This document shows, piece by piece, positions 1 through 64,000 of a stretch of 64,000 bases of DNA. How positions within the stretch are numbered: position 1 is the stretch's first letter; every line of letters begins with the position of its first letter. The notes beneath the pieces are model-generated. The model was given only the letters and a program-made list of their open reading frames with translations. It did not search any database and was not told where the DNA came from. A program made the translations under genes and the position numbers. This stretch comes from Natronoarchaeum philippinense (GTDB taxonomy: Archaea > Halobacteriota > Halobacteria > Halobacteriales > Natronoarchaeaceae), in the NCBI RefSeq assembly GCF_900215575.1, contig NZ_OBEJ01000001.1, positions 620,001 through 684,000 on the forward strand, given 5' to 3'.

Positions 1-579
1 GCCCGCCAGATCGAACGGGAGTTCTGGGACGCCGAGGCTGGGACGATCTACTACACGCCGGCGAGCGGCGAGGAACTCGTCACCCGACCACAGGAACTGC
101 GCGACCAGTCGACGCCGTCGAGTCTCGGCGTCGCCGTCGAGGTGTTGCTCTCGCTGGATCACTTCGTCGGCCACGACCGGTTCGCCGAGATCGCCGAGAC
201 GGTGCTCGGAACCCACGGCCAACGCACGACTTCCAGCCCGATGGAGTACACGTCGCTGGTGCTGTGTGCCGACCGACTCCACACCGGTTCGCTCGAACTG
301 ACTGCCGCCGGCGACGGGTTGCCGGCGTCGTGGCACGACCGCCTCGCCGAGACGTACCTTCCCGATCGACTGCTGGCGCCGCGTCCGGCGACCGACGACG
401 AACTCGACGAGTGGCTCGACGAGTTGGATCTCGACGAGGCGCCGCCGATCTGGGCCGACCGCGAGCACGTCGACGGCGAGCCGACGCTGTACGCCTGTCG
501 CTCCTTTACCTGTTCGCCGCCGGTCCACGGCATCGACGAGGCCCTAGAGTGGGCTGAAGATCTGGCGCCGGACGCCTGA
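1..579 (+). CDS. YyaL/SPATA20-type (DUF255) protein, C-terminal part
   Basis: The frame is open from the left edge, so only the last 192 codons are visible. The segment ends with ACRSFTCSPP followed by a short helix, which is typical of the C-terminus of DUF255 proteins. These carry an N-terminal thioredoxin-like domain followed by an alpha/alpha barrel related to sugar epimerases. The visible part would be the end of that barrel, and the catalytic Cys region lies outside the window. The cellular role of the family is poorly defined. The next gene is convergent, 21 bases away. Confidence 0.75.
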   Translation, partial: ARQIEREFWDAEAGTIYYTPASGEELVTRPQELRDQSTPSSLGVAVEVLLSLDHFVGHDRFAEIAETVLGTHGQRTTSSPMEYTSLVLCADRLHTGSLELTAAGDGLPASWHDRLAETYLPDRLLAPRPATDDELDEWLDELDLDEAPPIWADREHVDGEPTLYACRSFTCSPPVHGIDEALEWAEDLAPDA

Positions 580-600
580 TCGGGGCCGCCGACCCCGCCA

Positions 601-1767
601 TCACCCGGCCGAATCGGACACATCAGACAGGCCGTCGGCGTCGTCGCCGGAGCCCTCTGTCGGCGTCGAAGTCGCCGCCGGCGGCTCGTTAACTTCGCCG
701 TCGGCGTCGTCCACGGAGGGCCCCGTCACAGTCTGTTCGGCTGGCGTCGTCCCGGCCTGTTCAGCCGGTTTCTCGATCAGTCGGTCGTACTCCTCGACGT
801 AGGTCCTGACGGTCGCGGTGAAGACGCCGAGCACGACCGGGCCGACGAACAGGCCGACGAAGCCGAGCACGTAGACGCCGCCGAACACGCCGAGCAAGAT
901 CAGCCCGGGATTGAGGTTCGCGCGCCGGTCGATCACGATCGGACGGACGAAGTTGTCGACCGAACTCACCACGAGTAGGCCGTATGCCGCGAGCAACAGG
1001 CCGTCTGCGGTGGCCCCGATCGCAAGCAGGTACGCCGACGCCGCGCCCCAAACTGCGAACGCGCCGATCAGCGGTAGGAGGCCGAGAATGATCATCACGA
1101 ACGTCCAGAACGCGACCTTCGGGATGCCGGCAACCCACAGGCCGACGCCGCCGACGAGTCCCTGAAAGACCGCGACGAGGATGTGGCCGATCACGACGCC
1201 CCACGTCGTCTGTTCGATCTGGTCGTACAACTCCTCGGAGACCGGCTCCGCAAGCGGCGAGTGCTCCATCGTCCACTCGACGAGATCGGGACCGTCCCGG
1301 AGCGCGTAGTAGACGAGGAAAAACAACAGGCCAAATCCCATCCCCGTGTGCATCGCCGTGGCGAACACGTCACCGACGCTCCCCGTCAGCAGGTCGATGC
1401 CGTCCTGCCCCGCCGATCGGAGGTGCGGTTCCAGCGCCACGTCGAGGCCGAACTGCTCGGCGAGCGACGCCTCGATCGCGGCGATCTGGAGGTCGATATT
1501 ACCCCGCGCCAGCGAACGCATATCGCGGACGAGACGGATGCCGACGTACGCCAGCGGCACTACCACGACGAGAACCGACGACAGAATCAACAGGACCGCG
1601 GACGTACGGCCGCCGACGCGCGGCGTGAGGCGCCGATGAAGCGGCGAGAGCAGGTACGCGAGCACCGCCGCCCCGAGCACGAACTCGACGAACGGCAGGA
1701 CGACGACGAACGCGACGATCGCAGAGGCGGCGATACAGGCGAGCAAGAACCCCTGCTGTCGAGTCAT
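601..1767 (-). CDS. AI-2E family transporter (PerM-like permease)
   Basis: A predicted 388-residue integral membrane protein. Paired hydrophobic segments lie at the N-terminus, a soluble loop is at about residues 80-150, and a block of five or six membrane segments follows. The late part has the family-typical SSVDNFVRPIVI and a Gly-rich helix. A hydrophilic acidic tail of about 55 residues ends the protein. The family exports or exchanges small solutes (AI-2 or Na+/H+ in bacteria); the substrate here is unknown. I chose the ATG at 1765-1767 (MTRQQGFLL) because the upstream in-frame extension is Pro/Arg-rich and lacks a membrane segment. Confidence 0.85.
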   Translation of the reverse strand: MTRQQGFLLACIAASAIVAFVVVLPFVEFVLGAAVLAYLLSPLHRRLTPRVGGRTSAVLLILSSVLVVVVPLAYVGIRLVRDMRSLARGNIDLQIAAIEASLAEQFGLDVALEPHLRSAGQDGIDLLTGSVGDVFATAMHTGMGFGLLFFLVYYALRDGPDLVEWTMEHSPLAEPVSEELYDQIEQTTWGVVIGHILVAVFQGLVGGVGLWVAGIPKVAFWTFVMIILGLLPLIGAFAVWGAASAYLLAIGATADGLLLAAYGLLVVSSVDNFVRPIVIDRRANLNPGLILLGVFGGVYVLGFVGLFVGPVVLGVFTATVRTYVEEYDRLIEKPAEQAGTTPAEQTVTGPSVDDADGEVNEPPAATSTPTEGSGDDADGLSDVSDSAG

Positions 1768-1848
1768 GACAGGTCGTTGTTCCGGCGGGGGTAAAAAGGT
1801 CGGTCTCGCGCGTGCGTGGTTCGGCGCCGCGGCCAACTACACGAAAGT

Positions 1849-1859
1849 TTAATATTTAT
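1849..1859 (+). promoter_or_regulatory. TATA box for the MTH865-like gene
   Basis: An A/T-only stretch (TTAATATTTAT) in a G+C-rich background, centred about 26 bases before the ATG at 1880. This spacing fits a leaderless haloarchaeal transcript. Confidence 0.7.
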
Positions 1860-1879
1860 CGCCACACGAGTGTTCCCAC

Positions 1880-2131
1880 ATGGCAGACAAAGCCGAACTC
1901 CGAGAACAGATGATCGACGCCTTCGAAGGTGCTGACTACCCGATCTCCAGCCCGATGGACCTCGTCCCCGCGCTGCCGAACGGTCCGGGAACCCGCTTCG
2001 AGTCCGGCGACTTCTCGATGACGGCGATGGAGCTCAACACCAAGCTCTCCGGCGGGGACTTCCCCTACGACTCGGCCGACGCCTTCGTCGACGACGTGCT
2101 CGACCAGCTCGAAGAGAACGACCACCTCTAA
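1880..2131 (+). CDS. MTH865-like small protein
   Basis: An 83-residue acidic protein beginning MADKAELREQMIDAFEGADY. The pattern is an N-terminal helix, then a segment with PNGPGTRFESGDFSMTAMEL, then a C-terminal helix FVDDVLDQLEEN. It resembles the compact all-helical MTH865 fold described from Methanothermobacter. Function is unknown in the family. A strong TATA box just upstream and the family-length protein support a real, probably well-expressed gene. It is monocistronic. Confidence 0.75.
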   Translation: MADKAELREQMIDAFEGADYPISSPMDLVPALPNGPGTRFESGDFSMTAMELNTKLSGGDFPYDSADAFVDDVLDQLEENDHL

Positions 2132-2174
2132 GCCGTCGCACCGCCGAGCGCCGTTCGGTCGATTTTCCCGCAAG

Positions 2175-2184
2175 CTTATTTATA
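2175..2184 (+). promoter_or_regulatory. TATA box for the acidic protein at 2207
   Basis: CTTATTTATA, centred 27 bases before the ATG, consistent with a leaderless message. Confidence 0.7.
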
Positions 2185-2206
2185 GGTCCGATCCGCACAG
2201 TCGTGC

Positions 2207-2734
2207 ATGCCCGAAATCGAGATCACGGACGCCCAACGCGAGTATCTAGAGCGCCTTCGATCTGACCTCGCCGAGGACGTCGAGTACGGCCACGTGCGCC
2301 CACGAGACGCGCTCCAGTTTCTCATCGACGCCCGAGAGGGAGAGGACGCAATCGCGGACGCCACAGCGGCGGCCGATAGCGCAGACGCCACTGAGTCCGG
2401 GGACGCCGACGAGGAGGACGCCGATAGCGAGGAAACTGCCGACGACGATGAGGCCAGCGACGCGGATGTCGATACTGAGGTGGCCGACGACGAGGCCGAA
2501 AGTGACGACGAAGCCGTCACCGAAGATGCCGAGGACGAGCCAAAGGAAGCCCCGGCGCCGACGCCGGGCGGCGGCGACCGGCTGAACGCGATGATGCAAC
2601 TGCTCGACACCCACGACGACAAGTGGCGCGAGGGGTCGGGCGACGCGCGCTACGAGGTCGATCTCCCCGACGGCTCGACCGAGACCGCCAACACGAAAGA
2701 CGACGTGCGCGCGCTGCTTTTCAAAAACTACTGA
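2207..2734 (+). CDS. Haloarchaeal acidic protein of unknown function
   Basis: A 175-residue protein in three parts. Residues 1-50 form a folded N-terminal domain (starts MPEIEITDAQREYLERLR) with the look of a helical DNA- or protein-binding segment. Residues 50-120 are a disordered run of Asp, Glu and Ala. Residues 125-175 form a conserved-looking C-terminal domain ending TKDDVRALLFKNY. Two ordered ends joined by an acidic linker suggest an adaptor, but that is inference and I do not recognise the family. It has its own TATA box and converges with the protease gene at 2762. Confidence 0.65.
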   Translation: MPEIEITDAQREYLERLRSDLAEDVEYGHVRPRDALQFLIDAREGEDAIADATAAADSADATESGDADEEDADSEETADDDEASDADVDTEVADDEAESDDEAVTEDAEDEPKEAPAPTPGGGDRLNAMMQLLDTHDDKWREGSGDARYEVDLPDGSTETANTKDDVRALLFKNY

Positions 2735-2761
2735 GTCCACCGGCCGTCGGCGTCGCCGCGT

Positions 2762-3400
2762 TCAGACCGGCAGCCAGCCCAGTCGCGTGATCGCAAGGTA
2801 GGCGGCGACGACCGACGGAACGAACACGGCGGCGAAGACGGCTTTGCTCCAGTCGAGCACGGTCTTCCCGTCGAGCGGGCCGAAGGGAATCATGTTGAAC
2901 GCCGCCAGAAAGACGTTGATGAACACGCCGAATGCGCCGGCGCTGGCCAGAAAGTCCACCGGTGCGAACGCAAGCGGCAGGAAAATCGCCGCCAGCACCA
3001 GATTGGTCACCGGGCCGGCCAGCGCGATCAGGCCGTTCTCTCTGGGCGTGATCCGGCCGCGGTGGTAGACAGCACCCGGCGCGGCGAAGATGAACCCGAC
3101 GAACGCGCCCATCAGCGCTAAAAATAGCATGCTGTAATCGGCCCGGAACGCCGCCTGCTGGCCGAACCGCACGGCGACGACCTTGTGCGCGAGTTCGTGT
3201 AGCATGAAGCCGACGCCGACTGTCAGGACACAGAGCACGACGACATCGACGAAGCCGGGTGCGAAGAAGGCGGCCGGTCCCGTCAGGAAGACGGCGAACG
3301 CGCCCGAGAGGACGATCCACGCGACAGCCAGATCGCGCAGTTCTCGTTGGCTAAAGGACAGCGAGCCGCGGCGGCGGCCGGCCGGACTGATGCCAGCCAT
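2762..3400 (-). CDS. Site-2 protease family (M50) membrane metalloprotease
   Basis: A 212-residue polytopic protein with the zinc-binding HELAH (residues 68-72) at the start of a membrane helix and a late NMIPFGPLDGK motif holding the third ligand Asp. Both signatures are diagnostic of M50 site-2 proteases, which cut membrane-embedded substrates. It has no PDZ or CBS domain, so it is the minimal core. It starts one base after the stop of the TraB-family gene, so the two are almost certainly co-translated. The substrate is unknown, but a role in membrane protein quality control or signalling with TraB is a reasonable guess. Confidence 0.88.
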   Translation of the reverse strand: MAGISPAGRRRGSLSFSQRELRDLAVAWIVLSGAFAVFLTGPAAFFAPGFVDVVVLCVLTVGVGFMLHELAHKVVAVRFGQQAAFRADYSMLFLALMGAFVGFIFAAPGAVYHRGRITPRENGLIALAGPVTNLVLAAIFLPLAFAPVDFLASAGAFGVFINVFLAAFNMIPFGPLDGKTVLDWSKAVFAAVFVPSVVAAYLAITRLGWLPV

Positions 3401-3401
3401 C

Positions 3402-5171
3402 TCAGCGCACCGCCTCGACGATCAGTTCGGCGCTGTTGCGCGCGCCCGAGAGCAGTTCCGACGTGATGCCGCTGATGCCGCCGATCTCGGGTGCCATCGC
3501 CGGGACGACGACGGTCGCAAACAGGAAACTGGCGATGATGCTGCCGATGTTGGTCATGGCGACGACCATGATCAGCCGGAACAGCGGCACGTCGAACATC
3601 CGCTGGAGCAGGTCGGGCAGCGGGCTCTCGGTGTCGTCGAGAATCTCGTTGAGCCGCTGGATGTCGCTGACGTTGACCGGTCGCTGGCGCAGTTCGACGT
3701 AGCCGGCGAACCAGCCCGGCGCGAGCATCGGATTGATGCTCGTGAGCCACGCGACGGCGCCGCCGACGCCCGCGCTCAGCCAGCGCGCGCCGGCGAGACG
3801 AGCCATCCCGAACGCGAAGACGCCGTTGATCAGGAACCACGCGCCAAAGAGCTGCAACAGGAACGTGTCCTGTACGCCGGCCATCAGCAGGAGGAAGAAG
3901 AACGCGGCAAAGCCGAGCGTGAACAGGTAGCCGACGACTTTGCCGATCGAGAAGCGGCGTCCGGACGCCGTTCCGGAGATCGACTCGATGTCGGGAAGCT
4001 CCTCGGGCGCATCGAGGTAGCGCTCGATTCCGGCACGATGGCCGGCGCCGACGACGGCGACGACATCGTAGCCCTGCGAGCGCAGCGTGTCGAGTCGGCT
4101 GGCGATGAAGGCGTCACGCTCGTCGATCAACGCCTCGGCGCCGCCGGGGCTGAACCGGCGGAACTCCTCCATCATCGCCGAGACCACGTCGCCGTCGGTC
4201 AGCGACTCGATGTCGAACTCCTCGTCGAGTTCGTCGTCGACCTCCTCGACGCCGGTGCCGAGCACGAGGCCGGCGACGGCGCCGAGCGCAATGCCGACCA
4301 GCCCGCCGAGGGCAGCGCCCGAGAGGAGCCGAATCACCGTCTCGCCGACGGCCACGAACGACCCGGAACCGACGACGCCGGCCGGAAGCGGGTTGCCGAA
4401 CGCGAGGGCGACGCCCGCTCCGGCGCCCGCGAGGACGCCGAGCAGCAGTCGAAACGAGAACCCGTCGATGGCGTCGCCGAGCGGTCCGGGCGGGCGTATC
4501 GACGGCAGGACGAACAGGCCGACGCCGAGGCCGAAGACGGCGCCGCCGACCAGCCCGCCGAGTAACTGCAAGGCGGCGGTGCTCGTGACGCCGAGCGTAA
4601 AGAGCCCGCCGAGTCCCAGCGCGGGCGCGAGGAACTGGCCAAACAGCGCGCCCAGCGCCATCCCGACGCCGGCGCCGCCGACGAGTCCGAGCGTCAGCGG
4701 GTCGGTGATACCGACGGCCAGCCCGCCGATGAGTTTGAACTTCTCGCCAAGCGTGAGGCGCGTCCAGAAGCGCTGCATCGTCACCTGAATGTCCCGGTCG
4801 ACCAGCGCGACGCCCAGCCCGAGTTCCTCGGCCGTCTCGGTGGCGGCTTTCATGTCGGCGCCGGGTTCGATGTCGAAGCGATCTCCCATCCGCGACTGGA
4901 CGTACGACAGCATCCAGTAGGCCAGAAACTGAAAGACGGTGTTGCCGCCCAGCAGGTCCTTCGCCTCGATGTCGGCGGCGGCCTCACCTTTCATCTGGCG
5001 ATAACGGCCCTCGTCGAGTTCGACCGCGACGACATCGGGGCGGGACTCGCGGATCTCGTCTTCGACCCGCGCCGCGCTCTCGGCGGATACGTGGGCGGTG
5101 CCGACCACGGTCACGCTGCCCGGCGTGTCGGGATCGGCCGGCGCGCCGTCCGGCTCCGCAGGCTCGGTCAT
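3402..5171 (-). CDS. TraB/GumN family membrane protein
   Basis: 589 residues. The N-terminal TraB domain has VVGTAHVS (residues 22-29), a DVVAVELDEGRY segment, and around residue 375 VGAGHRAGI. These are the conserved Gly-His and Glu positions thought to form a metallohydrolase-like site. A Gly/Ala-rich membrane region interrupts the domain (about residues 150-310) and more membrane helices follow at the C-terminus. TraB in enterococci shuts down pheromone activity, which led to a proposed peptidase role; function in archaea is untested. It is the first gene of a two-gene operon with the site-2 protease. A TATA-like box (5196-5203) lies 28 bases before the ATG. Confidence 0.85.
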   Translation of the reverse strand: MTEPAEPDGAPADPDTPGSVTVVGTAHVSAESAARVEDEIRESRPDVVAVELDEGRYRQMKGEAAADIEAKDLLGGNTVFQFLAYWMLSYVQSRMGDRFDIEPGADMKAATETAEELGLGVALVDRDIQVTMQRFWTRLTLGEKFKLIGGLAVGITDPLTLGLVGGAGVGMALGALFGQFLAPALGLGGLFTLGVTSTAALQLLGGLVGGAVFGLGVGLFVLPSIRPPGPLGDAIDGFSFRLLLGVLAGAGAGVALAFGNPLPAGVVGSGSFVAVGETVIRLLSGAALGGLVGIALGAVAGLVLGTGVEEVDDELDEEFDIESLTDGDVVSAMMEEFRRFSPGGAEALIDERDAFIASRLDTLRSQGYDVVAVVGAGHRAGIERYLDAPEELPDIESISGTASGRRFSIGKVVGYLFTLGFAAFFFLLLMAGVQDTFLLQLFGAWFLINGVFAFGMARLAGARWLSAGVGGAVAWLTSINPMLAPGWFAGYVELRQRPVNVSDIQRLNEILDDTESPLPDLLQRMFDVPLFRLIMVVAMTNIGSIIASFLFATVVVPAMAPEIGGISGITSELLSGARNSAELIVEAVR

Positions 5172-5291
5172 CTACGGCGTCGTACACGCGGCGGGGTTTT
5201 ACGCTTGTCGAAGCCGAAGGTCGGCGTCGAAACGCGCCCCGATCGATCCGTCGAGAACGGTCCCGTCGACGGCGAGTCGGTGCAGTCTTTC

Positions 5292-5312
5292 CGCCCCGCG
5301 TCGAACGGGGCG
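5292..5312 (+). promoter_or_regulatory. Hairpin immediately before the thioesterase start
   Basis: CGCCCCG (5292-5298) and CGGGGCG (5306-5312) form a perfect 7-bp stem with a 7-base loop, ending two bases before the ATG at 5315. If transcribed it would mask the start codon region; otherwise it could be an operator. Confidence 0.4.
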
Positions 5313-5314
5313 CC

Positions 5315-5761
5315 ATGACGAGGCTGAGAGAGACGCTCCTCGAAAACCGAACCATCGTCCAGCCGAACCACGCCAACATGCTCGACACCGCCCACGGGGG
5401 GAACGTGATGAAGTGGATGGACGAGGTCGGAGCGATGTCCGCGATGCGGTTTGCCGGGGAGACCTGCGTCACGGCGCGGATGAACCGCGTCGACTTCGAG
5501 AGCCCGGTCAGGGTCGGCGACACGGCGCTGATCGAGGCGTACGTCTACGCGGCGGGCACGTCCAGCGTCCGTGTCAGAGTCAAGACCTATCGAGAGAACC
5601 TGACGACCGGCGAGACACAGCCGACAGCCGACTCGTTTCTGGTGTACGTAGCCGTCGACGACGACTGGAACACGGTGTCGGTGCCGGAGCTACGCGTCGA
5701 CTCGGATCGAGAAAGGAAGCTCCGCGACGAAGCTCTCGCCGGCGAAAACGGCGGCGACTGA
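5315..5761 (+). CDS. Acyl-CoA thioesterase, hotdog fold
   Basis: A 148-residue single hotdog domain. The characteristic N-terminal motif NMLDTAHGGNVMKWMDEVGA (residues 21-40) holds Asn, His and Asp residues lining the active site of YciA/BACH-type thioesterases. RVDFESPVRVGD follows, the usual strand after the central helix. The protein would hydrolyse medium- or long-chain acyl-CoA to fatty acid and CoA in the cytosol. Haloarchaea use fatty acids in catabolism rather than membrane lipids, so a role in beta-oxidation or CoA recycling is more likely than lipid synthesis. It is convergent with the small gene at 5769. Confidence 0.85.
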   Translation: MTRLRETLLENRTIVQPNHANMLDTAHGGNVMKWMDEVGAMSAMRFAGETCVTARMNRVDFESPVRVGDTALIEAYVYAAGTSSVRVRVKTYRENLTTGETQPTADSFLVYVAVDDDWNTVSVPELRVDSDRERKLRDEALAGENGGD

Positions 5762-5768
5762 GCCGCGG

Positions 5769-5993
5769 TCAGACGCTGTGTTCCGCGGCGCCGCCGCGGC
5801 GTCGATACCACCAGATCAGTCCCTGCGCGGCCACGCTGGCCGCGGTCGAACGGTACGCCAGCGCGGCCAGCCCGACGAACACTGCGCCGAGTTTGGTGTC
5901 GCCGCGACTGAACTCGCGGCCCGCCTGCGCGAGCGCCGACAGGGCGGTGAACGCGCGACTCTTCTTCGAGCCGAGGAGGCGTTTGAGGACCAT
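5769..5993 (-). CDS. Small haloarchaeal hypothetical protein
   Basis: A 74-residue basic and hydrophobic protein starting MVLKRLLGSKKSRAF, with a hydrophobic stretch at about residues 35-60 and an Arg-rich end. I chose the ATG at 5991-5993 over one six codons upstream because a TATA-like GCTTTTCAC (6016-6024, minus strand) sits 27 bases before it. Probably a peripheral or single-span membrane protein; function unknown. Confidence 0.6.
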   Translation of the reverse strand: MVLKRLLGSKKSRAFTALSALAQAGREFSRGDTKLGAVFVGLAALAYRSTAASVAAQGLIWWYRRRGGAAEHSV

Positions 5994-6078
5994 ACCGTCG
6001 ATGGGACCCACAGAGTGAAAAGCTCGGGGGAGAAGGTGACAAGTACCGCGCTGCCGGAGTGGCGATCAATTCTCCGAA

Positions 6079-7377
6079 CTACCGGCTAACGACGACGCCG
6101 TCCTCCCCGACGACGACCGCGCGCTCGCCCCGAACGTCGACGCCCTGGAACGCGTCGTCCTCGAACGTGTGGCGTTCCCAGTCGGCGTCCTGCGTCGATC
6201 GCTCGAACACGCCATCCTCGCCGCAGGCCACGGCGTCCTCCCCGTCCCGAGCGATCCCGGTCAGCTCGTCGTCGAAGAGCCGATCCGGCGTCCACGCCCG
6301 GCCGTTATAGCGGTGGACGACGCCGTCGTCGTCCGCGACGACGCAGTCGTCTCGGTCGGTCGCCGCTATATCCGTCGGTGTCCCGTCCGCACCGTCGAGT
6401 CCGACGGCGGCAAACGACTGCCCGGCGTCGGTCGTCTCGAAGACGCCGTCGTTCGTGTCACAGCAGTACGCCAGCGTGGTATCGACCAGTTCGACGCCGC
6501 TCAGACTCGACCCGCTCCCCGGCGTCACCGGCGACGCCCACGACGGGCCGTCGTCGCCGAACTCGCCACAGAGCACCTCGCCGGAGCCGTTGATCAGCAG
6601 GATCGTCTCCTCGCCCGCGGGCCCGCCGACGGCGACGCCAGACCAGTTGTCCGTGATGCCGTCGGGCGCCGTATAATCGACGTGCTGCCAGTCGTCGGCG
6701 TCGAGTCGCCCGAGCGCGCCGCTGTCGCCCGCGACCCAGACCGCGGCGCCATCGGCGGTGGCGTCGACGCCGACGAGGTCCTCGCCCTGCGCCGCGGGAC
6801 CCTCCGCCAGCGCGACGGTCCACTCGCCGCCTCGCTCGGCGAGGACGACGCCGCCGTCGCCGACGGCACAGGCCCCGCCGTCGGTGAGTGCGGCGTCCCG
6901 AAGATCGAGATCCGTCGGGCCGTTCGTTCGTTTCCACTGACGATCTGGCTCGGCATCGCCGCGGTTCGGCTGGGCGTCTTCGCCGGCTCGCTGGTCGCCG
7001 TCGTGGATCGGTTGGGCGTCCTCGTCGGCACGGTCAGTGTCATTCTCGGCCGGTTCGACCGGCCGCGATCCCGCTTCGTCCGACCCTGATCCCGCCTCGA
7101 TCTGATCGACGCGGCGCTCCGGCTCGCTCTCGTCGGTCGTTTGGCCCGCATCGCGCTGTCCCTCGACGATGTCGGCCGCGTCGCCGCCGTGGACGAGATA
7201 CAGGACCACGGGCGGGACGAGATACGACGCCAGCGCGAGCGCGACGAACCAGCGATTGACGAACGTCAACAGTCCGAACGCGGTCAATCCCGCGGTTGCG
7301 ACCGCGTGGACCCACGTCTTCGTGTAGCGACGAAAGAACGCGACGAACCCGTCTTCGGACGACTGCACGTCGCTCAT
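6079..7377 (-). CDS. Membrane-anchored beta-propeller-like protein
   Basis: 432 residues. The N-terminus has two hydrophobic segments (about residues 25-60), followed by an acidic low-complexity linker (65-145). The rest is a chain of short strands with repeated patterns such as GVVLAERGGEW, GVFETTDAGQSF and GVFERSTQDADW. The spacing and the TTDAGQSF-type Asp-box resemble BNR/YCF48-like propeller repeats. The propeller probably faces the cytoplasm or the surface depending on topology, which I cannot settle. Ligand and role are unknown. A TATA-like GGTTATCC (minus strand, about 7400-7407) precedes the start. Confidence 0.65.
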   Translation of the reverse strand: MSDVQSSEDGFVAFFRRYTKTWVHAVATAGLTAFGLLTFVNRWFVALALASYLVPPVVLYLVHGGDAADIVEGQRDAGQTTDESEPERRVDQIEAGSGSDEAGSRPVEPAENDTDRADEDAQPIHDGDQRAGEDAQPNRGDAEPDRQWKRTNGPTDLDLRDAALTDGGACAVGDGGVVLAERGGEWTVALAEGPAAQGEDLVGVDATADGAAVWVAGDSGALGRLDADDWQHVDYTAPDGITDNWSGVAVGGPAGEETILLINGSGEVLCGEFGDDGPSWASPVTPGSGSSLSGVELVDTTLAYCCDTNDGVFETTDAGQSFAAVGLDGADGTPTDIAATDRDDCVVADDDGVVHRYNGRAWTPDRLFDDELTGIARDGEDAVACGEDGVFERSTQDADWERHTFEDDAFQGVDVRGERAVVVGEDGVVVSR

Positions 7378-7434
7378 GCTCTCCCATCGGGGCTGGACGG
7401 GGATAACCGCTGGCCACGGGCAGGATCGGGCGGT

Positions 7435-8442
7435 CTAGTAGCCGCCCTCAGCCTCCGATCCGTCGATCGGTCCCGCGAAGACGCCGTAGAGGAACTTGAA
7501 GTACCACAGCACGAGCAACAACACCGGCAGGCCGAGCACGGTGACGAGGTTGAGTGCGAGCGGCGACACCACGGCGGCCTCGACCGTGAGCCTGCTGGCC
7601 GGGTAGATCGTCGGATACAGCAACCGGGCGACGAGAGCGACCAGCAAGGCCGAGAGCCCCAGCGTGCTGGCGAACCAGAGCCGATGGCGGCCCAGCCGAG
7701 CGAGGGCGATGCCGCCGACGCCCAGCGCGACGCTCCCGAGCACGACCGCGACCGCCGACGGCGTCAGCAGGAGGCTCCGCACGCCGGAGGGGTCCGTCCA
7801 GAAGACGACGGCGAGGAGAGCGACGACGCCGCCGAGGTACGCGAGCGTCGACGCCGTCCCGTACCGGACCATGTCGGCAGCGAGCGAACCTCGCGTCTTC
7901 GCGGCGACGAAGGCCGCACCGCTGGCCAGCGAGAGCGCGACCAGCCCGATCCCGGTGAGGAGACCCGGGACGCTGAACGCGGGTATCCCGAAGATCCAAC
8001 TCCCGACGAGCATCCCCAGCAGCAGCGGCGTGATGGTGCTCCCGAAGACGAACAGTCGATCGCAGATTTGTTGCCAGTGCTCGTCCTCGCGTTGTTCCCG
8101 GAGTTCGGGCGAGACGCCGCGGAACACGAGCCCCATCACGATGGCGATGGCGAGCAGGTAATGCTCGCTGAGCAGTCGCGAGTAGATCGGCGGGAACGCC
8201 GCGAGCAGCGTGGTCCCGAAGGCGACCAGCCACACCTCGTTGGCGTCCCAGACCGGACCGAAGGCCGCGAGCAGCGTCTCGCGGTCGTGCTCGTCACGGG
8301 TGGCATACAGCATCCCGATCCCGAAGTCGAACCCGTCGAGGGCGACGTACATCGCGAGCGTGAACATGACGACGCCGAACCAGATCGTCGGGAGCGACGG
8401 GACGAGGTACTGCTCGGCCGAGAGCAGTAGCGGGCTACTCAT
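7435..8442 (-). CDS. cydB: Cytochrome bd-type quinol oxidase, subunit II
   Basis: 335 residues and about eight or nine membrane helices. The N-terminus has ALDGFDFGIGMLY and VWDANEVWLVAFG, conserved motifs of CydB. This subunit pairs with CydA to reduce O2 to water using quinol, without proton pumping. The ATG (8440-8442) lies inside the end of cydA with an 8-base overlap, so translation is coupled. No cydC/D-type ABC genes or cydX are seen nearby, and no other oxidase is in the window. Confidence 0.93.
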   Translation of the reverse strand: MSSPLLLSAEQYLVPSLPTIWFGVVMFTLAMYVALDGFDFGIGMLYATRDEHDRETLLAAFGPVWDANEVWLVAFGTTLLAAFPPIYSRLLSEHYLLAIAIVMGLVFRGVSPELREQREDEHWQQICDRLFVFGSTITPLLLGMLVGSWIFGIPAFSVPGLLTGIGLVALSLASGAAFVAAKTRGSLAADMVRYGTASTLAYLGGVVALLAVVFWTDPSGVRSLLLTPSAVAVVLGSVALGVGGIALARLGRHRLWFASTLGLSALLVALVARLLYPTIYPASRLTVEAAVVSPLALNLVTVLGLPVLLLVLWYFKFLYGVFAGPIDGSEAEGGY

Positions 8443-9892
8443 CGGAGCTCACCAGCGGAAGCTGTGGCCGAGTCGTGTCCGATTCCTCGCGCACGCCCAT
8501 CCGAACTAGCTCACCTTCGATCAGCCACTTGAACGCGAAGCCGAAGGCGGTGAGCAAGACGATATAGAGCGCCACGAACGCCACGAGCGTCCCGGTCGCT
8601 TCGCCCGCCGTGAGCGTCGTCGAGACAGCGTCGTTCGTCTTGAGGACGCCCTGTATCACCCATGGCTGCCTCCCGATCTCGGTGACGTACCATCCAGTCA
8701 GGAGCGCTGCGAAACCCAACGGCGTCGCCAGTATCATCGCCCGCAAGTAGCGGTCGCTCTCGGACAACCGCCCCTTGCGCAGGAGATTGCCGCCCCAGAG
8801 CGCGAGCCCGATAAACAGGAACCCGAGCCCGACCATGAATCGGAACGACCAGAACACCAGTGCGACGGGAGGGTTGTCGTCGTACTCGTGTAAGCCGACC
8901 ACCTCCTCGGAGAAGTCGCCGCCGCTCGCGAGGAACGATCCCATCGCCGGGAGGCTGATTGTCCAGAGGTTGTCGGTCCGCGGATCGGTCAGCGAGTCGA
9001 CGCTCTTGGGGATGGCGATGAGGTGCAGATCCGCCTGTCCCGTGTCGTAGTGGGCCTCCATCGCTGCGAACTTCTGTTCTTGGGTGTCGGCGACGTGGCG
9101 TCCGTAGGCGTCGCCGTGGATCGCTTGCAGCGGCGCGGTGAGCAACAGGAGGACGACGGCGGCGCGCAACGCCGTGTTCCACGCCTCGGAGTTTCGCTTT
9201 CGCCAGACGAAGTACGCCGAGACGCCGGCGACCAGCAGCGTGACGGAGATCACCGAGGCGTTGATCATGTGGACGTACATCCACGGAAGCCGGGGCGTCA
9301 GGAAGGCGGCGACCGGATCGGTCAACTGGGCGATCTGCATTCCGTTGCGCTCGACGAGTTCGAAGCCCTGTGGCGTCTGCATCCAAGCGTTGACGACGAG
9401 AATCCAGAAGCCCGAGAGCCACGCGCCGACGCCGGTCAGAACCGACGACAGCACGAAGGTCCGATCGGAAACGCGCTCACGGCCGAACAGCAAGACGCCG
9501 AGGAAGACTGCTTCGAGGAAAAAGGCCATCTTGGCCTCGAACGCGAGCGGCCCGCCGATCATCTCGCCCGCCGCCTCGGCGAACACGGGGAAGTTCGTCC
9601 CGAACTGGAAACTCATCGGGATCCCGGTGACCGTCCCCATGACGAAGCCGATGCCGAAGAGTTTCACCCAGAACTCGCGGAGACGGGCGTACTGTGGATC
9701 GCCAGTCCTGACATCCTTCCACGTGAAGTATATGATGAAGGGAGCCAGCCCGATCGACAGCGAAGCGAACAGGATGTGGACGCTGATCGTCCAGCCGAAC
9801 TGGACCCGACTCGCGAACTCCGCCGACAGGAGCGGAGCGGTCGGCATCGCCTCGAGTATCGTCGAAAGCAGTATTGTGAGCGCGTGGACCAT
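8435..9892 (-). CDS. cydA: Cytochrome bd-type quinol oxidase, subunit I
   Basis: 485 residues. The haem-ligand His (residue 39 in QFGWTISVHILF), the Q-loop residues in KFAAMEAHYDT, and GRQPWVIQG near the C-terminal helices are all present. The stretch between the Q-loop start and the next helix is short, which places it with short-Q-loop (CIO-like) enzymes. It oxidises menaquinol, the expected haloarchaeal quinone, and reduces O2. An alternative ATG 15 codons downstream (MPTAPLLSA) is possible. A weak T-rich box at about 9975-9983 (minus strand) would leave a leader of some 60 bases. It is first in the cydA-cydB operon. Confidence 0.93.
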   Translation of the reverse strand: MVHALTILLSTILEAMPTAPLLSAEFASRVQFGWTISVHILFASLSIGLAPFIIYFTWKDVRTGDPQYARLREFWVKLFGIGFVMGTVTGIPMSFQFGTNFPVFAEAAGEMIGGPLAFEAKMAFFLEAVFLGVLLFGRERVSDRTFVLSSVLTGVGAWLSGFWILVVNAWMQTPQGFELVERNGMQIAQLTDPVAAFLTPRLPWMYVHMINASVISVTLLVAGVSAYFVWRKRNSEAWNTALRAAVVLLLLTAPLQAIHGDAYGRHVADTQEQKFAAMEAHYDTGQADLHLIAIPKSVDSLTDPRTDNLWTISLPAMGSFLASGGDFSEEVVGLHEYDDNPPVALVFWSFRFMVGLGFLFIGLALWGGNLLRKGRLSESDRYLRAMILATPLGFAALLTGWYVTEIGRQPWVIQGVLKTNDAVSTTLTAGEATGTLVAFVALYIVLLTAFGFAFKWLIEGELVRMGVREESDTTRPQLPLVSSDE

Positions 9893-10018
9893 ATGGACAC
9901 TCCTTCTAGGTACCGGATGAGTCCAGTGCGGCGATAAGCCTGAACGCGATTCTACGACCCTGAGAATGAGGGGTGTTTTTATGTACTGCCGTCGGTCAAT
10001 CCCGGCAGGCGCGCCCCG

Positions 10019-10882
10019 TCAGTCATACTCGTAGAACCCCTGCCCGCTCTTCTTGCCGAGGTGGCCCGCGTCGACCTTCCGGCGAAGCAGGTAGGCGGGC
10101 CTGTACCGGTCACCAAGCTCCTCGGCGAGCGTCTCCGAGGCGTGGAGCACGACATCGAGCCCGACGTGGTCGGCCAGTTCGAGCGGCCCCATCGGGACGT
10201 TCGTCCCGAGGCGCATCCCCCGGTCGATGTCCTCCTTCGTGGCGACGCCCTCGTCGAACGCACGGATCCCCTCGTTGAGCCACGGCATCAGGATGCGGTT
10301 GGTGACGAAGCCGGGTTTGTCGTCGGCCTCCCACGTCTCCTTGTCCAGTTCGGCCGCGAAGTTGTGGGCCAGATCGACGGCGCCGGTGCCCGTCTGCTCA
10401 CCCACCACGACCTCGACGCCGTCCATCACCGGCACCGGGTTCATGAAGTGCAGGCCGACGACGCGGCCGGGTGTCCCGGTTGCGGCCGCAATGCGGGTGA
10501 TCGAGAGCGTGCTCGTGTTGGTTCCGAGCACGACATCGGCGTCGACCAGCGTATCCAACTCGGCGAACACGTCTTGTTTGATATCCATGTTCTCGACGAC
10601 CGCTTCGACGATCAGGTCACAGCCGGCTAGGTCCGCGAGGTCGGTCGTCCCCACGATGCGCTCGCGAGCGCGTTCGGCATCGCTCTCGTTCAGCGCGTCG
10701 CGGGCGACGAGCCGGTCGAGGCTGTCGTCGATCGTGTCGAACCCGTCGTCGATGTAGGCCTGTTCGACATCTCGCATTACGACGTCGTAGCCCGCCGTTG
10801 CCGCCACCTGCGCGATGCCGCTGCCCATCGTGCCGGCGCCGACGACGCCGACGCGCGAGACGGAATCGAGTGTCCGAACCAT
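10019..10882 (-). CDS. 3-hydroxyacyl-CoA dehydrogenase
   Basis: 287 residues. The N-terminal Rossmann fold carries RVGVVGAGTMGSGIAQVAA, with the family-specific TMGSGIAQ after the Gly motif. The middle contains GTNTSTLSIT and GLHFMNPVP, hallmarks of HBDH/FadB-type enzymes. The C-terminal domain ends with the dimerising GFYEYD. It oxidises 3-hydroxyacyl-CoA with NAD+ in beta-oxidation or runs in reverse in hydroxybutyryl metabolism. The start is fixed by a TATA-like CGTTTATCG (minus strand, 10905-10912) centred 27 bases before the ATG at 10880-10882. It stands alone. Confidence 0.92.
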   Translation of the reverse strand: MVRTLDSVSRVGVVGAGTMGSGIAQVAATAGYDVVMRDVEQAYIDDGFDTIDDSLDRLVARDALNESDAERARERIVGTTDLADLAGCDLIVEAVVENMDIKQDVFAELDTLVDADVVLGTNTSTLSITRIAAATGTPGRVVGLHFMNPVPVMDGVEVVVGEQTGTGAVDLAHNFAAELDKETWEADDKPGFVTNRILMPWLNEGIRAFDEGVATKEDIDRGMRLGTNVPMGPLELADHVGLDVVLHASETLAEELGDRYRPAYLLRRKVDAGHLGKKSGQGFYEYD

Positions 10883-11024
10883 ACGTGACCGTGTGACGCG
10901 ATCGCGATAAACGTTCGTTCCCGTTCGGTGGCGTCGCAAGCAAGCGTCGGGGGGCGACAACCGACCACTGGAGGAAAGTTTCAAGAACCCTGGGAGATAT
11001 CGTACGATAACCCAGTGAGAGGCA

Positions 11025-11879
11025 GTGACAGGGAACGAAGGGACGGACGAGGAGTTACTTGATCTGCGATACGTCGGCCCAGCGACGGCGTCGACGCTGA
11101 CCGACGAGTCGGTGTCGCCCGAAGACATCCGGAAGAAACGGATCTCCTACCAGACGCTCGTCGAGGCGGGCATCAACGCCGGCGTGGCGACGAAGATCCG
11201 CCGCTGGCACTCGCTGCCGTGGACGTACGACAGCGAGGATCACCATCTCGACCGTCGATCGAAGAACGTTCGCGGCCTCGAGGACGACGAGCGCGAGTGG
11301 GTCGCCGCCAGCAGCGACTGGCGCGAGGACGCCGCGGCGTCCGACGACACGGACGAGAACGCACGTACGGACGACGACTGGCAACGCGCTGGCGACACAG
11401 CGGCCGACGGTCAGGTCGGCGACGCGAGAACGGACGATGATTGGCAGCGGAACGACGAGACAGGAACGACCGACAGCGACGCGATGGCGGACCAAGAGGA
11501 CGACCGCCCGGTGTTGACCGCGGGCGATTGGACGCCGACCGCCGGCAACCAACCCACAACCGAGGCTGATGATTCAGACGCCGATGCGCTCACGAGCGGT
11601 GACTGGTCGCCAGAGGAGGTCGGTGACACCGCAGAGACCGACGGCAGCGGTTCCACCGAAGCCAGAGAGTCGGCGTGGCGCCGCAAGTCGCGAGCCGATC
11701 CCGTCACCGACGTTCCTTCCCTCGACGACGACGTTGCAGCGACGCTTGTCGACGCCAGCGTGACGAGCGTGCGACGCCTCGCGACCGCCGATCCGGAACA
11801 CGTCGGGAACGTGCTCGACCTGCCGACCGAGACCGTCCGAGAGTGGGTCGACGCCGCCGCGGCGCACCTCGACGAGTAG
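11025..11879 (+). CDS. Helix-hairpin-helix-like haloarchaeal protein
   Basis: 284 residues from a GTG start. The N-terminus (residues 1-70) reads LLDLRYVGPATASTLTDESV and ends RRWHSLPWTY, resembling a helix-hairpin-helix DNA-binding unit. The C-terminus (about 225-284) has a second similar unit, VPSLDDDVAATLVDASVTSV with EHVGNVLDLP. Between them is a disordered acidic linker in which short Trp motifs recur: ARTDDDWQR twice, then GDWTP and GDWSP. A DNA-binding or repair-associated scaffold is plausible but not shown. Divergent from the dehydrogenase gene. Confidence 0.65.
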   Translation: MTGNEGTDEELLDLRYVGPATASTLTDESVSPEDIRKKRISYQTLVEAGINAGVATKIRRWHSLPWTYDSEDHHLDRRSKNVRGLEDDEREWVAASSDWREDAAASDDTDENARTDDDWQRAGDTAADGQVGDARTDDDWQRNDETGTTDSDAMADQEDDRPVLTAGDWTPTAGNQPTTEADDSDADALTSGDWSPEEVGDTAETDGSGSTEARESAWRRKSRADPVTDVPSLDDDVAATLVDASVTSVRRLATADPEHVGNVLDLPTETVREWVDAAAAHLDE

Positions 11880-11984
11880 CCTTATCGAGGAGGGGATTAA
11901 CTATAGTAGTAGTAATGCAGTATTTTCTGCTATAGTCACCTCAGAACCTTTCTAATACAATTTAAAGAGCCTTGAGACAGTAAC

Positions 11985-11994
11985 AGAATATCTA
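11985..11994 (+). promoter_or_regulatory. Probable TATA box for the aldolase operon
   Basis: AGAATATCTA, centred about 25 bases before the ATG at 12015, inside a 135-base A+T-rich intergenic stretch (11880-12014). A second A/T run at 11962-11968 could be an alternative box. Confidence 0.5.
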
Positions 11995-12014
11995 CTTTTG
12001 ACCGTTACGTATTT

Positions 12015-12839
12015 ATGGTAGATTACCGGATTTCGAAACAGATGCTCCCGCTGACCGACTCGGCACTGGCGCGCGACGGGAAGGTACTGATCCTTGCGAT
12101 GGACCACGGGCTAGAGCACGGGCCAACGGACTTTGAGGCCGTCCCGGACACGCTCGAACCCGAAACCGTCTTTGAGGCCGCCACCCACGACGCCGTGACG
12201 GCGATGGCGGTGCAGAAAGGCGTCGCCGAAGCGTACTACCCCTCCTACGAGGACGACGTGGCGCTGCTGGCGAAGCTCAACGGTACGAGCAACCTCTGGA
12301 TGGGCGAGCCGTACTCGCCCCAAAACTGGTCGGTCGAGTACGCTGCGGAACTGGGCGCCGACGCCATCGGGTACACGGTCTACCCCGGATCGAACCACGA
12401 GCCGCGAATGTTCGAGGAGTTCCGCGACGCCCAAGAGAACGCCCGCGACCACGACCTGCCGGTCGTGATGTGGTCGTACGCGCGGGGACAGGGACTTAAA
12501 AATGACACCAAAGACGAAGTGATCGCCTACGCAGCGCGCATCGGGCTGGAGTTGGGGGCAGACGTGGCGAAAGTCAAGTACCCCGGCAGCCGCGAGGCGA
12601 TGGAGTGGGCCGTCGACGCCGCCGGCGACACCAAGGTCGTGATGAGCGGCGGGTCGAAGGTCGACGACTACCAGTTCCTGGAGAGCGTCGAATCCGTGAT
12701 CGACGCCGGCGGCGCGGGGCTGGCCGTCGGACGCAACGTCTGGCAGCGCGAGAACCCCGGGCGCATCCTCGACGCGCTCGAACGAGTCATCTTCGAGGAA
12801 GAGAGCGCAGAGGCCGCACTTTCGGAGGTCGAATCGTGA
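12015..12839 (+). CDS. fba: Class I fructose-bisphosphate aldolase, archaeal type
   Basis: 274 residues, a TIM barrel of the DhnA/archaeal class I aldolase family. AMDHGLEHG (D30, H31), SYARGQG (Y155) and AKVKYPGS (likely Schiff-base Lys188) are in the expected order. The same fold includes ADH synthase of the archaeal shikimate route, so sequence alone leaves that open. Coupling to fructose-bisphosphatase by a 4-base overlap argues for the gluconeogenic aldolase, which joins dihydroxyacetone phosphate and glyceraldehyde 3-phosphate. Confidence 0.83.
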   Translation: MVDYRISKQMLPLTDSALARDGKVLILAMDHGLEHGPTDFEAVPDTLEPETVFEAATHDAVTAMAVQKGVAEAYYPSYEDDVALLAKLNGTSNLWMGEPYSPQNWSVEYAAELGADAIGYTVYPGSNHEPRMFEEFRDAQENARDHDLPVVMWSYARGQGLKNDTKDEVIAYAARIGLELGADVAKVKYPGSREAMEWAVDAAGDTKVVMSGGSKVDDYQFLESVESVIDAGGAGLAVGRNVWQRENPGRILDALERVIFEEESAEAALSEVES

Positions 12840-13705
12840 GCGAGCAACTCGCCCCCACTGATGACGACATCGACCGCATCGTCGACGACGTGTTCGAAAC
12901 CGTCGCCGACGCGACGCCGGAGCTTCGGCGCTCGATCCGCGGCCGCCGCGGGGAAACCGACGACGAGAATCCGAGCGGCGACCGACAACTGGAAGCCGAC
13001 CAGCAGTTCGATCGCCTGCTCGTCGACCGACTCGGCCGACTCGACGGCGTCGGCACCTACGCCAGCGAGGAACGGGACGACCCGGTCGACTGCGGTGAGG
13101 GCGTGAGTCTGACGGTCGATCCGCTCGACGGGTCCTCGAACCTCAAGTCGAACAACCTCGTGGGCACCATCGTCGGCGTCTACGACGGCGAACTTCCCGC
13201 GTCGGGACGAAATCTGATCGGGGCTGGCTACGTCGTCTACGGCCCGACGACGACGATGGTACAGGCCCGGGGCGACGCCGCAGTGGAGTACGAGGTCGTC
13301 GACGGTGAGCGCCGGCCGCTTCGCCCGGTCGATCTCCCCGACGATCCGACGGTGTTCGGCTTCGGCGGCGGCGACGACGAGTGGGTGTCGGCGTTCGAGC
13401 GCTACGCCCAAGAGATCCGCTCGGAGCTAAAGCTCCGCTACGGCGGCGCGCTCGTCGGCGATGTGAACCAAGTACTGCGCTACGGCGGCGTGTTCGCCTA
13501 CCCGACGCTGGAATCCCGCGAGGAGGGGAAACTCCGTCTGCAGTTCGAGGCGAACCCGATGGCCTACATCCTTCGCGCGGCCGGCGGCGCCGCGACTGAT
13601 GGCGACCGGTCGATCCTCGACGTCTCTGCTGAGGAACTCCACCAGCGGACGCCGCTGTACGTCGGCAATAAAGAACTGCTCCGTCGGTTGCCCGACGAAC
13701 TTTAG
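12836..13705 (+). CDS. fbp: Class 1 fructose-1,6-bisphosphatase
   Basis: 289 residues beginning with GTG at 12836, overlapping the aldolase stop (GTGA). The metal and phosphate-binding DPLDGSSN lies at residues 95-102, preceded by a conserved acidic Glu pair (SEERDD). GVFAYP and ANPMAYILRAAGG near the end are typical of the family. It hydrolyses fructose 1,6-bisphosphate to fructose 6-phosphate, the committed step of gluconeogenesis. The start is supported by frame and by the operon overlap. Its stop overlaps the convergent permease stop by four bases. Confidence 0.9.
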   Translation: MSEQLAPTDDDIDRIVDDVFETVADATPELRRSIRGRRGETDDENPSGDRQLEADQQFDRLLVDRLGRLDGVGTYASEERDDPVDCGEGVSLTVDPLDGSSNLKSNNLVGTIVGVYDGELPASGRNLIGAGYVVYGPTTTMVQARGDAAVEYEVVDGERRPLRPVDLPDDPTVFGFGGGDDEWVSAFERYAQEIRSELKLRYGGALVGDVNQVLRYGGVFAYPTLESREEGKLRLQFEANPMAYILRAAGGAATDGDRSILDVSAEELHQRTPLYVGNKELLRRLPDEL

Positions 13706-14547
13706 CTGATCGTCGCGCGCTGGAATCGGAGATAGCCGATCGCCAGTGGGACGGCGATCCACAGCAGGACGATGATGCCGCTAAACCAGTTTTGCAGGTA
13801 GATCGGCGCGTCGCTACCAGCCTGCAGCGAACTGAGCTGGTCGGCGAAGCCAAAGTCGAAGAACATGAACAGGAACTTCTGGAGCGCCGCTTTCGGCGTC
13901 ACCGTCGAAAGGAACATGAACCACTCAGGCGGGCCGCCACTTATTCTGAGGTTGCCGTTCAGGAGGTAGTAGACACCGAGCGGAACCGCCGACCACAGGT
14001 ATTCGAGGACGATGATCGTGCCCGCAGCGAGGCCCATCGCCTTCCCGCGAGAGTCGACGCTCGCCGAGATACTGACTGCGAGGGCGATGTACAGCACAGC
14101 GACCAGCAGCGTCAGCACGAGGAACTCGACGAACGAACCCGCAGGGAGTTCGCCGTACAGCGCGAACATCACCACGGCGCCGACGCCGAAGCCGAGCAGT
14201 GTCGGCACCGAGAGGACGCCGAGTCGACCCAAGAACTTCCCGACGACGACTTCGCCTCTGACGATCGGGAGCGAAAGCAGCATTCGGATGCTGCCCGTGT
14301 CGCGCTCGCCGACGATCGACATGTAGCCGACGATCATGGCGAGAATCGGAACCAGCACTAGCATCGGCGTGCTCATGAAGTTCAGCGCCGCCTCAATGCT
14401 CGTATCGCCGCCGAGCGCCTTCGGCGCGTAGGAGGCGATCCCGACGAACAGGATCATCAGCGCCGACAGCGCCCACAGCATCTTCGAGCGCGCGGCGTCC
14501 GCGAAGTCCTTTTTGGCAACGTCGATCCACGCGTTTGCTCCGCTCAT
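13702..14547 (-). CDS. ABC-2 type exporter permease
   Basis: 281 residues with about six membrane segments. The first cytoplasmic part, VAKKDFADAARSKMLWALS, and the loop SIVGERDTGSIRMLLSLPIV are characteristic of ABC-2 permeases such as NatB/NosY, where the E-R-x-x-G loop contacts the ATPase. It partners with the ATP-binding gene directly upstream (58-base gap). A single permease gene suggests a homodimeric membrane pore. The substrate is unknown; related haloarchaeal pairs are annotated for copper, Na+ or drug export without proof. Confidence 0.87.
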   Translation of the reverse strand: MSGANAWIDVAKKDFADAARSKMLWALSALMILFVGIASYAPKALGGDTSIEAALNFMSTPMLVLVPILAMIVGYMSIVGERDTGSIRMLLSLPIVRGEVVVGKFLGRLGVLSVPTLLGFGVGAVVMFALYGELPAGSFVEFLVLTLLVAVLYIALAVSISASVDSRGKAMGLAAGTIIVLEYLWSAVPLGVYYLLNGNLRISGGPPEWFMFLSTVTPKAALQKFLFMFFDFGFADQLSSLQAGSDAPIYLQNWFSGIIVLLWIAVPLAIGYLRFQRATIS

Positions 14548-14605
14548 GCGGACCACCCCGTTGTGAGCGTGAGGTTGTCGTGCGCGATCGAGCGTCCGAC
14601 AGAAC

Positions 14606-15556
14606 TCATGCGTCCACCTCCGCGGGTTCGGGGCCAGTGTCAGCACCGGACGACGTGTAGCTGGCGAACAGGTCGTCGAGGCTGGCCTGCTCGGTGGTGA
14701 AGTCGTCGACCGTGAGGCCGGCGTCTTCGATCGTCGAGAGGACCGAGGTCTTCGAGCTGCGATCAGAGAGACCGACGCGAATCGTCGATCCCTCGACTGT
14801 AACGCTCTCGACGGCATCGAGACTACCGAGTGCGGCCTCGACGCCGTCGGGTTGGTCGCCGACTTGAACCGTCAGTTGCGTGTCCGAGCCGACCTGATCG
14901 CGAAGCCCTTCGATCGAGTCTTCGACGACCATCTGGCCGTTGTTCATGATGCCGACGCGGTCACAGACCGCTTCGACCTGTCCGAGGATGTGACTGGAGA
15001 AGAACACGGTCGTCCCGCGCTCGTTCTCTTGGCGGACGATCTCCCGGAGTTCGCGCGCGCCGTTTGGATCGAGCCCGGAGGTAGGCTCGTCGAGGATCAG
15101 CAGTTCGGGATCGTTCACCAGCGCCATCGCAAGGCGGAGTCGCTGGCCCATCCCCTTCGAGAAGCCGCCGGCCTTGCGGTCGGCGGCGTCGGCGAGTCCG
15201 ACGCGCTCTAACAACTCGTCGGGATCGGAGTTGGCATCTTTCACGTCGATCACAAACTCGACGTGCTTTCGCGCGGTCAGTCGATCGTACAGTCCGACAT
15301 CGTCCGGCAGCACACCGACGCGCTGGTGGATTTCCTTGATCTCGGACTGAGCGTCGTGGCCCAGCACCGTAGCGCTCCCGCCGGTCGGCCGGATGTAGTC
15401 GAGGAGCATGTTGATCGTCGTCGACTTCCCGGCGCCGTTCGGGCCCAGAAAGCCGTAGATCTCACCCGAGCGGACGGTGAGATCGAGGCTGTCCACGGCG
15501 AGTACGTCGTCGAACTGCCGCGTCAGATTGTTGGTTTCGATTGCAGGGGGACTCAT
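14606..15556 (-). CDS. ABC transporter ATP-binding protein
   Basis: 316 residues. Walker A GPNGAGKST (residues 38-46), signature FSKGMGQRLRLA, Walker B LLILDEPTSGLDP and the switch His in FFSSHILGQVEAVC are all intact. A C-terminal regulatory domain of about 90 residues follows, as in NatA/CcmA-type exporters. The start (ATG 15554-15556) is set by the TATA box at 15581-15588. It energises the downstream ABC-2 permease. Confidence 0.92.
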   Translation of the reverse strand: MSPPAIETNNLTRQFDDVLAVDSLDLTVRSGEIYGFLGPNGAGKSTTINMLLDYIRPTGGSATVLGHDAQSEIKEIHQRVGVLPDDVGLYDRLTARKHVEFVIDVKDANSDPDELLERVGLADAADRKAGGFSKGMGQRLRLAMALVNDPELLILDEPTSGLDPNGARELREIVRQENERGTTVFFSSHILGQVEAVCDRVGIMNNGQMVVEDSIEGLRDQVGSDTQLTVQVGDQPDGVEAALGSLDAVESVTVEGSTIRVGLSDRSSKTSVLSTIEDAGLTVDDFTTEQASLDDLFASYTSSGADTGPEPAEVDA

Positions 15557-15894
15557 CGGTCGGAGCATCTTCGCCCACACATATAAAACAACCTACACTG
15601 GAGACATGGAAAGAAATATCAACGGCCAAAAGTAATAAATGCGGTCGGTCAGCCGCTGTCGAAAACAGCCACTACGCGTCAGTAGGCGCTGTATTACCAA
15701 GTCCGATCAGGTTATTGGACCGATCGGCGTGTCGCCACGCCGACCCAATCGGGGGATTGGGAGTACTTTGGAGAGAGGACGTCTCGGCAACGTGCAGTCG
15801 AGGACGGCCTGCAGTTCGGAGGCTGTCCCGACCAGTTTCTAACAGACCAGCTAGCGCCTGTATAACTATCCGTGACCGACTGACTGTGTCGCGT
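15557..15894. other. 338-base intergenic region with divergent promoters
   Basis: It carries the minus-strand TATA box at 15581-15588 for the ABC operon and a plus-strand box at 15859-15867 (TGTATAACT) for the amphi-Trp gene. A perfect hairpin lies at 15725-15742 (CGGCGTG, loop TCGC, CACGCCG). I see no convincing gene between them; the short open frames have no start context or family resemblance. Confidence 0.5.
15581..15588 (-). promoter_or_regulatory. TATA box for the ABC exporter operon
   Basis: TTTTATAT on the minus strand, centred 28 bases before the ATG at 15556. This decides the start in favour of MSPPAIETN over upstream ATGs. Confidence 0.7.
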
Positions 15895-16131
15895 ATGGCG
15901 GATCGAACGTCCTACACCGACACGATGACGCGGGATCAGATCGCCGATCAACTCCGAGAGCTCGCCGAGACCTTCGAATCGAGCGATCCGGCCGTACAAG
16001 TCGGCAACAAGTCGGTCTATCTGTCCCCACCGGATTCGATCAACTATCAGATCGACGTGGTCGAGCGCTCGTCGCTGCTGCGGGGAGACCACGAAACGAT
16101 CCAGATCGAACTCGGATGGAAGCCGGAGTGA
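15895..16131 (+). CDS. amphi-Trp domain protein
   Basis: A 78-residue protein: N-terminal Thr/Asp stretch, helix TRDQIADQLRELAETFESSD, then alternating strands, ending with IELGWKPE. The amphipathic strand pattern finishing in a single Trp near the C-terminus defines the small amphi-Trp family, which is widespread in haloarchaea. Function is unknown. A TATA box at 15859-15867 precedes it. Confidence 0.8.
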   Translation: MADRTSYTDTMTRDQIADQLRELAETFESSDPAVQVGNKSVYLSPPDSINYQIDVVERSSLLRGDHETIQIELGWKPE

Positions 16132-16154
16132 CACGGTCGAACCACCGGCAAAAC

Positions 16155-16164
16155 AACTTTAACA
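16155..16164 (+). promoter_or_regulatory. TATA box for the carboxylase gene
   Basis: AACTTTAACA, centred about 27 bases before the GTG at 16186. It supports the GTG start and therefore the N-terminal extension being translated. Confidence 0.6.
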
Positions 16165-16185
16165 CCACCCCGTGCACACGCTGAC

Positions 16186-17952
16186 GTGAAAGTTCGCATC
16201 GGGGCGGACGCGACCGACGAGGAGGCCGCGGCCATCGCCACGGCGCTTTCGGAACACGTCGCAGAGTCCGTCGAGGTGTACGTCGGCGACGAATCGACGG
16301 CGACAGCGACGCGCGAATCCGACGAGCCGTCCGAGTCGACAGTCGGCGCCGAACCGGCGGCGGACGACGCCGAGCCCACGGAGCGCGAGCGCAGACTGCG
16401 CCGCGAGATCGAGGACATCGAAGCCGGCGGGCCAGAGAAGTACCGCGAGCGGCTCGACGAGCAGGGGAAACTATTCGTTCGGGACAGGCTTGGCCTGTGG
16501 TTTGGCGATGATGGCGTCCAGTTCGAGGACGGCAAGTTCGCCAACTTCGACGCGTGGCACGCCGACAGTCCGGATGTCGGGGAGTACGATCCCGACACGC
16601 GGCTTCCCGCAGACGGCCTGCTGACCGGGGCCGCCGACTTCGAAGGGCGATCGGTGCACTTCATGGCCAACGACTTCACCGTCAAGGCGGGGTCGATGGC
16701 CGAGCGCGGCGTCGAGAAGTTTCTCCGGATGCAACAGCGGGCGCTGAAGTCGGGCAAGCCGGTTCTCTACCTGATGGACTCTTCGGGCGGCCGGATCGAC
16801 CAGCAGACGGGCTTTTTCGCCAACCGCGAGGGGATCGGCAAGTACTACTACAACCACTCGATGCTCTCGGGGCGAGTCCCCCAGATCTGCGTGTTGTACG
16901 GGCCCTGCATCGCTGGTGCGGCGTACACGCCGGTGTTCGCCGATTTCACCGTGATGATCGAGGGGATGAGCGCGATGGCGATCGCCAGCCCACGGATGGT
17001 CGAGATGGTCACCGGCGAGCAGATCGACCTCGACGATCTGGGCGGCCCGCGAGTCCACACCGAGGAGTCTGGCAGCGCAGATTTGGTCGCGGAGGACGAA
17101 GAGCACGCCCGCGAGTTGGTCGCTCAGTTGCTGTCGTATCTGCCCAACAACGCCGACGAGAAGCCGCTGAAGTCGGAGACCGTCGCTCCAGCAAAGCCGC
17201 CAGAGGGGCTCGACGCCGTCGTCCCCGAGCAGCCAAACGAGGGGTACGATATCGAGCGCGTGATCGAACGTGTCGTCGACGGCGACTCCTTTTTCGAGTT
17301 GCGGCCGGGCTACGGCGCCGAGATCGTCACCGGGTTCGCCCGGATCGACGGCCGGCCGGTCGGCATCGTCGCCAACCAGCCCGCCGAGCGCGCCGGGGCG
17401 ATCTTCCCCGACGCCGCCGAGAAGGCCGCACAGTTCATCTGGACCGCCGACGCGTACAACGTCCCGCTGCTGTATCTCTGTGACACGCCGGGCTTTATGG
17501 CCGGCTCGCAGGTCGAGAAAGAGGGGATTCTCGAACAGGGCAAGCGGTTCATCTACGCCACCTCCTCGGCGACGGTTCCCCAACAGACCGTCGTCGTGCG
17601 CAAAGCCTACGGCGCCGGCATCTACGCGATGGGCGGGCCGGCCTACGACCCAGAGAGCGTGATCGGACTCCCGTCCGGCGAGATCGGGATTATGGGCCCC
17701 GAAGCGGCGATCAACGCCGTCTACGCCAACAAGCTGGCAGAGATCGACGACGAAGACGAACGCGCGAAGCGGGAAGCCGAACTCCGGGAGGAGTACCGCG
17801 AGGACATCGACGTGCACCGGATGGCCAGCGAGGTCGTGATCGACGAGATCGTTCCGCCGAGTGAGTTGCGGGCCGAACTGGCGGCCCGCTTTGCGTTCTA
17901 CGAGGACGTGGAGAAGGAACTCCCCGACAAGAAACACGGGACGGTGCTCTGA
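16186..17952 (+). CDS. pccB: Acyl-CoA (propionyl/acetyl) carboxylase beta subunit with epsilon-like N-terminus
   Basis: 588 residues, about 70 longer than a usual PccB. Residues 66-588 are a full biotin-dependent carboxyltransferase. The N-half has DSSGGRIDQQ and GPCIAGAAY. The C-half has RIDGRPVGIVANQP and CDTPGFMAG, which bind acyl-CoA and carboxybiotin. Residues 1-35 (MKVRIGADATDEEAAAIATA) resemble the small epsilon/PccX subunit (pattern G-x-x-T-x-E-E-x-A-A-hydrophobic), joined by an acidic linker (36-65). It transfers CO2 from biotin to propionyl- or acetyl-CoA. The biotinylated alpha subunit is not in this window. The GTG start is backed by a TATA box. Confidence 0.9.
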   Translation: MKVRIGADATDEEAAAIATALSEHVAESVEVYVGDESTATATRESDEPSESTVGAEPAADDAEPTERERRLRREIEDIEAGGPEKYRERLDEQGKLFVRDRLGLWFGDDGVQFEDGKFANFDAWHADSPDVGEYDPDTRLPADGLLTGAADFEGRSVHFMANDFTVKAGSMAERGVEKFLRMQQRALKSGKPVLYLMDSSGGRIDQQTGFFANREGIGKYYYNHSMLSGRVPQICVLYGPCIAGAAYTPVFADFTVMIEGMSAMAIASPRMVEMVTGEQIDLDDLGGPRVHTEESGSADLVAEDEEHARELVAQLLSYLPNNADEKPLKSETVAPAKPPEGLDAVVPEQPNEGYDIERVIERVVDGDSFFELRPGYGAEIVTGFARIDGRPVGIVANQPAERAGAIFPDAAEKAAQFIWTADAYNVPLLYLCDTPGFMAGSQVEKEGILEQGKRFIYATSSATVPQQTVVVRKAYGAGIYAMGGPAYDPESVIGLPSGEIGIMGPEAAINAVYANKLAEIDDEDERAKREAELREEYREDIDVHRMASEVVIDEIVPPSELRAELAARFAFYEDVEKELPDKKHGTVL

Positions 17953-18225
17953 CCGTCGCCGCGGCATCCTGCGGCTGTGGCTGACGGGGTCCTCGAATTG
18001 TGGCGAACAGGCGGCTGCGGCGTCACGACGGCGAGCCGTGCAACCGTGTCACGACGCGGGTGCCGCACAACCGCCCAGTACCGCGTCGCGTCGGCGTCTC
18101 AGCGCACGTGGTGTCGTCGCCGCGCGTTCGGTGATAAACCTGTAGCGATTGGGAGGACGATTCGGCTGGATCGATTACCGTACCACGGGTTCAAAGTTTA
18201 TTGTGCTCCGGCGTAACACAGCAGT
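17953..18225. other. 273-base intergenic region
   Basis: Nothing convincing except the TATA box GTTTATT (18196-18202), 27 bases before the SDR start. No terminator-like T-run and no family-like short protein were found on either strand. Confidence 0.4.
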
Positions 18226-19038
18226 ATGCGACTCGATGACAAGACTGTGCTGATCACGGGATCGGGAACGGGTATCGGCGAGGCGACCGCGCTGCGCTGT
18301 GCCGAGGCCGGCGCGACCGTCGTTTCGACTGATGTCGACGCCGAAGCCGCCGCGGCGACCGCGGCGTCGATCCGCGACGCCGACGCCGATGAGCAAAGCT
18401 CATCGAACTCTCACTCGACTTCGTCTCGCGAGAACGGCGAGGCGACGAGTTACGAGCTGGACGTGACCGACGCTGATCGGTTCCACGCCGTCGTCGACGA
18501 GGTTGCCGACGAGCACGGGCTGGACGTGCTGGTCAACAACGCCGGCATCGGCCACCCGCCGTCGTCGGTCGAGGACACCGACGCGTCGGTGCGAGACTAC
18601 GTCGTCGACGTGAACATAAACGGGACGTGGAACGGCTGTCACGCCGCCTTGCCGGTGATGAAGGAGCAGGGATCCGGTTCGATCATCAACATGGCATCTG
18701 TCGGCGGAATGGTCGGCTTTCCCTACCAGTCGGTGTACGCCCTGACGAAGGCGGCCGTGATCAACTTCACGCGGGCCGTCGCCGCGGAGGCTGGGCCAGC
18801 CGGCGTGCGCGCCAATGCCGTCTGTCCCGGATTCGTCGACACACAACTGACCGAGGCCTTTTTTGCGGGGCGCGAGGACCCCGAGGCAGCCCGCGAAGAG
18901 ATGATTCAGCAGTACCCGCTCAGGCGGCTCGGTGAGTCAGAGGAAATCGCCGACTGCGTCGCCTTCCTCGCCAGCGACGCGGCGTCGTTCGTCACCGGGC
19001 ACGCGCTGACCGCCGACGGCGGCTTTTCGAGCACCTGA
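18226..19038 (+). CDS. Short-chain dehydrogenase/reductase (FabG-like)
   Basis: 270 residues of classical SDR. It has the cofactor motif TGSGTGIG (residues 9-16), a DVDA segment after strand 2, NNAG, and the catalytic Ser (MASVGG), Tyr and Lys (YALTKAA). The end FVTGHALTADGGFSS is typical of FabG/glucose 1-dehydrogenase-like members. The acidic residue after strand 2 suggests NAD(H) rather than NADP(H). Substrate unknown. A Ser-rich insertion of roughly 15 residues (about 55-72) is encoded by a palindromic stretch and is absent from usual SDRs at this place. Confidence 0.88.
   Translation: MRLDDKTVLITGSGTGIGEATALRCAEAGATVVSTDVDAEAAAATAASIRDADADEQSSSNSHSTSSRENGEATSYELDVTDADRFHAVVDEVADEHGLDVLVNNAGIGHPPSSVEDTDASVRDYVVDVNINGTWNGCHAALPVMKEQGSGSIINMASVGGMVGFPYQSVYALTKAAVINFTRAVAAEAGPAGVRANAVCPGFVDTQLTEAFFAGREDPEAAREEMIQQYPLRRLGESEEIADCVAFLASDAASFVTGHALTADGGFSST
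18388..18433. repeat. Palindromic (REP-like) insertion inside the SDR gene
   Basis: GATGAGC-AAA-GCTCATC (18388-18404) is a perfect 7-bp hairpin, followed by CACTCGACTTCGTCTCGCGAGA, i.e. a loop-like segment ending in the palindrome TCTCGCGAGA (18424-18433). It keeps the reading frame and encodes EQSSSNSHSTSSREN. The loop and stem style matches the tandem element at 62900-63070. Confidence 0.5.
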
Positions 19039-19106
19039 TCGGTGAGCTATCCGAGCGCATCGCGCCGACGCCGGGATATTTACGCGCGGCACTCTCACGA
19101 CCCGAC

Positions 19107-19802
19107 ATGAGCGGAAACGAGCCCTCTGGGAGCGCTTCGGACGACGGGACGCCGCCGTCCGACGAGAGCGTGGCCGAGTCGTCGACGGACGGGACCGACG
19201 AACCGGCATCCGCGCAAGACGCCGAATCGGCAGCTGCGCAGGACGCCGACGCCGCGTCGGCGACGGCATCGAGCGCGCGCTCGACCGCACCCGACGGGCA
19301 GATTCCGGACGATGTCACGGCCGCCGATCTGACGATCGAACCCCGGTCGCTCCACCCCAACGTCCGGATCGTCTGGATACTACAGAGCCTCCTCTCGGCG
19401 GCGATTCTCGGCGTCATCGTCGGCGCGATCGGCGTCGCCGGATTCGATCTTGGCATCTGGGTCGGCGGGGTCGCGTTTCTCGTCGTCAGCGTCCTGACGG
19501 TCCTCCACGCGATCTTGCGCTACCGGATCTGGACGTACGAAGTACGGGAAGACGCGCTGTATCTCGAGCGCGGCGTCCTGACACGCGTGCGGACCGTGGT
19601 TCCATACGTTCGCATCCAGCACGTCGACGCCAGTCGCGGCCCCGTCGAGCGCGCGGTCGGGCTCGCGTCGTCGGTCGTCTACACCGCGGGGACGCGCGGC
19701 GCCGACGTGACGATCCCCGGACTGACGCCCGAGCGGGCCGACGACCTCCAAGAGCGCCTGAAGCAGTTGGCGATCCTCGCGGAGGGCGACGACGCCGTAT
19801 GA
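19107..19802 (+). CDS. PH-domain (bPH2/YdbS-like) membrane protein
   Basis: 231 residues. A disordered acidic N-terminus of about 75 residues is followed by two membrane helices (about 90-140). A bacterial-type PH domain comes next: YRIWTYEVREDALYLERGVL, VVPYVRIQHVDASRGPVER, then VYTAGTRGADVTIPGL. This is the YdbS/DUF304 family, usually paired with YdbT as here. Function is unsettled; in some bacteria the pair affects membrane stress or bacteriocin resistance. A TATA box, ATATTTACG (about 19077-19085), precedes the start. The stop overlaps the next ATG by four bases. Confidence 0.85.
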   Translation: MSGNEPSGSASDDGTPPSDESVAESSTDGTDEPASAQDAESAAAQDADAASATASSARSTAPDGQIPDDVTAADLTIEPRSLHPNVRIVWILQSLLSAAILGVIVGAIGVAGFDLGIWVGGVAFLVVSVLTVLHAILRYRIWTYEVREDALYLERGVLTRVRTVVPYVRIQHVDASRGPVERAVGLASSVVYTAGTRGADVTIPGLTPERADDLQERLKQLAILAEGDDAV

Positions 19803-21346
19803 CGACGCTGCACCCGCTGTCGATCCCCTATCGGGCGGCCCAGCGCGTCTGGCAGTTCGTGGGCTTTTTCGTCGTCTTCGCGTTCTCGGGGACGCTCCTG
19901 TCGGGCGACGGGCTGCAGGCCGCGGGACTGCTGGGCCTTGTCGGGGCGATCCTCGTCGCCGTCGTCGTCTGGGAGGTGCTGTACTACCGGCGCTTCGAGT
20001 ACGACTTGACCGAGACGACGTTCGATCTGCACTCCGGCGTCCTCTCGCGACGCGACCGGGAGATTCCCTACCGGCGCGTCCAGAACGTCTCGATCAGTCG
20101 GAACGTGGTCGAGCGCGTGCTCGGCCTCGCGGAGGTCACCGTCGAGACTGCCGGCGGAAGCTCAGCGGAAGCCGAACTCCGCTACGTCGGCGTCGAGGAG
20201 GCCAATCGGTTGCAGGACGAACTCGGCCGCCGAAAGCGACGGGCCGCCCGCGAAGACGGCCGGTCGTCGGCGTCGCGTGAGGACGCCGAAGGGCGGTCTG
20301 TCGAACGACCGAAGCGAACTCGACTGTTTGCGATCTCCGACCGCGAGTTAGTTGTGCTCGGCCTCGTATCGGTCGATCTGCGCCTGCTCCCGCTGGCGAC
20401 GCTGTTGCTCCCGGTGTTCGGGTCGGCGGCCGCCCAAGAGCTGGCCGCCGGGCCGCTGTTCGTCGTCGCACCGCTGTCCGCGATCGGGCTCTACGCGGTG
20501 ACTGCGCTGGCAAGTGGCGCCATCTCGGTGGCGAACTACTACGGGTTCGAGCTCGTTCAGACGGGCGACGAACTCAGATACGAGCGCGGCCTGCTCCAGC
20601 GCTACAGCGGGACGATCCCGCTGGGCAAAGTCCAGACGGTCTCGATGACCGAAAACGTCCTCCAGCGGCTCGTCGGCTACGCGTCGCTGTCGATCGAGAC
20701 GGCGGGCTCCTCACCCGGACAGGCCGGCGGCTCGCAGTCGGCGGTACCGATCGCCAAGCGCGACCGAGTGCTCCAACTGGCCCAGTCGGTCGAGCCGTTC
20801 GGCGACCCGTCGTTCGAGCGCCCGCCAAAGCGCGCCCGGCTGCGCTACGTCGCGCGGTACAGCATCGTTCTCGCCGTGCTAGTCGGAGTAGCGTTCTTGG
20901 CAGATCGGGCGACGGCGACGACGCTGTACTGGTACGCGCTCTTGCTGGCCGTCCCCGCGATTCCCGTCGCGGCGCATCTGAAGTGGCGGAACCTCGGCTA
21001 CGCACTCGAAGAGGACCACGTCGTGACCCGGGCTGGCTTCTGGAATCGGACGACGACCGTCGTTCCCTACTACCGGGTCCAGACGGTGCTCGACAGCCAG
21101 ACGATCTTCCAGCGCCGTCGGCAGCTTGCGACAGTGACCATCGACACGGCCGGCTCGCGCAGCCTCACCGGACAGGACGCCCGCGCGGTCGACATCGACA
21201 GAACGCGCGCGGCCGAACTACGTGAGGATGTCGCCGAGCGGCTCCAGCGATCGCTGGCCGACCGAACGCCGGCACCCGATCGGCTGTTCGACGCCGAGCA
21301 GTCCTCCGACGGAACGGTCGGCGGGACGCCGTCACCCGGCGAGTAA
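19799..21346 (+). CDS. Triple PH-domain (YdbT-like) membrane protein
   Basis: 515 residues with three copies of the pair [membrane segment + bPH2 domain]. Each copy shows the signature REIPYRRVQNVSISRNVVER, then TIPLGKVQTVSMTENVLQR, then VVPYYRVQTVLDSQTIFQRR, and each is followed by a TVxIDTAG-type strand. It forms a coupled operon with the preceding YdbS-like gene (ATGA overlap). The two probably make one membrane complex facing the cytoplasm. No substrate can be named. Confidence 0.86.
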   Translation: MTTLHPLSIPYRAAQRVWQFVGFFVVFAFSGTLLSGDGLQAAGLLGLVGAILVAVVVWEVLYYRRFEYDLTETTFDLHSGVLSRRDREIPYRRVQNVSISRNVVERVLGLAEVTVETAGGSSAEAELRYVGVEEANRLQDELGRRKRRAAREDGRSSASREDAEGRSVERPKRTRLFAISDRELVVLGLVSVDLRLLPLATLLLPVFGSAAAQELAAGPLFVVAPLSAIGLYAVTALASGAISVANYYGFELVQTGDELRYERGLLQRYSGTIPLGKVQTVSMTENVLQRLVGYASLSIETAGSSPGQAGGSQSAVPIAKRDRVLQLAQSVEPFGDPSFERPPKRARLRYVARYSIVLAVLVGVAFLADRATATTLYWYALLLAVPAIPVAAHLKWRNLGYALEEDHVVTRAGFWNRTTTVVPYYRVQTVLDSQTIFQRRRQLATVTIDTAGSRSLTGQDARAVDIDRTRAAELREDVAERLQRSLADRTPAPDRLFDAEQSSDGTVGGTPSPGE

Positions 21347-21359
21347 GCTGACAGCGCTG

Positions 21360-21536
21360 CTACCGGCCCCACTGGTACATCCACCAACTGGCGCCGAGCA
21401 ACAGTATCCCGGCCCCGAGCGCCGAAGTCGCCGGCTCTGGAATGATAAACAGCACGAAGCCGACGACGATCAGCACGCCCGGCTCGACCTGATCGAGGTA
21501 GCCTGAGGGGATCACACCGGTATCGACGGGCGACAC
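21360..21536 (-). CDS. Small membrane protein
   Basis: 58 residues from a GTG at 21534-21536 (VSPVDTGVIPSGYLDQVEPG). One long or two short hydrophobic segments, VLIVVGFVLFIIPEPATSAL and GAGILLLGASWWMYQW, make it a hairpin membrane protein. It is too short for automated calling. The coding case rests on the hydrophobic pattern and clean frame. Convergent with the PH operon. A/T-rich sequence at 21571-21587 may serve both this gene and the divergent one at 21607. Confidence 0.5.
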   Translation of the reverse strand: MSPVDTGVIPSGYLDQVEPGVLIVVGFVLFIIPEPATSALGAGILLLGASWWMYQWGR

Positions 21537-21606
21537 GACTAAAGACGTTGGCGTGGCGGCGGACCCTCTTCGTTTATCGTTATACAGTGCAAATGTGTTA
21601 CACAGT

Positions 21607-22122
21607 ATGACGCCAGAACAGACAGACGCCGGTACGTACGCCGCCGATGACCGGTCGGCGAGCGCGCGAGAGCCGATTACGGTTCGCCTGATCGGCACGG
21701 CGATGCTGGCCGGGTTCGTTTCGATGGTGTCGATGCTACCCGTGCTCGTTGGGATTCCTGCCCTACTCGATCTGTTCAGTACCGATCCGATCGTCCGGTT
21801 CGCGTCGTTCGGGTCGTTTCTGGGACTGGAGCCGAGCCTAGCAGTCGGCGCCGCCATGTTCATTATTGGCGGCACGCTGTTTCTGCCGATCCAATTTCTC
21901 GTCGTCGGTGCGTACCTCCCGCCAGAAGAGCCCCGCTACGCCCGAGGCGTGACCTACGCCCTCATCTACTGGATCGCCTTCGTCATGGTGTTCCTGCCCG
22001 CGGCGGACGCGCTGGCAGTCGGCGTCTTTCTCGTCGTCTCGCTGCTCTATCACGTAGCCTACGGCTTCGCGCTGGGGTACCTGATCGACAGGTGGGCGGA
22101 GATTCCCCAACACGCCGTCTAA
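21607..22122 (+). CDS. Four-helix membrane protein, unknown function
   Basis: 171 residues starting MTPEQTDAGTY, chosen over an upstream frame extension because CGTTATACAG (21578-21587) lies 25 bases before it. Four hydrophobic helices are separated by short loops; the third loop carries VGAYLPPEEPRYARG. It resembles haloarchaeal DUF6789-like membrane proteins, which I cannot confirm. It marks the left border of the accessory island. Confidence 0.65.
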   Translation: MTPEQTDAGTYAADDRSASAREPITVRLIGTAMLAGFVSMVSMLPVLVGIPALLDLFSTDPIVRFASFGSFLGLEPSLAVGAAMFIIGGTLFLPIQFLVVGAYLPPEEPRYARGVTYALIYWIAFVMVFLPAADALAVGVFLVVSLLYHVAYGFALGYLIDRWAEIPQHAV

Positions 22123-22170
22123 CCGTCGCCGCTCGCTGAGTGCGTGACGGAAGCGGTGTGTTCCGTACGT

Positions 22171-22203
22171 TCAGCGGGATGCGCGCTGCTCGGCCTTGTT
22201 CAG
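22171..22203 (-). repeat. Copy A of the chorismate mutase 3' end (att-like)
   Basis: On the minus strand this encodes LNKAEQRASR plus a TGA stop, matching the last ten residues of the chorismate mutase gene (LNKAEQRESR) except Glu to Ala. It lies 1.7 kb away in the same orientation as the gene end. The next bases (22204-22238) match those beside copy B. Confidence 0.8.
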
Positions 22204-22290
22204 GTCTCAAAGTGATGTCACAGAACCCGTCTACTTTGTCGCTGTTCGACTCCGTGGCGAGAATTCCGGTGGGAGGGTGGCAAGCAGATG

Positions 22291-22338
22291 AATGGAAGAG
22301 GCCCACGGCAGAAGCCGTGGGAGATCTTCAATTCCATT
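22291..22338. repeat. Stem-loop resembling an IS200/IS605-type element end
   Basis: The core CCCACGGC (22302-22309), loop AGAA, GCCGTGGG (22314-22321) is a perfect 8-bp hairpin, with an outer pair AATGGA (22291-22296)/TCCATT (22333-22338). The CCCACGGC...GCCGTGGGA pattern is what I associate with right ends of haloarchaeal TnpB-carrying (IS1341-like) elements. No tnpA or tnpB remnant is visible, so this is a possible solo end or a terminator. Confidence 0.4.
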
Positions 22339-22450
22339 GCCTCCCACGGTGATACCGGCCACGCGTGGTTTCGGGAAATCCGTGGCCCGTTCACGGAAAT
22401 ACACTCTCTGTGGGTAATAGTGGGTAAGGCTTATCCAGAAGGTGGTCGTA

Positions 22451-22699
22451 ATGAGTAGCATGACGAAAGTGGATGCTCGCGACCTGCGAACCAACGAGAC
22501 CGACGACCGAGGTCGCATCTACCTCGGGACGGAGTACGCGAACAAGCGCGTGACTGTTGCCGTCGTCGAAGTCGAATCTGACCGACCTGACGAGGACGAA
22601 TTAGCAGCCGCGTACCGCGAGGCTTCCGAGAGCGCCGACCATCTGGCTGAGGAGTGGAAGGACGCCTCTGATGAGGCGTGGAACGGACTCGATGAATGA
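22451..22699 (+). CDS. Antitoxin partner of the MazF/PemK-type toxin
   Basis: 82 residues (ATG at 22451; another ATG three codons later is possible). The middle DDRGRIYLGTEYANKRVTVA looks like a small beta element of AbrB/MazE type. The C-terminal half is an acidic helix (ESADHLAEEWKDASDEAW) suited to wrapping the toxin. The assignment rests mainly on position: it overlaps the toxin start by four bases (ATGA). Antitoxin and toxin would form a complex that represses their own promoter. G+C is lower than in neighbouring core genes, fitting acquisition. Confidence 0.72.
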   Translation: MSSMTKVDARDLRTNETDDRGRIYLGTEYANKRVTVAVVEVESDRPDEDELAAAYREASESADHLAEEWKDASDEAWNGLDE

Positions 22700-23049
22700 G
22701 CGGTGATACCGAGGTTCGACGTGGCGATGTCGTAGTCGTTCGTCTCGACCCTGCCGAAGGTCATGAGATGAACAAGACTCGACCTGCAGTGGTCGTACAG
22801 AACGATATTGGAAATCGAAACTCCAGTACGACTATCGTTGCACCGGCGACAGGGACACATCGAGGCTACCCGTTCGAGGTGCTGGTCGAAGAGGATGGGT
22901 CACCGTTCGAGAAGGACTCCTCGATTCGCCTCGACCAGATTCGCGTCGTCTCTATCGAAGCCCGGATCCACTCGGTCGTCGGGAGTCTAAGCGAACCGAC
23001 TATGACCGAGGTGGACGAAGCACTGAAACTGAGTCTCGGGGTGGATTGA
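22696..23049 (+). CDS. MazF/PemK-family mRNA interferase toxin
   Basis: 117 residues with the compact MazF barrel: RRGDVVVVRLDPAEGHEMNK at the N-terminus, then TRPAVVVQNDIGNRNSSTTI, ending in a helix. R-G-D-V and K-x-R-P-A-V-V are the family landmarks. The Arg and the Ser/Thr in RNSSTT match residues used for RNA binding and cleavage. It would cut mRNA at short motifs and arrest growth when free of antitoxin. It sits between aroQ-end copies A and B. Confidence 0.87.
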   Translation: MSGDTEVRRGDVVVVRLDPAEGHEMNKTRPAVVVQNDIGNRNSSTTIVAPATGTHRGYPFEVLVEEDGSPFEKDSSIRLDQIRVVSIEARIHSVVGSLSEPTMTEVDEALKLSLGVD

Positions 23050-23203
23050 GGTTCTGATTCCCGGTGCAGGGAGATGTACCGTCATTCCTCCGCCGAGAGA
23101 CAATCTATGATGTGTGCTACCGCGACTCTCGCTGCTCGGCCTTGTTCAGGTCACAAACTGACGTTACAGATTCCGTCTATTTTCCGGCTCCTAAGACAGT
23201 TTC
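23050..23203. other. Junction between the two toxin-antitoxin cassettes
   Basis: 154 non-coding bases. Copy B of the chorismate mutase end occupies 23117-23149 and its conserved arm 23150-23184, immediately before the 3' end of the RelE-type toxin gene. Confidence 0.6.
23117..23149 (-). repeat. Copy B of the chorismate mutase 3' end (att-like)
   Basis: On the minus strand this encodes LNKAEQRESR plus TAG, identical in protein to the real gene end but with several synonymous base changes. The similarity to copy A continues for about 35 more bases (23150-23184), where the real gene end differs. Confidence 0.82.
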
Positions 23204-23488
23204 TCAGTCGTCGTCGGCTGTATACGCCCCTCCACGACGCTTAATTCGAGCGACGACCATTCGGTGCTCGTCACGGCGGAAAGTGACCGCAAGACGGAAT
23301 TCGCCGATACGCACCTTACGTCGTGAGCTATTCTGGAGGGGTTCACCATAGTCTGGTGGGTCACGCCACGGAGAATCGATGATTTCGTCGAGTTTGTCGA
23401 TGATGCGCTGCTGTTCGTTCGAATTAAGCGAGGTGAGGTCGTCCTGCGCTTTCGGTGCGAGTTCCCACGTCCACTCGCCGTCACTCAT
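23204..23488 (-). CDS. RelE/ParE-family toxin
   Basis: 94 residues starting MSDGEWTWELAPKAQDDL. The fold order is strand (WTWELAPKAQDDL), two helices (LNSNEQQRIIDKLDEIID), then a beta sheet with RRKVRIGEFRLAVTFRRDE and VVARIKRRGGAY. The Arg-rich sheet and the G-E-F-R-L pattern are typical of RelE-like ribosome-dependent mRNases. The start codon lies inside the antitoxin gene with an 8-base overlap. Bounded by aroQ-end copies B and C. Confidence 0.85.
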   Translation of the reverse strand: MSDGEWTWELAPKAQDDLTSLNSNEQQRIIDKLDEIIDSPWRDPPDYGEPLQNSSRRKVRIGEFRLAVTFRRDEHRMVVARIKRRGGAYTADDD

Positions 23489-23765
23489 CCGTCCCGTCAG
23501 TGCCGAACCGTTCGCGTGCTTCTTGGGCACTCATCGTTCGTTGTTCGTGAACGTCCTCTTCGGCTTGGAGGAGTGCGACGAGTTCGTCGCGGTCGAACGT
23601 GGGATGTTCGATAGCATCGCGTAGGGTGTACCGAATAAATTCGCTTCGACTGTTGAAACCCCGCCCCTGCCACGTGTCTTCAATTTCGTCAAGAAACGAC
23701 CGTGTGACTTTGAAGTTCACCGTGACGATTTCGTCGTCGCCGTTGTTTGTGGCCGCTTCGGACAT
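23481..23765 (-). CDS. Ribbon-helix-helix antitoxin
   Basis: 94 residues. VTVNFKVTRSFLDEIEDTW (about 14-32) followed by GFNSRSEFIRYTLRDAI is a CopG-like ribbon-helix-helix: one strand, two helices and a G-x-x-S-R-S-E-F turn. The acidic C-terminal helix would neutralise the RelE-type toxin. It is the first gene of the pair and probably represses it through the repeats at 23765-23784. Confidence 0.87.
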   Translation of the reverse strand: MSEAATNNGDDEIVTVNFKVTRSFLDEIEDTWQGRGFNSRSEFIRYTLRDAIEHPTFDRDELVALLQAEEDVHEQRTMSAQEARERFGTDGTDE

Positions 23766-23784
23766 ACGTCTGTATTACGTCTGT
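23765..23784 (-). promoter_or_regulatory. Two direct repeats at the RelE-module start (operator)
   Basis: TACGTCTGT occurs at 23765-23773 and again at 23776-23784, exactly 11 bases apart, about one helical turn. Ribbon-helix-helix dimers bind such half-sites side by side, so this is a likely autoregulatory operator overlapping the start codon. Confidence 0.55.
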
Positions 23785-23862
23785 GTTACTGTAGGTGTTT
23801 CGCCGTCCGAACGCTGAGGCTATTGAGAAACAGCAATAGACACGCGAAACCCGGGTTTCTTG

Positions 23863-24168
23863 CTACCGACTCTCCCGCTGCTCGGCCTTGTTCAACTCGA
23901 TCAACAGTCGGAAAATCGCCTTGACGAGGTTGCGATCCACGTCGAACTGGTCGGCGTTCTCGCCGGCCCGCTCCATCACTGCCGCCTCCTGTGACTCGTC
24001 GGTCGTCGGCAGGCCCTGCTCCTCTTTGACCTGCGCGATCGTGTCGGCGACGTAGGTTCGTCGCGCGATCAACTCGACGATTCCCTGATCGATGTCCCGG
24101 ATCTCCTCGCGGAGTTCCTCTAAGCTCATCTCGTCTGCGCGCCCGTGGATTGTGTCGTCGTTAGCCAT
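23863..24168 (-). CDS. aroQ: Chorismate mutase, AroQ class
   Basis: 101 residues, all helical. MSLEELREEIRDIDQGIVEL and IARRTYVADTIAQVKEEQGL are the first-helix and second-helix motifs with the active-site Arg and Lys, and DESQEAAVMERAGENA leads into the third helix. It converts chorismate to prephenate for Phe and Tyr synthesis. The start (ATG 24166-24168) lies 43 bases inside the shikimate kinase gene in another frame. Its last 33 bases are copied twice downstream (22171 and 23117), marking it as an insertion target. Confidence 0.92.
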   Translation of the reverse strand: MANDDTIHGRADEMSLEELREEIRDIDQGIVELIARRTYVADTIAQVKEEQGLPTTDESQEAAVMERAGENADQFDVDRNLVKAIFRLLIELNKAEQRESR

Positions 24169-24980
24169 GTGGTCCCACGCCTGTTGTCCCATCTCTCCTG
24201 TACTCCTTCGAGTGCTTTTCGGTCGCCCACCGCGACGACGCTCGGACCGGTGCCCGAGAGCGAGACGCCCGCGACCTCGGGCAGCGCCTCGACGGCCGGT
24301 GCTGTCGGGAAGTCGAGGGCGGCGCTGAAGGCGAAGCCGTTGACCGTCATGGCGAGCCCGTAGCGGCCGTCGAGCGCCAACTCGGCGACGAGGTCGGCGA
24401 TCGGCGCGATCCGCTCGCAGCGCTCGACATCGGCGTCGGCGCTGAAGGCCTGCTCGGGCGGCGTGTAGACGAGCACGTCCCAGTCTACGGTGTCGCGGGC
24501 CAGCAGTTCGTCGTCGGTGTTGTCGGTGACGGTGACGCCGCCGAGCATCGACGCCGAGGCGTCGTCGAACGCGCCAGTCACCGTGACGCCAACGTCGCGG
24601 GCGGCCTCGACGCCGAGCAGACAGGCAGTCTCGCGGTCGACCTCGTCGGCGACGCCCAGCGCGTCCAGCGTCGCCAGCACGGTCGCGTTCGCCGCCGCGC
24701 TGGAGCTTTTGAGCCCCGAGGCCATCGGCACCTCGCTCTCGGTGCGCACGCTGCCGCCCTGCCCGTCGCCGTAGCGCTCTGTTGCGAGTTCCACGCAGCG
24801 CTCGATCAGACGCGTGTCCGCGTCCGGCGCGTCGTCGATCTCGCCGTCGACCCCGGCGGCGTCGGTCGACAGCGTCACCTCGGCGCTCGTGTAGGCGTCG
24901 ATCGCAAACGCCGACCCCGTTCCGGTCGCCAGCGCGTTCAGTACGGTTCCCGCCGCAGGGGCTCTCGCCCGTCCGTTCAT
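24126..24980 (-). CDS. Shikimate kinase, archaeal GHMP type
   Basis: 284 residues of the GHMP superfamily. The ATP-binding motif PMASGLKSSSAAANA lies at about 85-99, and SLSGTGPSVVAVGD (motif 3) near the C-terminus. N-terminal APAAGTVLNALATGTGSAFA is motif 1. Archaea use this unrelated enzyme instead of bacterial AroK to make shikimate 3-phosphate. It is coupled to chorismate mutase by a 43-base overlap, joining two steps of the aromatic pathway. A purine-rich stretch, GGAGGGGGGTGA, precedes the ATG and could act as a ribosome-binding site. Confidence 0.92.
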   Translation of the reverse strand: MNGRARAPAAGTVLNALATGTGSAFAIDAYTSAEVTLSTDAAGVDGEIDDAPDADTRLIERCVELATERYGDGQGGSVRTESEVPMASGLKSSSAAANATVLATLDALGVADEVDRETACLLGVEAARDVGVTVTGAFDDASASMLGGVTVTDNTDDELLARDTVDWDVLVYTPPEQAFSADADVERCERIAPIADLVAELALDGRYGLAMTVNGFAFSAALDFPTAPAVEALPEVAGVSLSGTGPSVVAVGDRKALEGVQERWDNRRGTTWLTTTQSTGAQTR

Positions 24981-25130
24981 ATCTCTTCACCCCCCTCCGA
25001 GGTACTTACCGCTGGCGGTCGGGGGGCCGAACGGTGGCGTCCTCGCGCGTCCGGTCGTCGGAGAACGCACCGCTTGTCCCCGTGCCGGGCGAACGCGTCG
25101 CTTTTCCCCATCCCGAACGAACCACCGGCC

Positions 25131-25766
25131 ATGAGCGCGCGCAACACCGTCGCCCCCTCGACGATCGGGGTGGCGTTCTCCGAAGACGGAATCGCCGTCG
25201 AGTATCTCGACGGCCGGGAGGTGTTCTATCACGGCCCGCCGCGGAAGACCGACGGCGTCGTCCGGACGGCACCGGGCAAGCTCGTACAGATCCTCGTCAC
25301 CGACCCCGACGGGACTGAAGGCGTGCTGACCTACGTCAACGACCGCAACACCCACGACGACATTCTGGAGACGACCGGCGTCGGTCGCGTCTTCGTCGAG
25401 CCCGGCGAGACCGAGGAGCTGTTCCCCGGCGTCACCGCGCGGGCCGAGGGCCACGCCATCGTCGTCGACGCCGACCCCGAGGTCGCTCGGGGCAGAGTGT
25501 TCGTGTTCGTCGAGGACGAACTGCAGGAGGAAGCCTACGAGATCGTCGCCTCTGCCGAGGACGACACAGCCAGCGACCAGCGCGACGCCGACGCGGAAGC
25601 GGGCGACGCTGACGCGGAAACGACGGACGACGCCGACGCCGCATCGAGCGGGGACGCAGCGGCGTCGAACGAGGAGACAGCGGCGTCGAGCCAGGCGGCT
25701 GGCGAGGAAGACGACGAACCGGCCGATGACGGTTGGATCGACACCGAGTACGTCGAGGACAGCTGA
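25131..25766 (+). CDS. DUF5796-like haloarchaeal protein
   Basis: 211 residues starting MSARNTVAPSTIGVAF. The N-terminal 140 residues are beta-rich (AVEYLDGREVFYHGPPRK, GKLVQILVTDPDGTEGVL, GVGRVFVEPGETEELFPG). The rest is a disordered Asp/Ala/Glu tail ending in DDGWIDTEYVEDS. It matches what I recall of DUF5796, a haloarchaeal family without known function. A T-rich box (GCTTTTCC, about 25097-25104) is 28-30 bases upstream. The following gene starts inside its stop codon (TGATG). Confidence 0.75.
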   Translation: MSARNTVAPSTIGVAFSEDGIAVEYLDGREVFYHGPPRKTDGVVRTAPGKLVQILVTDPDGTEGVLTYVNDRNTHDDILETTGVGRVFVEPGETEELFPGVTARAEGHAIVVDADPEVARGRVFVFVEDELQEEAYEIVASAEDDTASDQRDADAEAGDADAETTDDADAASSGDAAASNEETAASSQAAGEEDDEPADDGWIDTEYVEDS

Positions 25767-26014
25767 TGCCCTTGGCAAAACAGTGGCGCGACCTCGACCG
25801 GTCGACCGTCGGCCGCGCGCCCGACCGGTACGGCGTCGTCGAGTTCGGCGACGCCGACGGCGAGGTGCTCGACATCGAGACGGGCGTGCTCCGGGACGCG
25901 GTGAAAAGTGCGCTGGCATACCGGGACGCGCCGAAGGTGCGCTGGGAAGCCACCCAGACTAGAGCACAGGCCGAGGAACTGGCCGACGAGCACCGCGATC
26001 GACTGGACGAATAA
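25766..26014 (+). CDS. Small conserved haloarchaeal protein
   Basis: 82 residues, MPLAKQWRDLDRSTVGRAPD. YGVVEFGDADGEVLDIETGV and VRWEATQTRAQAEELADEHR follow, giving a compact alpha/beta protein reminiscent of GIY-YIG-type folds (a guess). Its ATG shares a base with the upstream stop, so it is translated with the DUF5796-like gene and may work with it. Function unknown. Confidence 0.65.
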   Translation: MPLAKQWRDLDRSTVGRAPDRYGVVEFGDADGEVLDIETGVLRDAVKSALAYRDAPKVRWEATQTRAQAEELADEHRDRLDE

Positions 26015-26039
26015 GTCGCTCGCGACGCAACGCTGCTCC

Positions 26040-26172
26040 TTACTGCAGATACGGCGGGTCTTCGGCGTCGCAGGCACCTTCGTGCTGGCGCGCGTCTGCG
26101 CGGTCGTCGAACAGCAGGCCGCACTCCTCGCACTCGAACCACGTGCGTTCGTCGCGCTCGGTGTGTGCTACC
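26040..26172 (-). pseudogene. Mini zinc-finger protein with a 2-base frameshift
   Basis: Reading back from the TAA at 26040-26042, the frame encodes ERDERTWFECEECGLLFDDR, ADARQHEGACDAEDPPYLQ. This is a C-x2-C...H-x4-C mini zinc finger like the roughly 45-residue DUF7128 family. The upstream ATG (26170-26172) gives MVAH and then falls out of frame: the sequence has GCACACCGAG where GCACACACCGAG would restore MVAHTERDERTW. Without the two bases the finger frame has a TAG just upstream and no start codon. Either a true frameshift or a sequencing error in an AC repeat. Confidence 0.65.
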
Positions 26173-26237
26173 ATGACAGTAGTTCGAGTCGCATCCCTCA
26201 AAGTCGTTACTCCGGCGCCACATGACGGCGCACGATC

Positions 26238-26912
26238 TCAGCGCGACGCCCCGGCGTCCGAGTTGGTGACGAGCCGACGCATCACCGACGATTCGGCCTT
26301 CCGGAGGTGTTCGGCGGCGGTGCTCGGCGCGCACGACAGCGTGTCGGCGACATCCTCGACAGACCCCGATCGGGGCGTCTCGTAGTACCCACACTCGATC
26401 GCGGCGCGAACGGCTTCGCGCTGGCGATCGGTCAGGTCAGTCGCGTGATCGAACGGCTGCGCGCTGTACTGGCCGACTTCGAGCACTTCCACGTCGATCG
26501 GCTCTGGCACCGCGTCGACGGCGTTTTGGACCGCCTCGGACGTGCCGACCAAGGTAAACTCGCCACAGCCGTCGACCCGATAGACGATCGGCGGCACGAT
26601 GAGCAGTCCCTCGTGGTCGAGCGCCGTCGTGATCTGGCGCTCGCGCTCGGGGAGGTCCTCGCGGATGTAGAGATAAAACTCGCCGCCGGACGGCGCGACG
26701 TGATACGACTCGACGGAGTCGACAGCCGCCAGCGCGTCGACGTACTCGTCGGGGTCGCCCTCGACGCGAAAGATCGTCGAGATCGACCCGTCGACGCCGA
26801 CGCTCCAATGTAACTGCCGTGAGGGGCCGTACTCGTCGCTCTCGACGACGAACTGGTGCATGGGATGCCGCTGCTCGGGCGGCAGCGCCAGCGCGAGTCG
26901 GAGATACTTCAT
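26238..26912 (-). CDS. Bat-type HTH transcription regulator
   Basis: 224 residues. The N-terminal 150 residues form a ligand- or partner-sensing beta/alpha domain (MHQFVVESDEYGPSRQLHWS). The C-terminus has LTDRQREAVRAAIECGYYET, then SVEDVADTLSCAPSTAAEHL and RKAESSVMRRLV. This is the HTH_10 domain of bacterioopsin activator-like regulators. Its target is unknown; it is divergent from nuoCD, which makes that gene a candidate. The start is set by the TATA box at 26934-26942, 26 bases upstream. Confidence 0.88.
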   Translation of the reverse strand: MKYLRLALALPPEQRHPMHQFVVESDEYGPSRQLHWSVGVDGSISTIFRVEGDPDEYVDALAAVDSVESYHVAPSGGEFYLYIREDLPERERQITTALDHEGLLIVPPIVYRVDGCGEFTLVGTSEAVQNAVDAVPEPIDVEVLEVGQYSAQPFDHATDLTDRQREAVRAAIECGYYETPRSGSVEDVADTLSCAPSTAAEHLRKAESSVMRRLVTNSDAGASR

Positions 26913-26933
26913 AGCGACCCGAGAGGATGCACG

Positions 26934-26942
26934 TATAAAATA
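26934..26942 (-). promoter_or_regulatory. TATA box for the HTH regulator
   Basis: TATTTTATA on the minus strand, 26 bases before the ATG at 26912, rejecting an in-frame upstream extension that overlaps the box. Confidence 0.7.
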
Positions 26943-27016
26943 CCCTCTCTCGTGAGGCAGTGAAACAAACACCGTCGGAGTCGTAGACTGACACATCGAC
27001 TTCGCGTGATTTCCAC

Positions 27017-28690
27017 ATGTCTCTAGAGCACGACGCCGACGCCGCCGTACCGTCCGAGCGAGGAGTTGCCGACCGCGCCGAGGCGCTGCTGGGTGAGCGC
27101 GTTCTCGACCGGGAGCACCACGTCAACGCCGAGGGGATCGTTATTCGGCCCGACGAGGTCCAGAGCGTCCTCTCGACGCTGCGCGAGGAGGCCGGCTTCG
27201 ACCATCTCGCCTGCGTGACCGCCCAGCAGTACGAGGACCGCTACGAGTCGATCTACCACCTGCGGAGCTACGACGACCCGACACGGGAACTCAGCGTCGT
27301 CGTGCCGACCAGCGCCGACGACCCCGTCAGCGAGAGCGCAGCGCCCGTGTTTACGACCGCCGACTGGCACGAGCGCGAGGCCTACGACCTCGTCGGGATC
27401 GAGTACGAGGACCACCCCGACCTGCGCCGCATTCTGCTGCCCGAGACGTGGCAGGGCCACCCGCTCCGAGAGGAGTTCAATCAGGAGCGCCCGCAGCTGG
27501 TCGCGTACCGCGAGAACGACAATCCCGTCGAGGCAAAGCGCAAAGCCAGCGAGAGCGACGGCACCGAGACGATGCTGCTCAACATCGGTCCGCACCACCC
27601 CGCGACCCACGGAGTGATGCATCTCGAAACGGTGCTCGACGGGGAGACGGTCGTCGATGTCGAGCCCGACATCGGCTACATCCACCGCTGCGAGGAGCAG
27701 ATGTGCCAGCAGTGTACGTATCGCCACCAGATCATGCCCTACCCCGACCGCTGGGACTGGGGCGGCGCCGGGATGTGCAACGAGTGGGCCTACGCCCGCG
27801 TCGCGGAGGATCTGGCCGATCTGGACGTGCCCGAGTACGCGCAGGTGATCCGGACGATGTGTGCCGAGTTCAGCCGCATCCTCGGACACCTGCTGGCGAC
27901 CGGCGCGTACGCGCTCGACGTCGTCGGCGACTTCACCGCGACGTTCATGTACTCGACGCGGGACCGCGAGGTCGTCCAGAAGATCGTCGAGGACCTGACC
28001 GGCCAGCGCCTGATGTTCAACTACTTCCGACTCGGCGGCGTCGCGTGGGACCTGCCCGAACCCCGCGAGGAGTTCTTCGAGCAGGTCCGGGAGTTCCTCA
28101 ACGAACTCCCTCGCCGACTGGAGGAGTACCACGACTTGCTCTCGAACAACGAGTTCCTGCAGGCCAGAGCCGTCGACACCGGTGTGCTCGAACCCGAGGT
28201 CGCAAAGCAGTACGGCTGCACCGGCCCGGTCGCCCGCGGCTCGGGCATCGACTACGACCTCCGGCGGGACGACCCCTACGGCTACTACGAGGAACTGGAC
28301 TGGAACGTCGTCGTCCGGGACGGCTGTGACAACTACTCCCGGCTGCTGGTCCGGATGGAGGAGATCGCCGAATCGGGCAAGATCATCGAGCAGTGTATCG
28401 ACCTGCTCGAAGAGTGGCCCGAGGACGACCGCGAGATTCAGAGCAACGTCCCGCGGACGATCAAGCCCGATCCCGACACCGAGATTTACCGGGCCGTCGA
28501 GGCCGCCAAGGGTGAACTCGGTATCTACATCCGCGCCGACGGCACCGACAAACCCGCCCGGTTCAAGATCCGCGGCCCCTCCTTCTCGAATCTCCAGTCC
28601 CTGCCCGAGTTCGGTTCGGGCGGCTACGTCGCCGACCTGATCGCCTCGCTGGGGAGTCTGGACACGATCATGGGAGAAGTCGATCGGTAA
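27017..28690 (+). CDS. nuoCD: NADH dehydrogenase-like complex I subunit CD fusion
   Basis: 557 residues. NuoC part: about 20-165, with FTTADWHEREAYDLVGIEYE and HPDLRRILLPETWQGHPL. NuoD part: from about 185 (NIGPHHPATHGVMHLETVLD) to the end (DLIASLGSLDTIMGEVDR). The H-x-R-x-E and quinone-site segments are recognisable. The protein belongs to the peripheral arm of complex I, which in haloarchaea oxidises an unknown donor and reduces menaquinone. No other nuo gene is nearby, unlike the usual nuoABCDHIJKLMN cluster. Cysteines occur at QQCTYRHQ, GMCNEWAY and RTMCAEFSR, positions I remember as non-Cys in the operon copy. Confidence 0.9.
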   Translation: MSLEHDADAAVPSERGVADRAEALLGERVLDREHHVNAEGIVIRPDEVQSVLSTLREEAGFDHLACVTAQQYEDRYESIYHLRSYDDPTRELSVVVPTSADDPVSESAAPVFTTADWHEREAYDLVGIEYEDHPDLRRILLPETWQGHPLREEFNQERPQLVAYRENDNPVEAKRKASESDGTETMLLNIGPHHPATHGVMHLETVLDGETVVDVEPDIGYIHRCEEQMCQQCTYRHQIMPYPDRWDWGGAGMCNEWAYARVAEDLADLDVPEYAQVIRTMCAEFSRILGHLLATGAYALDVVGDFTATFMYSTRDREVVQKIVEDLTGQRLMFNYFRLGGVAWDLPEPREEFFEQVREFLNELPRRLEEYHDLLSNNEFLQARAVDTGVLEPEVAKQYGCTGPVARGSGIDYDLRRDDPYGYYEELDWNVVVRDGCDNYSRLLVRMEEIAESGKIIEQCIDLLEEWPEDDREIQSNVPRTIKPDPDTEIYRAVEAAKGELGIYIRADGTDKPARFKIRGPSFSNLQSLPEFGSGGYVADLIASLGSLDTIMGEVDR

Positions 28691-28743
28691 GCTCACGACT
28701 TCCTCCGGCGGCGAACTCGATCGGTGAGCTCACGACTTCCTCC
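28680..28743. repeat. Direct repeat of the nuoCD 3' end
   Basis: A 27-base segment (28680-28706, starting TCGATCGGTAAGCTCACGAC) spanning the nuoCD stop is repeated at 28717-28743 with one change, period 37. The second copy also contains an in-phase stop (CGGTGA in place of CGGTAA). Confidence 0.7.
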
Positions 28744-28789
28744 AGAACCCACCCCAGAAATTTTGATCGGGCACCGCGAGCGTGCAGGT

Positions 28790-29284
28790 ATGCCGACCGT
28801 CAACGAGGACGATCTCGACTGGGAATCTCTGGAGCGCGGCGAGACGGCGTTCCGGCGCAAGCGACTGGCCGACGCCACTGACGCCGAGGAACTGGGCTGT
28901 AGCCTCTACGAACTCCCGGCGGGCAAGAAGTCGTGGCCGTACCACTACCACACCGGCAACGAGGAGGCAATCTACGTGCTCGCCGGCGAGGGCCAACTTC
29001 GTGGCGCCGACGAGCAAGTGGCTCTGGTGGCGGGCGATTACGCCGCGTTCCCGGCGGGCGAGGACGGCGCTCACAGGATCATCAACGATTCCGACGAGCC
29101 GCTCCGGTATCTGGCGTTCTCGACGATGAACGACCCCGACATCGGCGTCTACCCCGACTCCGAGAAGATCACGCTGTTCGGCGGGTCGCCACCGGGCGGG
29201 ACTGGCGATCGTCCGCTCTCGGGATCGTACCGGCGCGAGGACGCCGTCGACTACTGGGAGGGCGAACTCGGCGACGAACAGTGA
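28790..29284 (+). CDS. Cupin-domain protein
   Basis: 164 residues beginning [20 protein letters not shown]. Cupin motif 1: [20 protein letters not shown], which has both His, a Glu-like residue and the Gly turn. Motif 2: [20 protein letters not shown], with the last His. The metal-binding set is therefore complete. Similar small cupins act as isomerases, epimerases or sugar-binding proteins; no substrate can be named. The upstream in-frame start would run through the repeat and is less likely. Confidence 0.82.
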
Positions 29285-29363
29285 CGGCGAAGCGTCCGAA
29301 TCCCAGCACGAGTCAACGACGCGAGGGGAATGGTTCAAGGCCGCCGGGCGGCAAAACTGGGCC

Positions 29364-31601
29364 ATGAGCGAGCAGAACGGCGACGGAATCACGCTGACGG
29401 TAAAAGGGGCCCAGAAGCGCGACGCTGGACGCGGCGTCGCGCGGCTCTCGGATCCCGCCCGAAACGAACTGGGCGTACTCAGCGGCGACACCGTCGTCAT
29501 CGAGGGCGAGCGCGTCACCGCGACGAAGGTCTGGCCCGCGGGCGACGACGTGCCCGACGACGCCGTGCTGATCGACGCCGACACGCGGTCCAACGCGGGC
29601 GTCAGCATCGGTGACACCGTCTCGGTTCGTCACGGAACACTGGAGGAGGCAGTTTCGGTGACGCTGTCGCCGCCGGCGTCGCTGGCCAACGTCGACGAAG
29701 ACCTGATCCAGCGCGTCGCGACGCGGACGCTCCACGACAGGCCCGTCAGCGAGGGCGAGCAGGTCCGGTTGGAGCAGATCGCCGACCAGCCGTTCAGCGT
29801 CGAGTCGACCACGCCCCACGAACCGGTGCGCGTGAGCAACCACACCGTCGTTCGCGTCGACGCCGACGCGGCGTCCGGCGATGCCGGCACGGCAACATCG
29901 AGCGACGGGTCGTTGGCAGACAGCGGCACTGCTGGGGGGCAATCGGCGGGTGACACTGCGGCGTCAGGCGGTGGATCGACCGGCGACGCCGACGAACCGG
30001 CGGTGACGCCGACCGGCGTCAGCTACGAGGACATCGGCGGTCTCGACGACGAGCTCGAACAGGTCCGCGAGATGATCGAACTCCCGCTGGATCAGCCCGA
30101 TCTGTTCCGGCGGCTCGGCGTCGACCCGCCCAAGGGCGTCCTGCTCTATGGCCCGCCCGGCACCGGCAAGACGCTGATCGCCAAGGCCGTCGCCAACGAG
30201 GTCAACGCCCAGTTCATCAACGTCTCCGGCCCGGAGATCATGTCGAAGTACAAGGGCGAAAGCGAAGAGCGCATCCGAGAGATCTTCGAGACGGCAAGCG
30301 AGAACGCCCCGACGATCATCTTCTTCGACGAGATCGACTCGATCGCGGGCCAGCGCGACGACGCCGGCGACGTGGAAAACCGCGTCGTCGCCCAGTTGCT
30401 CTCGCTGATGGACGGGCTCGACTCCCGGGGCGACGTGATCGTGATCGGCGCGACCAACCGCGTCGACGCCATCGACCCCGCCCTGCGCCGGGGCGGCCGG
30501 TTCGACCGCGAGATCGAGATCGGCGTCCCCGGGGCCGAGGGGCGCCGCGAGATCTTTCAGGTCCACACCCGCGGGATGCCGCTCGCGGAGGACGTGTCCG
30601 TCGACACGCTGGCCGACCGGACCCACGGCTTCGTCGGCGCCGACGTGGACGCGCTGGTCTCGGAGGCGGCGATGCTGGCGCTCCGGCGGATCCGCGGCGA
30701 GGCCGACGACCTCGCCGAGGCCGACCTCGAAGTGACGAAAGCCGACTTCGACGCCGCGATGGCCGCGGTCGACCCCTCCGCGATGCGCGAGTTCGTCGCC
30801 GAGACGCCCGAGGTCGGCTACGACGACGTAGGCGGGCTCGACGACGCCAAGCAAACCCTGCGCGAGGCCGTCGAGTGGCCGCTGGCGTACGATCGGCTCT
30901 TCGCCGAGACAAACACCGCCCCGCCCAGCGGCGTCCTGCTGTACGGACCCCCGGGCACCGGGAAGACGCTGCTGGCGCGGGCACTGGCCGGCGAGAGCGA
31001 CGTGAACTTCGTCCACGTCAACGGCCCCGAGCTGCTCGATCGGTACGTCGGCGAGTCCGAGAAGGCCGTCCGCGAGGTGTTCGAGCGCGCCCGCACGTCG
31101 GCGCCGTCGATCGTCTTCTTCGACGAGATCGACGCCATCGCCGCCAAGCGCGAGGACAGCCACGAGGTGACCGAGCGCGTCGTCTCCCAACTGCTGACCG
31201 AGCTCGACGGACTCGTCGAGAACCCGAACCTCGTCGTGCTCGCGGCGACGAACCGCAAGGACGCCATCGACCCCGCGCTGCTCCGACCCGGCCGGCTCGA
31301 CACGCACGTCGAGGTTCCCCAGCCGGACGCCGACGGACGCCGCGCGATCGTCGAAGTCCACGGCCGCGGGAAGCCGTTCGCCGAGGATGTCGATCTCGAC
31401 GCGCTCGCGGACGATCTGGAGGGGTACACCGGCGCCGACCTCGAAGCGATCGTCCGCGAGGCGTCGATGCTGGCGATCCGCGAGATGGCCGAGAAACTGG
31501 GTCCCGAAGAGGCTGACGAGCGCGCCGACGAGATCGAAATCACGGGCGAGCACTTCGAGCGGGCCGTCGAGAGCGTCGATCCTTCGCCGGGCGCGTACTG
31601 A
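29364..31601 (+). CDS. AAA+ ATPase CDC48/VAT type
   Basis: 745 residues. N-domain: a double-psi barrel (about 5-90) and the CDC48_2 part (95-170). Two AAA modules follow, with Walker A GPPGTGKT at 263-270 and 528-535. Each has Walker B (IIFFDEID and IVFFDEID) and an arginine finger region. The enzyme unfolds proteins, feeding the proteasome or disassembling complexes. An acidic Gly/Ser linker of about 45 residues (170-215) separates the N-domain from D1, longer than in VAT. The C-terminus SPGAY lacks a classical proteasome-docking HbYX motif. Confidence 0.93.
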
Positions 31602-31607
31602 CGCCGG

Positions 31608-32336
31608 CTACTCGCGCTCGTCGACCATCCCGACACCGGTACGCTCGGCGGATTCGGTCTGACTATCGCCAAGATCGGTCCGGCCCTCGTCGGAAGCTTC
31701 GGCGTCGAACTGTTCGGCGGCATCGAACTCGTCGACCGGTCCGTCGCCGCCGCGGCGTGCGATTACGGTCTCGCCGGCGGTCACTTTCTCGCCGCGCTCG
31801 ACGACGACGTCCTCGCGGTCGAACGTTGGCGGCAACAGCACGTCGGCCCGGCTTCCGAAAGAGATGTGGCCGATCCGGTCACCGCGCTCGACGGCGTCAT
31901 CCGCTTCCAGATAGGGGTGGATGCGCCGGGCGAACGCCCCCGCGACCAGCGTGACCTCGTAATCCTCGAACGCGATCCGGACGCGCTCGTTGCGGTCGGA
32001 CTCCTTGGCGAAGGCCGGACGATGCGCCCCGGGAACGTGCTCGACAGTTTCGACCGTCCCGCCCATCGGCGCGCGATTGACGTGGACGTCCCAGACGTTC
32101 ATGAACACGCCGACGCGAACGCGGCCGTCCTCCTCGCGGAGCACCGAGACCTTGCCGTCGGCCGGCGCGGCGACGCCCGAGACCGGCGCTGTCCGCTCGG
32201 GGTCGCGGTAGAAGTACAGCACGGCGCCCGCGAGCGCGAGCAGGACGGCCGTCACTCCGGGGCTGAAGATCAGCGCCGGAAACGCGCCCAGCAGTGGGAC
32301 CAGCGCGTACTTCCATGCCCCTGGTGCGAAATTCAT
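31608..32336 (-). CDS. Phosphatidylserine decarboxylase-family (archaetidylserine) enzyme
   Basis: 242 residues. Two hydrophobic segments at the N-terminus anchor it in the membrane. [26 protein letters not shown] and [14 protein letters not shown] follow. The Gly-Ser in FGSR is the autocatalytic cleavage site that creates the pyruvoyl group in short (type II) enzymes. In haloarchaea the product would be the archaeal ether-lipid counterpart, archaetidylethanolamine. A disordered acidic tail of about 40 residues is added at the end, as often in halophiles. It is convergent with CDC48. Confidence 0.88.
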
Positions 32337-32376
32337 ACCCCGAACTTGCGCGGGCCGGCGCAAAGAGATTGTGGAG

Positions 32377-32937
32377 TCAGCGTCTTTCCTCCCGATCGTC
32401 GTCGCCCGCGTCGCGGAGTTCGTCGTCCGTCAGACCTTCTCGATCGTCCTCTTCTCTGTCCCGAAGTTCGTCGTCCGTAAGTCCCTCCCGGTCGTCGTCC
32501 GCGTCGCGGTCGTCACGGCTGGCTGGCTCGTCCCGGCGCTCGTCCGACTCCATCGGCCGGGCGCCGGTCTCGGCAGTATCGTGCGACGCCGCGTCGCCCT
32601 CGCGTCCGGTCTCGTCGTGCTCAGTCCGTTCGTCCTCGACCGTCCGTCCGCCACTTCCCATCCGGTCGTCGGACTGCTCGCCCGACCCCTCGGTCGTGTG
32701 GACGTGGACCGCCTCGTCGGTGATTCGGTCGATCTGGCTCCGGTCGATGCGGTAGGCGTCGTCGGTCTGCCCCCAACCCAGCACGGACTTGATCTGGTCG
32801 GTGATCGACGACTTTGCGTCGACGACGATGGTCTCGCCGCGCAGTTCCGAGACCTCGCCGATGTGTTCGCCGCTGGCGTCGATCACAGCCTTTCCCTCGT
32901 CGTCTGTTGTCGGTTGCGTGCGTGTGTCGTCGTTCAT
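32377..32937 (-). CDS. PRC-barrel-like protein with acidic repeats
   Basis: 186 residues. Residues 1-80 look like a small beta-barrel of the PRC type: AVIDASGEHIGEVSELRGET, IVVDAKSSITDQIKSVLGWG, then DDAYRIDRSQIDRITDEAVH. The rest is charged and disordered and ends with two near-identical blocks DDREGLTDDELRD separated by five or six residues. PRC-barrel proteins bind RNA, protein or photosynthetic complexes; in haloarchaea they are common and unstudied. Function unknown. Confidence 0.65.
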   Translation of the reverse strand: MNDDTRTQPTTDDEGKAVIDASGEHIGEVSELRGETIVVDAKSSITDQIKSVLGWGQTDDAYRIDRSQIDRITDEAVHVHTTEGSGEQSDDRMGSGGRTVEDERTEHDETGREGDAASHDTAETGARPMESDERRDEPASRDDRDADDDREGLTDDELRDREEDDREGLTDDELRDAGDDDREERR

Positions 32938-33043
32938 CGGTCTCCCCCCGTTCGAACGCCGAGACGGGCGGCAAAAAGCCCACGCGCCACGTATCGAGCT
33001 TACGGACAGGTCAGCGACCCGATATCGGCGTCTCGCGGCCGCC

Positions 33044-33051
33044 GTTTATTT
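33044..33051 (+). promoter_or_regulatory. TATA box for the DUF1450/sulfatase operon
   Basis: GTTTATTT, centred 28 bases before the ATG at 33075; it sets that start and rules out the longer upstream frame. Confidence 0.7.
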
Positions 33052-33074
33052 TCCGGGCCGTGGAACTCGATCAC

Positions 33075-33407
33075 ATGACACCGACTGTCGAGTGCTGCCT
33101 TCGCAACCTCTCCCCGGCGTGTCGCGCCGCCGCCCGGCGGCGCGAAATCGACCTCTCGGTCGCCCCCTGCCGGGAGCGCTGTGACGCCTGCCGAGCGGGA
33201 CCGTTCGTGCTCGTCGACGGCGACCTCCAGACGGGCGATGAGTTCGGTGCCCTGCTCGACGCCGCAATCGAGGCAGACGCCGCGGACGTATCGGCATCCC
33301 ACGACGGCAGCGATGCCGCGGTCGCATCGGCGCCCAGCGGCCGCGACGACGCCGCAGTCGGGGCGGCGTCCCGCGACGATGCCGACCCTTCGGGGGCCGA
33401 TCCGTGA
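33075..33407 (+). CDS. DUF1450 (YuzB-like) Cys-rich protein
   Basis: 110 residues. VECCLRNLSPACRAAARRRE and then CRERCDACRAGPFVLVDGDL match the YuzB/DUF1450 pattern, in which clustered Cys may bind a metal or Fe-S centre. The last 45 residues are Asp/Ala-rich and disordered. It overlaps the sulfatase gene by four bases (GTGA), so the two are co-translated. Function is unknown. Confidence 0.8.
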   Translation: MTPTVECCLRNLSPACRAAARRREIDLSVAPCRERCDACRAGPFVLVDGDLQTGDEFGALLDAAIEADAADVSASHDGSDAAVASAPSGRDDAAVGAASRDDADPSGADP

Positions 33408-34969
33408 CGAACGTCCTTCTGCTGTCGATCGACAGCCTGCGGCGGGATTTCCTCGGCGCGTACGCGGACGAGCCGAGCTGTGTCGACTACGCCGTCGAGA
33501 CGCCGAACCTCGACCGGTTCGCCGAACGCGCCGCCGTCTTCGACACCCACTACGCCGGGAGCCTGCCCTGCATGCCGGCACGGCGGGAGTGGCACACCGG
33601 CGTCAAGGAGTTCCTCTGGCGGTCGTGGGGACCGATCGAGCCCTACGACGACCACCTCGCTCGCGTCGCGCGCGACGACGGCGTCCTGACGCAGTTGCTC
33701 ACCGACCACTTCCACTACTTCCAGCACGGCGCTCACGGCTACTACGAGGACTACACCGGGTTCGAGTTCCTCCGCGGCCACGAGTACGACGCGTGGCAGA
33801 CCGCGCCCAAGCAGCCCGACGACCGCCTGCTCGACCAGACGCTCGACCGTGAGACCGACCCGACCGACGGCGTCGGCTACGTCAACCGGTCGGTGTACGC
33901 CCGGAACGCCGCCCGCCTCGGCGTCGAGGACGACGAGCGAAACGCCTTTGCGCCCCGACTGTTCTCGCGGACCGCGGAGTGGCTACGGGCAAACCGGGAG
34001 TGGGACCGGTGGTTCTGCTACGTCGACAGCTTCGACGTGCACGAGCCGTTTCACTGTCCGGAGCCGTACGCCTCGATGTACACCGACGAGGATCCCCGCG
34101 ATCCGGAGCTGGACATCTGGCCGTACTACGGCCGCATCGACGAGGGTCAGAGCGCGCTCGCCGAGCGCCAGCTCGCGTTCGTCCGGTCGCAGTTCGCCGG
34201 CAAGGTGACGATGGCAGATCGGTGGTTCGGGCGCGTGCTCGACGCGCTCGACGACGCCGAGTTGTGGGACGACACCGCCGTGATCGTCACGAGCGACCAC
34301 GGCTTCCTGCTGGGCGAGCACGGCTGGGTCGGCAAAAACGAAGCGCCGGTGTACGACGTGCTCGCCCGGACGCCGCTTTTGATCTGGCATCCAGAGGGCG
34401 CGCACAACGGCGATCGGATCGAGTCGCTGACCGCGGCGGTCGACCTCTACGCGACCGTGCTGGACCTGCTCGGGATCGACGAGAGCGCGGCCGACCGCGT
34501 CCACAGCCGGAGCCTCCACCTCCTGCTCGCGGGCGACGCCGACGCCGAGAATCTGCATTCCCACCGCGACCGCGCGCTGTACGGCTACTGGGGATCGGCG
34601 GTCAACGTCACCGACGGCGAGTACGCGTATCTCCAGCCCTGCGATCCCGCCGTTCCGAGCCGCTGCCACTCGACGACCATGATGAACGCCCGGGGGTTCC
34701 CCTTGCCGGCGACGCCGAAGCACGACGCCGAAGCCGGCGAGTTCGTCGCCCACGCCGACGGCCCCGTCTGGCGGTTCGAGGCCGACAGCTACGCGCAGCT
34801 CGACGGGCCGATGCTGTTCGACGTGACCGACGAGATTCCGAAGACGAACCTCGCCGAGGAACGCCCGGGCGAGTGCGATCGACTCCGCGACGAACTGGTC
34901 GCTGGCCTCGACGCGTTGAACGCGCCGGACCACCAGTACGCCCGGCTTACGTTGGAGCAGCCGCCGTGA
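33404..34969 (+). CDS. Sulfatase
   Basis: 521 residues from a GTG inside the preceding stop. NVLLLSIDSLRRDFLGAY gives the first metal-binding Asp. SLPCMPARREWHTGV is the sulfatase signature C-x-P-x-R, with the Cys that becomes formylglycine. VIVTSDHGFLLGEHGW gives the second metal pair. It would hydrolyse sulfate esters in the cytosol, as no signal peptide is seen. Substrate unknown; sulfated glycans or glycolipids are plausible in a haloarchaeon. No formylglycine-generating enzyme gene is in the window. Confidence 0.88.
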   Translation: MTNVLLLSIDSLRRDFLGAYADEPSCVDYAVETPNLDRFAERAAVFDTHYAGSLPCMPARREWHTGVKEFLWRSWGPIEPYDDHLARVARDDGVLTQLLTDHFHYFQHGAHGYYEDYTGFEFLRGHEYDAWQTAPKQPDDRLLDQTLDRETDPTDGVGYVNRSVYARNAARLGVEDDERNAFAPRLFSRTAEWLRANREWDRWFCYVDSFDVHEPFHCPEPYASMYTDEDPRDPELDIWPYYGRIDEGQSALAERQLAFVRSQFAGKVTMADRWFGRVLDALDDAELWDDTAVIVTSDHGFLLGEHGWVGKNEAPVYDVLARTPLLIWHPEGAHNGDRIESLTAAVDLYATVLDLLGIDESAADRVHSRSLHLLLAGDADAENLHSHRDRALYGYWGSAVNVTDGEYAYLQPCDPAVPSRCHSTTMMNARGFPLPATPKHDAEAGEFVAHADGPVWRFEADSYAQLDGPMLFDVTDEIPKTNLAEERPGECDRLRDELVAGLDALNAPDHQYARLTLEQPP

Positions 34970-35132
34970 TTCGACGGACGCTCGCAGAGAGTCGAAAACC
35001 AATCGTCGGTACGCAAAACCGCAGGGCCACCAATCGGCCACAAGCCTCAGTATAGCTCACAGAACGGGCTATGAACTTACCTTTCGTCCAATAACGGCTT
35101 ACAGGCGATCCGTCGTAGCGCACCTGTAACCT

Positions 35133-36587
35133 ATGCGAGAAGCACCTAATATCGCCGTCGTCGTGATGGACACGGCCCGTGACCGCGACGTGACGGCTAC
35201 GACCGCGCCGACGATCTCGACGCTGGGCGACGCCGGAACCCGGTTCACTCGTGCATTCTCCGCGGCGCCGTGGACGCTTCCCTCCCACGGATCACTGTTT
35301 ACCGGGCTGTATCCCTCAAAGCACGGCGCTTACTCCGGCCACGAGTATCTCGGCGACGCCCACCCCACGCTCCCAGAACTGCTCGGCGAGGCCGGCTACG
35401 AGACGGTCGGCATCACGAACAACACGTGGGTGACGCCCGAGTCGGGGTTCGACGGGTTCGACACGCTGCGCAAAGCGTGGCAACTCCTCCCGGGAGAGGG
35501 GAACATGCTCTGGGAGATGGTACAAGTACAGGACGAGGAGAGTGCACAGGGAGTCTTCAGACGGGCGCTCTCCGGTAATCCCGTCCGAAATCTGATCAAC
35601 GCAGCGTACGCCAAATATCTGTACGGCCGGCGCGACAGCGGCGCCGAGCGCACGACCGGCTGGATCGACGACTGGCTCGCCGGCCGGTCGGACGATCGGC
35701 CCTTCTTTCTCTTTGCCAACTACATCGAACCCCATCTGGAGTACGACCCGCCCAGAGAGTACGCCGAGCAGTTCCTCGACGACGAGGTCAGCTACTACGA
35801 GGCGGCCGCGCTCGAACAGGACCCGTGGGAGTATCTGGTCGGCAACGTCAACCACGCCCGCGAGGAGTTCGCGATACTCCGGGACCTCTATCAGGCAGAG
35901 ATAGCTCACCTCGACGCCCAGATCGACCGGCTCCGCGAGGCGCTCATCGACGCCGGCGAGTGGGACGACACCATTCTCGTTGTCGTGGGCGACCACGGCG
36001 AGAACCTCGGCGACCACGGAATGATGGACCATCAGTACTGCCTGTACGACACGCTCTTGCACGTCCCGCTGGTCGTCCACGGTCCCGGCTTCGAGGACGG
36101 CGGCGAGGTCGACGACCTCGTAAGCCTCGTCGATCTCGCGCCGACCCTGTTGGACGCCGCTGGCGCCGAAGCGCCCGCCGCCCGCGAGGAGTTTCAGGGA
36201 CGGTCGCTCCATCCGGACACCGGCGCCGAACCGCCCGAACAAGTGTACGCCGAGTACCTGCATCCACAGCCGACGATGGACGCCCTGAAGCGACAGGTGG
36301 GCGAACTGCCCGAGTACGTCTACCGGTTCGACCGCTCACTGCGTGCCGTCCGGACGCCCGAGTACAAGTTCGTTCGGGGGTCGGATGGCAACCGAGAGCT
36401 GTACCACGTCGCCGAGGATTCCGCCGAGCGATCGAGTCTGGTGAACGAGCGACCCGACATCGCGGCCGACCTCGAAGAGCGACTCGATTCGTGGCTCGAC
36501 TCCTTCGAACACGCCGAGACGAGCGACGAAGTCGAAATCTCCGGCGCTCGACGGGACCAACTGGAAGAACTCGGCTACCTGCAGTGA
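35133..36587 (+). CDS. Sulfatase-fold hydrolase with Thr at the nucleophile site
   Basis: 484 residues of the alkaline phosphatase/sulfatase superfamily: NIAVVVMDTARDRDV, AAPWTLPSHGSLFTGLYPSK, LVVVGDHGENLGDHGMMDH and FKFVRG-like ends are all in order. At the position of the sulfatase Cys/Ser the sequence reads T-L-P-S-H, so neither formylglycine Cys nor the usual Arg is present. That favours a phosphoester or transferase-like activity with a Thr nucleophile over a true sulfatase. It is separate from the upstream sulfatase by 163 non-coding bases. Confidence 0.83.
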   Translation: MREAPNIAVVVMDTARDRDVTATTAPTISTLGDAGTRFTRAFSAAPWTLPSHGSLFTGLYPSKHGAYSGHEYLGDAHPTLPELLGEAGYETVGITNNTWVTPESGFDGFDTLRKAWQLLPGEGNMLWEMVQVQDEESAQGVFRRALSGNPVRNLINAAYAKYLYGRRDSGAERTTGWIDDWLAGRSDDRPFFLFANYIEPHLEYDPPREYAEQFLDDEVSYYEAAALEQDPWEYLVGNVNHAREEFAILRDLYQAEIAHLDAQIDRLREALIDAGEWDDTILVVVGDHGENLGDHGMMDHQYCLYDTLLHVPLVVHGPGFEDGGEVDDLVSLVDLAPTLLDAAGAEAPAAREEFQGRSLHPDTGAEPPEQVYAEYLHPQPTMDALKRQVGELPEYVYRFDRSLRAVRTPEYKFVRGSDGNRELYHVAEDSAERSSLVNERPDIAADLEERLDSWLDSFEHAETSDEVEISGARRDQLEELGYLQ

Positions 36588-36615
36588 GCGCCTCGAACCG
36601 TAGCCGTTAAGTCTA

Positions 36616-36629
36616 ACTAATCGATTAGT
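36616..36629. promoter_or_regulatory. 14-bp perfect palindrome upstream of a small membrane protein
   Basis: ACTAATCGATTAGT is a complete dyad about 42 bases before the ATG at 36671, close to where a TATA element would sit. It could be an operator for a dimeric repressor. Confidence 0.45.
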
Positions 36630-36670
36630 AAGTTTCGGGGGGAGGAGAGGGAAGTGAGCCCCCACTGCTC

Positions 36671-36919
36671 ATGAGTGACACCAAACAGCCCGGAACCAGT
36701 GCACGCAAGTGGACCGAAGACGGCCGCCTCTACCTGTGGGGCGGGACGATTTCCGCGATCATCTCGTGGGTTCTAATCCCCCTGTTCGGACTGTTCGCCG
36801 TCTTCTCGGGCTACAAACTGTACGGCGACGACGGGAGAACGGTCAGCCCACTCCTGATCGCTGGACTTGGTGCTATTGGGTTCGCCTCGTGGGTCGTCTA
36901 CCTGTTCTCCCTGCTCTGA
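36671..36919 (+). CDS. Small two-helix membrane protein
   Basis: 82 residues, MSDTKQPGTSARKWTEDGRL, then two hydrophobic helices (about 25-47 and 58-80) joined by GYKLYGDDGRTVSPL. A purine-rich GGGGGGAGGAGAGGG lies about 20-35 bases before the start. Function unknown; possibly an accessory subunit or stress membrane protein. It has its own upstream palindrome. Confidence 0.62.
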   Translation: MSDTKQPGTSARKWTEDGRLYLWGGTISAIISWVLIPLFGLFAVFSGYKLYGDDGRTVSPLLIAGLGAIGFASWVVYLFSLL

Positions 36920-37059
36920 CCACCGCGTCGTCAGTCGGCGACCGTCGCTCCGCGCCTCCGGGCGACGGCTCGCCGGCGTGTCGCCAACTAACCACATGAT
37001 AAGTCGTCAGCGCCGCGTGTCGGCGCCGATACTCGGCGTCGCGGCTCGGCTGCGTCGGC

Positions 37060-40041
37060 TTAGTCCCAGAACGACTGAGTTCGCGCGTACTGGCGCTCCT
37101 GCTCGAGGATGTCCCGGTAGAACGCGTCCTCGTCCTCCCGAAGCTTGTTGATGATTCGAGCAGCGTTGTGCGGCCCGACGCCGCGAGCAGCCAGCGCGAT
37201 CACGGCCCGCTTGCCGTGGCTCTGGACGAGGCTAGCGGCCCGATAGGCGCGCTCGACCATGTCTTCTTGTTCTTCGTCCCGGTCTTGGGAGCGAACCGCT
37301 TTGACGACCTCGTCGGCCCACGGGTTCAGCGCGGCGATCCGCGTCGATCCACACTCCGGACACTCTGGTTGGTCGCGCACTCGACGCACCGGCTTCGGCG
37401 TCTTCCAGTCGGTGCAGTGCAGACACAGTAGAATCACGCGGTCATTCTGAATACGCTCGCGGACCGTCTCGATGACGCTCGCGTCGGCGTTTTCGGGCGA
37501 GAGCAGCTCCTGCCCGGACGACCGCCCGCCGGCGCCGATCGGCGTATGGCCGCCGACGGTCTCGACGGCGAGGTCGCCTGACTGGATCGCGGTCAGCACC
37601 TCGCCGGCGGCGTCGACCGCCAGATCCTCGTGGAACACCTCGCGGACCGCTTCCTCGTAGACGGGCGTGTCCTCCAGCGCCGCGAGCAGTCGGTTCTGGG
37701 AGACGCTGGCCTCGCCCTGCCAGCGCTTGATGCGGCCGAACTGCTCGGCGACCTGCGCCAGCCGGAACTTCAATGCGTCGGAGTTTTTGAGGCTCAACTC
37801 GATGATCGCCCTGACGTGGTCGGGATCGGTTTCCTCTAGGACCTCGACAATCTCCGGCGTCGAGATGCTGGTGGGCACCTCCAGTTCGATCCGGTAGGGG
37901 TCGACCTCCAGCCCGACCGACGAGCCGCTGCGCTGGCCGAGCATCGAAGACAGCAACCGGCCCAGCGTCTCGTTGACCGTGTGGCCGAGACAGGCGTTGA
38001 CGACGACGGACCGCCCCTGTCGTTCGATCAGGATGCGGTCGTCGGTCGGCAGGGCAGTTCCAGTCTCGACGTGACGCCGAACCTGCTCTAGGGCGTCGCT
38101 CGCGGTGCCCTCGTCGGTCGGGTAGCGGCCGGTGAACTCACCGGCAACGGCGGCGGCGTCGACCGCGGCCGCGTCGGCCGGCCCCTGTTCGAACTGCGGC
38201 CCGGCGACGCGACGCATCTCGCCGACCTCGCCGGCGACCGCCTTGGGGACCGGAATCTCTTGGCCGATCCACGAGGGAACCTCTCCCGCAGGGTCTTCGA
38301 TCGGGGAGACTTTCACCTCGCTCTCCTCGTCGTCGATGGTCGTGATGCGCCACATCTCGCCGCGCTGGATGAACACCTCGCCGGGCTGGGCGAAGTTGAC
38401 GACGAAGCGCTCGTCGAGAGTGCCGATCTGGCGCCCGCTGGCCACGTCGTGGACTTCGTAGGTCTCCTCGTCGGGGATCATCGAGAGGTTGGCGTAGACG
38501 TACTGCCACGTGCCGCCGGTCTTCTCGATCCGGTCGTACTCCTCTTCTAACCAGATCACCCGGTTGTTCGCCAGTTCGCGGACCACCTCGCGGAACGTCT
38601 CCTCGGGGAGATTCCGGAAGGGATACGCCGCGGTGACGATCTCGTAGGCGTTCCGGGCACCGATCTCCTCGTGACCCATCGCCAGCGCGACGATCTGGTT
38701 GGCGACGGCGTCGAGACTCCCCTCGTGGATCGGCGCGCGCTCGACCTCGCCCTCGGTCGCGCGGCGGGCGATCGCCAGCGCCTCGAACGTGTCGTCCGGT
38801 CGAGTCGTGAGAATCGTGCCACGAGACACCTGATCACTGCGGTGGCCCGCACGCCCGACACGCTGGAGGATGCGAGCGACCTGCCGCGGACTCGAATACT
38901 GGACGACGTGATCGACGTGGCCCACGTCGATGCCCAGTTCCATCGAGGAGGTACACAGCAGGGCGTCGATCTCGCCGGCCTTGAATCGGTCCTCGACGTC
39001 GATCCGGGCCTCCTTCGAGAGCGAGCCGTGGTGGACGCCGACCGAGACATCCGGCACAGGAGCGTCGATCGAACCGTCGGGAGCGATCGCCTTGAACCGC
39101 GATCCCAGCGCCTCGGCGGTCTGGCGCGTGTTGACGAAGATCAGCGTCGACTCGTTCTCGTCGACTATCTCGCCGATCGCCCGGACGTGGCTGGCGATCT
39201 CGGCCGAGGTCATCAGCTGTCCGGAAAGCTTCTCGTCGGCGTCGGTGATCTCGGGCTCCGTGACGGAGAGGTCGATCCGGCTTCCCACGTCGACTTCTCG
39301 AATCGCACACTCACGCCCGCCGGTGAGAAAGTCCGCGACTTCTTGTGGATCGCCGACCGTCGCCGAGAGGCCGATGCGCTGGAGCGGGCCGGCCACCTCA
39401 CGCAGTCGCTCCAGCGCGATCGCAAGCTGGGCGCCGCGCTTCGACGCCGCGAGTTCGTGGACCTCGTCGATCACGACGTGGTCGATCGTCGCCAGCGCCT
39501 CGCGGAGCTTCGAGCCGGTGAACATCGCCTGCAGCGTCTCCGGCGTCGTGACGAGCACGTCCGGCGGATCCGATGCTTGCTTCTGGCGCTGGTAGTCGGT
39601 CGTATCGCCGTGGCGCACGTCGACGGAGACGTCCAACTGCTCGCCCCACCACTCCAGTCGCTCGCGCATGTCGCGGTTCAGCGCGCGCAGCGGCGTGATG
39701 TACAGCGCGGCGAAGCCGTCGTAGGGGTCGGCTTCGGCGTCCTCGCGAACCGTGGTGAGCGAGGGCTCGGAGGACGAACTGCGTCCTCCGGCGTCGTCAC
39801 CGCCAGCGTCCGCCCTCCGCCGCTGGGCGATGGCGTCGAAGACGGGCAGCATCGCGGTCTCGGTCTTACCGGTGCCCGTCGGCGCGATCACCAGCGCGTT
39901 CTCGCCGGCGGCAAGCGGCGGGATCGCCCGGCGCTGTGGCTCGGTGGGCGTCTCGAAGCCCCGCTCGGAGAGCGCCGACCGCACGCTCGGCCCCAGCCGG
40001 GCGAACGCCGCCGGATCGGGCGCGAGGTCCCCGTCGGTCAT
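37060..40041 (-). CDS. Lhr-type superfamily 2 helicase
   Basis: 993 residues. Walker A APTGTGKTE (53-61), DEVH box VVIDEVHELAAS (about 187), LSATVGDP, and C-terminal helicase motif QRVGRAGHRSDQ are present. After the RecA pair comes the Lhr core (winged helix and the EEYDRIEKTGGTWQYVYANL segment). A C4 zinc ribbon follows at about 874-900 (CLHCTDWKTP and ECPECGSTRIAALNPWADEV). Lhr helicases unwind DNA or RNA:DNA with 3'-5' polarity and act in repair or RNA-related processes. It is monocistronic. Confidence 0.92.
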   Translation of the reverse strand: MTDGDLAPDPAAFARLGPSVRSALSERGFETPTEPQRRAIPPLAAGENALVIAPTGTGKTETAMLPVFDAIAQRRRADAGGDDAGGRSSSSEPSLTTVREDAEADPYDGFAALYITPLRALNRDMRERLEWWGEQLDVSVDVRHGDTTDYQRQKQASDPPDVLVTTPETLQAMFTGSKLREALATIDHVVIDEVHELAASKRGAQLAIALERLREVAGPLQRIGLSATVGDPQEVADFLTGGRECAIREVDVGSRIDLSVTEPEITDADEKLSGQLMTSAEIASHVRAIGEIVDENESTLIFVNTRQTAEALGSRFKAIAPDGSIDAPVPDVSVGVHHGSLSKEARIDVEDRFKAGEIDALLCTSSMELGIDVGHVDHVVQYSSPRQVARILQRVGRAGHRSDQVSRGTILTTRPDDTFEALAIARRATEGEVERAPIHEGSLDAVANQIVALAMGHEEIGARNAYEIVTAAYPFRNLPEETFREVVRELANNRVIWLEEEYDRIEKTGGTWQYVYANLSMIPDEETYEVHDVASGRQIGTLDERFVVNFAQPGEVFIQRGEMWRITTIDDEESEVKVSPIEDPAGEVPSWIGQEIPVPKAVAGEVGEMRRVAGPQFEQGPADAAAVDAAAVAGEFTGRYPTDEGTASDALEQVRRHVETGTALPTDDRILIERQGRSVVVNACLGHTVNETLGRLLSSMLGQRSGSSVGLEVDPYRIELEVPTSISTPEIVEVLEETDPDHVRAIIELSLKNSDALKFRLAQVAEQFGRIKRWQGEASVSQNRLLAALEDTPVYEEAVREVFHEDLAVDAAGEVLTAIQSGDLAVETVGGHTPIGAGGRSSGQELLSPENADASVIETVRERIQNDRVILLCLHCTDWKTPKPVRRVRDQPECPECGSTRIAALNPWADEVVKAVRSQDRDEEQEDMVERAYRAASLVQSHGKRAVIALAARGVGPHNAARIINKLREDEDAFYRDILEQERQYARTQSFWD

Positions 40042-40250
40042 CGAAGCCGCAGTAGGGGTGCGACGCGGTTAAGCCATTTGTTCGGGGCAGATCGGCGCCG
40101 CGAGCGCTGCACGACGCCGTTGGGGAGGATAGCGTCAGTCCCACCAGCGATCGGGTAACGACCCCATACTCAAGACCGGTTTCGTCGTACCGCGACTCGG
40201 GGGGTCGGGGGCGACAGCGGCCGCCGTCCGGCACCGACCACTGGGGAATC

Positions 40251-40967
40251 ATGAGTTCCGACTCGACGCTCGTTCGATTGCTCACCGCGCCGGCGCGGAT
40301 CGCCTACCGGCTGGTGTCGCTGCTCGTCGGCGTCCTGTTCGGACTGGTTCGGTTCGTCGTCGTCGCGGTCGGCGTCGCCATCGTGGCCGCGGTGGTGCTG
40401 CAGGCCGCCGGCGTCGCGCCGGGCGCCGTCGACCTGCCGGGGGTGCTGGGCGGGGCCGACACCGCTCCGGGCGATCCGAACGTTTCGGCCTACAGCGACG
40501 GCGACATCGAGATCGACAGCGACTCTGTCGAACGGCTGATCCACGAAGAAGTCAACGACCGACGGGCCGAGCGGGGACTCGACGCGCTGGAGTGGAACCC
40601 GACGGTGGCGTCGGTCGCACGCGCCCACAGCGAGGACATGGCCGATAGAGACTACTTCTCGCACACCAACCCCGACGGCGAGGGGCCGTTCGACCGCTAC
40701 CGGGAGGTCAGTGCGGGCTGTCGTGCCTACGGCGAGAACATCGCGCTCTCGTGGGCCGGCCGCCCGGTCGAACGCGACAGCGGCGCCGTCGAGACCTACG
40801 AGACCGACGAGCAACTCGCTACGGCGCTGGTCGAGCAGTGGATGAACTCCTCGGGCCACCGCGAGAACATCCTGCGCGAGCGCTGGGAGAGCGGCGGGGT
40901 CGGCGTCTACGTCACCGCCGAGGGCAAAGTGCTGGCCACCCACAACTTCTGTCGCGGGTGGGTGTGA
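40251..40967 (+). CDS. CAP (SCP/PR-1) domain protein, membrane-anchored
   Basis: 238 residues. A hydrophobic N-terminal anchor covers about residues 15-55. An acidic linker and a CAP domain follow: HEEVNDRRAERGLDALEWNP, HSEDMADRDYFSHTNPDGEG, YGENIALSW and WMNSSGHRENILRERW. The conserved His and Glu of the CAP cavity are present. It is probably anchored with the CAP domain outside the cell, where such domains bind lipids or act on the envelope. Its role is unknown. Confidence 0.86.
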   Translation: MSSDSTLVRLLTAPARIAYRLVSLLVGVLFGLVRFVVVAVGVAIVAAVVLQAAGVAPGAVDLPGVLGGADTAPGDPNVSAYSDGDIEIDSDSVERLIHEEVNDRRAERGLDALEWNPTVASVARAHSEDMADRDYFSHTNPDGEGPFDRYREVSAGCRAYGENIALSWAGRPVERDSGAVETYETDEQLATALVEQWMNSSGHRENILRERWESGGVGVYVTAEGKVLATHNFCRGWV

Positions 40968-40970
40968 GCC

Positions 40971-41111
40971 TCACCACCGACCGACGGACAGGTTCTGCAG
41001 CGTCCCGCCGCAGTCGGGGCACTCGTCGCCGACCTCGTCGGTCGTCCGGGCTCGGCAGTCGGTACACTCGTAGTGCTTCTTCGTCGGCGTGTACGGGTCT
41101 GTAAACCCCAT
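40971..41111 (-). CDS. Small rubredoxin/rubrerythrin-like zinc-ribbon protein
   Basis: 46 residues: MGFTDPYTPTKKHYECTDCR, then ARTTDEVGDECPDCGGTLQN and LSVGRW. Two C-x2-C knuckles 11 residues apart form a rubredoxin-like metal site typical of tiny haloarchaeal proteins labelled rubrerythrin-like. The gene is too short for most callers but has a TATA box (AGTATATGC, minus strand 41135-41143) 28 bases upstream. It ends three bases from the CAP gene stop, convergently. Confidence 0.78.
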   Translation of the reverse strand: MGFTDPYTPTKKHYECTDCRARTTDEVGDECPDCGGTLQNLSVGRW

Positions 41112-41134
41112 GTGAGAGAATCCCAATCATCGGC

Positions 41135-41143
41135 GCATATACT
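41135..41143 (-). promoter_or_regulatory. TATA box for the mini zinc-ribbon gene
   Basis: AGTATATGC on the minus strand, centred 28 bases before the ATG at 41111; it supports this 46-residue gene being real. Confidence 0.65.
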
Positions 41144-41210
41144 TTGCCCATAACCAGTCTAAACAGGGTAAGACTTCCTGAAATACTGGTCGAACGTCCA
41201 GATGAGGGCG

Positions 41211-41960
41211 CTATAGTTCGTCGTACGCTCCGAGCCGCGTGCCATCGAGCAGGTACGCCTGCCCGTCGGCCAGACCGTCCGGAAGGAACGGCGCCAGAAA
41301 GTCGTCGCCGGCGACGTTGACCCACGTTCCGCCGACGAGATCGTTGTACGCTGGAAACGCGATCAACTCGGGACCGGTCCACTCGACGCCGTCGAGTCGG
41401 TCCTCGAAACCGGCCGGGTCGAGGGGCCCCCGGAGCCAGACGCGCTCGACGCGACTGCCGCCGACCTCGTCTTCGAGGCGAACGCAGGGATGCTCGTGAC
41501 CGATACAGACCGTTTCGGCGGCGAGCACGTCGGCGTCGGGCCACGTGTGGCCGTGCGCGAAGCCGACGTTGCCGATGCGAACGCCCGCCCCGTCTGTCAC
41601 CTCGACGCCCTCGATCCACGACTCGATGTCGCCGTCGTGGTTGCCCTTGACGAGCGTGATCGGGAGCCGGTCGGGCAGCGATTCGAGGAGCACCTCGATC
41701 TCGCCGCGCTCGGCGCCGCCGGGGCCGCCGATCGAGTGCATGAAGTCGCCGAGCACGACCAGCCGGTCGGCGTCGGTCCGTTCGAGCAACTCCAGCACGC
41801 GCTCGCGGCGGTCCTCGGCGCGGCTCTCCAGATTGATGCCGCGCTCGGATCGCAGCGCAGCTTCGATGCCCGCGTGGACGTCTGCGATCACGAGCGCGCG
41901 CTCGGCGCCCAGATCGGCCGTCGCGGCCGGGGCGCCCGGAATCGGCTCGACGAGCGCCAT
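41211..41960 (-). CDS. rpe: Calcineurin-like phosphoesterase of the RPA operon
   Basis: 249 residues. The metallophosphoesterase motifs are complete: ADVHAG (D-x-H), VVLGDFMHSIG, VKGNHDGD, AHGHTWP and GHEHPCV. In haloarchaea a gene of this family follows rpa1 and rpap1 in one operon, and the order here is the same. The ATG shares one base with the upstream stop (TGATG). The enzyme probably acts on a nucleic-acid or nucleotide phosphate, but its substrate is not known. Confidence 0.87.
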   Translation of the reverse strand: MALVEPIPGAPAATADLGAERALVIADVHAGIEAALRSERGINLESRAEDRRERVLELLERTDADRLVVLGDFMHSIGGPGGAERGEIEVLLESLPDRLPITLVKGNHDGDIESWIEGVEVTDGAGVRIGNVGFAHGHTWPDADVLAAETVCIGHEHPCVRLEDEVGGSRVERVWLRGPLDPAGFEDRLDGVEWTGPELIAFPAYNDLVGGTWVNVAGDDFLAPFLPDGLADGQAYLLDGTRLGAYDEL

Positions 41961-43657
41961 CAGATCGGCTTGAGCGTGTCGTCAGTCGGCTCGTAGCAGC
42001 GTCCGCCCATCAGTGCCTCCTCGATGGCGTCCTCGACGTCGGGCTCGGTCATGCCGGTGTCGGCGATGACTTCGTCGATCAGGTCGCCGCGCTCGACGCC
42101 GTCGCCGTCGTCCATCTCGCGCATCGTCTCGACGACCACGTCGGTCAGCGACACGTCGTCCGGGATGGACGGTTCGGTGGGGCTATCGTCCTCAGCGTCG
42201 GCCCCCGAAGTCTCCGTTTCGGTCGTTTCGGCCTCGACAGCCTCCGCGCCGGCGTCGTCGTCCGTCTCCTCGGACGCGGCGTCCTCTGTGTCATCGTCGC
42301 TGACGTTTCCGTCGTCTGTGGCCGGCTCCGGCGTCTCGATGTCGGCCTCGCCGGGCTCGGCGACTTCGGTGCCGGTCGAGAACTCGGTGCCGTACTCCTC
42401 CTCGATCTCCTCGCGCTCCTCCTCGGAGAACTCGTACATATCGTCGCCGCCGACCGGCGTCTCGGCCGCCGGCTCGGCATCCGAGGTCTCAGCCTGCTCG
42501 TCGGCATCGTCACCGAGATTGCCGGGCTCGAAGTCGCCGAGTTGGCCGTCGTCGCCGGCGTCGGTCTCGTCGTCACCGGCGGCCGGTTCGGCGTCCTGTT
42601 CCTCCGCGGAGTCCGGTTCTGCTTCGGCCTCCGGTTCGCTCTCGGCGTCGGCGTCTTCCTCGATTTCGGCGTCAGCCGTCGCTTGTTCGGTAGTTGCAGT
42701 CGCCTCGGTCGTTTCCGGCGCCGTCTCGTCGACGCTGGTCTCGGCGGCGCTGGTCTCGTCAGGAACGGTCTCGGCGGCGTCGGCGTCCTGCTCTTCCGTG
42801 GATGCCGACGCGTCGTCTGCTGTCGCTGCCTCGGGGTCGGACGCCGACGCGTCCGCGGCGTCGCTGCCGGACGCCGACGCTCCCATCGCGCTCGCACCGG
42901 GAACGGCATCGGCGAGCGCCGCGAGATCGGCCGGGTCGACACTGCCATCGCCGTCGCCGGGACGCACCGACAGTTGAGAGACCTCCTCGCGCTCGTCGGC
43001 GACCACCTCGGCCGCTTCGACGGCGAGGTCCCGAACCGCAGCCAGGTACTCGGGCGTCGTCCCGTAGTGGTCGATTGCGAGGGCGACACCGCTTGCGAGG
43101 CCGGCGTCGACGCCGCCGTCACCGAGTCGTGCGGCCAGTTCGTCGCCGCGCTCGGGGTGCTCCAGCGCAGACGCCATCGTGGCGACGCGCTCGATGGTCT
43201 GCTCTGCGGTCTGGACGATCCAGCGGTCGCGCGTCTCGGCGTCGACCTCGTTGATGCTCTCGGGCCGGACCGACGTGTAGACGCGATCGGAGTCCTCGGG
43301 CTGGAAGGTTCGGGCCTTGCCGGTCACCGCGAGGAACGCCGGCGGGTCGGTGCGTTCGAGGAAGGCCATCTCGTCGGGCTGGTACTGCCCGGCGTAGACG
43401 ACGAACGCGCCCGTCGGATCGACGATCCGGGCGCGCAGCACTTCCTCGTTGACTTGCTCGATCTCGGTGAGGACGCCGACCGCGAACAGCCGGTTCACGC
43501 GAGCGCCCGTCGGCGTCACGACGTAGTTCGGGGCGCGCTCCTCGTCGCTCTCGGAGTGTTCGAGCGATGCGTCGTCGTACTCCGCGGCGAACAGTCGGTA
43601 GGCGACCTCGCGGCGGCCCGCGCCGCTCTGGTCGTCGCCGTTCTCGTTCGCGCTCAT
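41960..43657 (-). CDS. RPA-associated protein (COG3390 type)
   Basis: 565 residues. The N-terminal OB-fold (about 15-150) has VAYRLFAAEYDDASLEHSES, NRLFAVGVLTEIEQVNEEVL and RARIVDPTGAFVVYAGQYQP. A helical part runs to about residue 250. Then follow 230 residues of Asp/Glu/Ala/Thr low complexity and a C-terminal winged-helix-like domain (SLTDVVVETMREMDDGDGVE). It would bind RPA and ssDNA jointly. It overlaps rpa by four bases and rpe by one, a tight three-gene operon. The very long acidic spacer is unusual even for a halophile. Confidence 0.88.
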   Translation of the reverse strand: MSANENGDDQSGAGRREVAYRLFAAEYDDASLEHSESDEERAPNYVVTPTGARVNRLFAVGVLTEIEQVNEEVLRARIVDPTGAFVVYAGQYQPDEMAFLERTDPPAFLAVTGKARTFQPEDSDRVYTSVRPESINEVDAETRDRWIVQTAEQTIERVATMASALEHPERGDELAARLGDGGVDAGLASGVALAIDHYGTTPEYLAAVRDLAVEAAEVVADEREEVSQLSVRPGDGDGSVDPADLAALADAVPGASAMGASASGSDAADASASDPEAATADDASASTEEQDADAAETVPDETSAAETSVDETAPETTEATATTEQATADAEIEEDADAESEPEAEAEPDSAEEQDAEPAAGDDETDAGDDGQLGDFEPGNLGDDADEQAETSDAEPAAETPVGGDDMYEFSEEEREEIEEEYGTEFSTGTEVAEPGEADIETPEPATDDGNVSDDDTEDAASEETDDDAGAEAVEAETTETETSGADAEDDSPTEPSIPDDVSLTDVVVETMREMDDGDGVERGDLIDEVIADTGMTEPDVEDAIEEALMGGRCYEPTDDTLKPI

Positions 43658-44928
43658 ACGTTCACCTCGCTGAGAAGATCGGCGGCCCGATCCGCGGGCT
43701 CGTCCGCGACCTCGTCGAAGCTACTGGCGTCTAAGTTCGCGCCGTACTCGTCGACCGAGAGATGCCCGCGAACGCGGTACTCGCGGCCGACGACGCGCTC
43801 GCGGATGGAATCCGCGACCACGGTTTGGTCCATCGCCTCGCGGGCCTGATCGCGGGCGTCCTCCAGATCGCCGCCGTACACCTGCTCGGTGAGTTCGTCG
43901 CCCAGCACCGCGGTGACGGTCCCGGTACCGTCGTCGAGGATTGCTTTGACGCGCAGGTCGTCCTCGCCGTCGACCTCGCCGTGGGTCCGACACTGGCCCT
44001 TCTGGATGACCCGACCGCACTCGGGACAGCGCTGGACCAGCCCCGACCCGTCGCGGATCGAGATGACGTGGCCGACCGTCTCGACGTCGTAGACGCCGCC
44101 AGCCTCGACGGCATCCCCGATCGACAGTCGGGTGCCGCGCTCGCTGACCGCGACCGGCTCGGAGAGCGATTCGACCGTCGAGAACTCCGAGACGTTGATC
44201 GATGGGACGCCGCGGTACTCCCGGACGTAGGTGTTCTCGACGCGGACCGACGCGCCCTCCTCGATTTCGGGATGTGGGTCCCAGTCGGTAAAGGGCAGTT
44301 TGGCGGTCTCGTCGGCGAGCACGCCACTGAGAATCTCGGTCTCGCCGTCGCGGCCGTCGATCGTCCGGCGCTCGACCTCGGCGACCCGAACCTCGGCGTC
44401 GACGCCGCGGTCGCCCGTCTCGATTTCGACGAGGTCGGCCTCGCCGCCGACATCGTAGGGCACGTCGAGGGTCTCCTCCTCGAAGGCGACGCTGGTGGAC
44501 TCGCCGAGATTGAGTTCGGGACTGCCGTCCCACTCTCGAACGCCGGCGTTCCCGGCGGTGATCGTGTCGCCCGGCGAGAGGCCGAAGTCCTGCCAAGCGG
44601 TGTAGTCGATCGTCCCCGATTCGTCGGCCAGCACGCCCTCGTAGATCACCTGATCGGATCCCTGATAGCGGATCGAGCGCTTGCCGACGTTCAGCACGCG
44701 CGCGGTGACCGTGACGTTGCCGTCGGCGGTCGTGATCTCGTCGATGCTCTCTTTCGAGAGTGTGCTCCCGGAGTCGCCGCCGCCGTCGCCGTACTTCCGG
44801 CGAAGGCTCTGGACGGCCTCGTCGATCGGCACGCTGTACTCGACCAGATTCTCCAGGTCCTCTTTGACCTCCTCTTTGTCGACACCGAGGTCGGAGGCGA
44901 GCTCCTCGGCACGTTCGTCTACCGTCAT
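43654..44928 (-). CDS. rpa: Replication protein A, ssDNA-binding (RPA1-like)
   Basis: 424 residues starting MTVDERAEELASDLGVDKEE. An N-terminal helical part is followed by OB-folds: first about 70-170 (VTVTARVLNVGKRSIRYQGS), second about 180-270, and a third with a zinc-binding CPECGRVIQKGQCRTHG around 298-315. It coats single-stranded DNA in replication and repair. It is first in the rpa-rpap-rpe operon. The start is fixed by the TATA-like box 44952-44958, 27 bases upstream. Confidence 0.9.
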   Translation of the reverse strand: MTVDERAEELASDLGVDKEEVKEDLENLVEYSVPIDEAVQSLRRKYGDGGGDSGSTLSKESIDEITTADGNVTVTARVLNVGKRSIRYQGSDQVIYEGVLADESGTIDYTAWQDFGLSPGDTITAGNAGVREWDGSPELNLGESTSVAFEEETLDVPYDVGGEADLVEIETGDRGVDAEVRVAEVERRTIDGRDGETEILSGVLADETAKLPFTDWDPHPEIEEGASVRVENTYVREYRGVPSINVSEFSTVESLSEPVAVSERGTRLSIGDAVEAGGVYDVETVGHVISIRDGSGLVQRCPECGRVIQKGQCRTHGEVDGEDDLRVKAILDDGTGTVTAVLGDELTEQVYGGDLEDARDQAREAMDQTVVADSIRERVVGREYRVRGHLSVDEYGANLDASSFDEVADEPADRAADLLSEVNV

Positions 44929-44951
44929 CGTCCGTAGTTGGAGCGGCCCCA

Positions 44952-44958
44952 CTAAAAA
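44952..44958 (-). promoter_or_regulatory. TATA-like box for the RPA operon
   Basis: TTTTTAG on the minus strand, centred 27 bases before the ATG at 44928; an upstream in-frame extension would read through it. Confidence 0.6.
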
Positions 44959-45025
44959 GGATTCGCGGGCCCAGACCCCGCGACCGGAAGCGCCGTCACG
45001 GCGCGGCGTCCCGGTGACTCGTCGA

Positions 45026-45048
45026 CGGCGTCCTCGCATGGGACGCCG
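45026..45048 (-). terminator. Hairpin after the amylase gene
   Basis: CGGCGTCC (45026-45033) and GGACGCCG (45041-45048) form an 8-bp perfect stem with a 7-base loop, ten bases past the amylase stop and before the RPA promoter. There is no T-run directly after it, so a 3' stabilising structure is as likely as a terminator. Confidence 0.4.
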
Positions 45049-45057
45049 CAGTCGCCG

Positions 45058-46680
45058 CTATCCGGTGTAGCCGTCCTCCCAGCCGTTGTGGGTCGGCGAG
45101 AGATCGGCGTCGGAGTGGTTGCTGCCGGACTCCCAGACATCGCCGGTGCCGTCGGTCGGACCGCGACGCGTCTTCCACTCGAACGAGCCGGGGTCGTCGA
45201 TCGTCACCTCCCAGACGCCGTTCTCGACGTAGGTCCCCTGAACGCCGCCGCCCCAGTTGGTCAGCTCGTCCGTGCTGCCCGTGAAGAACACCGACTCGCC
45301 GTACTCGGTCGGGGCCTGAATCTGGAGCGTGATCTGATTGGTGCCGCTTCCGCCGCCGGTGCCTTCGGGACACTCCGTGGAGTAGACGGCGTAGCCGACC
45401 GCCGGTGCCGACACCTGCACGTAGCCGTCGCTGTTGACTTGCGTGTCCGAGGAACTGCCGGTACAGTCGGTCAGGGTCGTGCCGGACGACTGGGTCGTCT
45501 GAACCCACTCGCTGCGTCGGCTGTTGCCGCGGTTGAGCACGACCAGCCCGTCCCCGCGCTCGAAGACGTACAGTTCGCTGTCGACGTACCGCGTCGTCGC
45601 CCCGCCCGAGAGGACGTTCCGGCGGAGCGACAGGAGCGTCGAGATCTCGTCGTCGCTGGCGCCGATTCGGTGGTTGTAGACGCGGGGGTACCCCTCGTAG
45701 GTGAGGATGTAGGCGTAGGCCAGTCGCTCGTACTCCGGCGGTGCGCTGTCGTGGTTGGAGACGAACGTCATCGCACTGAACGGGTCTTGGTTGACCAGTC
45801 CCGCACCCTCCAGCGCGTTCATGTCGCCACTGGAGTGGAACACGTCCTCTTTCATCGTGTAGAACAGCGCGTAGTCCGTCACGGACATTCCCGTGTCGGC
45901 GTACTGCTGGTTCATCGATGTCGATCCGTCCAGCACCTCGCCGACCTTGTAGAGGCCGAACTCGTCGGCCCACTGGTTGGCGTAGTTGCTGAAGAAGGAC
46001 TCGGGCATGTGCTTTGCCGCGTCGAAGCGGACGCCGTCGACGCCCAGATTGGCGTACTTCTGGAGGTAGTTGTACAGCTCGCCGCGGACGTACGACGAGT
46101 CCTGATCGAGATCGCGCAGGCCGACGAGCCAACAGTTCTCGACGGAGTAGGGATCGCTGTAGTCGATGTCGCACTGGGGGTGGAAATCACGATTGCTGAA
46201 CCGCGGGATGTCGTCGATCGACACCTGTCGGTCGAAGTAGTCGCCGCCGGCCGCGAGGTGGTTCATCACCGCGTCGGCGATCACGTCGAGACCCTGATTG
46301 TGGGCCTCGTCGACCATCGCCTGATACTCCGACTCCGTGCCGAACTCGCTGTCGAAGTTCGTGAAGTCGATGGGCTGGTAGCCGAGCGGAACGTCGTAGG
46401 TGAACTGATCGTTCTCCCGCTCGTATTTGTACACCCGGGAGAACTGTGCCGGTGGGACTTGTATGGCGTCGTAGCCGGCGTCGGCGACGGCGGCGAGGTT
46501 GTTCGTGATCGTACTCCAGTCGGTGTGATAGTACTGATAGACTGCGCTGTCCCCGATGTCGGCTGCCGCAGAACCGGTCAACGACGACCCCATCGCCGTG
46601 CCCGCTGCCAATGCGCCGAGTCCTTTTAGGACGCTTCGTCGGTTAACGTTGCTCCCGAGTGAATTGGGATCTTCTGTCAC
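45058..46680 (-). CDS. Secreted alpha-amylase (GH13) with CBM20
   Basis: 540 residues. The Tat signal NRRSVLKGLGALAAGTAMG (RR at 14-15) marks export of a folded protein. The GH13 regions are complete: DAVMNHLA (I), GVRFDAAKHM (II, nucleophile Asp), VGEVLDGS (III, acid/base Glu) and FVSNHDSAP (IV). The C-terminal 100 residues (ITLQIQAPTEYGESVFFTGS) are a CBM20 starch-binding domain. It hydrolyses starch or glycogen outside the cell. I prefer the GTG at 46678-46680 to the TTG two codons upstream because the TATA box is 28 bases before it. Confidence 0.93.
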   Translation of the reverse strand: MTEDPNSLGSNVNRRSVLKGLGALAAGTAMGSSLTGSAAADIGDSAVYQYYHTDWSTITNNLAAVADAGYDAIQVPPAQFSRVYKYERENDQFTYDVPLGYQPIDFTNFDSEFGTESEYQAMVDEAHNQGLDVIADAVMNHLAAGGDYFDRQVSIDDIPRFSNRDFHPQCDIDYSDPYSVENCWLVGLRDLDQDSSYVRGELYNYLQKYANLGVDGVRFDAAKHMPESFFSNYANQWADEFGLYKVGEVLDGSTSMNQQYADTGMSVTDYALFYTMKEDVFHSSGDMNALEGAGLVNQDPFSAMTFVSNHDSAPPEYERLAYAYILTYEGYPRVYNHRIGASDDEISTLLSLRRNVLSGGATTRYVDSELYVFERGDGLVVLNRGNSRRSEWVQTTQSSGTTLTDCTGSSSDTQVNSDGYVQVSAPAVGYAVYSTECPEGTGGGSGTNQITLQIQAPTEYGESVFFTGSTDELTNWGGGVQGTYVENGVWEVTIDDPGSFEWKTRRGPTDGTGDVWESGSNHSDADLSPTHNGWEDGYTG

Positions 46681-46976
46681 GGCCAAATTTCAGAAGTACC
46701 TCATAATAAATACCGTGGGTAATTGTTAATGAAGTATAGAATAACGAGCAAATATTCATGCGAATAACAAAGTCAACTGTGATGAAATTATACGTAACAC
46801 CTCAATGCAGAATCGCGTGACGCCGTGCCGTCCGGGAGAACCAATTTTCGCTGATGACACGATGCGCGTCGATCGCTCCGTTTCGACGCCCGATCGGGAG
46901 CGTCGAGATCGCGGAGCAAATAGCGACGATCGAGGGGGGCAACGGTCCGGCGCGCGCTCAGAGAGCCGGCCCGTAA
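46681..46976. other. 296-base region upstream of the amylase, with an A+T-rich half
   Basis: About 46690-46800 is strikingly A+T-rich compared with the rest of the window and holds the amylase promoter (TATA 46703-46712) plus short inverted repeats such as ATTC-ATGC-GAAT (about 46756-46767). The other half (46805-46976) is ordinary G+C with no convincing gene. Confidence 0.5.
46703..46712 (-). promoter_or_regulatory. TATA box for the alpha-amylase
   Basis: TATTTATTAT on the minus strand, centred 28 bases before GTG 46680; it decides the GTG start. Confidence 0.7.
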
Positions 46977-47537
46977 TCAGTCAGTCCACTTGATCGAGCA
47001 GCCCTGCGACCGAAGCCACTCCTGATCGACCGGCTCGCCGGCCAGAATTGACTCGACGGCATCACGCACGTAGAACTCGGTCGGTTCGTCGTCGGGATTC
47101 AGTGCGTCGTCGAGACGCCCCTGATAGGCGAGGCGGAACTCGCCCTCTTCGCGGCGGAACAAGAACGGGTCTGGCGTACAGACCGCACCGTACTCGTGGG
47201 CAATGGACTGCTCCTCGTCGCGGAGGTAGGCGTCGTAGTCGATCCGGCCGTCGTCGACGAACTCCTGCATCGTCTCGAAGGAGTCGTCGGGGTAGGCCTC
47301 GGCGTCGTTGGGGTTGATGCCGACCACCGCGAGGTCGTCGTACGACGCCGCGAGATCGTTCAGGTGGTCGAACTTCGCTCGAGCGTACGGACAGTGATTG
47401 CAGGTAAACACAACCAGCAACGCCTCGGCGTCGTCGAACGAGGCCAGCGTGTGGGTTTCGCCGTCGACGCCGGGCAGTTCGAAGTCGGGCGCCGCGTCGC
47501 CGGCGTCCAGCGCCGGATCTGACTCTTTCAGGACCAT
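46977..47537 (-). CDS. Thioredoxin-family (redoxin) protein
   Basis: 186 residues starting MVLKESDPALDAGDAAPDFE. LPGVDGETHTLASFDDAEAL leads to the active site VVFTCNHCPYARAKF. A C-x2-C followed by P-Y-A is typical of AhpC/TSA-like redoxins of the type found in many haloarchaea. VCTPDPFLFRREEG carries the cis-Pro region. The protein probably reduces disulfides or peroxides in the cytosol, since no signal peptide is present. It is divergent from the acyl-CoA dehydrogenase gene. Confidence 0.85.
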   Translation of the reverse strand: MVLKESDPALDAGDAAPDFELPGVDGETHTLASFDDAEALLVVFTCNHCPYARAKFDHLNDLAASYDDLAVVGINPNDAEAYPDDSFETMQEFVDDGRIDYDAYLRDEEQSIAHEYGAVCTPDPFLFRREEGEFRLAYQGRLDDALNPDDEPTEFYVRDAVESILAGEPVDQEWLRSQGCSIKWTD

Positions 47538-47657
47538 GCGCGCCGATAGGAGAGGGAGAGAGTTGTCGGTTGCGGCTTCGGCGTCACCACCGAACGGCGC
47601 GACGCCGCGGTGCCGGCAGCCAAACAAATCGTTCGCACCGTGCTACGCGTTCCCGGA

Positions 47658-47665
47658 CATATATT
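47658..47665 (+). promoter_or_regulatory. TATA box for the acyl-CoA dehydrogenase
   Basis: CATATATT, centred 28 bases before the ATG at 47690; it rules out the upstream in-frame extension. Confidence 0.7.
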
Positions 47666-47689
47666 GGGATCGGGTCCCTGTTGCGGGGT

Positions 47690-48838
47690 ATGGAACTGCT
47701 GGACGAAAGCGTCGTGCCTGAGCACGCCCACGAGGTCAAACGCGAAGCCCGCGAGTTCGCAGAGGAACATATCGCCCCCAACGCCGAGGAGTACTTCCGG
47801 AAAGGCGAGTACCCCCACGACATCCTCGAAGCCGGACAGGAGGCGGGACTTGTCGCGCAGGATCTGGGCGAGGATCTGGGCGGACGCGGCCTCTCGCTGA
47901 CGGAGGTGCTGGCGATCGCAGAGGAGTTCTACCGCGCCGACGCCGGCATCGCCCTGACGCTCCAGCTCGCGAGCTTCGGCGCCGAGATCGTCGAGGAGTA
48001 CGGCAACGAGGCACAGCGCGAGGAGTACCTGCGCCCCGTCGCCGAAGGCGACCAGATCACCGGGCTGGCGGTCTCGGAACCAGAGACCGGCAGCGACCTC
48101 GCCGGGATGTCGACCCGCGCCGAGAAAGACGGCGACGAGTACGTCCTCAACGGCGAGAAGTACTGGATCGGCAACGGCGTCGAGGGCGACTGGCTCACCG
48201 TCTACGCCCGGACCGGCGACGACGAGGAGAACCGCTACGGCAACCACTCGATGTTCATCGTCCCGACCGACACCGAGGGGTACGAGGCCGAACACATCCC
48301 CGAGAAGATGGGCTTCCGGGCGTCGAAGCAGGCCCACATCGTCTTCGACGACTGCCGGATCCCCGAGGAGAATCTGGTCGGCGCCGAGGGCGCGGGCTTC
48401 TGGATGCTCGCGGAGTTCTTCAACCACGGCCGCGTCGTCGTCTCGGGCCACGGGCTCGGGCTGGCCGCCGCAGCGATCGAAGAAGCGTGGGACTTCACCC
48501 ACGGCCGCGAGGAGTTCGGCCGGTCGATCAGCGACTTTCAGGCCGTCCAGCACGGGCTGGCCGACATGCGACTGGAGTTCGAAAGCGCCCGCGCGCTGGC
48601 GTGGCGCGCCGCCAAGAAGGTCGAGCAGGGCGAGGATCCCGGCCTCTGGGCCGCGATGGCCAAGACCAAGACGACCGAGGTCGCCACCGACTGCGCCGAG
48701 CAGGGGATGCAGTTCCACGGCGGCCGCTCGGTGCTGACTGACCGTCGGATCGCCCGCGTGTACCGCGACGTTCGCGTCCCGGTGATCTACGAGGGCGCCA
48801 ACGAGATCCAGCGTAACCTGATCTACCGGCAGTCCTAG
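47690..48838 (+). CDS. Acyl-CoA dehydrogenase
   Basis: 382 residues. ITGLAVSEPETGSDLAGMST is the FAD-binding middle-domain motif, NGEKYWIGNG follows, and VIYEGANEIQRNLI at the C-terminus contains the catalytic Glu. It oxidises acyl-CoA to trans-2-enoyl-CoA, passing electrons to ETF, in fatty-acid or branched-chain catabolism. Chain-length preference cannot be told from sequence alone. It is monocistronic. Confidence 0.92.
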   Translation: MELLDESVVPEHAHEVKREAREFAEEHIAPNAEEYFRKGEYPHDILEAGQEAGLVAQDLGEDLGGRGLSLTEVLAIAEEFYRADAGIALTLQLASFGAEIVEEYGNEAQREEYLRPVAEGDQITGLAVSEPETGSDLAGMSTRAEKDGDEYVLNGEKYWIGNGVEGDWLTVYARTGDDEENRYGNHSMFIVPTDTEGYEAEHIPEKMGFRASKQAHIVFDDCRIPEENLVGAEGAGFWMLAEFFNHGRVVVSGHGLGLAAAAIEEAWDFTHGREEFGRSISDFQAVQHGLADMRLEFESARALAWRAAKKVEQGEDPGLWAAMAKTKTTEVATDCAEQGMQFHGGRSVLTDRRIARVYRDVRVPVIYEGANEIQRNLIYRQS

Positions 48839-48962
48839 ATCGGACTGGCCGGACGGGTCGCTGACCTGTCCGTGTATCCCAGAGTGACGTTATTGCCGAC
48901 CGCAGTCTACGTTCACACGGTGCTCACCAGACGCGGCTCTGTCCGAGCACCGGGGGAGAACT

Positions 48963-49397
48963 ATGGCACAGAGAACGACAGACGACGTAGAACAGATCGC
49001 GCGGCAGTACCCCGAGAAGATTGCGACGGAGGGGGACTTCGATCTCCACGAGGAACTGCTCGCCGAGGACTACGTGGAACACGGCCCGTTCGGGGAAGAT
49101 ATCAGGGGTCAGGAGGCCGACGCCAAAGCGATGCGGGAGTTTCTGAACGCCTTCGAAGGGTTCGAGGCGACCGTCGAGGACGCCGTCACGCAAGGCGATA
49201 CGGTCGCGATGCGAGTGACGCTTCGGGGGACCCACGAGGGACCGTTCCGCGGCATCGAGCCGACCGGGAACTCGATCGAAGTCCGGAACATGGTGTTCAC
49301 GCGCGTCGAAGACGGGAAGATCGCGGAGCGCTGGCTCCAGCTCGACACGCTCGGCCTGATGGAGCAACTCGGCGCCGTCGAGCCGCTAGGAGAGTGA
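48963..49397 (+). CDS. SnoaL-like ester cyclase family protein
   Basis: 144 residues in the NTF2-like fold: helices at the N-terminus, FDLHEELLAEDYVEHGPFGE, MREFLNAFEGFEATVEDAVT, TLRGTHEGPFRGIEPTGNSI, then VEDGKIAERWLQLDTLGLME. These are the typical SnoaL/ester-cyclase landmarks (D-Y-V-x-H; G-K-I-x-E-x-W). The substrate is unknown; small polyketide-like or hydroxylated compounds in bacteria, unexplored in haloarchaea. Confidence 0.8.
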   Translation: MAQRTTDDVEQIARQYPEKIATEGDFDLHEELLAEDYVEHGPFGEDIRGQEADAKAMREFLNAFEGFEATVEDAVTQGDTVAMRVTLRGTHEGPFRGIEPTGNSIEVRNMVFTRVEDGKIAERWLQLDTLGLMEQLGAVEPLGE

Positions 49398-49582
49398 CCG
49401 TCTCGCGCTGGGCCATCGGGTGTGCGACGACGGACGCCACCAAAATGCTGACGGCACGACCTGCGCCGTCGATCTATTTTGTATCCGGCGTCTGACCGGT
49501 GGTAAGCAGCGTCTAGCGCCTCGGCTGACCGCTCAGCACGCAGCCAGCCGTGTCGGAAAGAGAGGCTAAATCCGCGGTCGTT

Positions 49583-49590
49583 CGTATAAG
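49583..49590 (+). promoter_or_regulatory. TATA box for the MacB-like ABC operon
   Basis: CGTATAAG, about 37 bases before ATG 49623. It is too close to the GTG at 49605 to serve that as a start, so the ATG is preferred. Confidence 0.55.
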
Positions 49591-49622
49591 CGCAGAGGTA
49601 CAATGTGCGGCGTCGCCGTTCG

Positions 49623-50396
49623 ATGACGCGTGAGGCCGTGAAAATACTCGATAGATCGGGGAGCGGCTCGTCGACGCCGTCGGCCGAGGACGAATCGTCA
49701 CCGTTCGTCCGACTGGACAGTATCACCCACGAGTACGGCTCCAGTACCGGCCGGTTCGGGTCGGGAACCGATCGCGAGCCGACGGCGCTGCGAGACGTGT
49801 CGTTAGATGTTGAACCCGGCACGGTCGTGGGGGTGAAGGGACCGAGCGGCAGCGGTAAGTCGACGATCCTGCACGCGGTCGCCGGCCTACTGGTTCCGAC
49901 CGCAGGGACCGTCGAGGTGCTCGGGACCGACCTCACCGAGCTATCGGACGCCGAGCGCGTCCGACTGCGCCGCGAGCACGTCGGCATCGTCTTCCAGCGC
50001 TTTCACCTCCTCCCGTCGCTGTCGGCGCGTGCGAACGTCGCGCTCCCGCTGGTACAGGCCGGCGTGGGGCGGTCGAAGCGTCGGCGTCGCGCCGAGGAGC
50101 TTCTCGAAGGGGTCGGACTCGGCGATCGCACCACACACCTCCCCGGGGAACTGAGCGGCGGCGAGCGCCAGCGCGTCGCCATCGCTCGGGCGCTCGTGAC
50201 CGACCCGGACGTGATCGTCGCCGACGAGCCGACCGGCGAACTCGACACGGCGACCGGCGCCGCAGTGCTCCGCGTGCTGACCGCGCTGGGCGACGACCGG
50301 GCAGTGCTGGTCGCGTCCCACGACGACGCGACGCTCTCGATCGCCGACCGGGTCGTCGCGCTCAGGGACGGGGCGGTGGTCGACGATGGCCGATGA
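49623..50396 (+). CDS. ABC ATPase, LolD/MacB type
   Basis: 257 residues. Walker A KGPSGSGKST (72-81), Q-loop GIVFQRFHLL, signature LSGGERQRVAIARAL, Walker B VIVADEPTGELD and H-loop VASHDDATL are present. The ADEPTGELD form of Walker B marks the LolD/MacB/FtsE branch, whose permeases are mechanotransmitters, not channels. It is the first gene of a three-gene operon with two FtsX-like permeases. Start chosen at ATG 49623. Confidence 0.9.
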   Translation: MTREAVKILDRSGSGSSTPSAEDESSPFVRLDSITHEYGSSTGRFGSGTDREPTALRDVSLDVEPGTVVGVKGPSGSGKSTILHAVAGLLVPTAGTVEVLGTDLTELSDAERVRLRREHVGIVFQRFHLLPSLSARANVALPLVQAGVGRSKRRRRAEELLEGVGLGDRTTHLPGELSGGERQRVAIARALVTDPDVIVADEPTGELDTATGAAVLRVLTALGDDRAVLVASHDDATLSIADRVVALRDGAVVDDGR

Positions 50397-51648
50397 CGGG
50401 GATCGGACGCGGCGAGCGCGCTGGAGAGGACTGCTCGGCGTCTCGGCCGCGCGGCTCTGGAAGCAGGCGACGGCGACCCGAACCGGACGAATCGCGGCGA
50501 CGACCGCCGCCGTCGGGACGACGATCGCGGTCCTGTTGATCGTGACCGGAGTTGCGCTGTCACTGGCCGAGGCCGGCGTCGTGAGCAGCAGCGACGCCGA
50601 CGTGCGGATCGTCCCGACCGAGGGAGAGACGCTCACGGGCGTCAGCGGCGTCGAGCCGGCGCGTCTCGGCGCGACGAACGAGCGCGCGCGTCAGCTGCAG
50701 TCAGCCGACGGTGTCGACCACGCATCGCCGGTGCTGGTCGAGCCCGTTCGGCTCGCTGAGACTGGCGGCAACGCCTCGGCGCTTGTCTTGCTCGTCGGCG
50801 TCGTTCCGGACGAAAACGGCCGTTCGGTCGCCGGGCTGTCGACCGCCGCGCTCGAACCGGGCGATCCTCACTACGCGAACGGGAGCTACGACGGCCAGCG
50901 GCGGTCGCAGATCGTCCTTTCGGAGACTGCGGCCGAGCGGGTCGGTGCCACAGCGGGTGACTCGGTCGCCGTGGGAGGCAACCGGACCGAGGCCGACGCG
51001 GCGGCGCTCTCGGTCGCTGCAGTCGAGTCGTCCTCGGGCAACGAGGGCGACGCCGACGTGCCGGTCGCGCTGATCCACCTGAGCGAACTGCAGTCGCTCT
51101 CGGGCGCCGATACGGGCGAACTCGCCGATCGGGTGCTCGTGTGGGGCGACGCCGACGCCGCCGCGTCGGCCGCCAGCGAGGCGTATCCGAACGCGACCGT
51201 CGAGACGCCCGGCGGCGCCGACCCGACGGCCCTGTTCGACGACGGCCTCGCCGTCGCCACCAGCCTCGTCGCGCTCGTCGTCGGCGTGACGATCTGCGCG
51301 GCGTTCGTGGCGACGACGATGGGCATCGCCGTCAACGAGGATCGCCGGCTGTTGGCCGTGCTCGCAGCGATCGGGTTTTCGACACCGAGTCGACTCGTAA
51401 TCGTCGGCGTCTCGACGCTCGTGACGACGCTGGTCGGCGCCATCTTCGGCATCGTCGGTGGGGCTGCCGGCATCGTCGCGGTCGACGCCGTCGCCGGTGC
51501 GACCGTCGCCTCTAGGAGCGTCGCCGCGTTCCACCCCGTGATGATTCCCTACGCACTCGCCGCCGCGCTGCTTTCGGGGGTGATCGCGGCGCCGTACCCG
51601 CTCGTCGTGGCGGCGCGAACGTCGGTCCTCGACGAGGTGGGACGGTGA
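50386..51648 (+). CDS. FtsX/MacB-like ABC permease (first)
   Basis: 420 residues. One N-terminal membrane helix (about 33-62) is followed by an extracytoplasmic domain of roughly 210 residues (SDADVRIVPTEGETLTGVSG...) and three C-terminal helices with DDGLAVATSLVALVVGVTIC. This is the MacB_PCD + FtsX layout. It overlaps the ATPase by 11 bases and the next permease by four. The complex may extrude a peptide or lipoprotein or transmit force to an outside partner; substrate unknown. Confidence 0.87.
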   Translation: MADDGDRTRRARWRGLLGVSAARLWKQATATRTGRIAATTAAVGTTIAVLLIVTGVALSLAEAGVVSSSDADVRIVPTEGETLTGVSGVEPARLGATNERARQLQSADGVDHASPVLVEPVRLAETGGNASALVLLVGVVPDENGRSVAGLSTAALEPGDPHYANGSYDGQRRSQIVLSETAAERVGATAGDSVAVGGNRTEADAAALSVAAVESSSGNEGDADVPVALIHLSELQSLSGADTGELADRVLVWGDADAAASAASEAYPNATVETPGGADPTALFDDGLAVATSLVALVVGVTICAAFVATTMGIAVNEDRRLLAVLAAIGFSTPSRLVIVGVSTLVTTLVGAIFGIVGGAAGIVAVDAVAGATVASRSVAAFHPVMIPYALAAALLSGVIAAPYPLVVAARTSVLDEVGR

Positions 51649-52871
51649 GACTGCTCGCCTCGCTCGTCCGGCTGCGGGCAGTCGCCGGCCTCGCGCTCGC
51701 ACAGCTTCGCCGGGCGCCCGGGCGGACCGTCCTCACGATCGGCGCCGTCGCGCTGGCGGTGCTGTCGGTGACGCTGCTCGCCAGCCTCGGCGTCGGCGTC
51801 GTCGAGATCGGCGAGCGGGGCCTCGATCAAGCCGATCGGGACATCTGGGTGTCGAACGAGCCCGTCGATCCAGCCGCGAGCGGGACCGGCAACTCGATCG
51901 TCGACGCCCACGCAGTCGCGGCGTCCCTGCAGGCCCGCGAGGACATCCGGACTGCCTCACCGGTAGCGATGCACGGGCTGTTCGTCGGGACGAACCGGTC
52001 AGATCTGCGGCGCGTCCCGGCCGTCGGCGTCCAGCGAACGCACGCCGGGTTCGACTTCGAGCGCGGCGGGGGGTTCGCCCTCAACCGATCGGACTACGCC
52101 GACGCGTCGGCTGGCGAGCCCGCGCGGGCGGAGATCGTTCTCGATCCTCGCACGGCCGAGGCGCTGGGCGTCGGCGTCGGCGACACCGTCCGCGTCGGCG
52201 GGAGCCGAGCGACGACCCAGCCGTTCACCGTCGTCGGAATCGCCTCGCACTACTCGCAGTATCTGAGCGCGCCGGCCGCGACCGTCCCGGTCGTCGATCT
52301 GCAGACGCTGACCGGGACGTTCGGTACCGACCGAGCGACGTTCGTCATGGCCGACACGACCGCGGGCGCGTCGCCGGCGGCGGTGCGCGACGCGGTCGCC
52401 GACGAGTACCCCGCTTACGATGTTCGAACGGGCGACCAGCAGGTCGAGAAGTTGCTCCGAGAGCGGCCACTCGTGCTCGCAAGCGGGGCGACGCTGATCG
52501 GCTTCGCCGTGCTCGGCGGCGCCGTCCTGACGATCAACCTGTTCGCGCTCGTGGCTTACCAGCAGCGCGACGAACTCGCGGCGCTGCGCGCGATCGGGCT
52601 TTCGAGGGGTGTGCTCGCCGGGACGATCGGCACACAGGGGATCGTCATCGGCGTCCTCGGCGGGATCGTCGGCGTCGCCGCGACGCGTCCGATCGCCGCC
52701 GGGCTGAACCGCCTCGCTCGGCGCGTCGTCGGCTTCGAGACGCTGCTCCGGCCGTCGGTCGAGATCTACGCCGCCGGGATCGCGCTGGCCGTCGGCCTCG
52801 GCGCCGTCGTCGCGCTGCTGACCGGGTGGCAGGCGGGGCGGTACGCCCGCGTCGAGCAGTTGCTCACGTGA
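51645..52871 (+). CDS. FtsX/MacB-like ABC permease (second)
   Basis: 408 residues from a GTG in the upstream stop (GTGA). Architecture as for the previous gene: helix with RTVLTIGAVALAVLSVTLLA, external domain to about residue 280, then FtsX helices with QQRDELAALRAIGLSRGVLA, the conserved cytoplasmic segment contacting the ATPase. Two different permeases and one ATPase imply a heterodimeric membrane part. It ends just before Dph2. Confidence 0.87.
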   Translation: MRLLASLVRLRAVAGLALAQLRRAPGRTVLTIGAVALAVLSVTLLASLGVGVVEIGERGLDQADRDIWVSNEPVDPAASGTGNSIVDAHAVAASLQAREDIRTASPVAMHGLFVGTNRSDLRRVPAVGVQRTHAGFDFERGGGFALNRSDYADASAGEPARAEIVLDPRTAEALGVGVGDTVRVGGSRATTQPFTVVGIASHYSQYLSAPAATVPVVDLQTLTGTFGTDRATFVMADTTAGASPAAVRDAVADEYPAYDVRTGDQQVEKLLRERPLVLASGATLIGFAVLGGAVLTINLFALVAYQQRDELAALRAIGLSRGVLAGTIGTQGIVIGVLGGIVGVAATRPIAAGLNRLARRVVGFETLLRPSVEIYAAGIALAVGLGAVVALLTGWQAGRYARVEQLLT

Positions 52872-52905
52872 CCGGGCTTTCGCGTCCGATCCCGGAACGT
52901 GCGTG

Positions 52906-52913
52906 TTATACGT
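52906..52913 (+). promoter_or_regulatory. TATA box for dph2
   Basis: GTTATACG, centred 27 bases before ATG 52936; it sets the start at MSEQTYSEGD. Confidence 0.65.
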
Positions 52914-52935
52914 CGCGGGTCGCTACAATGGTGCA

Positions 52936-53982
52936 ATGAGCGAGCAGACGTACAGCGAGGGCGATCTCAGGAACACGGGGATGTCGCTCAAGCACGATCG
53001 GGAGTGGGACTACGAACTCGACCGCATCGTCTCGGCGGTCGAGGAGCGCGACGCGGAGAAGGTCGGACTGCAGTTCCCCGAGGGGCTCAAGCGCCGCGGG
53101 CCGAAGGTGGCCGACGACCTGCGCGAACTCGTCGACGACGACGTGACGATCATGCTGTCGGGCCAGCCGTGTTACGGCGCCTGCGATCTGGACACGTTCC
53201 TGATGCGCCGCACCGACGTGTTCGTCCACTTCGGGCACAGCCCGATGAAGGAATCGGAGAAGATCATCTACGTCCCGCTGTTCTCGAACGTCGACGTGCT
53301 GCCGATCATGGAGGAAGCCGAAGAGGAACTGGCCGATCCCGACGAGGACCCCGAAGTCGGTCTCGTGACGACGGCCCAGCACATGAACCGGTTCGACGAC
53401 ATGGCCGACTGGCTCGAAGACCGGGGCTACGAGGTCCAGACCCGCCGGGGCGACGAGCGACTCACCCACGAGGGACAGGTGCTGGGCTGTAACTACGCCT
53501 CCGCGGACGTGCCGGCCGATCAGGTGCTGTACGTCGGCGGCGGGAAGTTCCACCCCCTCGGGCTGGCGATGGAACACCCCGACAAGAAGGTCGTCATCGG
53601 CGACCCCGTCAACAACGTCGTGACGATCGCCGATACGGAGAAGTTCCTCAAGCAACGGTATGCCACGGTCCACAAGGCGATGGACGCCGAGACGTGGGGC
53701 GTCATCTTCTGTACGAAGATCGGACAGGGCCGGATGGATCAGGCCGAGAAGATTCTCGACGAGAACGACAACGCCTACCTCATCACGATGGACGAGGTGA
53801 CGCCGGATCGGCTGCGCAACTTCGGCTTCGACGCCTTCGTTAACACCGGCTGTCCGCGGATCACGACCGACGACGGCCCGCAGTTCCACAAGCCGCTGCT
53901 GACGCCCGGCGAGTACGAGATCGCGGTCGGCAACAAGCCGCTGGACGAGTTGAGCTTCGACACGTTCCACGGCACCTGGTAG
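52936..53982 (+). CDS. dph2: Diphthamide synthesis enzyme Dph2 (3-amino-3-carboxypropyltransferase)
   Basis: 348 residues. Three Cys in the expected spacing hold the [4Fe-4S] cluster: SGQPCYGACD (C79, with C83 extra), VLGCNYASAD (about 184) and NTGCPRITTD (about 305). The archaeal enzyme is a homodimer performing non-canonical radical-SAM chemistry. It transfers the aminocarboxypropyl group of SAM to a His of elongation factor aEF-2, the first step of diphthamide synthesis. Stand-alone gene, as usual in archaea. Confidence 0.94.
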   Translation: MSEQTYSEGDLRNTGMSLKHDREWDYELDRIVSAVEERDAEKVGLQFPEGLKRRGPKVADDLRELVDDDVTIMLSGQPCYGACDLDTFLMRRTDVFVHFGHSPMKESEKIIYVPLFSNVDVLPIMEEAEEELADPDEDPEVGLVTTAQHMNRFDDMADWLEDRGYEVQTRRGDERLTHEGQVLGCNYASADVPADQVLYVGGGKFHPLGLAMEHPDKKVVIGDPVNNVVTIADTEKFLKQRYATVHKAMDAETWGVIFCTKIGQGRMDQAEKILDENDNAYLITMDEVTPDRLRNFGFDAFVNTGCPRITTDDGPQFHKPLLTPGEYEIAVGNKPLDELSFDTFHGTW

Positions 53983-54134
53983 CGCTCGCACCGCTGGCGT
54001 TATTTGCTTCTCGGCGTCGGTCGACACTGCACTCGACCACACCGCCGTCTCCGTCTCCGCTGCATCTATCCGAAAGGTAAGCGAGGAAATAATTAGGGGA
54101 ACAGTCATGAGTATGGGGTAAGTAATCGGCCTCA

Positions 54135-55064
54135 ATGACAGACGACGAGACGGGAGACCTTCCCGACAACAAACTGTTCGAGCTCTACGAACAGTATCTC
54201 GGCGAACCGGACGCGGAGACGGACGTCTATCTCGGCTTCGGACTGTTCTTCGTCGGCATCGCCTTCGCGGTAATCGCGCTCGGGTTGTTCGCTTGGTCCG
54301 GCGCCTTCGTGTACGGTACCGACGGCTTCTGGTCCCGGCGGGCGCCCGCCTTTGCGCTCGGGATGCTGTCAGTTCCGACGCTGTTGTTGAGCCTCGTCGT
54401 ACTCCTGCCCGTTGAACGGCGCGCGACGGTGAGCGGGCTGGGCGGCTGGACGATCACGCTGCTTTCGGTCGTCGCGTTCTGGCAGGTGTACCCGAGCAAC
54501 TGGAACGTCGCGGGAGCGACCGACTACAGCATTCAGGTGACGGCAGTGTACGCGGTCGGGATGACCGTCCTCACTGCATCGACGGGCGCCGCGCTGATCG
54601 CCCACCAACTCGCCCGCGCTCGTCCCGGTCCGGCCGATATCGAACCGGTCGACGACGAGGACGAGGAGGAGACGACCTACACGACCGAGGAGATCGAAGC
54701 GGACATCGAGAACGCCATGGAGGGCGTCGACCTCTCGTGGGGCGGCGTCGAGAAACACGAGTCCAAGCGACTGGAGTTCTCGACCGACACCGAGTTCGAG
54801 GCCGCAAGCGTCGACGGCGAGGCGACGACGACCCGCGAGTCCGGCGGCGTCGACGCGCAGGTCAGCGGACTCCGCCAACTCAAGGGCGGCGAGAAGAAGA
54901 CCCAGACCTCCGAGTCGACCGTCGATGACCAGACGAACAAGCTCAAAGAACTGCGCGAACAGCGCCGCAAGGAAGAGGCGGCAGACGACGGCGACGACGG
55001 GCTCGCCGGCTCGATCGGTGGCTCGGGGCTCCTCCAACGGCTTCGGAGCGCCCTCGGGCGATAA
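54135..55064 (+). CDS. Four-helix membrane protein with acidic coiled C-terminus, next to the actin gene
   Basis: 309 residues. Residues 1-30 form a soluble start (LPDNKLFELYEQYLGEPDAE). Four membrane helices follow (about 33-62, 70-95, 105-122, 132-158). The remaining 145 residues are cytoplasmic and acidic, with YTTEEIEADIENAMEGVDLS, a segment with a possible short helix-binding motif VDLSWGGVEKHE, and a Lys/Glu coiled stretch near 275 (TNKLKELREQRRKEEAADD). It matches no enzyme family I know. The tail looks like a docking platform. The actin homologue starts about 100 bases downstream on the same strand. Confidence 0.72.
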   Translation: MTDDETGDLPDNKLFELYEQYLGEPDAETDVYLGFGLFFVGIAFAVIALGLFAWSGAFVYGTDGFWSRRAPAFALGMLSVPTLLLSLVVLLPVERRATVSGLGGWTITLLSVVAFWQVYPSNWNVAGATDYSIQVTAVYAVGMTVLTASTGAALIAHQLARARPGPADIEPVDDEDEEETTYTTEEIEADIENAMEGVDLSWGGVEKHESKRLEFSTDTEFEAASVDGEATTTRESGGVDAQVSGLRQLKGGEKKTQTSESTVDDQTNKLKELREQRRKEEAADDGDDGLAGSIGGSGLLQRLRSALGR

Positions 55065-55127
55065 TCCTGCCCGATACTCCTAATTTGCTTATATTTTGTA
55101 GCCAGTAAGTTCTGTAAGTTTTTCACA

Positions 55128-55137
55128 TAGTTTTATT
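55128..55137 (+). promoter_or_regulatory. TATA box for the actin homologue
   Basis: GTTTTATTGT, about 30 bases before ATG 55163, in an A+T-rich gap (55075-55140). A promoter of its own suggests the actin gene can be expressed apart from its neighbour. Confidence 0.6.
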
Positions 55138-55162
55138 GTACGTGGGACAGGTTGTTCCGGAT

Positions 55163-56191
55163 ATGGCGAAAGGCCTAGACGTCGGTACTATGAACATCCT
55201 GTCGGCACAGCAGGATGGGAACGACACGGTATTTGTCCAGCAGCGTAACTCCTTCGTCGAGATTGACTACTCCGATATGGCAGAGCAGATGCTCTCCCGG
55301 AGCGAAGTCCTCCACATCCGCAAGGACGACAAGGTGTACGTCGTCGGTGACGACGCACTGAACTTTGCGAACATCTTCAACCGCGAGACGCGCCGTCCGA
55401 TGCAACACGGTATCCTCTCGTCGGACGAGAAGTCCGCGATCCCGATGATGAAACTCATCATCGAGCAGGTCGTCGGCGAGCCCGATCACCCCGGCGAGAA
55501 GCTGTATTTCTCCTCGCCAGCAGACCCGATCGACTCGGATCTCTCGACGCTGTATCACCAGAAGACGCTGGAATCCTTTATCGACGACATGGGCTACGAC
55601 GCCGAGCCCATCAACGAGGGGATGTCCGTCATCTACAGCGAACTCGCGGACAACGACTTCACCGGGCTGGGCATCAGCTTCGGCGCCGGCATGACGAACG
55701 TCTGTCTGGCGTACTACGCGGTGCCGGTCATGAAGTTCTCGGTCGCCCGCGGCGGCGACTGGGTCGACGAGCAGGCCGCCCAAGCGACGGGCACGCCGGT
55801 CGACAAAGTCACCTCCATCAAGGAAGACGACTTCGAGCTCGACTTCGAGACCGACGTTGGCGGGGTCGAGGGCGCGCTGTCGATCTACTACGAGAACCTG
55901 CTCGACTACGTCATCGAGCGCATCGTCAAGGAAGTCGACGACGAGGACGTCGAGGAGGGCCTCGACGTGCCGGTCGTCGTCACGGGCGGCACCTCCAGTC
56001 CCGACGGGTTCGAGGCGCTGTTCCGCGACCACCTGCAGGACGCCAACATTCCGTTCTCGATCAGCGGCGTCAGCCACGCCAACGAGCCGCTGTACAGCGT
56101 CGCACGCGGTGGGCTCGTCGCGGCACGCTCGGACGAGGAAGAGCAGGCAGCAAGCGGCGGCGCGGAAGCCGAAGCCGCAGCCGACGAGTAA
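55163..56191 (+). CDS. Haloarchaeal actin/MreB-like protein (salactin/volactin-like)
   Basis: 342 residues of the actin-fold ATPase family. Phosphate-1 motif GLDVGTMN (4-11), phosphate-2 [11 protein letters not shown] (about 168-178), and adenosine motif [13 protein letters not shown] (about 270) are in order. The sequence is closer to MreB/ParM-like cytoskeletal proteins than to hexokinases or Hsp70. It resembles the haloarchaeal actins named salactin and volactin, which form dynamic filaments affecting shape and DNA inheritance; which of them it matches I cannot say. The acidic tail ([18 protein letters not shown]) is disordered. TATA-driven, with an upstream membrane protein as possible anchor. 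Confidence 0.85.
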
Positions 56192-56212
56192 TCGGTCGAT
56201 CGACGAGGAGTC

Positions 56213-56380
56213 CTACGCTTCTTTGAACCGATCGAGCGCGTCCTGCCAAGATTCTATCTCGACCGGTTCGCTCTCGTGATTCACGGCGACGCCGACGAAG
56301 CCACAGGTCTCACAGCCGTTCGTCTGATGACCTCTGAACGAGTACGTCCGGAGCGGGTCCGAGCAGCGCGGACAGTTCAT
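56213..56380 (-). CDS. Small zinc-ribbon protein
   Basis: 55 residues: MNCPRCSDPLRTYSFRGHQT, then NGCETCGFVGVAVNHESEPV and EIESWQDALDRFKEA. Two C-x2-C knuckles make a zf-TFIIB-like ribbon with a helical tail. It is of a type common in haloarchaea and probably binds nucleic acid or protein. A TATA-like AATAATTAAG (minus strand, 56405-56414) lies 29 bases before the ATG. Confidence 0.75.
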   Translation of the reverse strand: MNCPRCSDPLRTYSFRGHQTNGCETCGFVGVAVNHESEPVEIESWQDALDRFKEA

Positions 56381-56669
56381 GACTACGCCATCACCTGCCG
56401 TTCCCTTAATTATTCTGTGCGCGGCCGTTGCCCGCTCTATTGCCACTGATGTGGCCGCTCGCACCATTGTTCTTCGAACATCTCTCGAATAAATATAACC
56501 CAAAGTTATCCAAAACTGTTTTGTATTCTCATCATGTATGGCTCGCCAGCATGACTGTGATATCCGCGCCGGCCAGCCGCGAGTCCCTCCGACGCCGGAG
56601 CGCGTCACGCACAGCCCCGTCGACAGCACTGCGGCGGCCCGAGAACGGCGTCGCCAGCAACCGACACCG

Positions 56670-57290
56670 ATGAGTACGAAACGTCAACTGGTCCAGCAAC
56701 TGGCGGTCGTCGCGGGGTTCGAGAGCCCGACTGCCGAACTCGAACAGTACCCGACGCCGCCCGAACTGGCGGCCCACCTGATCCACGTCGCGGACCTACA
56801 GGACGACATCGAAGATCAAACGGTCGTGGATCTCGGCACCGGGACAGGAATGCTCGCGCTCGGCGCCGCACTCCGAGGGCCTCGGCGCGTCGTCGGCGTC
56901 GACGTGGACCGAGGCGCGTTGACGACCGCCAGAGAGAACGAGCGCCGGGTCGGAACGACGGCCGAGATCGGCTGGGTACAGGCCGACGCCACCCGCGCGC
57001 CGCTGTCAGTCGACGACGCGACCGTGGTAATGAACCCGCCCTTCGGCGCGCAGGACGGCAACGAACACGCCGATCGAGCCTTTCTGGAGACGGCCCGCGA
57101 CGTGGCGTCGGTCTCGTACTCGATCCACAACGAGGGGAGCAAGGAGTTCGTCGAGGCGTTCGCCGACGACGAGGGTGGCGAGGTCACCCACGCGTTCCGC
57201 GCCGAACTCGATCTCGACCGGCAGTTCGAGTTCCACGAGGACGAGCGCCGGACTGTCGACGCAGAAGCGTTCCGCATCGAGTGGGAGTGA
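56670..57290 (+). CDS. METTL5-like SAM-dependent N6-adenine rRNA methyltransferase
   Basis: 206 residues from ATG 56670 (MSTKRQLVQQLAVVAGFESP). VVDLGTGTGMLALGAALRG is the SAM motif and NPPFG (about 122-126) the catalytic motif for amino-group methylation. YPTPPELAAHLIHVADLQDD is typical of the METTL5 group, which methylates an adenine of small-subunit rRNA with Trm112. An in-frame ATG at 56538 would add 44 residues not seen in the family, but the A+T-rich promoter-like stretch (56488-56525) sits before it, so the start is not certain. Confidence 0.87.
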   Translation: MSTKRQLVQQLAVVAGFESPTAELEQYPTPPELAAHLIHVADLQDDIEDQTVVDLGTGTGMLALGAALRGPRRVVGVDVDRGALTTARENERRVGTTAEIGWVQADATRAPLSVDDATVVMNPPFGAQDGNEHADRAFLETARDVASVSYSIHNEGSKEFVEAFADDEGGEVTHAFRAELDLDRQFEFHEDERRTVDAEAFRIEWE

Positions 57291-57294
57291 CAAG

Positions 57295-59145
57295 TCAGCG
57301 ATACTGCTCGTGACGGGCGACGGCGACGCTCGTCCCGCCGCGCTCGGCGACCACCACTGCCCGGCCGTCGCGCCGCTCGGTCGAGAACAGCAGGCGACCC
57401 ACACTTTCTGTCTCGCCGACTTCGGGGAGCGCCGTGCGACCGAGCGACTCGTTTCCGCGCTCGACGCCGAGATAGAACTCGCCGTCGTCCGGGACGACCG
57501 TAACGGTCCGCCCGTCGATCGACGGCGTCGCGGTCTGGGGCGCCGAGTCGAACGCGTGCTGTGTGGGAGTGTCCTCAGCATCAAGCCACACCTGATAGGC
57601 GGTGCCGTTGCCGACGGCCGTCCACCCTTCTCGCCTCACCACGACCGACTCGCTCCAGCCGACGCCGCCGAGTCGAAGCCTGACGGCGCCGGAGTAGGCC
57701 AGTTGCTGTGGCGACACCTGCCGCGCCCAGATGTGTCTGTCCTCGTTGATGACGATCACCCCGCTGGTGTTGATCTGGGTCGTCTCACCGAACGCCGAGA
57801 TGTCGATCGCAGAGACCATTCTGTTGGGAACCTCCTCGCCGTAGGCGATCGTGTAGTCCTCGACTGTGACGGTCTCGCCCTCGGGAACGGCGTCGTCGCC
57901 GACGGTGACGAGATTGGGAACGACTGCCGGACCGGCCAGCAGCGCGACGCCGAGTAGGACGGCAGTGATGGCAACGTGGCGGCGGGTGATACCACCGAAC
58001 GCCCACCGGCCGGACCCGGCTATCCTCACGACCACCGTGTACAGTATTCTGAGTGCGACGGTTATCACGACAGCCACGCTGGCGCTGCCGACGAACGGCG
58101 GACCGAGGCCCAGATACGCGACGAGCGCCAGACCGACGATGAGTGCGAGCGACAGTGCCGTCTGCAAAGGCGAAAGCGGATCGATCAGCGACCGCTCGCC
58201 GGAGATCAGCGGCCGCTCGGACGCCACCGCCGCCAGCGTGACCAGCAGCGCGAGCAACAGTACGAGCGCGACGCCGACGCCGCGGTACAGCACGTACGTC
58301 CCGCCGCCGCGGAACCAGTAGACGGCCCACAGCCCCTGAACGACGGCGAAGACGAGCGCGGCCAGCCAGACGCGCGCGGCGCTCGGTCGCCCCTCGCGGC
58401 GGTACAGCACTGCCAGTCCGAGCACCAGTCCGAGGAAGAGCCCGAGCGCGTGGCCCTGAATTGCGATGCCGGCCCACGAGGGCGCCGACGGCGGGCTCGC
58501 CGACACCGTCGCGGTGACGATGGGATCGACCAGCGAGGAAACGACCGTCGAGATGACGCTGGAAACCAACAACGCGACGATGGTCGCAACGGGGTAGTGA
58601 ACCAGTGCGAACCCGGCGAAGGCGAACACGACGCCCGAGAAGCCGATGACGGGGCCGAGCGCGAACAAGCTGGTGAGCAGACCGACACCCAGCACCGCAG
58701 CCGGAAACAGGACGAACGCTCTGAGCCACGGGTTCGTCCGCCACGAGGCGAACGATTGGCTCCCGCGCTCTTGGGGGAGATGGCCCCACGCGTACTCGAC
58801 GATCGGTGCGAGCACGATCGTCGCCTGCAGGTTGCCCCGCAGGTGTCCGGGACCGGCGTGGGCGAAGCCCGAAGTCAGCCAGCCGGTCGGGTAGAGATAC
58901 GACCACGACCGGAACGGGATCGTCACCGGATCGGTCCAGTGCCAGTACCCTCTCTGGACGAACAGGTACACCGCGAGCACGAACAGGACCGAGACGATCG
59001 TCCCCCACGGGACGCCGAGCAGGAGTCGAGACCGGAGGCGGCGTCCCCACGCGCCGCCCGGCCGGTCGGCGCGGATGATCGCAACCGCCGACAGCGCGAT
59101 CAGCACGACGACTGCGGCCACGAGCCCGGCCGACAGCAGATTCAT
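57295..59145 (-). CDS. Rhomboid-family membrane serine protease with extra domain
   Basis: 616 residues, starting MNLLSAGLVAAVVVLIALSA. The rhomboid core (about 60-270) carries HLRGNLQATIVLAPIVEYAW, the catalytic Ser in IGFSGVVFA and the catalytic His region AIQGHALGLFLGLVLG. Further hydrophobic helices follow to about 425. The C-terminal 190 residues form an extracytoplasmic beta-rich domain (VSAIDISAFGETTQINTSGV). This large size suggests a haloarchaeal subtype. It would cleave membrane-spanning substrates; targets unknown. Convergent with the methyltransferase gene, four bases apart. Confidence 0.86.
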   Translation of the reverse strand: MNLLSAGLVAAVVVLIALSAVAIIRADRPGGAWGRRLRSRLLLGVPWGTIVSVLFVLAVYLFVQRGYWHWTDPVTIPFRSWSYLYPTGWLTSGFAHAGPGHLRGNLQATIVLAPIVEYAWGHLPQERGSQSFASWRTNPWLRAFVLFPAAVLGVGLLTSLFALGPVIGFSGVVFAFAGFALVHYPVATIVALLVSSVISTVVSSLVDPIVTATVSASPPSAPSWAGIAIQGHALGLFLGLVLGLAVLYRREGRPSAARVWLAALVFAVVQGLWAVYWFRGGGTYVLYRGVGVALVLLLALLVTLAAVASERPLISGERSLIDPLSPLQTALSLALIVGLALVAYLGLGPPFVGSASVAVVITVALRILYTVVVRIAGSGRWAFGGITRRHVAITAVLLGVALLAGPAVVPNLVTVGDDAVPEGETVTVEDYTIAYGEEVPNRMVSAIDISAFGETTQINTSGVIVINEDRHIWARQVSPQQLAYSGAVRLRLGGVGWSESVVVRREGWTAVGNGTAYQVWLDAEDTPTQHAFDSAPQTATPSIDGRTVTVVPDDGEFYLGVERGNESLGRTALPEVGETESVGRLLFSTERRDGRAVVVAERGGTSVAVARHEQYR

Positions 59146-59449
59146 ACCGGAGTAAGGGAGCGTGGCGTTGAAAGAAGTTGCGAGGGAGACGACGGTATGA
59201 TCCCGATGTGTATCTCCCGGGGATCTTACTACCACCCATGTCGGCTGGTCGAACATGCGTCGCGGGTGGGACTGAAAGGGGCCGCCGCGCTCGATCCGGT
59301 GAGACGAAGCAAGCACCGCAACGGAGTGAGGAGCACAGCGAGTCGCAACCGGTCGAACGTGGCGGGGGCTTTCGCGGTGTGAGTCGTCGTGGATCGAAGT
59401 CCTGCAGAGCGATGAACAATCGAACTGATGGCTGCTTGACGTGAGCTGA
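59146..59449. other. 304-base intergenic region with repeat-like sequence
   Basis: No convincing gene. 59258-59280 contains GGGTGGGACTGAAAGGG, resembling the 3' half of a CRISPR repeat but present once. 59296-59352 forms a loose inverted repeat (CCGGT...ACCGG) around a segment with CACCGCAACGGAGTGAGGAG, a loop style seen again at 62900-63070. It may be a dispersed repeat or an untranslated RNA. Confidence 0.45.
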
Positions 59450-61822
59450 CTAGGGATCCAACAATTGATCGACCAGTTCGTGCGCCAGCCCCTTCGAGAG
59501 CGGCTCGTTCGCGTTCCCGCAGTGTGGCGACTGGACGCAGCTCGGACAGCCGTTCTCGCAGGAACACTCCGCGAGCAGGTCGCGGGTACGGTCGAGCATC
59601 TCGGGCAGGCGCTCGTACCCCTCGCGGGTGAGGCCGACGCCGCCGGGGTAGCCGTCGTAGACGAAGATCGTGCTCTCGCCGGTGTGGGGATGGCGCGGCG
59701 TCGACAGGCCGCCGATGTCGCGCCGGTCACAGAGCACTTCGAGCGGGAACAGGGAGATGAGCGCGTGCTCGGCGGCGTGGATCGCCCCTTCGAAGCTCTC
59801 CCCGTCGCTCGCCCTCGCCCGGAGATCGGCCTGCATCTCGTCGGGCTGGGTGAAATACAGCGCGCGCGTCCGGAGCGTCGTCTCGGGCAGGTCGAGCGTC
59901 TCGCGGGCGATCGGCTCGCCGCGTTTGGGATCGCGTCGCTCGAAGCCGGTGATCTGTTTTCGCATCGTCACCTCGGCGAACTTCACGGTCACGTCCTCGC
60001 GGTCGGGAAGCCGGCGTTCGTCGAGGTCACGCTCGACGGTGATCGTCTTGTCGTGGAGGACGCGCGTGTGGTAGTCCGCCCACGTCGGGGATAGCTCCGC
60101 GAGATCTCGGTCCAGATCGAGTTCGGTCACCTCGTAGCGCTGGCCTTGGTGGTGGTAGATCGCGCCCGGATGGGCGTCACGCAGGGCGTCGCCGAAGGGG
60201 AGGCTGGCGATGGCATCACCCGACCGGGCGTCGAGCAGTTGGATCTCGCGGTCGTCGATCGAGCGCAGACTCATCTCGTGCTGTGGACTGCCGTCGATGT
60301 CAGCCGTCCAGCGCACGCCCTTGTCCGTCGTCCGGCGTTCGAGGTCGCCGACCGATTCGAGGTCCGCGACGACATCCGGAAACTGGGCGCCGAAGTGGCG
60401 CTCGTCGTCGGCCGAGAGCCAGTTCTCGCGGGCCGCCGCGAGGACGTGGGGCGGGACGAGCTGGTCGTTCTCGGGGTTGGCGACGGCGCGCTCGGGGTCG
60501 CCGGCGAACAGCTCGTCGGGATTGCGCATCACGTACTGGTCGAGTTGATCTTCGCCGGCGACGAGCGCGACGAGGCTCGGGTCAGTGCCGCGGCCGGCGC
60601 GCCCGGCCTGCTGCCACGTCGCCATCTTCGTCCCGGGATAGCCGTCCAGAATCACGGCGTCGAGGCCGCCGATGTCGACGCCGAGTTCCAGCGCGTTCGT
60701 GCTCCAGACGCCTCGAATATCGCCGTCGTGGAGCCCGGTTTCGATCTCGTCGCGGCGCTCGCGCCTGAGCGCGGCCTGATACGCCGTGACGCCGGCGGCC
60801 TCGTCAGCGAAACCGCGCTCTCGAAGCTCGTCGGCGCTGTCGCTGGCGTACTGTTCTGCGGTCTGGCGCGCCCGGGTGAACACGACAGTCTGGTAGCCCC
60901 GGCTCACCAGATCGACGAACAGGCGTTTGGCTTCGACGTGGTTCGAACGGCGTCGACCGGAGCCCTGATCGTCGCGCTCGTACTCGGGCGGGTTCCACAG
61001 CAGCCAGTTGGTCGGGCCGGACGCCGACGCGTCCTCGTCGACGACCGCAAACGAGTCAGCCGGCTGGCCGGTCACCGTCCCAGCGTGCTCGGCGGGGTTG
61101 TCGATGGTCGCCGAGCAACAGACGAACTGCGGGGCACCGGCGGACTTCGTCCGCCTCGCCGACGAGCGTGGCTCGCCGCTGGCGTCGAAGCGCTCGCAGA
61201 GCCGTGACAGGCGGCGCAGCACGAGCGCGACCTGACTGCCGAACACGCCGCGGTACTCGTGGACCTCGTCGATGACGACAGTCTCCAGACGCTGGAAGAA
61301 CCAGTCCCACAGCCGGTGGCCGTGGGGCAGGATGCCGTAGTGGAGCATGTCCGGCGTCGTGAGCAGGACGGTCGGCTGGCGGTCCCTGACGCGTTCTTTC
61401 TCGGTCTTCGAGAGCCGACCGGTGTACCGATCCACGGTGACGCCGCTGGCGAACCCGAGATCGCCGGCGAGGTCGGCGAGCGTCTCGGCCTGATCGTTGA
61501 TCAGCGCGACCTGCGGGGCAATGTAGAGGGTGGTCGCCCGGCGGTCCAAGGCACGCTCGAACGCCGGGACGGTGTACGCGAGGCTCTTGCCGCTGGCTGT
61601 CGGCGTCGCCAGCACGGCGTTGTCGCCGTCGCGGATGCGCTCGATCGCTTCAGCCTGATGGGCGTACGCAGACTCGATGCCGCGGTCGGCCAGCGCACCG
61701 GCCAGTCGGTCCTCGACATCGAGCTCTGCGAGGTCGGCGTCGCCGCCCGGAACGGTGCGTCGCGCTGCGATCTGGCCGTCGTAGTACGGACGTCCGCGCA
61801 GCCACTCGATCGTCTCGTCCAC
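59450..61822 (-). CDS. MrfA/Hrq1-like SF2 helicase with DUF1998 zinc domain
   Basis: 790 residues. Walker A ATPTASGKS (72-80), DEVH VVIDEVHEYRG (about 186), and the second RecA domain ending QQAGRAGRGTDPSLV are present. The C-terminal DUF1998 domain carries the four-Cys cluster CSCENGCPSCVQSPHCG. MrfA/Hrq1 helicases unwind DNA 3'-5' and act in repair of interstrand cross-links and mitomycin damage. Distinct from the Lhr-type helicase at 37060. No partner mrfB-like nuclease gene is next to it. Confidence 0.92.
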   Translation of the reverse strand: MDETIEWLRGRPYYDGQIAARRTVPGGDADLAELDVEDRLAGALADRGIESAYAHQAEAIERIRDGDNAVLATPTASGKSLAYTVPAFERALDRRATTLYIAPQVALINDQAETLADLAGDLGFASGVTVDRYTGRLSKTEKERVRDRQPTVLLTTPDMLHYGILPHGHRLWDWFFQRLETVVIDEVHEYRGVFGSQVALVLRRLSRLCERFDASGEPRSSARRTKSAGAPQFVCCSATIDNPAEHAGTVTGQPADSFAVVDEDASASGPTNWLLWNPPEYERDDQGSGRRRSNHVEAKRLFVDLVSRGYQTVVFTRARQTAEQYASDSADELRERGFADEAAGVTAYQAALRRERRDEIETGLHDGDIRGVWSTNALELGVDIGGLDAVILDGYPGTKMATWQQAGRAGRGTDPSLVALVAGEDQLDQYVMRNPDELFAGDPERAVANPENDQLVPPHVLAAARENWLSADDERHFGAQFPDVVADLESVGDLERRTTDKGVRWTADIDGSPQHEMSLRSIDDREIQLLDARSGDAIASLPFGDALRDAHPGAIYHHQGQRYEVTELDLDRDLAELSPTWADYHTRVLHDKTITVERDLDERRLPDREDVTVKFAEVTMRKQITGFERRDPKRGEPIARETLDLPETTLRTRALYFTQPDEMQADLRARASDGESFEGAIHAAEHALISLFPLEVLCDRRDIGGLSTPRHPHTGESTIFVYDGYPGGVGLTREGYERLPEMLDRTRDLLAECSCENGCPSCVQSPHCGNANEPLSKGLAHELVDQLLDP

Positions 61823-61941
61823 GAGCGTTCTATCGGCTCCCCGGTAGTAACGATGTCGGCGAGGGCCGAGAGCCGAGTGAGCCCCTTTTCCCTTCCGAAG
61901 ATTCCGATAAATTCAACTCGAACTATATTGGTTGATATATC

Positions 61942-62376
61942 ATGTCCGCGCTCGACCTGTTCATGAAACTGCTCGGCGAGCCGTCCCGTGACGATCTCGA
62001 TCGGTCCGACACGGAGGCGGTGCAGTTCGACGAGCGCGCCAACCACACGCAGAACCGCCGGCGCGCGGTCGGCGGCAAGCTGTTCGTGACTGATCGACGC
62101 GTCGTCTTCGTTCCCCATACCTTCGACGACGTGCTGGGCGGCGCCCACGTCGACGTACCGCTCGATGCGGTCGAGACTGTTACGACTGAACCGGCCGACC
62201 GCTCGCCCGGGGCGATCGTCCGACAGCCGCTCGATACGCTGTTCGGCGGGAGCCTACGAACCCGCCTCCGTATCGAAACGGCAGACGGAGACGCAGAGCT
62301 ATTCCTCGTCGACGACATCGAGAACGCAATCGACGTGATCGACGGCGCCCGCGACGACCGCGTGGCCGAGCCCTAA
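61942..62376 (+). CDS. GRAM/PH-like domain protein
   Basis: 144 residues. AVGGKLFVTDRRVVFVPHTF and VPLDAVETVTTEPADRSPGA form the strands of a GRAM/bPH-like domain, then RTRLRIETADGDAELFLVDD. No membrane segment. Such proteins sense or bind lipids or partners; here unknown. TATA candidates GATAAATT (61906-61913) and ACTATATT (61922-61929) precede the ATG. Confidence 0.75.
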   Translation: MSALDLFMKLLGEPSRDDLDRSDTEAVQFDERANHTQNRRRAVGGKLFVTDRRVVFVPHTFDDVLGGAHVDVPLDAVETVTTEPADRSPGAIVRQPLDTLFGGSLRTRLRIETADGDAELFLVDDIENAIDVIDGARDDRVAEP

Positions 62377-62383
62377 TCAGCCT

Positions 62384-62866
62384 CTACCGCCGGCGGACCA
62401 GATCACTGAGCTTGCTCGCCAGCCCGGCGTCGTCACCGAGTTTGAGGTAGTAGGCGTCGCCGCCGTCCTCGTAGTAGGTGTCGATGCGGCGCTTGATCTC
62501 GAACCCGAGCGACTCGTAGAACTGCAAAGCGTTGTCGTTGGTCGCCCGAGCGTGACAGGTGACCGAATCGTGCTCGTCGGCCACGGTGGCGACGAGCCGT
62601 TTGCCAAAGCCCTCGCCGCGGTAGGCCGGATCGACCGCGAGAAACAGGATGTACCCGTCGCGGCGCACCGCCGCGAAGCCGGCGAGGTTGTCGTCGGCGT
62701 CGACGAGCAGGTGGACCGTCGAGCGGCGGTAGGCGTCCGCGAAGAAGCCGTGGCGCTGTTTGAGTACGCCCTCGGCGCCGCGGATCGTCTCTTTGAGTTC
62801 CCAGGCATCGTCCAGCCGCTCGTCGCTGCCCGGGCCGACGACGCGCGTTTCGACGTTGACGCTCAC
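62384..62866 (-). CDS. GNAT N-acetyltransferase
   Basis: 160 residues starting with GTG at 62864-62866. The start is decided by the TATA box 62890-62898, 28 bases upstream; a longer ATG version would include the box. The acetyl-CoA loop is VDPAYRGEGFGKRLVATVAD (R/Q-x-x-G-x-G/A), followed by CHARATNDNALQFYESLGFE. It acetylates an amine, perhaps a protein N-terminus or small molecule; substrate unknown. Convergent with the GRAM gene. Confidence 0.85.
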   Translation of the reverse strand: MSVNVETRVVGPGSDERLDDAWELKETIRGAEGVLKQRHGFFADAYRRSTVHLLVDADDNLAGFAAVRRDGYILFLAVDPAYRGEGFGKRLVATVADEHDSVTCHARATNDNALQFYESLGFEIKRRIDTYYEDGGDAYYLKLGDDAGLASKLSDLVRRR

Positions 62867-62889
62867 TGCTGATACGTAGTAACGACGCG

Positions 62890-62898
62890 AATATAATT
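62890..62898 (-). promoter_or_regulatory. TATA box deciding the GTG start of the acetyltransferase
   Basis: AATTATATT on the minus strand, 28 bases before GTG 62866. It sits just before the tandem repeat. Confidence 0.65.
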
Positions 62899-62899
62899 C

Positions 62900-63070
62900 C
62901 ACCGGCAAACTCGTTTCACTCGTTTGCCGAGCCTCGCGTCACTTCGTTCCGCGAGACACCGGCAAGCTCACCGTGTTCGCTTGCCAAGCGCTGCGTCGCT
63001 TCGCTCGGCAACACACCGGCGGGCTCGCTTCACTCGCCCGCCGAGCACTACCTCGCTTCGCTCGGTAGTA
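62900..63070. repeat. Three 57-base tandem repeats with co-varying hairpins
   Basis: Units start at 62900, 62957 and 63014 with CACCGGC, and a degenerate fourth at 63071 with CACCGAC: exact 57-base period. Each unit has hairpin 1: GGCAAAC/GTTTGCC (62904-62910/62922-62928), GGCAAGC/GCTTGCC (62961-62967/62979-62985) and GGCGGGC/GCCCGCC (63018-63024/63036-63042). The stems change but pairing is kept. A second hairpin is clear in unit 1 (CTCGCG/CGCGAG) and unit 3 (CTACC/GGTAG), weak in unit 2. It lies between the acetyltransferase and archease genes. Confidence 0.75.
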
Positions 63071-63157
63071 CACCGACGAACTCTCCGCTCGCCCCGCCGT
63101 CGCGAGCGCCGCGACGAACCGACCCATTGACGGTTGCCACCGTCGTCGTCCCGAGTA

Positions 63158-63568
63158 GTGAGCTACGAGTTGCGCGAACACACGGCCGATGTCGCCATCG
63201 AAGCCGAAGGGCCGTCGTTCGACGCCGTCGTCGGGGCCGTCGCCGACGGGTTGGCGGCCGCGATGTGCGACGACGTGCCCGCGGAGGGCGAGCGCTTCGA
63301 CGTGCGCGTCGACGCCGAAAGTCGGGAGGCACTGCTCTTTGATTACCTCGACGAACTGATCTACGAGCGCGACGTGCGCGGCGTCCTGCCGGTCGACAAC
63401 GACGTGGAAGTGACGGAACGGGACGACGAGTTCAGTCTGGCAGGCTCGGCCCGCGGCGTTCCGCTGTCGGCGGTGTCGGCCCGCGAGATCAAGGCCGTCA
63501 CCTACTCCGAGATGGAGGTCGCGGAAACGGCCGACGGCTGGCGCGCGTACGTCGTCTTCGACGTTTGA
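63158..63568 (+). CDS. Archease
   Basis: 136 residues from GTG 63158 (SYELREHTADVAIEAEGPSF). FDAVVGAVADGLAAAMCDD, FDYLDELIYERDVRGVLPVD and REIKAVTYSEMEVAETADGW match the archease family, including the Asp ligands for Ca/Mg. Archease activates the RNA ligase RtcB in tRNA splicing and repair. The rtcB gene is not in this window. The divergent neighbour is the acetyltransferase, with the tandem repeat between. Confidence 0.87.
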   Translation: MSYELREHTADVAIEAEGPSFDAVVGAVADGLAAAMCDDVPAEGERFDVRVDAESREALLFDYLDELIYERDVRGVLPVDNDVEVTERDDEFSLAGSARGVPLSAVSAREIKAVTYSEMEVAETADGWRAYVVFDV

Positions 63569-63659
63569 GCGTCGGCGTCGAACGAACCGCGCGAGCGTCG
63601 GCGTCGAGCCGCGGTGAATCGGGCGCTCGATCCGCGGACGCCGTCCCGAAGCGGGCGAC

Positions 63660-63667
63660 GTTTTAGT
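63660..63667 (+). promoter_or_regulatory. TATA-like box for the right-edge gene
   Basis: GTTTTAGT, centred 27 bases before ATG 63690, directly followed by the hairpin at 63666-63686. Confidence 0.55.
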
Positions 63668-63686
63668 GTCGGTCCCGTACCGACAC
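63666..63686 (+). promoter_or_regulatory. Hairpin/operator between TATA box and start codon
   Basis: GTGTCGGT (63666-63673) and ACCGACAC (63679-63686) make a perfect 8-bp inverted repeat with loop CCCGT, ending three bases before the ATG at 63690. It overlaps the predicted transcription start, the position expected for a repressor site. Confidence 0.5.
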
Positions 63687-63689
63687 GAC

Positions 63690-64000
63690 ATGGACAGAGG
63701 TGCTACGAGAACTGCGGGACGTGCGCTCGCGGCGATGACGGCGCTGTTGGTGCTTGTCCAGCCGGCGGCGGCCCACGTCAGGTACGTCTCGGACGACGAC
63801 GGCGGACCGACGGGGCTGGCCCTGCTCGCCGACGTGCTCGCCGACCCGCTGAACGCCGCCTTGCTCGGTGGCGGCGCCGTGACGACGCTGGCTGTCGCGC
63901 TGGCGTACCTCCGATTCCGGCCCGCCCGGACGGACCTGGCGGTGCTCCGGGAGACGCTGCTCGGGTACCGCGATCTGGTGCCGTGGATGTTGCGACTCGC
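63690..64000 (+). CDS. DoxX-like membrane protein, N-terminal part
   Basis: 103 codons before the window ends. A signal- or anchor-like hydrophobic start (MTALLVLVQPAAAHVRYVSD) is followed by DVLADPLNAALLGGGAVTTL, a second membrane helix, then YLRFRPARTDLAVLRETLLG and RDLVPWMLRL. The pattern fits haloarchaeal DoxX-family membrane proteins with an N-terminal extra segment. Only the first part is seen, so the call is tentative. The start is supported by the TATA-like box at 63660-63667. Confidence 0.6.
   Translation, partial: MDRGATRTAGRALAAMTALLVLVQPAAAHVRYVSDDDGGPTGLALLADVLADPLNAALLGGGAVTTLAVALAYLRFRPARTDLAVLRETLLGYRDLVPWMLRL

Follow-up and report, generated by a model that had tools for sequence, protein, structure and literature searches.

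An arm beside displaced aroQ ends in haloarchaea: probable element-side half-site for the attachment of small integrative cassettes

Introduction

In the stretch of 64,000 nucleotides from Natronoarchaeum philippinense analysed here (the window; contig NZ_OBEJ01000001.1, positions 620,001 to 684,000), the end of aroQ is found three times, once at the gene and twice as displaced copies that are accompanied by a shared block of sequence. What is this arm, and why does it stand beside the displaced copies and not at the gene? A sequence-only reading had proposed an element-borne binding arm of a recombinase-like or IHF-like kind. We followed this proposal within the window and across the class Halobacteria.

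Results and discussion

The two arms had been described as matching at about four of five positions, beside a true gene end with unrelated coding sequence. Both statements hold: bases 22204-22238 and 23150-23184 are identical at 27/35 positions, a level reached by none of 200,000 random pairs of 35-mers from the window, which is a crude control, and the stretch at the true aroQ end shares 9/35 and 8/35 bases with the arms. The motifs GACCTG and TAGACGG were also found as described. When the core is included (22175-22237 and 23121-23183), the likeness is 83%, and the whole genome of the organism contains three such places only, namely the two displaced copies and the gene end. The arms are alike because both are the ends of cassettes of one class (class I, see below), in which conservation runs over about 43 bases before the core (n = 40 class I sites), longer than first noted. 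The array lies in a low-GC dip of the window at 22-24 kb; a further dip is seen at 46001-47000 (0.58).

In the array, aroQ is followed by an RHH/ParE cassette, terminated by arm B, then by a mazF cassette whose end has decayed, and last by a remnant with arm A at its end. The target gene aroQ (23863..24168, minus strand; PF01817, 6.2e-20) encodes a type II chorismate mutase and its last codons are the landing site; core C, TTGAACAAGG (23886..23895, minus), belongs to the end of the intact gene. The first cassette, of 746 bp, extends from core C to core B (23150..23895, minus) and carries a toxin-antitoxin pair, with a class I arm at its end. Its ribbon-helix-helix type antitoxin (23481..23765, minus; 94 aa, no Pfam match) is 87% identical to a Natronorubrum bangense protein annotated as ribbon-helix-helix, and its RelE/ParE type toxin (23204..23488, minus; 94 aa, PF05016, 1.4e-6) has 85% identity with a protein annotated as RelE/ParE. 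RHH/ParE cassettes 83-92% identical to this one are found at aroQ in many genomes. Arm B (23150..23192, minus), whose inner part is the 23150-23184 noted first, matches the profile R1 described below with 56 bits, being itself in the training set of that profile. Core B, CTGAACAAGG (23140..23149, minus), and an aroQ-like tail follow.

The second cassette encodes, on the plus strand, a small antitoxin-like protein (22460..22699; 79 aa, no Pfam match) paired with a MazF/PemK type toxin (22696..23049; 117 aa, PF02452, 5.8e-31), and the same pair is present in 16 loci. Its end at 22359..22410 (minus) appears to be a decayed class II arm without recognisable core, in which 17/31 bases agree with the class II consensus; this assignment is weak because the profile R2 misses it. 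A remnant segment (22204..22358, minus) is closed by arm A (22204..22246, minus; class I), of which the first-noted 22204-22238 is again the inner part and which, also as a member of the training set, matches R1 with 50.7 bits. Core A, CTGAACAAGG (22194..22203, minus), and the outermost aroQ-like tail complete the array. A hairpin, CCCACGGC...GCCGTGGG (22297-22331), lies within the remnant, between arm A and the decayed end of the mazF cassette, and may resemble the ends of IS200/IS605-type elements. The array is bordered by a GHMP-kinase-type gene upstream and a DUF6789 gene downstream. An Rfam scan of the region gave a single match, far below the gathering score, and PADLOC matched nothing among the toxin-antitoxin proteins of the window.

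In order to determine how widely the arm is shared, we searched 391 sampled genomes of the class, representing 86 genera. A DNA search with core and arm found it in 82/391 genomes and 38/86 genera. R1, a profile of the first arm type built from 53 sites, matched in 87/391 genomes and 46/86 genera (E <= 1e-4 per genome), and R2, built from 24 sites of the second kind, in 108/391 genomes and 43/86 genera; 161/391 genomes have either type. A degenerate pattern identified 14 stretches in GTDB species genomes, with titles naming haloarchaea or a Natrialbaceae MAG, all of which belong to the Halobacteria. Among viral contigs neither the AroQ protein nor the arm pattern found anything, and a DNA search of phages was likewise empty. 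The window and 40 fetched stretches together hold 82 sites other than aroQ ends, plus 36 aroQ ends, with at least two sites in 27/41 loci. Four arm classes can be distinguished, of which I and III are alike, as are II and IV.

The aroQ-like core and tail would be expected if the arm were a former piece of aroQ coding sequence or a duplicate of the gene end, the explanation against which the sequence-only reading had set its own. The arm is however absent from the homologous position of intact genes (0/36 aroQ 3' ends), which rules this origin out. When read in the aroQ frame the arm moreover contains a stop, and it recurs with unrelated cargo and at sites other than aroQ, so that we give an origin in aroQ coding sequence practically no credence.

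The position of the arm relative to aroQ was counted for the 77/82 R1 rows with E <= 1e-4. Sixty-six of these 77 matches, in 59 sources that were chosen because each had a match, lie downstream of the aroQ 3' end in the orientation of the gene; within stretches containing aroQ this holds for 66/66 arms, none being placed otherwise. The remaining 11/77 come from six sources whose stretch includes no aroQ, and in two of them, G375 and G175, aroQ is located about 61-73 kb off on the same contig. The location at aroQ is not universal: the proposed scan, which asked whether every hit lies at an aroQ 3' end, returned two genomes with insertions elsewhere, G383 (L050) and G325 (L051). The off-aroQ flank of G383 was present in no other genome of the 40.

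The arms terminate tandem cassettes of about 0.5-5 kb each, whose cargo is usually a toxin-antitoxin pair. Class I is mostly the end of an RHH/ParE cassette of about 752 bp, and class II closes cassettes in which MazF is paired with a small antitoxin; in class III the cargo is often PIN with a VapB-type antitoxin, and in class IV PIN with an AbrB/MraZ-like protein. This correlation, together with short inverted repeats in class III, is what would be seen if the arm served the toxin-antitoxin genes as promoter, operator or terminator, and the partial tie between arm class and cargo also counts against the reading that we prefer (below). Yet one and the same arm, class I, also closes cassettes that carry LysE (L043, L048, L058, L066), GNAT (L036, L051 and, by annotation, L075; the gene in L051 was identified by eye, without a domain scan), PIN (L071) and glyoxalase (L042) genes. 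The RHH/ParE pair of L035 is inverted relative to its arm, and the arm always abuts the core. A regulatory function for the cargo was rejected on account of the common arm on unrelated cargo, and we regard it as highly improbable. Class III likewise ends segments with Nramp (L070), a trypsin-like protease (L059), an alpha/beta hydrolase (L068) or an ABC transporter and a methyltransferase (L037). A single element as the source of the arms is not supported.

The order of cassettes is variable: IV-I in L044, I-IV in L049, II-I in L039 and II-III in L073. A domain scan of 30/51 listed cargo proteins revealed no recombinase; it gave one weak Mutator-transposase match and one TnpB-type fragment. 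The fragment, at L040:13374-14030, has a TnpB/Cas12f-like nuclease domain and lies inside an aroQ array.

Movement of the cassettes can be observed by comparing occupied and empty sites. G390 and G247, of one genus, are 91% alike over 7 kb upstream and 89% over 8 kb downstream of a 784-bp AbrB/PIN cassette, which in G390 sits exactly between aroQ and the RHH/ParE cassette and is absent in G247. The junction falls exactly at the core and the left flank is identical at 60/60 bases. In G325 an 806-bp GNAT cassette is inserted away from aroQ, with an aroQ-like tail on one side and a class I arm on the other. The left flank belongs to a sequence that is repeated in that genus; copies in G123, G391 and G392 (L173, L172, L168) are uninterrupted at the site, and a fourth copy, in G397 (L167), aligns less clearly. 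Cassette and target have about six bases in common, ACAAGG. Both comparisons show precise insertion. For the window array itself no precise empty site was found; G033 was considered and rejected, its downstream region having diverged too far to give a clean pair.

The RHH/ParE cassettes are more alike than the aroQ genes beside them in 92/105 locus pairs (mean 88.9% versus 84.3%), the extreme being G390 and G352, of different genera, with 97.8% for the cassette and 81.7% for aroQ. Such a pattern suggests that the cassettes move horizontally, with the reservation that the two genes are under different coding pressure. Restoration of the target gene is seen throughout: the window has an intact end (core C) and displaced copies (cores B and A), and the 36 aroQ ends are intact in their arrays.

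Larger, integrase-bearing elements occupy the same site with the same kinds of arms. In G375 a convergent tyrosine recombinase gene (373 aa, PF00589, 3e-11) lies right after aroQ, and G175 has at the same place a recombinase 42% identical to it. Downstream, the next attachment site has in each case a class III arm and an aroQ-like tail; it is about 59 kb away in G375 and 45 kb in G175. The 11.3-kb block around this far site (L096, L097) is 98% identical in these two genomes of different genera, which makes the far ends of the two elements uncertain. In both genomes the integrase gene is preceded by a second, smaller ORF that weakly resembles the integrase profile (L094:11249-11803 and L095:4458-4982). 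G321 retains an integrase gene remnant in a 1.8-kb segment between integrase-side sequence and a class III arm.

Related integrases are found in G328 and G224, 47% identical to each other and 36-38% to those of G375 and G175, at about 1.9 kb (G328) and 1.2 kb (G224) from aroQ. In each of these genomes R2 matches once only, at a class II arm that lies downstream in the orientation of aroQ, 32.5 kb off in G328 and 38 kb in G224. Scans of these elements (L183-L186; two of 10 proteins each and another of 10 in all) showed them to be rich in defence-type genes: GmrSD, an SNF2 helicase with a DUF1156 methylase, a type IIG restriction enzyme and an AAA ATPase. Arm class follows integrase clade in 4/4 elements, for which the chance probability is near one third at n = 4. 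The integrase-side flank in G375 and in G321 resembles an inverted class I arm (2/2000 shuffles each); these sequences are homologous, so the two results count as one observation, and the G175 flank has no such likeness.

Of the original proposal, the element-borne and recombinase-site-like character of the arm was supported, the arm recurring in 87/391 genomes on unrelated cargo and arms of classes II and III standing at the far side of integrase elements; nothing points to IHF. Recurrence at one position and in one orientation, a common arm on different genes, precise insertion and integrase-bearing elements with like arms at this site together suggest that small integrative cassettes insert at the aroQ 3' end through an attachment site whose element-side half is the arm. 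We consider this reading probable, the mechanism being deduced from its products. The recombinase acting at the arm would be an aroQ-targeting tyrosine recombinase, and the integrase would bind the arm. A circular cassette, through which passage is postulated, would carry the arm, CTGAACAAGG and a substitute aroQ tail. Recombination within the short core would join the cassette tail to aroQ, the gene therefore remaining whole, and would leave arm, core and old tail at the far side, so that aroQ of the window would now carry the tail brought by its first cassette. Repeated insertion would build the tandem arrays. In the available part of a review of these enzymes (PMC8371274), archaeal tyrosine recombinase sites need bases beyond the core common to attB and attP, which fits a required arm.

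Several findings count against this reading. No integrase gene was found in the small cassettes, and with an HMM of the integrase family 1.40 Mb around arrays yielded matches at G375, G175 and G321 alone. The family is not specific to aroQ, which adjoins 2 of its best 30 loci. We propose that the small cassettes are probably moved in trans by integrases of the larger aroQ elements. The arm could instead be integrase-related and yet served by another recombinase, a host Xer protein or an unrecognised integrase family, the aroQ integrase elements merely sharing the landing site. Most arrays indeed lack a nearby integrase of this family. Among nine genomes for which PF00589 places were listed, only G352 and G166 (two weak matches) have any within about 20 kb on the array contig. 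Of the integrase-bearing elements found, none ends on the far side in a plain class I arm. Against this alternative, class II and III arms, and not just the core, stand downstream of aroQ integrases, and G328 and G224 each have a single R2 match, namely this class II arm; we judge the alternative rather unlikely, though by no means negligible. In the window's own genome nothing matches the G375 integrase at E <= 1e-20, and the listed PF00589 places are all more than 20 kb from the array. Its cassettes may be relics, or may have come with a helper since lost.

In several respects the aroQ elements resemble tyrosine-integrase islands and proviruses at gene 3' ends, which also restore the end of the target gene, leave a displaced copy at the far border and use a short core. 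They differ in that the target is a protein gene, most cassettes lack an integrase, and cassettes stack in tandem with common arms over unrelated cargo. Being without integrase, though working like such elements, the small cassettes are at most non-autonomous members of them.

Integron arrays and CALINs, as described in the available part of PMC9668308, share small cassettes, many toxin-antitoxin pairs, variable order and an integrase that is often not nearby. If the aroQ arrays were integrons or attC clusters, the arm would be an attC site and an integron integrase would move folded single strands; tandem short cassettes rich in toxin-antitoxin genes, acetyltransferases and single genes, with no nearby integrase, match the archaeal CALINs of that text. 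Class I arms, however, fold like shuffled sequences on both strands (z -0.98 to +0.09; 6/8 folds), two class III folds being better than shuffles (z -2.1 and -2.8; 2/2 of that class). The sites are conserved in sequence, beyond structure alone, and the landing site is a gene end, aroQ, not attI. The two integrases tested came nowhere near any NCBIfam cut-off; with the archaeal XerA model, which has integron integrase in its title, they scored 56 and 45 bits where the threshold is 220. They gave no integron-specific match above cut-off. By these tests, of class I folding and of two integrases, the arrays do not appear to be integrons, and we hold that identity to be very improbable.

The dif modules of Acinetobacter plasmids act through Xer, and their sites have XerC/XerD-type inverted half-sites. 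As far as the available accounts go, they are also small, some with toxin-antitoxin genes, with short border sites and no recombinase of their own. Their sites are dif-like, in contrast to a core that is the aroQ end, and the 66 placeable arms of the aroQ arrays are all in one orientation. Cores often have the form GACC-TGAACAA-GGTC, a short inverted repeat around seven bases, which is exact in 15/55 class I/III sites.

The aroQ cassette arrays resemble the bacterial integron in arrangement but are seemingly made of different parts. More tentatively, and with somewhat less than an even chance in our estimation, haloarchaea might own a cassette system independent of integrons, with aroQ as landing site and integrases supplied by aroQ-integrated defence islands; a pool of toxin-antitoxin and single-gene cassettes without integrase would be captured, stacked, reshuffled and passed between genera, and each arm class would be the address of one integrase clade. 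If true, archaea would have a platform for collecting cassettes that compares with integrons but uses a gene end as its attachment site, which would explain why toxin-antitoxin pairs stand in rows at one chromosomal address (arms in 161/391 sampled haloarchaeal genomes) and would name candidate enzymes and sites for direct test. Titles and the beginnings of abstracts in the open-licence literature yielded no paper on aroQ as an archaeal integration site or on such arrays.

A class II-like arm with an aroQ-like tail was also noticed away from aroQ in G022 (L179:4239-4281), about 350 bp from another tyrosine recombinase gene (L179:2720-3901).

Follow-up and report, generated by a model that had tools for sequence, protein, structure and literature searches.

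A tandem array of a probable palindromic insertion element, with stems that change while staying paired, between the GNAT acetyltransferase and archease genes of Natronoarchaeum philippinense

The intergenic region between a GNAT-family acetyltransferase gene and an archease gene of Natronoarchaeum philippinense contains three tandem 57-nt units and a decayed fourth. Each unit is made of two hairpins, hairpin A and hairpin B, and the pair is hereinafter designated AB. We interpret the feature, with a probability of about 0.7, as a tandem array of a haloarchaea-wide, non-coding, non-autonomous palindromic insertion element. Specifically, the structure of AB, its covariation, its distribution, its precise presence or absence at defined sites and its tandem arrays are all observed, and together describe a discrete insert. 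The window, namely the whole 64-kb stretch of DNA (64,000 nucleotides) that was analysed, is haloarchaeal and has a G+C content of 66%.

The GNAT-family gene (Pfam Acetyltransf_7/1) occupies 62384..62866 on the minus strand, with its start codon inferred from conservation, and the archease gene (Pfam Archease, 2.5e-33) occupies 63158..63568 on the plus strand, also with an inferred start codon. Upstream of the GNAT gene, a conserved minus-strand block at 62890..62904 combines a TATA-like sequence with CCGGTGG, and is probably the promoter of that gene. The array adjoins and partly overlaps this block. Consistent with the first-pass annotation, which described a 57-base repeat of exact period, the three units start at 62900, 62957 and 63014. 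The AB elements within them all lie on the minus strand at 62902..62957 (A1 62931-62957, B1 62902-62930), 62959..63014 (A2 62988-63014, B2 62959-62987) and 63016..63071 (A3 63045-63071, B3 63016-63044). Covariance model R3 scores them at 79.9, 69.7 and 80.4 bits, respectively, and model R1 matches both hairpins of every unit. The decayed fourth unit (63071..63101, boundary approximate, minus strand) is identical to the other units at 19-22 of 57 positions. Its start, CACCGACGAACTC, and a loop-like CTCTCCGCTCG are still discernible, while the stem pairing is lost and the hairpin scan misses it.

Units 1-3 are pairwise identical at 38-40 of 57 positions, which is why Tandem Repeats Finder does not report the array, and 31 columns are the same in all three. 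Only 1 of 20,000 random window triples matches this 31-column identity, and that one may be the array itself. In a strict scan (stem of at least 6), five of the six array hairpins pass and no other hairpin in the 64-kb window does; first-order Markov copies of the whole window give 0.43 such hairpins on average, with a maximum of 2. The outer stem of hairpin A2 has one C/C mismatch. Folding of the minus strand of the array has a z score of -5.1. In the frame that the in-gene copies use, units 1 and 3 are interrupted by stop codons, and the pairing of the array is hence not explicable by coding. Exact counts of the loop motif are uninformative inside the window, the backward control being the same word, and covariance models were used instead.

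The fold is most readily interpreted on the minus strand. On this strand the hairpins follow the plan stem-GA-NN-GNA-NN-GA-stem, in which the two NN are complementary, and the 11-nt GA-NN-GNA-NN-GA forms a cap that is usually carried by both A and B. Hairpin A has the form GTCnnnnn-loop-nnnnnGGC and contains a near-fixed T.G pair (62 of 67 scorable rows). Hairpin B, TCGnnnnnn-loop-nnnnnnCGGTG, follows directly after A, and some B hairpins carry a short loop instead of the cap. The GA/GA and triloop positions of the cap are nearly fixed, which bears out the earlier observation that the loops are better conserved than the stems. That observation had been made for one hairpin per unit; the hairpin is present, but there are two per unit, the minus strand is the better reading of the fold, and the inner 2-bp pair covaries as well. 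Of 210 hairpins gathered across many genomes, 176 have GAA, GGA, GCA or GTA as the triloop, and G-C/C-G or A-T/C-G predominate at the inner pairs; the loci were largely selected by model, and the figures thus describe the family rather than test the cap. A control model with GA changed to AG, keeping the same stems and composition, matches 1 of 145 haloarchaeal genomes, versus 133 of 145 for the true single-hairpin model.

The cap is reminiscent of a known DNA fold. The d(GCGAAGC) mini-hairpin is exceptionally stable, and tandem GA motifs form sheared pairs. The commonest AB cap contains GCGAAGC flanked by GA/GA. Solved structures of the GCGAAGC mini-hairpin, 1KR8 and 1PQT, have been listed (PMC5430850). 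In contrast to that mini-hairpin, the inner pairs of AB vary with compensation and its triloop is GNA, indicating a constraint on shape and not on one sequence.

The stems and the inner 2-bp pairs covary, with 98% of cells paired, a value matched by 0 of 500 shuffles. The paired changes AAA/TTT, AAG/CTT and GGG/CCC reported by the first-pass annotation are present. Specifically, in the nine hairpins of the window and the sister species, all 10 pairs vary on both sides and 97.8% of cells are paired, compared with 62% after shuffling and 27-30% when partners are slid by one column. The window and sister arrays differ at 17 stem sites; six pairs carry changes on both sides, each of them remaining paired, where scattered changes would give an expected 1.6 (P = 2e-4). 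In an alignment of 69 distinct elements that span many genera, the paired fraction is 98% of cells and double-sided changes number 264 compared with 58 in shuffles; the alignment was fitted to the structure and is hence biased towards it. A search for a general strand bias of G.T wobbles found it to be essentially confined to the fixed T.G position. Maintenance of pairing, which the annotation had proposed from the array alone, the paired changes being hard to attribute to chance, is thus strongly supported within the array, between two species and across the 69 elements. Copies elsewhere stay paired, the opposite of the loss of pairing that the annotation had named as counter-evidence.

A and B recur elsewhere in the same order and with the same spacing. 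Of 292 haloarchaeal genomes, 264 have an AB match to model R3, as do 72 of 76 genera, in a survey that scored few candidates per genome and gives copy numbers as floors. A draw of 197 genomes from the whole phylum includes 29 positives, all in the order of the window's own genome; about 164 of the genomes drawn belong to other classes, and none of these is positive. Every named match in plasmid records is haloarchaeal, including Halobacterium salinarum pNRC200, and a search of phage records yielded no AB. The sister genome has at least six near-identical dispersed copies, several of them within a longer repeat, and tandem AB arrays also occur at three further loci (L177, L182 and L120). Three haloarchaeal genomes (G022, G029 and G133) have neither hairpin nor AB matches; G022 and G029 are rich in TnpB, with 35 and 34 matches. 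Searches of the open-access literature for the loop motif, haloarchaeal REP or MITE elements and in-frame palindromes found no description of AB.

Comparison of related loci reveals sites with and without AB. The array is also present in the sister species, at the same position between the GNAT and archease genes. In the genera g2 and g3 of the family, in Haladaptatus, in Halovenus and in others, the gene pair is kept with a short spacer and no array, and most of the array-less loci of other genera retain the block AATATAATTCCACCGG. The other counter-evidence named by the annotation, unrelated sequence without repeats in relatives of the same gene order, is not borne out by the sister, which keeps the repeat, although more distant genera that have this gene order lack it. 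In the third unit of the sister array (L028), a hybrid hairpin joins the 5' arm of A3 to the 3' arm of B3 at the loop, and it seems as if recombination removed the segment between two caps.

AB is found outside genes, as in the array, and in frame inside unrelated genes (PurO, FixB and an epimerase tail). An insert of 51 in-frame nucleotides, TCCTCGCGAGCGGAGCGAGTGAGGGCTCGTCAGAGCGCAGCTCTGACGGTG, separates GGGCG from TCGTCGG in the purO gene of the window's genome. This site is empty in the sister and in six other genomes of the family, and solved PurO structures align on both flanks with a gap at the insert. A decayed insert is present at the same point in the PurO of genome G004. A duplicated epimerase tail (L144, L146 and L192) occurs with or without exactly 57 nt, in frame, with the junctions GGCA|TCTCGG when empty and GGCA[TC...GGTG]TCTCGG when filled, and the AB lies at the same point in two haloarchaeal families. 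At these three loci (~1300-1600), part of the 3' end of an epimerase gene is repeated after the gene, and this partial duplicate bears AB. FixB in L196 has 19 extra residues where the 4kpu chain is contiguous. The AB peptide is also seen in CbiC (L159) and in two histidine-kinase tails of the sister (L100 and L104; B only), which are weaker proof of insertion. The two insertion points resolved to the base, in PurO and the epimerase tail, are both next to TC and fit either targeting of TC or a 2-3-nt duplication. At the outer end of the window array, the next bases are GA, not TC.

These data suggest a mechanism in which units of 51-57 nt insert into intergenic DNA and, in frame, into genes. 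A putative trans-acting enzyme would recognise a folded single strand during movement, more likely of DNA than of RNA. Because the folded strand and not its sequence would be recognised, the stems would be free to change only if still paired. What distinguishes the strand may be its T.G pairs together with the asymmetric cap. Speculatively, each AB end re-creates a ..GGTG/TC.. junction resembling those at both resolved targets, so that further copies could insert in tandem; alternatively, the array could have arisen by slippage or unequal crossing-over. Insertion at the GNAT-archease locus may have been assisted by homology, because the ancestral CCGGTG at that locus already resembles the end of B. 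Any host role here, for example as a boundary between two divergent promoters, would be secondary to insertion. Several points bear against or complicate this reading. The analysis observed neither a transposition event nor a circular intermediate, nor an enzyme. The pairing seems to have been kept after insertion at the GNAT-archease locus, which a dead insertion would not need. Moreover, some insertions at one site are common to different genera (PurO in G000 and G004) or to two families (the epimerase tail), and vertical inheritance with loss, or lateral transfer, could therefore mimic movement.

Several other explanations can account for part of these observations. Chance hairpins would be favoured by the high G+C content, and the window holds 75 overlapping records of perfect 8-bp hairpins; the shuffles, the slid partners, the cap control and the compensation between orthologous arrays exclude this explanation, and we consider it refuted. 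Pairing could instead be a mutational by-product, in which one arm is rewritten from the other, by template switching at quasi-palindromes or by gene conversion between copies, without selection. In hairpin B1, neighbouring pairs that went from AA/TT to GG/CC do resemble single templated events, and many related AB copies are present in these genomes. However, such copying leaves unexplained the near-fixed cap and the near-absence of the cap-swapped hairpin, and templated correction would remove the fixed T.G pairs. We therefore regard it as rather improbable, though the most credible of the alternatives.

The hairpins might also be RNA elements (terminators, or processing or stability signals) selected as RNA, with the cap a haloarchaeal counterpart of stable tetraloops and the array a regulatory leader or insulator. 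Consistent with this, the G.T pairs are mostly the fixed T.G on the GA strand, CTTTTT follows some single hairpins, and in Haloferax hairpins precede some 3' ends and one such hairpin terminated transcription in vivo (PMC7237163). Nevertheless, the array lies upstream of the TATA-like block, outside the GNAT transcript, and precise inserts of 51-57 nt in coding sequence are unexpected for a fixed RNA gene, which is why DNA is favoured over RNA. A search of Rfam 15 found no family, the best hit (E = 0.25) lying outside the array. Selection as RNA is thus unlikely. Finally, AB could represent the fused ends of an IS200/IS605-type element, as in a PATE or RAYT/REP system, mobilised by TnpA. PATEs of Haloquadratum provide a precedent, since they have near-terminal palindromes, no terminal inverted repeats or target duplications, and lengths down to 52 bp (PMC3119063). 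Y1 transposases (PF01797) are, however, absent from four of the nine family genomes that still carry hairpins, no capped hairpin is found in eight Y1 loci, and none with a stem of at least 6 is found in 96 kb around 30 TnpB genes. Because the TnpA and TnpB loci lack AB hairpins, the suggestion in the first-pass annotation of a RAYT-type transposase is unsupported; a RAYT/REP or IS605-end origin is rejected as far as tested, and we hold it to be very unlikely. With respect to a MITE, whose terminal inverted repeats match a transposase element, no inverted repeat joins the two ends of AB in the alignment, the search for a parent element having covered TnpA and TnpB.

By analogy, AB may work like Rickettsia palindromic elements (RPEs), REPINs or PATEs. 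RPEs are short palindromes that occur both outside genes and, keeping the frame, within unrelated protein genes, where they are tolerated as an extra peptide (PMC10969869), and AB likewise occurs in both settings. RPEs are ~150 bp long and bacterial, whereas AB is 48-57 nt and haloarchaeal, with two hairpins, a conserved cap and freely covarying stems. AB is thus not an RPE, being set apart, by description, by its length and its restriction, within the phylum, to haloarchaea, and homology between the two is not expected. REPs and REPINs are paired short dispersed hairpins, sometimes in ordered tandem clusters, in which compensatory hairpin changes have been noted (PMC3116915), all features shared by AB. 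REPs depend on a RAYT and form an inverted pair whose sequence is conserved, whereas A and B are dissimilar and in direct order, with variable stems and no link to RAYT. The nearest haloarchaeal description is that of the PATE and SMR elements of Haloquadratum walsbyi, which, like AB, are short, palindromic and transposase-free, with lengths down to 52-110 bp (PMC3119063). PATEs are tied to IS605 ends and SMR-A is ~110 bp with terminal inverted repeats, whereas AB hairpins are absent around tnpA and tnpB; on a comparison by description, some PATE or SMR elements could overlap with AB. PARCELs resemble AB in being tandem palindromic repeats that can be translated (PMC2996958). They differ in that they encode 25-residue amphipathic repeats within ORFs of other taxa, while AB is mainly intergenic and its arrays contain stop codons.

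If the insertion reading is correct, AB has persisted as an insertion element throughout an entire archaeal class even though its stems keep changing in sequence, and this turnover makes ordinary sequence repeat searches miss it. It would give the in-gene palindromes, described chiefly in Rickettsia, a counterpart in archaea, would account for acidic SEDERSESSG-like stretches in some haloarchaeal proteins, and would make it testable which haloarchaeal enzyme reads DNA shape. A broader proposal, which we put forward as tentative, is that AB belongs to a shape-defined pan-haloarchaeal insertion class whose single strand is mobilised by a putative cap-reading haloarchaeal enzyme, that the cap recurs at tRNA-end inverted repeats and terminator-like sites, and that the acidic frame has repeatedly added Ser/Glu-rich segments to proteins. 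Covariance models R1 and R3 serve for annotating AB and hairpin sites.

The cap is also seen in other contexts. At six loci of the window's own genome (L045, L050, L058, L129, L130 and L131) and three of the sister (L106, L108 and L117), a tRNA T-arm is present as an inverted copy that surrounds a capped hairpin (GGGATTTGAACC..hairpin..GGTTCAAATCCC). A tRNA-like 3' end comes next at some of the loci, and the arrangement looks like an integration (att) site or a tRNA-end repeat. Capped hairpins occur in pairs, separated by CTTTTT..GTTTTT (or ATTTTT) and accompanied by an outer palindrome, at L039, L043, L054 and L062 of the own genome and at L112, L113, L118 and L126 of the sister; their sequence appears terminator-like. 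In the sister genome G001, a dispersed repeat of ~250-300 bp (L094-L099, L105, L107, L109 and L111) encloses AB and a third capped hairpin, TATCC..GGATA; both lie within a long stem, and covariation between copies extends to the arms of that stem. In pNRC200 of Halobacterium salinarum (L209, ~2430-2550), compared with L211, the loop of hairpin A is apparently interrupted by another hairpin-bearing segment, and it seems as if one element landed inside another.
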